Source: a virus. Taken from it: a stretch of DNA of 22,861 nucleotides. Location: the IMG/VR virus record IMGVR_UViG_3300014827_000317, positions 1 to 22,861 of that record; one strand, given 5' to 3'. The position numbers and the translations under genes were made by a program. A model generated the notes under the pieces. The model saw only the letters and a list, made by a program, of their open reading frames with translations, had not been told where the DNA came from and did no database searches. Shown here in pieces: positions 1-22,861 of the stretch. The stretch's first letter is position 1; every line of letters starts with the position of its first letter.

Positions 1-666
1 TACCATCTTATTCGCCCAAACGGAATCATATTCCGTACTCAAATTTTTAGTGATGCCAGGAATCACGGTACAACGACAACCCCAATCGATAGGCGTGTAC
101 AATCGTCTCCAAATCAGGTCACTTTTAGGAGCCGTGAATTTATCAAAAATCTTGTGTTCCGGTCGTACCCGGCTGTCGCCAACGGTAGTGAACTCTAAAT
201 ATTCCGTGTCCATTGTTTCCCATTTATTCGCCATAATGGCCGTTTGGGTCACATATTGATGTTCGGCAGCGAGATAATTATTATTGAAAATCTCTCCCGT
301 GTCGGCAATCGCTTTTTTCACCGTGCCTAAACTTCTTATTTGTCCATTATCGTCAAAAAGACAATCCTTGAACAAATGAAACTGCGTCAAGGTTTTAGCA
401 TAGCTAAATTGCTCAATGTTAATTTTGAACTTATCCTGCAACACTTTTATCACTTCAGAATCATCACCGCTAAAACCACTATTCAAAGCTTCAAAGAGTT
501 GCTTGGCCGTTTTATTATACAAAGCATCCGTGTTTAAATCTTCGCCATCAATTAATTGTTGGGCAATATCTTCGTATATTTTATTCCAATCGTCACCATT
601 ATCGGCTAAATCAGGCAATACACTGCAACCACAGGTCTTAGTATACAAATCATTCAGTTGCCCCAC
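1..666 (-). CDS. MuF / SPP1 gp7-type minor head protein, C-terminus cut by window edge
   Basis: An open minus-strand frame runs unbroken for 222 codons from GTG at 666 to the window edge. The GTG overlaps the portal stop codon (TAGTG), and no ATG lies between it and the previous in-frame stop, so GTG is the best start; a nearby TTG or CTG cannot be excluded. Near the visible end the protein reads VGDSRVRPEHKIFDK, then a Trp-containing stretch and WGCRCTVIP. This is the R-x-x-H ... CRC signature of the phage Mu F / SPP1 gp7 minor head family (PF04233). Members sit at the portal vertex and act in head morphogenesis or are ejected with the DNA. The N-terminal half is acidic with no other recognised domain. 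Gene order TerL, portal, MuF matches Mu 28-29-30. The C-terminus is missing, so any fused toxin or other domain would not be seen. Confidence 0.85.
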   Translation of the reverse strand, partial: MGQLNDLYTKTCGCSVLPDLADNGDDWNKIYEDIAQQLIDGEDLNTDALYNKTAKQLFEALNSGFSGDDSEVIKVLQDKFKINIEQFSYAKTLTQFHLFKDCLFDDNGQIRSLGTVKKAIADTGEIFNNNYLAAEHQYVTQTAIMANKWETMDTEYLEFTTVGDSRVRPEHKIFDKFTAPKSDLIWRRLYTPIDWGCRCTVIPGITKNLSTEYDSVWANKMV

Positions 667-1979
667 TATTGTGGGGCTTGGTCGAAAAAATCGGCTAAGC
701 TATTAAGGAACTTATCAACTAAGTTTTGTTTATCATTTTCGGGCAATTGCCCTTTTTTAGGTATTATTTTTTTGACTGTTGGATCTGTTGGTGACGGTTC
801 CGGTTCCTCCTCTTCTGTATCCATCTTCGCCTTGAGCTCGTCATAGTTATCAGGTTTTGGAATGCCATAGGTTTCATACCAATAGTCATCTCCAACAGGT
901 ACTTTTGTACTCACGAAGGTATCAACCTCCATACGAGTTTTTAACTCTAAAATATCGAGTTCCTTGTCAAACACAAATTCGCCGTCAAAAGTGAAACCGT
1001 AGGATTTCAGAATGGTAAAGAACTTTTCGCTGTTCAGCATATTGGCGACAAAAGCCAAATCACTTTTGGTAATTTGATCTTGCTGTTGGCCATGTTCTTT
1101 CGATTGGGCGTAACCGCTGGAACTACTGGAACTAGTCGTTTCGGTATTCCCTAAAATGGCGATTGCCATTTCCGAGTTACAGGCAGAAATTAAGCCCAAT
1201 TGCAACTTACCATCACCGTTCGAGGTCTTGCCGTCCAGCATTTCGAACTCGGCTTGTTTCGGAATCATCATGGCTAATGAGGAGCCACTATCAGTCAGCA
1301 GGGTTTTAAGTTCCTGTTTAGTCTTCACGTCATACGCATCGTACTTCATGATGCGAACCGGCTGTCCAAAAATCTCAATATATTGGGCAAAATCGCCAAA
1401 AGTTCCCCGTTTGTATATGGCATACATGGAGCAAGCTAACAATAATCCAAGATCATTCTTTTCACCAATGACCCAAACAAAAGGAAGGTCATCAATGATA
1501 AATCCGCTTTCGGCGGATTGTCCGTATTGTGATTTGCTGATGATTCCTTTTTCGGGCTTGATATGCTTTCTCGGAATTTCATTAAAAGCCAACTCATCAC
1601 CAATAAGAAACTCCACCCCGGAGGTTCCCCAGAACAAACTTTCGATAATTTTAGAAATTAAACTACGCCCTGCCTGACCGTTTATCAACTTAGTCAATTC
1701 CTCGTTGTTGGTGCCGCTTTTATCAATAAACTTTAAGTCCTTGTTTAGTACATTATCAATTCTCTTTTGGGTAATACCACGCAAATAACCATCCATAGAT
1801 AGGATGTCATGGTATAAATCATAAAGTAATACACGGTTTGGGTAATAAATGCTTTCGGCATGGACAACGCTTTGTTTTAAATTACTAATATCCTTGCTGT
1901 TCCTATTAGGAGCAAGAATGGTTAAGTCGTGAACAACAAAGGAATCAGGGGTTTTTGGTTTTTCGATATTGACTGCCAT
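666..1979 (-). CDS. Portal protein, DUF935 / Mu gp29 family
   Basis: A 437-residue protein with the usual length and order of the Mu gp29-like portal family (DUF935). An N-terminal region with SMDGYLRGITQKRIDNVLNK (about residues 60-80) corresponds to the family's conserved core in which a Q-x-R-x-x-x-V helix is typical. A Ser-rich, Gln-rich loop follows at about 285-300, and the C-terminal tail is acidic and proline-rich with EEEEPEPSPTDP. Portals form the dodecameric ring at the capsid vertex through which DNA is packaged and to which the neck attaches. The gene lies 2 bp after the Gp36-like gene and its stop overlaps the GTG of the MuF gene, so packaging and head genes are one translationally coupled minus-strand operon. 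Assigned from sequence character and position; the family is sure, fine details are not. Confidence 0.88.
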   Translation of the reverse strand: MAVNIEKPKTPDSFVVHDLTILAPNRNSKDISNLKQSVVHAESIYYPNRVLLYDLYHDILSMDGYLRGITQKRIDNVLNKDLKFIDKSGTNNEELTKLINGQAGRSLISKIIESLFWGTSGVEFLIGDELAFNEIPRKHIKPEKGIISKSQYGQSAESGFIIDDLPFVWVIGEKNDLGLLLACSMYAIYKRGTFGDFAQYIEIFGQPVRIMKYDAYDVKTKQELKTLLTDSGSSLAMMIPKQAEFEMLDGKTSNGDGKLQLGLISACNSEMAIAILGNTETTSSSSSSGYAQSKEHGQQQDQITKSDLAFVANMLNSEKFFTILKSYGFTFDGEFVFDKELDILELKTRMEVDTFVSTKVPVGDDYWYETYGIPKPDNYDELKAKMDTEEEEPEPSPTDPTVKKIIPKKGQLPENDKQNLVDKFLNSLADFFDQAPQ

Positions 1980-1981
1980 AG

Positions 1982-2455
1982 TTAGAATCTTTGAGTACGT
2001 TTATTATTTGAAGCCCAAAAAACACTGTCGTTTTGGACACTTTCATCCACATTAGTTGTGGTGGTATTATCTGGCTTGTATGGCCAGTCAGGACTTATAT
2101 TTCCTTCCTTGATGTCATAGAGCCATCCCGGAACTTCTTTGTTGCCAATCATCAACTCCCAATCATCTCGAAATAATTCGAGGTTTATATTGGGATTCGC
2201 TTTTCGTACCAACCAATAGGATGCAATGACCTTAATTGTCTTTTTTAGATTTTCATCTACAACCGTTGGAGCTACAACCGCGGTAACGGTATCGTCACCA
2301 AAAAGGGCTTTTAAATCATATTTAAATAAATAGGACTTGCAGAAAGCTTCCGCAGCTTTTATTTGCGAAAGAGTTTCGGCAGGATTGTTCCTAGTGATTG
2401 CCGTAATGACTTCAGAATATAATTCCGTGTTTAAATCTTCGGGTTGTACTAACAT
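1982..2455 (-). CDS. Gp36-like (DUF1320) head completion / head-tail connector protein
   Basis: 157 residues. The pattern IKAAEAFCKSYLFKYDLKAL, then LKKTIKVIASYWLVRKANPN and a D-x-W segment is that of the all-helical Mu gp36 (DUF1320)/gp6-like adaptor proteins that bind the portal ring and complete the neck. The C-terminal 40 residues (Asn/Thr/Asp rich, WPYKPDNTTTTN) look disordered. It lies directly upstream of the portal gene with a 2-bp gap. In Mu the equivalent gene sits further downstream among the head genes, so its place between terminase and portal is a rearrangement relative to Mu. An alternative reading is a generic gp6-like connector; both give the same role. Confidence 0.65.
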   Translation of the reverse strand: MLVQPEDLNTELYSEVITAITRNNPAETLSQIKAAEAFCKSYLFKYDLKALFGDDTVTAVVAPTVVDENLKKTIKVIASYWLVRKANPNINLELFRDDWELMIGNKEVPGWLYDIKEGNISPDWPYKPDNTTTTNVDESVQNDSVFWASNNKRTQRF

Positions 2456-2477
2456 TTTAATGCTGTTTTATAATTCT

Positions 2478-2621
2478 TTAAAAAACACGTATTGTACGCT
2501 TTTCTTTGATTAAATTTTCTTTCGTTTCCTCTACTATGATATGCTCTATATAAACTGGAAAGCCTAATATGTCAACACCTATCTGGTAGCGCACTTGTTT
2601 TATTTTCGTTGCTTTCATCAT
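2478..2621 (-). CDS. Small 47-residue protein between terminase and connector genes
   Basis: A short frame read by eye on the minus strand: it begins with tandem ATG codons at 2621/2618 that overlap the terminase stop (ATGATGA) and ends at TAA 2478-2480. The product begins MMKATKIKQVRYQIGVDILG and continues FPVYIEHIIVEETKENLIKE before a basic end (KRTIRVF). It is rich in beta-branched residues and charged, with no Cys and no membrane segment. The stop-start overlap with TerL and the 22-bp gap to the next gene argue that it is translated as part of the packaging operon rather than being spacer. I do not recognise a family. It could be a small structural or packaging accessory protein. Confidence 0.55.
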   Translation of the reverse strand: MMKATKIKQVRYQIGVDILGFPVYIEHIIVEETKENLIKEKRTIRVF

Positions 2622-4150
2622 AATCTATATTTATTTGCTTTTCTCTGGAAAGATTCAATGCTTCCCGTTGATTGGCTGATTGCTATATCTTGAGCTATTT
2701 TAACCGCACCTTCCACGGCATCGGGTCCATCCATTAACTTTGCCTTTCGGCTAAAGTTGGTGAACTGGGCAACCATTCTTTCCATGTGCGGATTGACTTT
2801 CTCCATGATATTGAAAATCAAATGTCCCAAACGGTTCAAAGGTTCTAATGTTCCCTCGATACGGGCATATTTCTCAGGTTTTTTTCGATCGTCCGGACGT
2901 ATGGGTAAAAAGGTATTTCGTTCGTTACCAATTCTATAAATGTGGGGCAAAATTACTTGTTCGTAAAAAGGATTTTGGAGCGAGTTATTTTCAATCCAAA
3001 TGTAAATCGGGTCAACACCCGCCTTTTTGCATATATCATACGCTTCAAAAAGATACTCACAAAATTGAGAATTGCTCATTTGGTCAACCCATACTTTGTA
3101 TAAATAATAATCAATGCCTTTTTGAGCTACAATTACAATCGCTTTACTACTGGCATTTGTTTTGTCGGAGTTCGATGGTGCAGGATCGGCATAAATTACC
3201 ACTGTATCGCAATGGCGTAATTGCGGGCATTTGTCGAAGAGAATATCTTTGAAGGTGTCGCCACCATCCATTGGGTTGTTGAAATACTCTTTTTGGTAAC
3301 TCTCGAAACTTATTGACGAAAGAACCCTATCGATATTTACTTCACTATTCTTTTGTGGCCAAGTGCTTTTGCCTTCCTTGTCACGAATATTGATAACTTC
3401 CCATTTATCGGCTTTCTTGCCCATTTCAGTAATACAGCAATATTTAGCAATGATATTGCCACAGGCAATAAGTAATAAGCCGTTTGAAATAGAACGTGTT
3501 GGTATCAAGGCTTGCTCAATCCATTTCACGCGCTCTTTTACGAGCTCTATATTTCGGCAAAATTCGTCCGTATCAATATCATCAATTAAGATTACATCGG
3601 GACGACTGGCATCGTTACGAGTTCCACGCGGGGATTGCCCCGCGCCAATGGCTCTAAAAGAAACGCCTTTGCGAGTTTTGAACTCGTTGGCTTCCCAAGA
3701 ACCGATTTTTTTTTGGGTACCATAGTCGGCAATAATCCGGTTATTGCGTTCCAGGATTCCCTTGTAAGGTAAAAGCAACCTTTCGGCGTTATCTGCTGAG
3801 TTGGAAATCAAAAGTATGTTCTTTTTTTGGCCAGTCATTGATAGGTATAGTACTTCAAACATGGTTCGACCTGACTTGGAGAGTTCTCTCGCCCACGAGC
3901 GTACTTCATACCATTCGGGATTGGATAAGATCCTTTTGGTTGCTTTTATATGAAATTCAGCGGGTTCGCTGGTATAATAATTCGGAAAGTAGTATTTGAA
4001 CCACTCTTCGGGATTTTTTTCAAGAAATTGAATTCTTTTAATCTTTGCCCCGTGGCTTTCAGATAAGTCAATAGGTGTGGCATTATCCATGTTTTCACAG
4101 AACTCCCGCCACGCATCTAAATACTCCTTATTGCTTACTTTTTTAGCCAT
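2618..4150 (-). CDS. Terminase large subunit (packaging ATPase-nuclease), Mu gp28-like
   Basis: 510 residues, normal length for TerL. The ATPase half shows an atypical Walker A, ARELSKSGRT (about 87-96), followed by LISNSADNAERLL. Walker B is PDVILIDDIDTDEF (about 184-197), and a motif III-like LLLIACGNI is at about 225-233. The RNase H-fold nuclease half shows YADPAPS (Asp 322), YIWIENNS (Glu 387) and MDGPDAVEGA near 473-482, giving the expected three acidic metal ligands. It moves DNA into the prohead through the portal and cuts it. The first codons overlap the TerS stop by 8 bp, and its stop overlaps the start of the 47-residue ORF. All key motifs are present, so the gene looks functional. 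Confidence 0.93.
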   Translation of the reverse strand: MAKKVSNKEYLDAWREFCENMDNATPIDLSESHGAKIKRIQFLEKNPEEWFKYYFPNYYTSEPAEFHIKATKRILSNPEWYEVRSWARELSKSGRTMFEVLYLSMTGQKKNILLISNSADNAERLLLPYKGILERNNRIIADYGTQKKIGSWEANEFKTRKGVSFRAIGAGQSPRGTRNDASRPDVILIDDIDTDEFCRNIELVKERVKWIEQALIPTRSISNGLLLIACGNIIAKYCCITEMGKKADKWEVINIRDKEGKSTWPQKNSEVNIDRVLSSISFESYQKEYFNNPMDGGDTFKDILFDKCPQLRHCDTVVIYADPAPSNSDKTNASSKAIVIVAQKGIDYYLYKVWVDQMSNSQFCEYLFEAYDICKKAGVDPIYIWIENNSLQNPFYEQVILPHIYRIGNERNTFLPIRPDDRKKPEKYARIEGTLEPLNRLGHLIFNIMEKVNPHMERMVAQFTNFSRKAKLMDGPDAVEGAVKIAQDIAISQSTGSIESFQRKANKYRL

Positions 4151-4586
4151 TCTTTAGTTTCTCATTGATGAATTCATCAATGTAATTTTTAAATCTTTTT
4201 GCTTCGCTCAAATCAATTCCTTGAATGAAGGTCAACAGTTTTCTGGACACTTCTACATATTCGCCTATTCCCGTTTCCGTTTCCAGGCGTTGGATGTTCG
4301 AAGTTATTTTCGACATAATATCGGCTTCTTTCGAGTCTGGAACTGGAACTTCTCTTTGGGCAATCATTTCGTTCATGGCTTCCAGTTGGTTGTACCAATG
4401 CACGAGTTGACTTTGTTTGGTCGTCAACAGGCTTTTTCGGAGTTTATCCCAGTTATCGGCTACCGCCCATTTGCCAATTGTTTTTTCGGTTGTGCCAGTT
4501 CGTTCGGCGATCTCTTTGAATGTAATACGCTCACTTACGTATAGGATTCGTGCATATTCCCGCTCTTGAGTTTTAGATATTGCCAT
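4143..4586 (-). CDS. Terminase small subunit-like DNA-binding protein
   Basis: 147 residues. The N-terminal third is a helix-turn-helix (ITFKEIAERTGTTEKTIGKW, about 21-40) of the type found in TerS and in the phage terminase gpP N-terminus-like family. The rest is helical with Glu/Lys-rich segments suited to oligomerisation, ending in a short basic tail. TerS proteins recognise the packaging site and load TerL. It is the first gene of the minus-strand operon and overlaps terL by 8 bp, which is the standard pairing. A candidate Bacteroidota promoter lies just upstream (4618-4649). A transcription factor is possible from the HTH alone, but the overlap with terL makes TerS much likelier. Confidence 0.82.
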   Translation of the reverse strand: MAISKTQEREYARILYVSERITFKEIAERTGTTEKTIGKWAVADNWDKLRKSLLTTKQSQLVHWYNQLEAMNEMIAQREVPVPDSKEADIMSKITSNIQRLETETGIGEYVEVSRKLLTFIQGIDLSEAKRFKNYIDEFINEKLKNG

Positions 4587-4617
4587 TTTACTACTTGATT
4601 ACCCGACAAAATTGACT

Positions 4618-4649
4618 AAAAACTACCCCTTATAAAAATAAGTATGCAA
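4618..4649 (-). promoter_or_regulatory. Candidate Bacteroidota-type promoter for the packaging operon
   Basis: On the minus strand, TTG (complement of 4647-4649) is followed after 21 nt by TAGTTTTT (complement of 4618-4625). This matches the TTG / TAnnTTTG consensus known for Bacteroidota sigma-A at all but the last base. The expected transcription start is about 20-30 nt upstream of the terS ATG at 4586. Inferred from pattern only. Confidence 0.4.
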
Positions 4650-4692
4650 CCCTTGCGCTCTTATTTTCAGGGCTTTGCAAATCTTCGCAAGT

Positions 4693-4724
4693 TTGTCATC
4701 TCAATAACGCATAACCTAATTTTT
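4693..4724 (+). promoter_or_regulatory. Candidate Bacteroidota-type promoter for the capsid operon
   Basis: TTG (4693-4695), 21 nt, then TAATTTTT (4717-4724): the same spacing and the same single mismatch to TAnnTTTG as the divergent minus-strand candidate. If used, transcription would start at about 4729-4732, on top of the GTG start of the protease gene, so the message would be leaderless or nearly so. Pattern only. Confidence 0.4.
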
Positions 4725-4728
4725 AGCA

Positions 4729-5721
4729 GTGAACGAATCATTTAAAAAGATTGACAAAGAATTCTGTTTGACAGACAATAGCGTGAATGTGTACGGCTAT
4801 CGTCTGTTAACCGAAGGTTTGGACTTGGCGCAGTACAAAAAGAATCCTATTGGTTTCCTGATGCACGAGCGTGAAGGTGGTGTGTTAGTAAAATGGGAAG
4901 ATTTTAGAACCGAAGGCGATAAGCTGTTCGGAAAGCCAGTCATCAATCTCTCACATCCGAAAGGAGCCGATATTGCCGCTCAAGTGGAAAACGGTTTTAT
5001 TAATGCCGCTTCGATGGGTAAGATCATTGTGCTGGAAGCCACAGACGATAAGAGTCTCATGTTGCCCGCTCAAACGGGACCTACAGTTACCAAATGGTTT
5101 CCTCGTGAAATTTCCTTTGTTGACATTCCGGGCAATCATAATGCACTTGCCAATAATCTGTATGATATTAACGATAACGAGTTAAATCTCGCTGATTTTG
5201 TAAAACCAAACTCCAAAGAAATGAAGAACATTCTCTTGACAGCCGTGATGCTTGCGGCTCTAAATTTAAGCGACAAATCTTCGGAAGAAGATGCCAACAA
5301 AGCCTTTCAGGACTTAGTTGACAGTGCCGGTAAAGTGCCAGGACTGGAAAAAGATTTGGCAGACAAAGCAACTGCTTTGACCGCTACGGAAAAAGAATTG
5401 TCCGACTTGAAAGCCTCCAATGTTGTGGCAGCAGTTCAAGACTTATTGGACAAAGGTAAAACCGACAAAAAACTGACTACAGAACTAGCAACTGAATTGG
5501 CTGATAGTTTTGCAGGCAACCCAACAGGATTGGCAAAAGTAATTGCTGCAATGCCAGCACAAACATTGATTACCGATCAATTGGGAGACACGAAAGATGC
5601 AACTGCATTCGAAGGCAAAAAATGGGATGATTTATACGCCTCTAATGAATTAGATGCGGTTAGAACCAAGTTCCCGGACTTGTACGAAAAACTGAGAAAA
5701 GAAAAATTTCCTAACGCTTAA
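4729..5721 (+). CDS. Prohead maturation protease fused to scaffold (Mu gpI/Z-like)
   Basis: 330 residues starting at GTG; the next in-frame ATG is 45 codons in, past conserved sequence, so GTG is the likely start. Residues 1-150 look like a herpes/HK97-type prohead protease (S78/U35). A candidate catalytic His is in LMHEREGG (H46), the nucleophile Ser in INAASMGK (S95), and EISFVDIPGNHNA (127-139) matches the family's E-I-S-x-V-x-x-P-G/A-N segment. Residues 165-240 are helical and coiled-coil-like, followed by an Ala/Lys/Asp-rich scaffold-like tail ending KLRKEKFPNA. This is the architecture of Mu gpI, in which the C-terminal part is also made separately as scaffold Z. An in-frame ATG at 5221 (M165) could be such an internal start. 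The major capsid gene follows after 10 bp. Confidence 0.85.
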   Translation: MNESFKKIDKEFCLTDNSVNVYGYRLLTEGLDLAQYKKNPIGFLMHEREGGVLVKWEDFRTEGDKLFGKPVINLSHPKGADIAAQVENGFINAASMGKIIVLEATDDKSLMLPAQTGPTVTKWFPREISFVDIPGNHNALANNLYDINDNELNLADFVKPNSKEMKNILLTAVMLAALNLSDKSSEEDANKAFQDLVDSAGKVPGLEKDLADKATALTATEKELSDLKASNVVAAVQDLLDKGKTDKKLTTELATELADSFAGNPTGLAKVIAAMPAQTLITDQLGDTKDATAFEGKKWDDLYASNELDAVRTKFPDLYEKLRKEKFPNA

Positions 5722-5731
5722 TATTTAAAAT

Positions 5732-6694
5732 ATGGCAAATTATAAAATACCTCAAGAGTTTTGGAGCTCTTACATCGTAGAAAAACTACGTAGAACAAAT
5801 CCACACATCGCCTTGTGTCGTGACGAATCTCAATTCATTATGGGTGGTTCAGTTGTTTATTTACCACAAGCGGGCGGAAATCCGGGTGTTGTAAAAAACA
5901 GAGCCTTTGGCGCAACTGTAGCAGTACAACGTGGCGATACTGCCGTGATGTATGCTTTGGATATTTTCACGACTGATCCAACTGCCATCACTACAAGTGA
6001 AGCAATGGAAATCAGCTATGAAAAACAAGATTCTGTTTTGGCAGGTCATACCAACACTTTAGCGGAAGCTATAGGTGATGAGTTAACTTACAACTGGATC
6101 AGAGGAGTGAAACCTGCTGCTGCCGGTGCAACAACTGTTGAGTTCTTACCAACTACCAGAATGATTCCAACTTCTGGAGCTGCTTCTGCCGTAAATGCAG
6201 AAGACGGTCAAACCGGTACCCGTAAGTCAATGACTTATAAAGAAGTTCAGGCGATGCAAGCGAAATTCAATAAAGATAACGTGTCTAAAACAGATCGTTA
6301 TGCCATGGTGGAAAGCTTCATGTTTCAAGAATTCATTGATTCTTTGTCAGCGAATCAAATGGCAGCCTTTCAAGGTTCCGCTGATTTGACTAACGGAATC
6401 GTTGGGAAATTTGCAGGATTCACATTCTTAGAAAGAAGCTCTGTATTGGCTATCCAAGCGGGCGGAACTTTCAGATTGCCTGGTGAAGCTCTTGGAGCCA
6501 CAGATAACTTGGCCGGTATCTTCTGGCAAAAAGAATCAGTGACAAAAGCGATGGGTGACACCAAACTTTTCCAAGATTTTGACAACCCATTGTATTATGG
6601 TGATTTGCAATCAGGATTGGTAAAAATGGGTGGTCGTTGTGCTCGTGAAGACTGGAAAGGTCTTGGACTTGTTGTTCAGGCTGCTGCAGTGTAA
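5732..6694 (+). CDS. Major capsid protein (HK97-fold)
   Basis: 320 residues, right after the protease-scaffold gene and before a strong terminator, the standard place of the major head protein. Visible character: N-terminal helix (IPQEFWSSYIVEKLRRTNPH), a Gly-rich GGSVVYLPQAGGNPGVVKN loop, a DIFTTDPTAITTSEAMEISY segment, an E-loop-like SYEKQDSVLAGHTNTLAEAI helix, and a C-terminal GLVKMGGRCAREDWKGLGLV strand. I recognise the protein type from capsid genes of Bacteroidota phages, but no short motif proves the HK97 fold, so the call rests on position, length and composition together. It builds the icosahedral shell and is probably trimmed by the upstream protease. Confidence 0.83.
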   Translation: MANYKIPQEFWSSYIVEKLRRTNPHIALCRDESQFIMGGSVVYLPQAGGNPGVVKNRAFGATVAVQRGDTAVMYALDIFTTDPTAITTSEAMEISYEKQDSVLAGHTNTLAEAIGDELTYNWIRGVKPAAAGATTVEFLPTTRMIPTSGAASAVNAEDGQTGTRKSMTYKEVQAMQAKFNKDNVSKTDRYAMVESFMFQEFIDSLSANQMAAFQGSADLTNGIVGKFAGFTFLERSSVLAIQAGGTFRLPGEALGATDNLAGIFWQKESVTKAMGDTKLFQDFDNPLYYGDLQSGLVKMGGRCAREDWKGLGLVVQAAAV

Positions 6695-6719
6695 ACCAAA
6701 AAAAGATTTTTATATAATG

Positions 6720-6757
6720 AAAGGCTGTCTCTTGAGTGATGGCAGCCTTTTTTTTTA
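6720..6757 (+). terminator. Intrinsic terminator after the capsid gene
   Basis: AAAGGCTGTC (6720-6729) pairs with GGCAGCCTTT (6741-6750) through 10 bp with one G-T pair and an 11-nt loop, followed at once by a run of T. This is a classic rho-independent terminator. It ends only 14 nt before the GTG of the holin-like gene, so downstream late genes need read-through or another promoter. The effect would be more capsid message than lysis and tail message. Confidence 0.82.
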
Positions 6758-6770
6758 AAACCTGATTACC

Positions 6771-7103
6771 GTGATAGACTTATTTGACCACATTATGGAC
6801 TTTATCAAGCGATTTAATCCCTACATATTAGGAGGCGCAATTGGTTCAATTATACACCGTATGCGTACTGAAATGTCATTGGCAGCCTTTTTAAAATCGG
6901 TTGTGGTATCCATTTTTATTTCCATTTGTGTGGGTATAGCCTGCAAAGATTATCTAATGGTAAAAAATGAAAATATCATTTTCGTGGCCTGTGGTTTGTC
7001 CGGTACATTTTCAAAATTGATTCTGGACGAAATAGAACAAATTCTAAAACTAGCCTCGGTATATGCTAAGGTTAAATTAGGAATTACCAAAAAAGATGAA
7101 TAA
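6771..7103 (+). CDS. Holin-like small membrane protein
   Basis: 110 residues with about three hydrophobic segments: NPYILGGAIGSII (about 16-28), AAFLKSVVVSIFISICVGIA (38-57) and NIIFVACGLSGTFSKLIL (68-85). A charged C-terminal tail follows, ending GITKKDE. Size, topology and position directly before an endolysin and a spanin candidate fit a phage holin that permeabilises the inner membrane to time lysis. It starts with GTG at 6771; an ATG at 6795 (M9) is an alternative. Its stop overlaps the endolysin start (TAATG). No named holin family is certain from sequence alone. Confidence 0.6.
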   Translation: MIDLFDHIMDFIKRFNPYILGGAIGSIIHRMRTEMSLAAFLKSVVVSIFISICVGIACKDYLMVKNENIIFVACGLSGTFSKLILDEIEQILKLASVYAKVKLGITKKDE

Positions 7104-7618
7104 TGACTAAACAAGCCTTTGTAGATTTTCTCTACCCTTTTGCGAAAGCAAGTGAAAACGAAACAGAAATATCGGCCATTGCACAATTAGCTCAAGGTGC
7201 ATTAGAAAGTGGATGGTTTACAGTTGCACCAGGGAATATGATTTTTGGTGTTAAAGATACGGATGGCATAAACGGTAACGAGCAATTGCTCACAACAACA
7301 GAATATTCCAGAAGTGCTAACGCTACGTTTCCGAATATCATTTCGGTGACACCGGTTCTCCGAGGCGGCCAAAAATGGTTTAAATACAAAATCAAGGATT
7401 ACTTCAGAAAGTATCCAACACCCAAAGAAAGCTTCGTCGATCACGCCAGCTTTTTTATAAAAAATAAGCGATATGCGAAAGCATTAGTTGTAAAAAGTGA
7501 TCCATACAAATTCATTGACGAAATTGTGAAAGCAGGTTATGCAACAGACCCAAACTACGCTACTAGTTTAAAAAATATTGCTAAAAGCATTGAACAATTA
7601 ATACCTAAAAACCAATAA
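7103..7618 (+). CDS. Endolysin, glucosaminidase (GH73-like) domain
   Basis: 171 residues forming one domain. The pattern IAQLAQGALESGW (about 25-37, with the likely catalytic Glu 35), NMIFGVK, the later KWFKYKIKDYFRKYPTPKES and HASFFIKNKRYAKAL is that of flagellar FlgJ/LytD-type mannosyl-glycoprotein endo-beta-N-acetylglucosaminidases (PF01832). These cut the glycan chain of peptidoglycan. There is no signal peptide, so it depends on the holin for access to the wall. It overlaps the holin-like gene by one base and is followed after 1 bp by the spanin candidate, which completes a lysis cassette. A tail-associated wall hydrolase is less likely because of this grouping. Confidence 0.85.
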   Translation: MTKQAFVDFLYPFAKASENETEISAIAQLAQGALESGWFTVAPGNMIFGVKDTDGINGNEQLLTTTEYSRSANATFPNIISVTPVLRGGQKWFKYKIKDYFRKYPTPKESFVDHASFFIKNKRYAKALVVKSDPYKFIDEIVKAGYATDPNYATSLKNIAKSIEQLIPKNQ

Positions 7619-7619
7619 A

Positions 7620-8141
7620 ATGAAACAATTTAAAATCACACATTTCTTGTCTTTTTTGTTTTTGTTTGTTTTGTTGGCTACAACACTCAGCTCTTGCAAA
7701 AGTGCTAGTGTTGTTCCGCCAGCAACAACCGAAACAACCAAGACAATTACAATTAAAGAGGTCGTTCGTGACACCATCTTCAAAACCGAAAAGGATAGCA
7801 GCTATTATAAAGCGTATCTCAATTGTGTCAACGGAAAAGTTGTCGTCAAGCAGGACACAAAGCCTATTATAAAATTAGGTAAGTTTTTGCAACCGCCAAA
7901 AGTCAGTTTAAAAGATAATATACTTACAATCGACTGCAAGGCCGAGGCGCAAAAACTATTCGCTCAATGGAAAGATATTTATAGAGAAAATATGAAAAGC
8001 GTCTTAACTACTAAATATGTAGAAGTTGAAAAGCCATTAACTTATTGGCAAAAAACAGAAATCATACTAGGACGCATATTTTTAGGACTAATTCTATGCT
8101 TTACCGCTCTAGGAGTCCTGAAGTACTTCAAATACATTTAA
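7620..8141 (+). CDS. Probable unimolecular spanin (u-spanin), outer-membrane disruption in lysis
   Basis: 173 residues. The N-terminus is a lipoprotein signal: a long hydrophobic stretch (about 9-21) ending in the lipobox LSSC with Cys 26. The C-terminus has one transmembrane helix (about 148-167, GRIFLGLILCFTALGVL) followed by the short basic end KYFKYI. Between them is a periplasmic segment of about 120 residues with Thr-rich, beta-prone and short helical parts. A lipoprotein tethered to the outer membrane at one end and to the inner membrane at the other is the topology of the u-spanin of phage T1 (gp11), which fuses the two membranes in the last lysis step. Position right after holin and endolysin supports it. 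No Rz/Rz1 pair is seen. Confidence 0.72.
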   Translation: MKQFKITHFLSFLFLFVLLATTLSSCKSASVVPPATTETTKTITIKEVVRDTIFKTEKDSSYYKAYLNCVNGKVVVKQDTKPIIKLGKFLQPPKVSLKDNILTIDCKAEAQKLFAQWKDIYRENMKSVLTTKYVEVEKPLTYWQKTEIILGRIFLGLILCFTALGVLKYFKYI

Positions 8142-8164
8142 ACATCATTTAAAATCAATTTAAT

Positions 8165-8536
8165 ATGTCAAAAGAAAAAGCAGCGGATTATTTTGCCCGC
8201 CACGAATCAAGCAACGAATGTCATGTCACATCGGATGGGCGTGTTTTTCATACCAAAGGAGCGGCTGACGGGTTTGCGAATACCTTAAAAGATACAAAAG
8301 TGACTACTCACGTGAGAGAGTCAATTGAGTCAAAAGGCGAAGATCAGGAAGATGATACTTTGAAAATTGAAGCTTTGGAAGCTTTGAAAACTTTTGATAC
8401 TGCAACAGCAAAGTATCCTGAACTTAAAGCTTTGGTAAAAGCATTAGGATTAGAAACTGAAAGCCAAAAACAAGAGGTTTTGGTTGCCGCTATTGAAGCA
8501 CAAAAAGGAATCATTAATACTGAAGTACAAGACTAA
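8165..8536 (+). CDS. Uncharacterised 123-residue phage protein before the sheath gene
   Basis: Two parts: residues 1-45 (YFARHESSNECHVTSDGRVF followed by HTKGAADGFANTL) form a compact unit that mentions a possible metal-binding His/Cys set (H13, C19, H21, H30); residues 55-123 are acidic and helical (DTLKIEALEALKTFDTATAK, KALVKALGLETE) and may be coiled. I recognise the N-terminal pattern only as something recurring in Bacteroidota phages, without a known function. Its stop overlaps the sheath ATG (TAATG), so it is co-translated with the tail genes. In Mu the genes before the sheath are neck and tail-terminator proteins, so a connector role is possible but not shown. Confidence 0.6.
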   Translation: MSKEKAADYFARHESSNECHVTSDGRVFHTKGAADGFANTLKDTKVTTHVRESIESKGEDQEDDTLKIEALEALKTFDTATAKYPELKALVKALGLETESQKQEVLVAAIEAQKGIINTEVQD

Positions 8537-9690
8537 TGACACAAGGAACAGGAACGCCAAAGGTAACTGTAGCAGTCGCCAATGGTAATTTACAAAGGCA
8601 GGTTACCGTCTTGGATGGTGTTGCCGGACTGGTGGGAACTGCAGTTGGTAAAATTGGGCAAATTGAAACGGTTTACAATTATGATGATGCCGTTGCAAAA
8701 GGCTTCACCGTTATTGGCGAACCATTTTTGAACCAAGCGATCCAATTGTTTTACCAAGAATTGGGGGGCAATCAAGCCTTGACAATCCTTGGCGTGGAAG
8801 ACACCATGACTTTGACTGATATGGCCACGTCAACGAATATCAATGGTTTGAAAAAACTATTGAATTCGGCTCAAGGAGCTATCACAATGGTTGGTTTAAT
8901 CCGTAAACCGGACGCGACTTATACCATGACTCCTGCCCACTTTTTAGATCAAGATGTTGAAGCTGCGTTATTGGCTTCAAAAACATTGGCCCAATACCAA
9001 CAATCGATCAATAAACCGGTACGGATTCTTATCGAAGGACGTGTGAACGATTTGACTGCTGCTCTATATGCGCCGAACACAGCAGCAAACGGTTTTGCGG
9101 GCGTAGTTTTGGGAAGCAACTTGAACGATGGTTCTGGCGCCGTTGCCTTGGCTTTGGCCAGAGTAGTAAAATACGGTTCGCACATCAAAATAGGCAACGG
9201 ACAAAATGGTGCATTGACCATTCCGCAGGCTTTCATTGGCGACAAAGCCCTTGAGGACTTTTTTTCTGAAGAGTTGGATGCTTTTGCCGATGCCGGCTTT
9301 ATCATCATGCACCGTCGGGATGGCGCAGCAGGCTATTATTTCGCAAGAGATAATATGGCAAGTGCCGATGATTACAATATCCTGGTTCACGGTCGTGTAG
9401 TTGACAAAGCCCACCGTGTGGCAGTTGCTACAGCAACACCATTATTGGAAACAACAGTTCGTGTGAATGCTGATGGTACTATCAATGCTACCGATGCGAA
9501 GCATTTGGAAAACGAAATCAAACAGCAATTGCAATCACAATTAGCCGGACAAATGAGTGATGTTGATGTGAATGTTCCTGTGGACACAAATATCATCAAC
9601 ACGAGTACAGGAGTAATTGAAGTAAGCATTTTGCCACTTGGTTATTTGACCTGGATAAAAATAACGATAGGTTTAACCGCTAATTTATAA
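8536..9690 (+). CDS. Contractile tail sheath protein (DUF2586-like)
   Basis: 384 residues. The pattern VAGLVGTAVGKIGQIETVYN, then Asp-rich and Gly/Asn-rich strands (SNLNDGSGAVALALARVVKY), the segment FIIMHRRDGAAGYYFARDNM and the C-terminal QSQLAGQMSDVDVNVPVD, with closing beta strands, match the sheath type of Bacteroidota Mu-like phages (DUF2586). The D-G-x-x-G-Y-Y-F-x-R/D segment corresponds to the conserved core domain of phage sheath proteins, and the C-terminal strands to the inter-subunit handshake. It forms the contractile outer cylinder of the tail. The tube gene follows after 3 bp, as in all myoviruses. Confidence 0.85.
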   Translation: MTQGTGTPKVTVAVANGNLQRQVTVLDGVAGLVGTAVGKIGQIETVYNYDDAVAKGFTVIGEPFLNQAIQLFYQELGGNQALTILGVEDTMTLTDMATSTNINGLKKLLNSAQGAITMVGLIRKPDATYTMTPAHFLDQDVEAALLASKTLAQYQQSINKPVRILIEGRVNDLTAALYAPNTAANGFAGVVLGSNLNDGSGAVALALARVVKYGSHIKIGNGQNGALTIPQAFIGDKALEDFFSEELDAFADAGFIIMHRRDGAAGYYFARDNMASADDYNILVHGRVVDKAHRVAVATATPLLETTVRVNADGTINATDAKHLENEIKQQLQSQLAGQMSDVDVNVPVDTNIINTSTGVIEVSILPLGYLTWIKITIGLTANL

Positions 9691-9693
9691 AAT

Positions 9694-10128
9694 ATGAATG
9701 TAAATATAACCTCAGATGAATGTGCCTGGTCACGTTTCGAGATTAAAATTTTAGGGCGAACCATCAAAGGACTGCGTGGTTTTGGATTCAAAAAAGAACG
9801 AGAAACTGAACATCTTTTTGGTGCTGGCGATGAGGCAATTGATATTGTTCGAGGTAACAAAAAAGGTTCTGGAACAATCAAGGTTCTAGGCTTTGAATCA
9901 GATGCTATGAATAAAGCGGCTCGTGATGCAGGCTTTGAAGATATTACCGATGTGCCTCACGAAGCCATCGTAATCACTTGTGCTTATAAGAAAAGATTGA
10001 TTGATTCTATCAAGACGTATATCGCTTCAGGCGTTGCTTTTTCTGAAAGCGGTGTCGATTTGGAGCAAAACGCCAAGTTTAGAGAAATTACTTTGCCTTA
10101 TATCGCAATGAACGTTCAATTACCTTAA
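9694..10128 (+). CDS. Tail tube protein
   Basis: 144 residues placed directly after the sheath gene. The sequence is beta-rich: WSRFEIKILGRTIKGLRGFG, then AIDIVRGNKKGSGTIKVLGF, a helical connector with DAMNKAARDAGFEDI, and ITLPYIAMNVQLP at the end. This fits the single-domain beta-barrel of tube proteins that stack as hexamers inside the sheath. The Lys/Gly-rich turn region around 48-62 resembles the tube loop that lines the channel, which is an inference. Gene order (sheath, tube, chaperone, tape measure) is the main support. Its stop is followed by a hairpin repeat rather than directly by the next gene. Confidence 0.75.
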   Translation: MNVNITSDECAWSRFEIKILGRTIKGLRGFGFKKERETEHLFGAGDEAIDIVRGNKKGSGTIKVLGFESDAMNKAARDAGFEDITDVPHEAIVITCAYKKRLIDSIKTYIASGVAFSESGVDLEQNAKFREITLPYIAMNVQLP

Positions 10129-10140
10129 TCCCCTCCTCAA

Positions 10141-10188
10141 TCCTCCCCGAAGGGGAGGAGGCTGAGACTGGAAAAATGGAATAAATAA
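10141..10188 (+). repeat. Composite repeat copy 1: triloop hairpin plus 25-nt tail
   Basis: TCCTCCCC (10141-10148) and GGGGAGGA (10152-10159) form an 8-bp stem with a GAA loop. It is followed by the 25-nt element at 10164-10188, starting GAGACTGG and ending GGAATAAATAA. The same arrangement recurs at 16297-16344 and 16830-16877, with a diverged form at 14254-14298. The gap 10129-10206 holds nothing else. Confidence 0.8.
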
Positions 10189-10206
10189 AAATTAACAACA
10201 AACAAG

Positions 10207-10623
10207 ATGAAAAAAGAAATTGAAAGCGGTGATCTAAAAACCGCATTTGCAAACCGAAAAGCAAAAGAGCTTGAAAAAGCTAAACCAACAGCCGACACTA
10301 CAGAAGGAAAAACGGCTTTTGTCGCTCGATTTACTCAAAGTAAATTAGATAATTGGAAAGAACAATACGGAGGTCGTGATTTAGTTTGTTTGAAAATAGA
10401 CAACGATATGGCGGTTCTTAGACCACCAACGGCTGACGATTTAGGCGACTATATGACTTCTATTGGCACTAATGGGATGAGTAAAGCGGTTGCTTTTATC
10501 CTGGAACAACTTTGGATTGAAGGCGATATTACTTTGATCGAAGACGAAGACAAGTTTATCGCAGTTTTTCTGCAAATAAACAATATCCTGGAGGGGAAAA
10601 AAGCAGAATACTTTCGCTTTTAG
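10207..10623 (+). CDS. Tail assembly chaperone, short (G-type) form
   Basis: 138 residues located between the tube and tape measure genes, the invariable place of tail assembly chaperones. Charged, helical protein: basic N-terminus (LKTAFANRKAKELEKAKPTA), a central beta part, then MSKAVAFILEQLWIEGDITL and a final helix. Near its 3' end a GGGGAAAAAAG slippery run (10593-10603) lies in a 45-nt overlap with a second open frame, which extends the product to about 194 residues. In lambda (G/GT) and Mu (41/42) the same pair of products, short and frameshifted long, coats the tape measure protein during tail assembly. The short form alone carries no recognised motif. Confidence 0.75.
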   Translation: MKKEIESGDLKTAFANRKAKELEKAKPTADTTEGKTAFVARFTQSKLDNWKEQYGGRDLVCLKIDNDMAVLRPPTADDLGDYMTSIGTNGMSKAVAFILEQLWIEGDITLIEDEDKFIAVFLQINNILEGKKAEYFRF

Positions 10624-10789
10624 TCAAAAAGGAATTACTGATTGCCAAAACCAAAAAGCAGGTATTGATTATTTGATTGTTTTTGGTTCTATGAAGTTTG
10701 GGGTAAATGCCTTGAAGGAATGGGGCGAAGAGCTCTTTTTTTACCGAACTGGAATAGCTTTAGAATTAGCCAAAAGAGAATCTAACTAA
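10580..10789 (+). CDS. Frameshifted extension of the tail assembly chaperone (GT-type)
   Basis: This frame opens after TAA 10577-10579 and closes at TAA 10787-10789. It has no ATG until well inside (tct atg aag, near 10690), so it is unlikely to start on its own. Read from the slippery run it gives about 62 residues, beginning KQNTFAFSQKGITDCQNQKA, then GIDYLIVFGSMKFGVNALKE and ending ALELAKRESN, a normal protein-like sequence. Relative to the upstream gene the frame is +1 (equivalently -2). A -2 shift is what I recall for the homologous Mu genes 41/42. It fills the gap between the G-type gene and the tape measure gene completely, which supports a programmed shift. Confidence 0.72.
   Translation, partial: TISWRGKKQNTFAFSQKGITDCQNQKAGIDYLIVFGSMKFGVNALKEWGEELFFYRTGIALELAKRESN
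10593..10603 (+). promoter_or_regulatory. Slippery sequence for programmed frameshift in the tail chaperone
   Basis: Zero-frame codons are GAG GGG AAA AAA GCA (10591-10605). A tRNA on the second AAA can re-pair on AAA two bases back; one on the first AAA can re-pair one base forward. Both put the ribosome in the AAG CAG AAT frame that stays open to 10789. Transcriptional slippage on A6 is a weaker alternative. Confidence 0.6.
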
Positions 10790-10796
10790 TGAGAAA

Positions 10797-10830
10797 GAGA
10801 TTTCCACGTCGTGCCTCCTCGCAATGACAT
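10797..10830 (+). repeat. 29-nt-type repeat, diverged copy, upstream of tape measure gene
   Basis: Starts GAGATTTCCACG and ends CCTCGCAATGACAT; the end is identical to the elements at 14319-14347 and 16900-16928. It contains a GTG at 10811 that opens an in-frame extension of the tape measure gene, but this GTG belongs to the repeat and is probably not the start. Confidence 0.65.
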
Positions 10831-10834
10831 AACT

Positions 10835-12643
10835 ATGAATAACACGATTGAATTTGTTTTACGGATGAAGAACATGATGAGCTCAGAACTTACAAAGGTA
10901 AGTTCGAGCTCACAATCTGCATTTAGTAAAATGAGTAAATCAGCCGATCAGATGACGGGACGCAATAAGATTTTAGGGATGAGTTTTAACGAACTTCAAT
11001 CTAAAATTAGAGATGTTGAAAATACGATTTCAAAGAGTACTATTTCAAGTCAGATATCGGCAGCCCGTCGAGAGTTGGCTAGTTTACAACGAATGTCAAC
11101 CAAACACGTTGGTAATACAAGTGGTGGTACTAGTTCAAGTTCTCGAGGAATAGGAATTGGCGGCGTTGCTATAGGTACAATGCTTGGTAGTGCTGGTATG
11201 ATGGCAGTTAGTGCCATTGGTTCTGGAATTAGTGCAGCGGTTACTAAAAGTATGGAAAAGGAATCAGCCATTACTGGTCTGACTACCTTTTTGGGTAAAG
11301 ATAGAGCAACCGCAGCTTACAAGAATATCCGTAATGATGCTAATGTTACGCCATTTGATACGACCACTTTATTAGGAGCTAACCGCTCTTTGATTTCGGC
11401 AAATGTGGATGAAAAAACAGCTCGTAAAGACGTGATGAATTTGGGAAATGCTGTTTCGGCAACTAGTGATGGTGCCAATATGGCGGAAGTAATGGGGCGA
11501 ATGGCTCAAAACTTACAACAAATAAAAAATGCAGGATCTGCTACCGGAATGGATATTAAGCAATTTGCATTCGCAGGTATAAATATTAATGAAGCCCTAA
11601 AACGGTCAGGTCAAAAAACCGATGGTAAAATTACCTATGAGATGATTACCAAAGCTTTGGAAATGGCTAATTCAAAAGGAGGAATGTACGAAGGTGCTAT
11701 GGCAGCACAAGGACAAACCAAAGCAGGAAAGTGGAGTACGGTTAAAGATAAATTAGGGAATGCGGCTAGTGATATTGGCGATGCTTTTAGTCCTTTAATT
11801 CATAAATTTTTAGACCAAGGTATTAGCTTTTTAGATGGTTTGCCTCAAATGTTGGCAAAAGCACAGCCTTTTATAGTCAGTATTTCAGCGGGTGTTAGTG
11901 CTGTCGTTGATAGTTTGGCTTGGGGAATTACTAATGTAATGAGTTTTGCAGGTTGGTTGGCTTCGGGTTCAACGGGTGCGGATACATTTACAATTGCCGT
12001 TGGTGCTTTGGCTGGCGGATTTTTAGCTTATCAGGGTATTATGGGAGGTGTTGCATTGTGGACAGGAATAGTCACGAGCGCACAATGGTTGTGGAATTTG
12101 GCATTAACAGCTAACCCAATAGGGATTGTGGTTGTAGCCATAGGAGCTTTAATTGGAGGATTGGCTATTGCCTATATGAAATTTGCAGGATTTAGAGCAA
12201 TGATTGATGGTGTTTGGGGTGTGATGAAAGATATTGGTGCTTTATTTACGGCACTTTTTTCGAATAATTTTGCGATGATTCCTGTAATTATGAAACGTAT
12301 TTTTAGCGGTGATTCTTATTCGCAAGCTAGAGATCAATCGCTTATGGAAACTGCTGCGGCTCGTCATAAAAAGATAAAAGAGGCAAATACGCAAAGGGAA
12401 AATGATAAAAAGGCAGCGTTAGTTACTAATGCAAACTTAACAAAAACAAATGAAGCTTCAGGTAAAGCAGTAGGAGACACTGTTGCGGGAGCTGGTCCAA
12501 AAGTGGTTAATATAACGGTTGGGAAGTTCTTTGATAACTTACAATTTACGACATTGAACGCTGGTGAAAGTGCTAATGAAATTGAAAAAATAGTGATGGA
12601 ATGTTTTGCGAGAGTAGTATATAACGGTTCTAAAATGGTTTAA
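10835..12643 (+). CDS. Tail tape measure protein
   Basis: 602 residues from ATG 10835. A GTG at 10811 would add eight residues encoded by the repeat, so ATG is preferred; the product then begins MNNTIEFVLRMKNMMSSELT. N-terminal 90 residues are helical, Ser/Lys rich and coiled-coil-like. A Gly-rich hydrophobic stretch (about 110-145, GIGGVAIGTMLGSAGMMAVS) comes next, followed by a conserved tape-measure domain around 150-270 with GLTTFLGKDRATAA and the MAQNLQQIKNAGSATGMDIK segment. Two or three further hydrophobic segments lie near 355-470, and a Lys-rich helix leads into a short beta end. The protein fixes tail length and is ejected into the cell envelope; its hydrophobic parts may form a channel for DNA. 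At this length the tail should be short. Confidence 0.88.
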   Translation: MNNTIEFVLRMKNMMSSELTKVSSSSQSAFSKMSKSADQMTGRNKILGMSFNELQSKIRDVENTISKSTISSQISAARRELASLQRMSTKHVGNTSGGTSSSSRGIGIGGVAIGTMLGSAGMMAVSAIGSGISAAVTKSMEKESAITGLTTFLGKDRATAAYKNIRNDANVTPFDTTTLLGANRSLISANVDEKTARKDVMNLGNAVSATSDGANMAEVMGRMAQNLQQIKNAGSATGMDIKQFAFAGININEALKRSGQKTDGKITYEMITKALEMANSKGGMYEGAMAAQGQTKAGKWSTVKDKLGNAASDIGDAFSPLIHKFLDQGISFLDGLPQMLAKAQPFIVSISAGVSAVVDSLAWGITNVMSFAGWLASGSTGADTFTIAVGALAGGFLAYQGIMGGVALWTGIVTSAQWLWNLALTANPIGIVVVAIGALIGGLAIAYMKFAGFRAMIDGVWGVMKDIGALFTALFSNNFAMIPVIMKRIFSGDSYSQARDQSLMETAAARHKKIKEANTQRENDKKAALVTNANLTKTNEASGKAVGDTVAGAGPKVVNITVGKFFDNLQFTTLNAGESANEIEKIVMECFARVVYNGSKMV

Positions 12644-12645
12644 TT

Positions 12646-13260
12646 ATGAGTAATATTTATGATTTACAGGCTCTTTATAAATCGCAATTTGGTTTTTCGG
12701 CCTATCATATTAAGCCAAAAAGCGAAGAAACACCTATAGAAAGAGATATTTTTTATTCAATACCATTGGAAAATCCACGGCCAAAAGGAAGTATTGATTA
12801 TTCAAGCAAAAATATTGCTTTAAATAAAAAAGGATTATACGGTCAGGATATTTGGTTTCCTATTGAATTATGGAAGTCAGGCAGGAAAATAATTGAGATT
12901 GAAGCGTGTACGGTTGGGGTTAATTTAGTTAAAGAAATCATTCGAACCCAAGTAAGTGAACGAAAAGGACGGGTAAAAGAGTGTTTTGCGATTGATGATT
13001 ACAAGTTCAATATCAAAGGATTTTTGATTGGCAAAAACCGATTATTTCCCGAAGACCAGATTCAATATTTGAAAGATTGGTTTGAAACAACAGAGCCAAT
13101 AGAATTACACGGAGGTTATCCGGAGTTATTCCTGGACGAAAGTTGTCGAGTAGCAATTACGGCTTTAGACTTTCCGGAAGTGCAAGGAAAAGCGGTTTGG
13201 GTACGTCCCTTTACCATGACAGTGGAGACTGATTATATACAAGACTTAATTTTAAAATAG
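12646..13260 (+). CDS. Tail/baseplate protein between tape measure and hub (DUF6046-like)
   Basis: 204 residues, 2 bp after the tape measure gene and abutting the hub gene. Mostly beta: LENPRPKGSIDYSSKNIALN near the start, then KKGLYGQDIWFPIELWKSGR, EIEACTVGVNLVKEIIRTQV, a DYKFNIKGFLIG segment and a C-terminal VWVRPFTMTVETDYIQDLIL. The pattern (a short conserved strand pair, then K-E-I-I-x-T-x-V, then I-x-G-x-L-I) is one I associate with DUF6046 proteins of Bacteroidota phages. The position corresponds to Mu gp43 and the tube-to-hub adaptor proteins of contractile systems. Function is therefore inferred from place: joining the tube end or tape measure to the hub. Confidence 0.6.
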   Translation: MSNIYDLQALYKSQFGFSAYHIKPKSEETPIERDIFYSIPLENPRPKGSIDYSSKNIALNKKGLYGQDIWFPIELWKSGRKIIEIEACTVGVNLVKEIIRTQVSERKGRVKECFAIDDYKFNIKGFLIGKNRLFPEDQIQYLKDWFETTEPIELHGGYPELFLDESCRVAITALDFPEVQGKAVWVRPFTMTVETDYIQDLILK

Positions 13261-14253
13261 ATGTTTTACCTAACCAGCGACATAACGATTGGAAATTATA
13301 CCAAAGTAAAGCCGGCAAAGGTCACTTGGAAAACGGACGTGAACAGTTTTACCGATACTGCTACGATTGATCTGCCAAGAATAAGTTATTTGAAAACGGT
13401 GAAAACCCAAACGGAAGACCAGCAAGAACCAAACGAGAAGAAAGAATATGTTTTTATCGAAGGCGACAAAATCAGTATTTCATTAGGTTATGACGGCGTG
13501 AATGACAAACGATTTGAGGGATTTATCAAACGGGTTAATATGTCGATGCCAGTTAAGATTGAATGCGAAGGCTACAGCTATTTGTTATATGACGTGATTT
13601 TTAATAAAACGTATGCAAATGTCACGGTGAAACAATTATTGACTGATGTATGCGCCGGGACCGAAATTGTATTGTCGAGTGAAATGCCGGATATTCCGTT
13701 GACGAATGTTCGCTTTAAGAATGCGACAGGTCACCAGGTTCTCGAATGGCTTGTGAAAGAATGTCATTTGACTGTGTACTTCAATTTTAATGAATTGTAT
13801 GTCGGGACGCTTTTTGGAAAAAAAGGCAAAACAATAAAGTTAAAATTAGGTTGGAATACAGTCAAAGAAGATGATTTCAAGAAAAGATTAGTTGATAAGA
13901 ACGTCAAGATAGTCATTCAGGAAAAGGCAGCGACTGGTTCGGTGAAAAGAACTAAATCCGACGAATTGAAATACAGCAATGAAAAGATGTTGAAAATAAA
14001 AGCGGGAATTCCTGCGGACTTATTAAAGCAAATTGCGAATCGCTTACAGACCAAAAGTAATTACAACGGTTATGAAGGAAGTATCACAGCCTTTCTGATG
14101 CCAGCCACCAACAAAGGCGATATTGCCGCCATTGATGGGTATAAATACCCTGAGAAGTCGGGCAATTTTTTTGTTGAAAGTGTAGAAGGCGAATTTGGTC
14201 CAGGAGGCGGGAGACAGAAAATACAATTGGGATTTTTAATGTCCCCACCCTAG
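13261..14253 (+). CDS. Baseplate hub protein, gpD / Mu gp44-like
   Basis: 330 residues. The N-terminal beta domain (SDITIGNYTKVKPAKVTWKT, DTATIDLPR, then EGDKISISLGYDG and FEGFIKRVN) has the order of the gp27/VgrG hub fold: a first barrel with the G-x-I-x-x-V strand. It is followed by a helix-strand part (VKQLLTDVCAGTEIVLSSEM, QVLEWLVKECHLTVYFNFN) that is typical of the late control gpD family. A C-terminal barrel ends in FFVESVEGEFGPGGGRQKIQ. Hubs form the trimer that adapts the six-fold tube to the three-fold spike. The putative spike gene follows after a repeat-filled gap. Confidence 0.78.
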   Translation: MFYLTSDITIGNYTKVKPAKVTWKTDVNSFTDTATIDLPRISYLKTVKTQTEDQQEPNEKKEYVFIEGDKISISLGYDGVNDKRFEGFIKRVNMSMPVKIECEGYSYLLYDVIFNKTYANVTVKQLLTDVCAGTEIVLSSEMPDIPLTNVRFKNATGHQVLEWLVKECHLTVYFNFNELYVGTLFGKKGKTIKLKLGWNTVKEDDFKKRLVDKNVKIVIQEKAATGSVKRTKSDELKYSNEKMLKIKAGIPADLLKQIANRLQTKSNYNGYEGSITAFLMPATNKGDIAAIDGYKYPEKSGNFFVESVEGEFGPGGGRQKIQLGFLMSPP

Positions 14254-14344
14254 CCACGCTAAGGCGTGGAACCGAGTCTTGAAATTTTTGGTAAATAATA
14301 GTAATAAATAATGAGGTTGAGATTGCTTCATACCTCGCAATGAC
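14254..14344 (+). repeat. Composite repeat copy 2: hairpin, diverged 25-nt tail and 29-nt element
   Basis: Directly after the hub stop codon, CCACGC (14254-14259) and GCGTGG (14264-14269) form a hairpin with a TAAG loop. The segment 14274-14298 aligns without gaps to the 25-nt tail of the other copies at about 19 of 25 positions (GAGTCT ... TAAATAA). The 29-nt element runs 14319-14347 and ends in the ATG of the next gene. No other content in this gap. Confidence 0.7.
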
Positions 14345-14854
14345 ATGGCAACACCTGAACAGATACGAGAAAAGTTAAAAGAAATAGCCAAAAATGATGG
14401 TCCAGCCGTGAGCAATATTGCCACGGTGCAATCAGTCGATGAAACGAAAGCAACGTGTGTTCTGGTTGATGAAGACGGGCAGGAAATATTTGACGTTCGG
14501 CTTCGTCCGGTTCTCACGGGAAAAAAGAGTTTTATCCTGGTACCGAAATTGAAGAGTTTAGTATTGGCAGTTCGGATTGAAGATGATGATGACTGGATGG
14601 TAATTGCTGCTGATGAAATTGAAAAGATTGGCTATTACATAGGTAACACGATTGTTGAAATTGATGCCACAGGTTTTTTGTTCCAAAAGGAAAATGAAAC
14701 GTTGAAAAAGATAATGGTTGATTTGATTGATGCTATTAAGGCTATGAGCTTCAGTCTTACCACGCCGGACACGATTAACGGCACAACGACAACGCTGGTT
14801 AATTTAGCTCAATTTACAGCTATTGAAACACGAATTAATGGGTTTTTAAAATAG
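14345..14854 (+). CDS. Baseplate spike protein, gpV / Mu gp45-like OB-fold
   Basis: 169 residues. The first 20 residues are helical, then SNIATVQSVDETKATCVLVD, FDVRLRPVLT, FILVPKLKSLVLAVR and DDWMVIAADEIEKI give the five-strand order of the OB-fold found in central spike proteins (P2 gpV, Mu gp45). Typical features are the A-T-C-x-V strand and the P-K-x-x-S-x-V-L hairpin. The C-terminal third is Thr-rich and could make the trimeric beta-helix tip. No histidine cluster for iron binding is seen. The spike punctures the outer membrane. Its ATG is the last three bases of a repeat element; the first residues MATPEQIREKL are a plausible N-terminus. Confidence 0.68.
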   Translation: MATPEQIREKLKEIAKNDGPAVSNIATVQSVDETKATCVLVDEDGQEIFDVRLRPVLTGKKSFILVPKLKSLVLAVRIEDDDDWMVIAADEIEKIGYYIGNTIVEIDATGFLFQKENETLKKIMVDLIDAIKAMSFSLTTPDTINGTTTTLVNLAQFTAIETRINGFLK

Positions 14855-14861
14855 GTTTAAA

Positions 14862-15146
14862 ATGACAGATATATTATTGGATGATACTTTAGACTTACAG
14901 ATTGTAGATGGCGATTTCGTGATTGGCGAAAGTACGGCGCAACATCAGAAATTGTTGATTTTGGCAGATAAAGGCGAGTTCAAGGATGTACCCATGAGAG
15001 GTGTGGGAGCCAGACGATTTTTGGAAGATTCTGACCCGAGCAATTTAGCCAGGGAAATTAGAACCGAATTTGTCGCCGACGGAATGACCGTAAGCAAAAT
15101 ACAAATTGCATCCGACTTGACGATTCAGGTAGATGCCAATTATTAA
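14862..15146 (+). CDS. Baseplate protein, Mu gp46 / gp25-like
   Basis: 94 residues. LDLQIVDGDFVIGESTAQHQ, KLLILADKGEFKDVPMRGVG and the later LAREIRTEFVADGMTVSKI match the small Mu gp46 / T4 gp25 / P2 gpW group. These have an N-terminal D-x-x-G-D-F strand, a G-E-F/W-x-x-x-P-x-x-G-V-G turn and a helix followed by beta strands. Such proteins link sheath and baseplate wedges and start sheath assembly. It sits 7 bp after the spike gene and 3 bp before the LysM-like gene, in the order seen for Mu 45-46-47. Confidence 0.78.
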   Translation: MTDILLDDTLDLQIVDGDFVIGESTAQHQKLLILADKGEFKDVPMRGVGARRFLEDSDPSNLAREIRTEFVADGMTVSKIQIASDLTIQVDANY

Positions 15147-15149
15147 AAA

Positions 15150-15449
15150 ATGATAGTAACTGGATTAGTATTGCAGACTTGGTTTGACATCGCCATTGAG
15201 CACACGGGAAGCGTGATGAATGCTTATGTTGTTGCATTTGCCAATGGTGGTTCGATCACGGATGATATTGCACCAGGAAGTCAATTGCTAATTCCTGATA
15301 CCATAGTCCTTTCAAAACGGGAAGTCCAGTATTTGGAAGGCAAAAAAGCAATACCGGCAACAGGAATTACTTCGGGGGATTTGGAAGCAATCAACCCAAT
15401 TTTAGGAATAGGAACAATGGCAATAGGCTCAACATTTATAGTAGGATAA
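15150..15449 (+). CDS. LysM-like tail protein (gpX-like)
   Basis: 99 residues. Residues 8-47 (QTWFDIAIEHTGSVMNAYVV, then AFANGGSITDDIAPGSQLLIP) follow the LysM pattern: helix, loop, helix with Asn, then G-x-x-L-x-I-P. This is the form found in the tail proteins P2 gpX and T4 gp53, where the module clamps parts of the baseplate rather than binding peptidoglycan. The C-terminal half is Gly/Ile rich (GITSGDLEAINPILGIGTMA) without a recognised domain. It lies 3 bp after the gp46-like gene and 1 bp before the J-like gene, so it is firmly inside the baseplate block. Confidence 0.65.
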   Translation: MIVTGLVLQTWFDIAIEHTGSVMNAYVVAFANGGSITDDIAPGSQLLIPDTIVLSKREVQYLEGKKAIPATGITSGDLEAINPILGIGTMAIGSTFIVG

Positions 15450-15450
15450 T

Positions 15451-16284
15451 ATGGCACGATTAATTACGGACATTCAGAATGATATTTACGCCAAGATAGC
15501 GACGGATATTACCTTGCTTAACTCGGTAAGCCAGTCGGCAATTTACAGGCGATTTATAGTCGTCGTGAGTTATGCAATTTGGATGCTTGAGACTTTATTT
15601 GATACGCATAAATCCCAAATCGATACAGCCATCTACGAGCAAAAGTCAGGCACGCCACGGTGGTATCGCAATATGGCTTTGGCGTTCCAGTACGGCTTTG
15701 ACTTATTGCCCGATAGCGATAAATTCAATAATGTAGGCTTTACGGATGACCAGATTTCGGCTTCAAAAATCATTAAATATTGTTCAGAAAAGCAGGCATT
15801 AGAAAGTAATCAGTTCACCATAAAAGTAGCCGGAGAAAGTGGTAGTTTATTAATACCACTCACGATTAGCCAAAAAGAAAGTTTTTCAGCTTATATGGAG
15901 GAGATAAAATATGCTGGCGTAAAACTAAAGATTATTAACAATCCCGCTGATAAGTTGGTTCTGGTTATGGCGATTTATCGCGATGTATTAGTCATTGATG
16001 AAAACGGCAATAGTATACTGAACGGAGGAAAACCTATTGAAACTGCAATTCGTGCTTATATGAAAGCTTTGCCATTTGATGGCGAATTAGTCTTGAATGA
16101 TTTGATTGCTAATTTGAGAGCTGTTGACGGCGTGAATAATGCGAATATCATCAACGCCACATCAAGCTATTGGGATGAGGCGACAACATTATACACGGCG
16201 TACGCGCCAATCAATGTGAAGACGATTCCAATGAGTGGTTATTTTGAATTAGAAAACTTTGACAACGTGACCTATGTGGTATAG
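15451..16284 (+). CDS. Baseplate wedge protein, gpJ / Mu gp47-like
   Basis: 277 residues. The N-terminal helical part (DIQNDIYAKIATDITLLN, then AIWMLETLFDTHKSQIDTAI) resembles the start of baseplate J proteins. A middle beta part with FTIKVAGESGSLLIPLT and VKLKIINNPADKLVLVMAIY comes next. The C-terminal segment IRAYMKALPFDGELVLNDLI followed by AVDGVNNANI is the typical end domain of Baseplate_J, where a helix and an L-x-x-x-I motif precede strand-rich residues. Proteins of this kind in Bacteroidota phages are often named nucleotidyltransferase in databases, which I think is a carried-over mistake; I see no nucleotidyltransferase motif. It forms the wedge bodies around the hub. Confidence 0.68.
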   Translation: MARLITDIQNDIYAKIATDITLLNSVSQSAIYRRFIVVVSYAIWMLETLFDTHKSQIDTAIYEQKSGTPRWYRNMALAFQYGFDLLPDSDKFNNVGFTDDQISASKIIKYCSEKQALESNQFTIKVAGESGSLLIPLTISQKESFSAYMEEIKYAGVKLKIINNPADKLVLVMAIYRDVLVIDENGNSILNGGKPIETAIRAYMKALPFDGELVLNDLIANLRAVDGVNNANIINATSSYWDEATTLYTAYAPINVKTIPMSGYFELENFDNVTYVV

Positions 16285-16296
16285 ATCCTCCTCCCG

Positions 16297-16344
16297 CCCC
16301 CTCCGAAGGAGGGGGAGACGAGACTGGAAAATTGGAATAAATAA
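16297..16344 (+). repeat. Composite repeat copy 3: triloop hairpin plus 25-nt tail
   Basis: CCCCCTCC (16297-16304) and GGAGGGGG (16308-16315) form an 8-bp stem with a GAA loop. The 25-nt tail is at 16320-16344, starting GAGACTGG and ending GGAATAAATAA. The stem differs from copy 1 but is still fully paired. The gap 16285-16352 has no other feature. Confidence 0.8.
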
Positions 16345-16352
16345 TTAAGGGT

Positions 16353-16817
16353 ATGTGGTACGAAATAAATTTTAATAAGTTAGGAGTTTTGATGTTGCCG
16401 AGTTTTCTCCGCAAACCGATACTTGTGGCTTATTTACAATCACTCCTGGTGCCGATTGGCAATTTGCATTATCAATGGAAACAAAAGCGATTGACGGATT
16501 GGTACAAGATCAATCATACGGGTCAGGTTTGCCTTTTGCGTAAGGTTTTGAATGACCAACTTGATGTTTCCGAAAGGCGAATTTATATAGGCGACGGAAA
16601 TTCATTTGCGCGAAAGTTCATTTATACACGGGCAGAACATAAGCCGGTGTTTCTTGGCAAAATGTTCATTTATAGAAATTCGGAATACATAGGAACGGGA
16701 GTTGACTTTATTGTTTATGTGCCACAGGCTATTATTAACATGCGATGGAATGAACTGAATGCCTTGATAAATTTTTACAAATTAGCGAGTAAACGCTATC
16801 AAATAAGAGCAATATAA
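16353..16817 (+). CDS. Tail protein in the gpI / Mu gp48 position
   Basis: 154 residues. After a short N-terminus comes LPSFLRKPILVAYLQSLLVP, then a Trp/Tyr-rich segment (HYQWKQKRLTDWYKINHTGQ), VCLLRKVLNDQLDVSERRIY, and a C-terminal beta/helix part with FIVYVPQAI and NALINFYKLASKRYQIRAI. I recall this protein type from the same place in many Bacteroides and Flavobacterium prophages, always between the J-like gene and the fibre genes. That is where tail protein I (Mu gp48) lies; gpI proteins also begin with a leucine/proline-rich helix near LLP. It would then join wedge and fibre. The link to gpI is by position, not by clear sequence similarity. Confidence 0.6.
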   Translation: MWYEINFNKLGVLMLPSFLRKPILVAYLQSLLVPIGNLHYQWKQKRLTDWYKINHTGQVCLLRKVLNDQLDVSERRIYIGDGNSFARKFIYTRAEHKPVFLGKMFIYRNSEYIGTGVDFIVYVPQAIINMRWNELNALINFYKLASKRYQIRAI

Positions 16818-16829
16818 TCCCATCCCCAA

Positions 16830-16925
16830 CCCTTCCCAAAGGGAAGGGAGTAGAGTCTGGAAAGTTGGAATAAATAAGAATATTAACTAAATACGGAACG
16901 AGATTGCTTCGTTCCTCGCAATGAC
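16830..16925 (+). repeat. Composite repeat copy 4: hairpin, 25-nt tail and 29-nt element
   Basis: CCCTTCCC (16830-16837) and GGGAAGGG (16841-16848) form an 8-bp stem with an AAA loop. The 25-nt tail (GAGTCTGG ... GGAATAAATAA) is at 16853-16877. The 29-nt element (GAGATTGCTTC ... CCTCGCAATGACATG) is at 16900-16928; its last three bases are the ATG of the next gene, and ATTGC/GCAAT inside it can pair. This is the most complete copy; the gap holds nothing else. Confidence 0.8.
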
Positions 16926-17732
16926 ATGAATAAACTAAATTTTAACCAGAGTGTCGGGTTTCCATTGGAGACGGAGATTCTTGATGAGATGCAAAAAGCC
17001 TATGCACTATTCAATGCGCTGGGTGCTATTGTTGGGAATTTTGCATTAATATCAGGATGCGAAACGGTGGGAGGTTCTGTGACTAACGGCGTTGTTTTTA
17101 TTGATGGTGAGTTGTTGGAGTTTCGTGGTGGCGTAATTCAGGACTACGTTATTATTGTAGAAACTCCAACCTCATTGGAGTTTGAGGATACAAATTCGCA
17201 CGATGTGATATTTACACGATACGCAACTTTCGGTTCTGCGACTACTCAATGGCCGTGGACAGATTTTAAACGTGGTTTCCCTACGATTGATATTGCGGAT
17301 GCGCTTGCAGGAAAAGCGACTACGATGGCAGTTAATGAGCTCGTATCGACTATTGGCACAATGTTAGAAAAGTTGAATACTATTGATGCTAATGCAAAAA
17401 TACAAGTTCGTACCGATTGGAATGCTACGATTGGAGTGGCAGTTATCGACAATAAACCAGATATTTCGAATCCATTTTTATACAAGGGAGTTTTTAGTAT
17501 TGGCGATGTGACAGGTGCCGATAATGTTCGAACGGTTAATTTCCCAACAGTTGGGACGGCAAATTATTTTGTTATTGGCTCACTTCGTGGAAAAAGCAGT
17601 GACTATAATACTGATGATGATGTATTTTGGAGTTACCGGGAGGAATCGGATACATCGTTTAAATTATGCCTGAGAGAAATATCAAATAATACTCAAGATT
17701 TAGAATTCTTTTATGTACTTATAGCAAAATAA
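16926..17732 (+). CDS. Tail fibre or adhesin-like protein, first of two
   Basis: 268 residues. The N-terminal part (GFPLETEILDEMQKAYALFN, ALGAIVGNFALISGCE) and the strand-turn unit GGSVTNGVVFIDGELLEFRG are typical of fibre baseplate-attachment domains in Bacteroidota prophages. A short helical linker with VSTIGTMLEKLNTIDANAK lies near 140-157. The C-terminal 100 residues are beta-rich and Asp/Asn/Ser-rich, which fits a host-binding tip. It precedes the large fibre gene by 2 bp. The ATG comes from a repeat element, but the following residues MNKLNFNQSVGFPLE look natural. Receptor and exact role cannot be read. Confidence 0.65.
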   Translation: MNKLNFNQSVGFPLETEILDEMQKAYALFNALGAIVGNFALISGCETVGGSVTNGVVFIDGELLEFRGGVIQDYVIIVETPTSLEFEDTNSHDVIFTRYATFGSATTQWPWTDFKRGFPTIDIADALAGKATTMAVNELVSTIGTMLEKLNTIDANAKIQVRTDWNATIGVAVIDNKPDISNPFLYKGVFSIGDVTGADNVRTVNFPTVGTANYFVIGSLRGKSSDYNTDDDVFWSYREESDTSFKLCLREISNNTQDLEFFYVLIAK

Positions 17733-17734
17733 TT

Positions 17735-19888
17735 ATGGCAATTACACCTTTAAATACGATTAAAAACTGGTTTCTAACTCATTTAGTGCCAACCCAACAA
17801 CAGTTTTGGGATTTATTGGATAGTCTCCGCCACAAGAGCGACAAGGTTCCTGCCGCTGATGTTGACGGGCTAGATACTTTGCTTTTGGCGAAAGCTAGTC
17901 AGGCGGTTGTGGATGCTCATTTAATAGCTGCGGATGCTCACGCTGCTTTATTTGCTGCCAAAGAGGATAAAACTAATAAAGGGGCAGCCAATGGCTATGC
18001 GCCATTAGACAACTTCTCTAAAGTTTTAAGCCAATACTTAATGATTGTTGACGACTTGGTGACGGGTGGCTCAACTAATTTATTGAGTGCGGAACAGGGT
18101 AGGTTATTGCAGGTTCAAATTGTGGCTATCAACACGTTGTTAACCTCGAACGACATCAATCTTGACACCGTTCAGGAAGTTGTTGATGCCATTAAAACTG
18201 TGCAAACTTCGCTAAGTACCATCCTGGTAAACGACCTGACCACGGGAGGAACTACGAAGGCATTGACGGCCGAAATGGGTAAAACTTTGAAAGCTTTGAT
18301 TGATGGACTTGTAATTGCTAAAGCTACTGACGCAATATCAGGAACAGTAAAAACCGATGTTACGAAAGCTGACCCCGTTGTTTATACGGTAGAAACCGCC
18401 GATAATTTACTGAAAGCAAAAGTAAACGCCATTTTGGAAATTAAGCCAATTACTGGAATTGCTTATACTTTGATTGCTTATGATACTGAAAATTTAGTAC
18501 AACTGGCTTATGACGGAACATTGCCTATGACGGTAACAATACCTAATGATGCCACGTTTAATTTGCCTGTGGGCTCTATCTTTTATACTGTTGGTTCTAA
18601 TACTGGTGCGTTGACTATTGCAGGCGGTGCAGGTGTTACTTTTCAAACCGCAGTTGGATTGACAGCTGGACAGAATGAAACTAGAAAGTATGTAAAAAAA
18701 GCGGCTAATACTTGGCAAGTTGAGGGAGGCGCACAACCTATGGCAGTTGGTGGCGCAAAAATTTACAAAACATATTTTGTTAATACCAGTACTGGTAATA
18801 ATACAACTGGCGTTTATGAAGACTCAACAAAACCTTACGCATCTATTGATTATGTAGCTGCACTGCCAGCATTCAAGGAAAATGATATTATTTGGCTCCA
18901 AAACGAAGGAGGAACTTTTCCTTTGAATGGAGTTTTGCCGGCAAAAAACCTCAGTATAGTTTCGGACGGTTTAGTGACTCTCGACTTATCAGCAAATGCA
19001 AATACTAATTTTTACTATTGTGAAAAAAAGCTGTCAATAAATTTGCCTAGAGGTGTTTTATATAACAATAGAAGTGGCGGTACAGGTGCTAAAATAGCGA
19101 CACCAAATAGCGAGTTATATTTATTTTTAAAAGTGAATGAAGTATATTGGAACGTTAGTAATTTGTTTTTTGACGGTACTTATATGGAATTATACGTGAA
19201 CAAAATTTCCCTTAAAAACTCGTTCGCTGTAGCTTATGTAGGAATGCAAAAACAAACCAGTTTTGATTTAGTTGAAGTTGTGTGTTTAGGCACGAATGTA
19301 ACGTTACTTGCAATGAGTCAAAACCCTATAAAAAAAATACGCATAGGTTTGATTTCAGGAACAGGAAATTTCAAGACAACAGGGTTTGACCACGAAATTG
19401 GAAATATCACAACGACAGCTTCTTTGTCGATATTTAGCAATGTAAAGTTTATGAATAGTGCAATAACAACTTCAACAGGGATAGATTTATTTGCTAAATA
19501 CGTCACTATTTCCGGAGTTATTAATTCTTGTCCATTAATAAAAGCTTCAGCATCTGACCAAGGCGGGGCTTACACATTCTTTAAAGACTTTTCGGCTAAT
19601 TTAGGAGCAGGACAATTGTTCACTACTTGTTCAGGGTTCTATTTCGAAAATTGTTATATAAAATCAACGAATTCGCCTATCGTTTTGAATTCAAATGGAG
19701 GAACTTATGGATGGGCTTGGATAGATATTAGAAATTCAGTTTTCGAAGTCGTTAACGCGGTTCCGTTGGTTACGGGTGGTGCTGGTCAAACCGTAGCTAT
19801 GAAAGTAGTCGGTATATCTTCTAATTGTACTGTATTAAGCGACCAATCGGGTACGGGCGTAACTGTAACTCAATTCACAAACTACTAA
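17735..19888 (+). CDS. Large tail fibre protein
   Basis: 717 residues. Residues 1-35 (NTIKNWFLTHLVPTQQQFWD) form an attachment segment common at the start of such fibres. Residues 50-90 are Ala-rich helix (trimer coiled coil). A repeat unit occurs twice 60 residues apart: VDDLVTGGSTNLLSAEQGRL (105-124) and VNDLTTGGTTKALTAEMGKT (165-184), a unit widespread in phage fibres. Residues 235-330 are a beta domain with a Gly-rich turn (SNTGALTIAGGAGVTF). From about 340 the protein has short Asn/Ser/Gly-rich strands in the manner of a right-handed beta-helix (pectate-lyase-like), suited to bind or degrade surface glycans. No catalytic residues can be assigned. No invertase gene or inverted fibre copies are seen. 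Confidence 0.82.
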   Translation: MAITPLNTIKNWFLTHLVPTQQQFWDLLDSLRHKSDKVPAADVDGLDTLLLAKASQAVVDAHLIAADAHAALFAAKEDKTNKGAANGYAPLDNFSKVLSQYLMIVDDLVTGGSTNLLSAEQGRLLQVQIVAINTLLTSNDINLDTVQEVVDAIKTVQTSLSTILVNDLTTGGTTKALTAEMGKTLKALIDGLVIAKATDAISGTVKTDVTKADPVVYTVETADNLLKAKVNAILEIKPITGIAYTLIAYDTENLVQLAYDGTLPMTVTIPNDATFNLPVGSIFYTVGSNTGALTIAGGAGVTFQTAVGLTAGQNETRKYVKKAANTWQVEGGAQPMAVGGAKIYKTYFVNTSTGNNTTGVYEDSTKPYASIDYVAALPAFKENDIIWLQNEGGTFPLNGVLPAKNLSIVSDGLVTLDLSANANTNFYYCEKKLSINLPRGVLYNNRSGGTGAKIATPNSELYLFLKVNEVYWNVSNLFFDGTYMELYVNKISLKNSFAVAYVGMQKQTSFDLVEVVCLGTNVTLLAMSQNPIKKIRIGLISGTGNFKTTGFDHEIGNITTTASLSIFSNVKFMNSAITTSTGIDLFAKYVTISGVINSCPLIKASASDQGGAYTFFKDFSANLGAGQLFTTCSGFYFENCYIKSTNSPIVLNSNGGTYGWAWIDIRNSVFEVVNAVPLVTGGAGQTVAMKVVGISSNCTVLSDQSGTGVTVTQFTNY

Positions 19889-19899
19889 AATTATACATA

Positions 19900-20412
19900 A
19901 TGAAATTAATAGCACAAACATACGTGTCGCCTTTGTTGAGCCAAGGCACGTTCGAAAACGTAACCATCGAAGATGTTTGCTTGACCCATAAAAGACACGA
20001 CAATTACATCGCCATAGGCTTTGAAATGTCATACGTCAAAAACGGTCAAAAGGTTGTTTTAGATACCAAAGAAATGGGTTTCTTGGGTATGGAAAATGAC
20101 GTGGTAAGCTCGAATAGAACTACCACAATGTCTATTCCTAATCCTGATTATGACACACAAATAGAGGGTTCAGAGGAACGAATTACCGTGCCTTTGTTCG
20201 CTTACTTAACGGCCAACAATGGCGTTATGCCTCAAGATTACGAAATGGTAGATTTCGGTTGGCCAACGTATGAAAAGGTAATGCAGTACTTCGAGGGCGG
20301 CACACTCGAAAACCCCGAAATAACCATAAGCGCACCGCTTGCCATTGGGTTCTTGATGAACAATCTTGTTATGAATGGCGAGGCGGTTGGTGTTCAATTT
20401 ACTATGGTATAA
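19900..20412 (+). CDS. Uncharacterised protein after the fibre gene (possible fibre accessory)
   Basis: 170 residues from ATG 19900. An in-frame ATG at 19825 lies inside the fibre gene and would give a C-rich, implausible leader, so 19900 (11 nt after the fibre stop) is preferred. The sequence is acidic and beta-prone: MKLIAQTYVSPLLSQGTFEN, then YIAIGFEMSYVKNGQKVVLD, a mid-part with MSIPNPDYDTQIEGSEERIT and an end LMNNLVMNGEAVGVQFTMV. No signal peptide, no membrane segment, no known motif. Genes in this place often code for fibre chaperones or small virion proteins. Its stop overlaps the next ATG (TAATG). Confidence 0.6.
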   Translation: MKLIAQTYVSPLLSQGTFENVTIEDVCLTHKRHDNYIAIGFEMSYVKNGQKVVLDTKEMGFLGMENDVVSSNRTTTMSIPNPDYDTQIEGSEERITVPLFAYLTANNGVMPQDYEMVDFGWPTYEKVMQYFEGGTLENPEITISAPLAIGFLMNNLVMNGEAVGVQFTMV

Positions 20413-20783
20413 TGGGTACGGCTTTAGCAATTGCGGCCTTGATTCTTTCGGCTATTCTTTTTCCTTTAGGGTTGCTTTTGACGTTTTTTGTCAACCTGTA
20501 CAAAAGGCGTTGGAGTTTTTCATTTAAGCGATTAGACCAGCAATTTTTGAGCATTGCCACCAGTATAGATGCATCCGGTAACGTGGTGTGTAAAGATTTG
20601 TTTAACCTGATTTTAAAACAGAAAGGAGGTGTTGAATTCGGGAATAGGAAAGAAACTATTTCGAGCGTATTGGGTAAAAATAAGCGTGATGGAACGCTAA
20701 CAAAAACAGGAAAAAGAGTTGCTTTTATCCTGGACAAAATAGATCCAAATCATTGTTTGAAAAGCATTGATAGTTTAGCGTAG
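20412..20783 (+). CDS. Small membrane-anchored protein of unknown function
   Basis: 123 residues. Residues 3-28 (ALAIAALILSAILFPLGLLL and on) form one long hydrophobic helix, possibly a hairpin at the Pro-Leu-Gly, followed by positive residues (YKRRW), which predicts a cytoplasmic C-terminal part. That part has FKRLDQQFLSIATSIDASGN, VVCKDLFNLIL, then FGNRKETISSVLGKNKRDGT and LDKIDPNHCLKSID. I recall the G-N-x-x-x-x-x-L-F-N ... F-G-N-x-x-E-T-I-S-S-V-L-G-K-N pattern from many Bacteroidota prophages with no known role. It is translationally coupled to the previous gene and is the last gene before the structured intergenic region, hence the end of the tail operon. Confidence 0.65.
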   Translation: MGTALAIAALILSAILFPLGLLLTFFVNLYKRRWSFSFKRLDQQFLSIATSIDASGNVVCKDLFNLILKQKGGVEFGNRKETISSVLGKNKRDGTLTKTGKRVAFILDKIDPNHCLKSIDSLA

Positions 20784-20811
20784 TTCCAAGGGAGGTGGGA
20801 AGTAAAAAATA

Positions 20812-20927
20812 GTCCTCCAACTTTTAAAAACTTTCTGAGGGATTTTAAATATAGCAACAAAGCCACACCGTTGGAGGACATAAGTCTTCTATGGTGTGGC
20901 TTTGCTATTTTTAATATAATCCCTCAG
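20812..20927 (+). ncRNA. Structured intergenic element with crossing (pseudoknot-type) complementarity
   Basis: Three perfect or near-perfect complementary pairs are found. A: GTCCTCCAAC (20812-20821) with GTTGGAGGAC (20870-20879). B: CTGAGGGATT (20835-20844) with AATCCCTCAG (20918-20927). C: CAAAGCCACACC (20858-20869) with GGTGTGGCTTTG (20893-20904), continued by ATAG/CTAT around a CAA bulge. B and C make one long hairpin whose 23-nt loop (20870-20892) starts with the partner of A, so A pairs with the loop of the hairpin. The C stem followed by CTATTTTT also looks like an intrinsic terminator for the tail operon. Whether it is a cis-regulator of the following module, a separate RNA, or a DNA site cannot be decided from sequence. 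The rest of 20784-20956 shows nothing else clear. Confidence 0.6.
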
Positions 20928-20956
20928 AGATACAAAAGTAACTTAAATTTATAGAT

Positions 20957-21085
20957 ATGGCAAAAGAATTTTTATACAAACAGCAGTACGGCGTGATTGT
21001 TATTTGTGAAAACGAGGACGAACAAAAGAAAGTTTTTGAGGAACTCCAAAAAAAAGGTATGAAATTAAAAGTAGTAACAACGTGA
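20957..21085 (+). CDS. 42-residue protein at the head of the ATPase-GNAT-formyltransferase module
   Basis: ATG 20957 to TGA 21083-21085, product begins MAKEFLYKQQYGVIVICENE and ends KKGMKLKVVTT. The order strand (YGVIVICEN), helix (EDEQKKVFEELQKKG), strand (MKLKVVTT) gives a small beta-alpha-beta unit. Its stop overlaps the GTG of the ATPase gene (GTGA), so the two are translationally coupled. It begins 29 nt after the structured element. By position it recalls Com, the small translational activator encoded upstream of mom in phage Mu, but it has a single Cys and no zinc-finger pattern, so it is not a Com homologue. Function unknown. Confidence 0.7.
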   Translation: MAKEFLYKQQYGVIVICENEDEQKKVFEELQKKGMKLKVVTT

Positions 21086-21777
21086 AAATAGTAGTAGAAA
21101 ACAGCACGCGAAACTTTGAAAGTTATCGTGCGCAAAGAGTAAAATCATTGTTTAATGCCGAGGACGGCTCAAGCTTCAAGACTGAGGCCAATATTGATAT
21201 TGATGATTTGGATTGGGGCATTGGGCTAATTGTTGGCGCATCCGGTTCCGGTAAGACCTCGATAGGTAAACAGTTTTTTGGGGAGAATAAAATTCACGAT
21301 TTATATGCGGGTTGGGATTGCTCCAAGCCTATTATAGACTGCATTTTACCTGATGGCGATTTCAACACGGCCACCGGAGCATTGGCCGCCGTAGGTCTTG
21401 GTGATGTGCCTAGTTGGTTGCGGCCATTTAACGCATTATCGAACGGCCAACAGTTTAGAGCGGGATTAGCCCGGTTAGTTACCGAAGCGCCAAACGAGGC
21501 AGTTGTTGATGAATTCACAAGCGTAGTAGATAGACAAATTGCGAAAATTGGGGCGTTGGCTTTCGCCAAGAACTGGCGAAGGAATAAGGGAAAGAAAGTG
21601 GTTTTGTTATCGTGCCACTATGATATTATTGAGTGGTTGCAACCGGACTGGGTATATGATGTAAATACCAAAGTATTAAAAAAAAAATTGAAATCGGGAA
21701 ACGGCCAGACATCAAACTTGAAGTTTGGAAGGTCAACGGAACTTACTGGAAGTTGTTTAAAGGGCATTATTATTTAG
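21082..21777 (+). CDS. ABC-class ATPase domain, probably the N-terminal half of an ATPase-GNAT protein
   Basis: 231 residues from GTG 21082. All ABC ATPase motifs are visible in order: Walker A GASGSGKTS (52-60), signature LSNGQQ (119-124), Walker B with catalytic Glu VVDEF (141-145), D-loop SVVD (147-150) and H-loop His 179 in LLSCHYDIIEW. There is no transmembrane partner gene and no membrane segment, so it is not a transporter; soluble ABC ATPases of this kind work on DNA or RNA. The core ends at about residue 200 in a run of Lys codons (A10 at 21678-21687). The 30 residues after it (LKSGNGQTSNLKFGRSTELT and on) look like out-of-frame noise, while the -1 frame continues with protein-like sequence into the GNAT domain. 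Likely made as a short and a fused form. Confidence 0.85.
   Translation: MKIVVENSTRNFESYRAQRVKSLFNAEDGSSFKTEANIDIDDLDWGIGLIVGASGSGKTSIGKQFFGENKIHDLYAGWDCSKPIIDCILPDGDFNTATGALAAVGLGDVPSWLRPFNALSNGQQFRAGLARLVTEAPNEAVVDEFTSVVDRQIAKIGALAFAKNWRRNKGKKVVLLSCHYDIIEWLQPDWVYDVNTKVLKKKLKSGNGQTSNLKFGRSTELTGSCLKGIII
21678..21687 (+). promoter_or_regulatory. A10 slippage site joining the ATPase and GNAT frames
   Basis: Zero-frame codons are TTA AAA AAA AAA TTG (21676-21690), which contain A AAA AAA, a canonical -1 slippery heptamer. The -1 frame is open from 21660 (after TGA 21657-21659) to 22205. A shift gives ...VLKKK then IEIGKRPDIKLEVWKVNG and TYWKLFKGHYYL, total about 374 residues. A run of ten A also allows RNA polymerase slippage, and a real or sequencing indel is possible. 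Confidence 0.6.
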
Positions 21778-22205
21778 ATCTTCCACACCCACCGGCAGCG
21801 GAGTATTTTGTTGGCGTTGTAGGTGGGGAACTTGTGGCGCACGTTGCAGTTTGTCCAATGTTTACAGCCAATGCCTATCGTGCAACTCGTTTGGTAGTAA
21901 TGCCGGAGTGGCAAGGTGCCGGTGTTGGAACTGCATTTTTAAATGAGGTTATGCAATACCACCTCGAAGGTAACGGCCGATGCCAAAGAAAATATCACAC
22001 GTTCTTTCATACTTCGCACCCGCAATTGTGCGGTTATTTGCGAAATGCTGATGTTTGGAAACAAACTAACGCCATTCTTTACGGTGCGAATAAGTCAAGG
22101 AGCAACGCCAGTATTACCAAGACTGGCAAAAAAGGAGGTATTACCGGCTGTGGTTACGGCGGCCACTTCAGGGCGGTTCAAAGTTTTAAATATTTAGGAA
22201 AATGA
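21753..22205 (+). CDS. GNAT acyltransferase, Mom-like, probably the C-terminal half of the ATPase-GNAT protein
   Basis: The first ATG of the frame gives 150 residues, but about 25 protein-like residues precede it in the same frame (IEIGKRPDIKLEVWKVNG, TYWKLF), so the ATG at 21753 probably lies inside the domain. The acetyl-CoA site is clear: RLVVMPEWQGAGVGTAFLNE (46-65), the V-x-P-x-x-Q-G-x-G-x-G motif A of GNAT proteins. GHYYL near the start, with a His-Tyr pair, and the closing FRAVQSFKYLGK are features I associate with phage GNATs related to Mu Mom, which turns adenine in DNA into a carbamoylmethyl form. The ATG of the formyltransferase gene overlaps its stop (ATGA). Substrate (DNA base or other) is inferred, not shown. 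Confidence 0.78.
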   Translation: MFKGHYYLDLPHPPAAEYFVGVVGGELVAHVAVCPMFTANAYRATRLVVMPEWQGAGVGTAFLNEVMQYHLEGNGRCQRKYHTFFHTSHPQLCGYLRNADVWKQTNAILYGANKSRSNASITKTGKKGGITGCGYGGHFRAVQSFKYLGK

Positions 22206-22861
22206 AAAAATTAAGAGTTTTTATAAGTGGTACAAAGTATTTTGGCCAAGAGGTGTTCAGGCTATGCAATAGTTTGGAGTTTGTTGAGATTGTGGGCGTT
22301 TGCACTCCGCTTGGCGACAGGCACATGATGAAAATGGCGCAGCTGTTCGATGTTCCCGTTGTACCCGGTGGCACGTTAAAGGAGGACACGTTGCCCGATA
22401 ATATTGATTTGGGTATAACTGCGCATTCGTTTGATTATATTGGCACAAAGACGCGATATAAGGCTAATATTGGTTGGATAGGTTATCATCCAAGTTTGTT
22501 GCCCCGGCATCGTGGCCGCTCTTCCATTGAGTGGGCGGTTCGTATGCGTGACGCTATTACAGGCGGCACGGTGTTCTGGCTTAACTCTGGGATAGATCGT
22601 GGCGATATAGCGTACCAGGATATATGTTTCATTGACCCGAAAATGTACGGAATGGAGCCACGTAAGGCAGCAAAGTTATTGTGGGAACACGAATTACAAC
22701 CAATGGGCTTACGGTTGCTAGAAAAGGCTATTTGTGACATACACGCGGGTATCATTATCAAGAACCCACAGCAAAAGGAATACAGCACGTTTGAGCCTAA
22801 CACGGACGGCAAGGATATATTTAAACCTGATTTGTTGATGTTGGGGAGTGGGAGTGATTAA
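22202..22861 (+). CDS. Formyltransferase-like protein (methionyl-tRNA/GART formyltransferase fold)
   Basis: 219 residues ending at TAA at the window edge. Rossmann start LRVFISGTKYFGQEVFR (4-20), then GITAHSFDYI (71-80), and the folate-site loop GYHPSLLPRHRGRSSIEWAV (94-113), followed by TGGTVFWLNSGIDRGDI (120-136). H96, the S-L-L-P loop and D132 agree with the N10-formyltetrahydrofolate formyltransferase family. The Asn that normally stands two residues before the His is Gly 94 here, so the usual N-H-D triad is incomplete. At 219 residues it lacks the C-terminal tRNA-binding domain of Fmt, so it is not the host initiator-tRNA enzyme. Its ATGA overlap with the GNAT gene ties it to the module. 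A small-molecule, sugar or modified-base substrate is possible. Confidence 0.82.
   Translation: MKKLRVFISGTKYFGQEVFRLCNSLEFVEIVGVCTPLGDRHMMKMAQLFDVPVVPGGTLKEDTLPDNIDLGITAHSFDYIGTKTRYKANIGWIGYHPSLLPRHRGRSSIEWAVRMRDAITGGTVFWLNSGIDRGDIAYQDICFIDPKMYGMEPRKAAKLLWEHELQPMGLRLLEKAICDIHAGIIIKNPQQKEYSTFEPNTDGKDIFKPDLLMLGSGSD

Follow-up and report, generated by a model that had tools for sequence, protein, structure and literature searches.

A conserved folded element lies between the last late gene and the DNA-modification module of a Mu-like phage, at positions 20784-20940 of a 22,861-nt IMG/VR virus record that encodes a Mu-type portal protein (PF06074); the whole record is referred to below as the window. 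The folded element pointed out in an earlier sequence-only reading of this DNA is confirmed as real, and it extends far past the window, to phages of two Bacteroidota classes. With moderate confidence, and from sequence comparison, we favor its interpretation as a cis-acting switch in which a sense leader and an antisense RNA would together time the expression of modification genes in Mu-like Bacteroidota phages. DNA-modification genes shield phages from restriction, yet they need correct timing, and in the open-licence literature we found no account of that timing in Bacteroidota transposable phages, including the abundant gut hankyphage. If the interpretation is true, the question of timing would have a general solution in one conserved RNA element that precedes modification genes from several unrelated families, and a phylum with few characterised RNA regulators would possess a compact, covarying sense/antisense switch.

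The positions of the individual features are collected in Table 1. The sequence-only reading had described complementary segments at 20812-20927, running A, B, C, A', C', B', and all of them are found there; the perfect complementarity of A to the first 10 nt of the hairpin loop (that is, A') is borne out as well, while the linker between A and B measures 12 nt instead of 13. Segments E and A'', the A-run at 20804-20809 and the minus-strand promoter at 20933-20963 had been overlooked. The plus strand folds with an energy of -59.3 kcal/mol (z -10.35), and no shuffled sequence did as well. For the small D hairpin, the stem scores are 10.9 versus 6.9 and 10.6 versus 7.2 for real versus shuffled arms in the two classes. 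AT-rich complementary segments, F and F', also occur on either side of B in both classes (window 20822-20850) and might display B in the loop of a small hairpin; we do not claim this pairing, as the wobble counts are confounded by base composition.

Table 1. Features of the element and its neighboring genes, in window coordinates
Feature	Position	Strand	Remarks
Last late-operon ORF	20412..20783	+	123 aa, P0002, function unassigned; stop codon 20781-20783, 7 nt ahead of E
D hairpin (TTCC/GGAA), small, with E in loop	20784..20801	+	Stem score above that of shuffled arms in both classes
E (GGAGG)	20791..20795	+	Complement of A, which it precedes; GGGGG where A is CCCCC
A-run on plus strand, equal to minus-strand U-tract directly past A segment	20804..20809	-	Predicted 3' end of antisense RNA
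A GTCCTCCAAC	20812..20821	+	Pairs with A' or E
B TCTGAGGGATT, 5' arm of outer stem	20834..20844	+	Arm-swap comparison
C GCCACACC, 5' arm of inner stem	20862..20869; stem reaches 20859 (20859..20869)	+	Arm-swap comparison
A' GTTGGAGGAC	20870..20879	+	Perfect complement of A; partner of A or A''
A'' (GTCTTCT)	20884..20890	+	Weaker competitor of A for A', G-U pairs included
C' GGTGTGGC, 3' arm of inner stem	20893..20900 (arm 20893..20903)	+	Folding, arm-swap comparison
B' AATCCCTCAGA, 3' arm of outer stem	20918..20928	+	Outer end is predicted minus-strand start site
-7 box TACTTTTG (TAnnTTTG)	20933..20940	-	Box in 131/140 relatives
-33 box TTG	20961..20963	-	20 nt upstream of -7 box
Predicted antisense RNA, ~125 nt	20804..20928	-	Predicted from promoter offset and U-tract
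P0001 ORF, 42 aa, phrog_28816	20957..21085	+	Heads module
phrog_11143, ATPase part (ABC_tran match)	21082..21777	+	
phrog_11143, GNAT acetyltransferase part	21753..22205	+	
Formyltransferase PF00551, phrog_9240	22202..22861	+	

Relatives were collected with the pattern GTCCTCC..GGAGGAC..GTCTTCT, which returned 114 viral stretches and many Flavobacteriia genomes. Of 237 pattern matches, the 75 in GC-rich genomes (Streptomyces, for example) resemble chance matches and were removed; the search yielded 140 distinct AT-rich elements, with more than 130 distinct relatives in Flavobacteriia phages. The pattern fixes the A/A' core, and in the Flavobacteriia, but not in the Bacteroidia, it also imposes the GTCTTCT form of A''. 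Because the core is fixed in this way, additional sampling free of the core was anchored on thymidylate synthase, phrog_11143 and Mom proteins. A core-blind descriptor placed the element upstream of the gene at 52 of 80 thymidylate synthase, 31 of 80 phrog_11143 and 16 of 80 Mom loci, compared with 0-1 of 80 shuffled sequences and 1-3 matches in downstream controls. Each of the upstream ORF's five nearest relatives is followed by the same element with altered stems, and behind it two of the five carry a different module.

Bacteroidia phages, hankyphage included, share the architecture with a different sequence: at most thymidylate synthase loci, A is GCCCCCGG and A' is CCGGGGGC. In hankyphage p00 (reached via the thymidylate synthase protein rather than by a DNA match), the element occupies about 40,527-40,699 of BK010646 and is followed by a small ORF labelled Mor-like in a relative and by the genes for thymidylate synthase and a D12 N6-adenine methyltransferase. 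The ORF right behind the hankyphage element (L258 3210-3452) has a Mor transcription-activator domain annotated in BX-TP1, and its only Pfam match is a sub-threshold one to ArgoMid. Further instances are found in the inducible Winoviridae phage fF4 and in P. gingivalis phages carrying a Mom gene. Neither the fF4 nor the hankyphage record annotates anything over the element. Searching the window with the Rfam 15 covariance models at the gathering score gave no matches, nor did searching the element from eight sources at a relaxed threshold (E<=1); the Rfam search was judged to be working, since RT-3 was recovered elsewhere in hankyphage. Querying phage records at the DNA level with the element of the window likewise gave no matches, and no description of the element was found in the open-licence papers searched.

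Covariation supports the pairing of the segments. Position 8 of A:A' is paired in 104 of 107 Flavobacteriia elements, with interchange of A-T and G-C (the shuffle mean is 54), and in 41 Bacteroidia elements positions 2, 5 and 7 differ from the Flavobacteriia form on both sides, the core changing from GTCCTCC to GCCCCCGG. Independent counts of A:A' with slide and shuffle controls are in agreement. With the pairing so well kept in one class and the core replaced on both sides in the other, the element is not a product of chance. Shuffles and relatives thus bear out the suggestion of the sequence-only reading that the complementarity is unlikely by chance, and the compensatory A/A' changes in homologous loci, which it had named as its own refutation test, are present. 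The two stems also covary: the B arms form 8.67 of 9 Watson-Crick pairs with their own partner versus 3.27 when swapped between elements, and the C arms 7.88 of 8 versus 3.25. RNAalifold run on an alignment shows A:A' only, since the B and C arms, being variable, fall out of register, and the arms were therefore compared element by element.

E and A'' vary in parallel with the core, from GGAGG to GGGGG and from GTCTTCT to CCCTCT or GCCCTTT, respectively; in one relative (L355), A, A' and A'' are all altered together. As predicted pairing segments, E, A, A' and A'' stand in an attenuator-like order. Of the alternative states proposed earlier, A:A' is supported, and the set was incomplete in that E:A and A':A'' had been missed. 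The calculated duplex energies suggest that the A:A' state and the E:A plus A':A'' state are similar in energy: in the Flavobacteriia, -16.8 kcal/mol for A:A' stands against -10.8 for E:A plus -10.0 for A':A'' (medians for A:A' and A':A''), and in the Bacteroidia the values are -19.3 versus -14.5 plus -12.4. The preference for wobble G-T over A-C is 146:35 in the Flavobacteriia, favoring the plus strand, 14:75 in the Bacteroidia, favoring the minus strand, and 10:8 in close pairs, favoring neither; because the counts contradict each other between classes and are neutral in close pairs, they were not used for strand assignment. A natural loss of A:A' is provided by P. gingivalis phage008a (L506, BK068090), whose C-hairpin loop, at 900-1100, has flipped between inverted repeats of 36 nt and is a copy of A rather than its complement; this phage is a useful control.

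The opposite strand carries a second conserved signal. Directly past B', CAAAnnTA on the plus strand (TAnnTTTG on the minus strand) is present in 131 of the 140 relatives, and the other nine are mostly near-variants or chance pattern matches. The box lies 30-46 nt past A'' in nearly all relatives, with a gap of 0-4 nt between B' and the box, and in the Flavobacteriia relatives TTK (-33) peaks at a spacing of 19-21 from the -7 box. These minus-strand boxes agree with the published sigma-A consensus and are predicted to be a canonical host-type promoter of Bacteroidota. In the Bacteroidota sigma-A signal, the box is at -12 to -5 relative to the start site (PMC9723704), and this offset puts the predicted +1 at 20928, the outer end of B'. 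At the other end of the element, an A-run of at least four on the plus strand just ahead of A is found in 98% of Flavobacteriia and 93% of Bacteroidia elements. The promoter and this minus-strand U-tract together predict a discrete antisense RNA of ~125 nt, from 20928 to 20804, with a fold of -50.9 kcal/mol (z -7.73). On PV107405.1, the corresponding hankyphage antisense RNA is predicted as the complement of about 40550-40681, with its 5' end at 40681 +/- 2.

Modification genes follow nearly all Flavobacteriia elements. Among the Flavobacteriia elements that are informative (promoter-like box present and enough sequence, n=131), 129 have a modification gene within about 420 nt downstream on the plus strand, and the earlier notion of a switchable-looking element ahead of a modification module holds across the relatives. 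At least five unrelated families are represented downstream: thymidylate synthase and/or D12 N6-methyltransferase, the phrog_11143 module, Mom, C5-methyltransferase and N6/N4-methyltransferase. Thymidylate synthase is counted as a probable member of the modification module because it is frequently paired with a methyltransferase. In three relatives (L038, L059 and L111), the element and an N6/N4-methyltransferase gene are located ahead of the terminase genes and not at the right end; the element thus travels with the module to another genome position, which favors cis control of the module. The phrog_11143 protein is encoded by two overlapping ORFs (ATPase and GNAT) at window 21082-22205 and by a single ORF in P. 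gingivalis phage008a. The small ORF heading this module (window 20957-21085; L506 1176-1304) is labelled 'acr candidate' in P. gingivalis phages.

Control of read-through into the module, also suggested in the sequence-only reading, is supported in part. Runs of at least five T past C' occur in 31% of Flavobacteriia and 56% of Bacteroidia elements, and no consensus terminator was called in the window; a plus-strand terminator is plausible and would be weak in many members. Formation of A:A' need not block termination, since C:C' can coexist with A:A' as a pseudoknot. The distance from the upstream stop codon to E in the relatives has a median of 12 nt and is <=15 nt in 65%, >20 nt in about a quarter and more than about 80 nt in 10%. 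With about a quarter of the E segments >20 nt from the stop codon, control by the terminating ribosome is not general, and these distances rule out a ribosome-covered E as the general trigger; translation of the upstream gene may contribute to control in some members.

In the switch that we favor, late plus-strand transcription would produce a leader with E, A, A' and A'' in attenuator order. This leader could adopt one state in which E:A forms together with A':A'' inside the C hairpin, or another in which A pairs with A' and A' is withdrawn from A''. From the opposite side, the host-type promoter adjoining B' would produce an antisense RNA of ~110-130 nt. This RNA would begin at the outer edge of the B stem, fold into the same two stems and end at the U-tract past its own A':A helix; by pairing with the leader as it emerges, it would tilt the choice of fold. 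We infer that both RNAs are made and that the states interchange in vivo, as well as the direction of control: most probably, expression of the modification gene would be kept down in the lysogen or in early infection, until late transcription outpaces the antisense RNA. The conflicting wobble counts, the weak plus-strand terminator of many elements, the possible coexistence of C:C' with A:A' and the loss of A:A' in L506 weigh against this switch. Tentatively, the element may represent a new class of phage regulatory RNA, found in two Bacteroidota classes and dedicated to DNA-modification genes, in which the A:A' helix would serve both strands, ending the antisense RNA and forming the alternative state of the sense leader, and so lock the two foldings together.

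Other readings account for parts of this arrangement. The minus-strand transcript could be an independent, trans-acting small RNA, with the adjoining modification gene incidental. Other RNAs of the phage or host would then be the partners of its GUCCUCC/GCCCCCGG loop, which the transcript's own 3' end would close. A promoter, a start at the stem and a U-tract do amount to a full small-RNA gene, and the Bacteroidia wobble pattern favors the minus-strand fold, but the element accompanies unrelated modification genes at differing genome positions, and E and the G-U-paired A'' are meaningful on the plus strand only; we consider this reading unlikely. Somewhat harder to credit is plus-strand attenuation without an antisense role, in which the ribosome ending the last late gene would cover E, leaving A free for A' and opening read-through, and the minus-strand promoter would be unrelated or minor. 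Its appeal lies in the proximity of E to the upstream stop codon in 65% of relatives (<=15 nt), the match of the E-A-A'-A'' order to classical attenuators and the Flavobacteriia wobble pattern; the 10% with distances above about 80 nt weigh against it, and the near-universal promoter is left unexplained.

The near-universal promoter also bears on whether the hairpin is a bidirectional terminator and insulator that does no more than keep late operon and module apart and stop convergent transcription. Such a function would suit a long GC-rich hairpin with an A-run ahead of A and T-runs past C', but compensatory changes in A:A' and E would be superfluous for it, as would a promoter in a fixed position beside the stem, and we regard it as improbable. 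A hairpin site acting at the DNA level (single-strand or cruciform), for exchange of the modification cassette or for a recombinase, would fit the differing cassettes behind the same element and the loop inversion of L506. No associated recombinase was noticed, however, and no second copy of the element was found within the record, where one might flank the cassette; the promoter and U-tract would be unexplained, and this reading is very improbable. We also weighed hairpins of the attC or IS200 type and a plain terminator, and adopted none of them. A type III toxin-antitoxin RNA was rejected because the element is single, without tandem pseudoknot repeats, and has modification genes downstream.

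The sense/antisense switch can be compared with several known systems. Judging by its sequence, the element would work like the pT181, IncI and Bacteroides cis-antisense systems, without being classed as a member of any. In trp-type attenuators, four segments form mutually exclusive 1:2, 2:3 and 3:4 pairings; the four-segment order and mutually exclusive pairings are similar here, but there is no leader peptide with control codons and the terminator is not consistently strong. In pT181, the leader ahead of the gene has competing pairings, and its folding is biased by an antisense RNA transcribed from the other strand (PMC4878617). Both properties recur here as predicted from sequence: the -7 and -33 boxes place a putative antisense promoter opposite the leader, and the mutually exclusive pairings E:A, A:A' and A':A'' covary between classes. 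The present leader, however, belongs to a phage late operon, the predicted antisense RNA covers the entire hairpin, with the putative terminator inside it, and there are an additional segment E, a pseudoknot geometry and a terminator that is weak in many members. The IncI-type repZ/repA leader with Inc RNA/RNAI makes a pseudoknot by pairing the loop of a hairpin with a segment some distance away, and its antisense RNA extends over that hairpin; both are predicted here. The IncI pseudoknot segment is beside the ribosome-binding site; in the window, A is upstream of the hairpin and away from that site: about 135 nt, with the hairpin in between, separate its end from the downstream ATG at 20957, and no leader peptide is shown.

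Cis-antisense RNAs of the DonS type in Bacteroides are 78-128 nt long and act negatively on the opposite gene (PMC7366714). The predicted ~125-nt RNA falls in this size range; the DonS-type targets are susC homologues of polysaccharide loci, and the likeness is one of description. Mu com/mom likewise has a DNA-modification gene at the right end that is expressed late and under tight control, with the difference that Mu uses a protein translational activator in place of the RNA pairing proposed here. No Com-like translational activator was recognised in the window module, the first ORF of which (42 aa) has no Pfam match, and the gene downstream is the phrog_11143 GNAT module rather than Mom. 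The parallel with Mu mom drawn in the sequence-only reading is nonetheless reasonable, because several relatives of the element sit immediately before a true Mom gene (PF25680).
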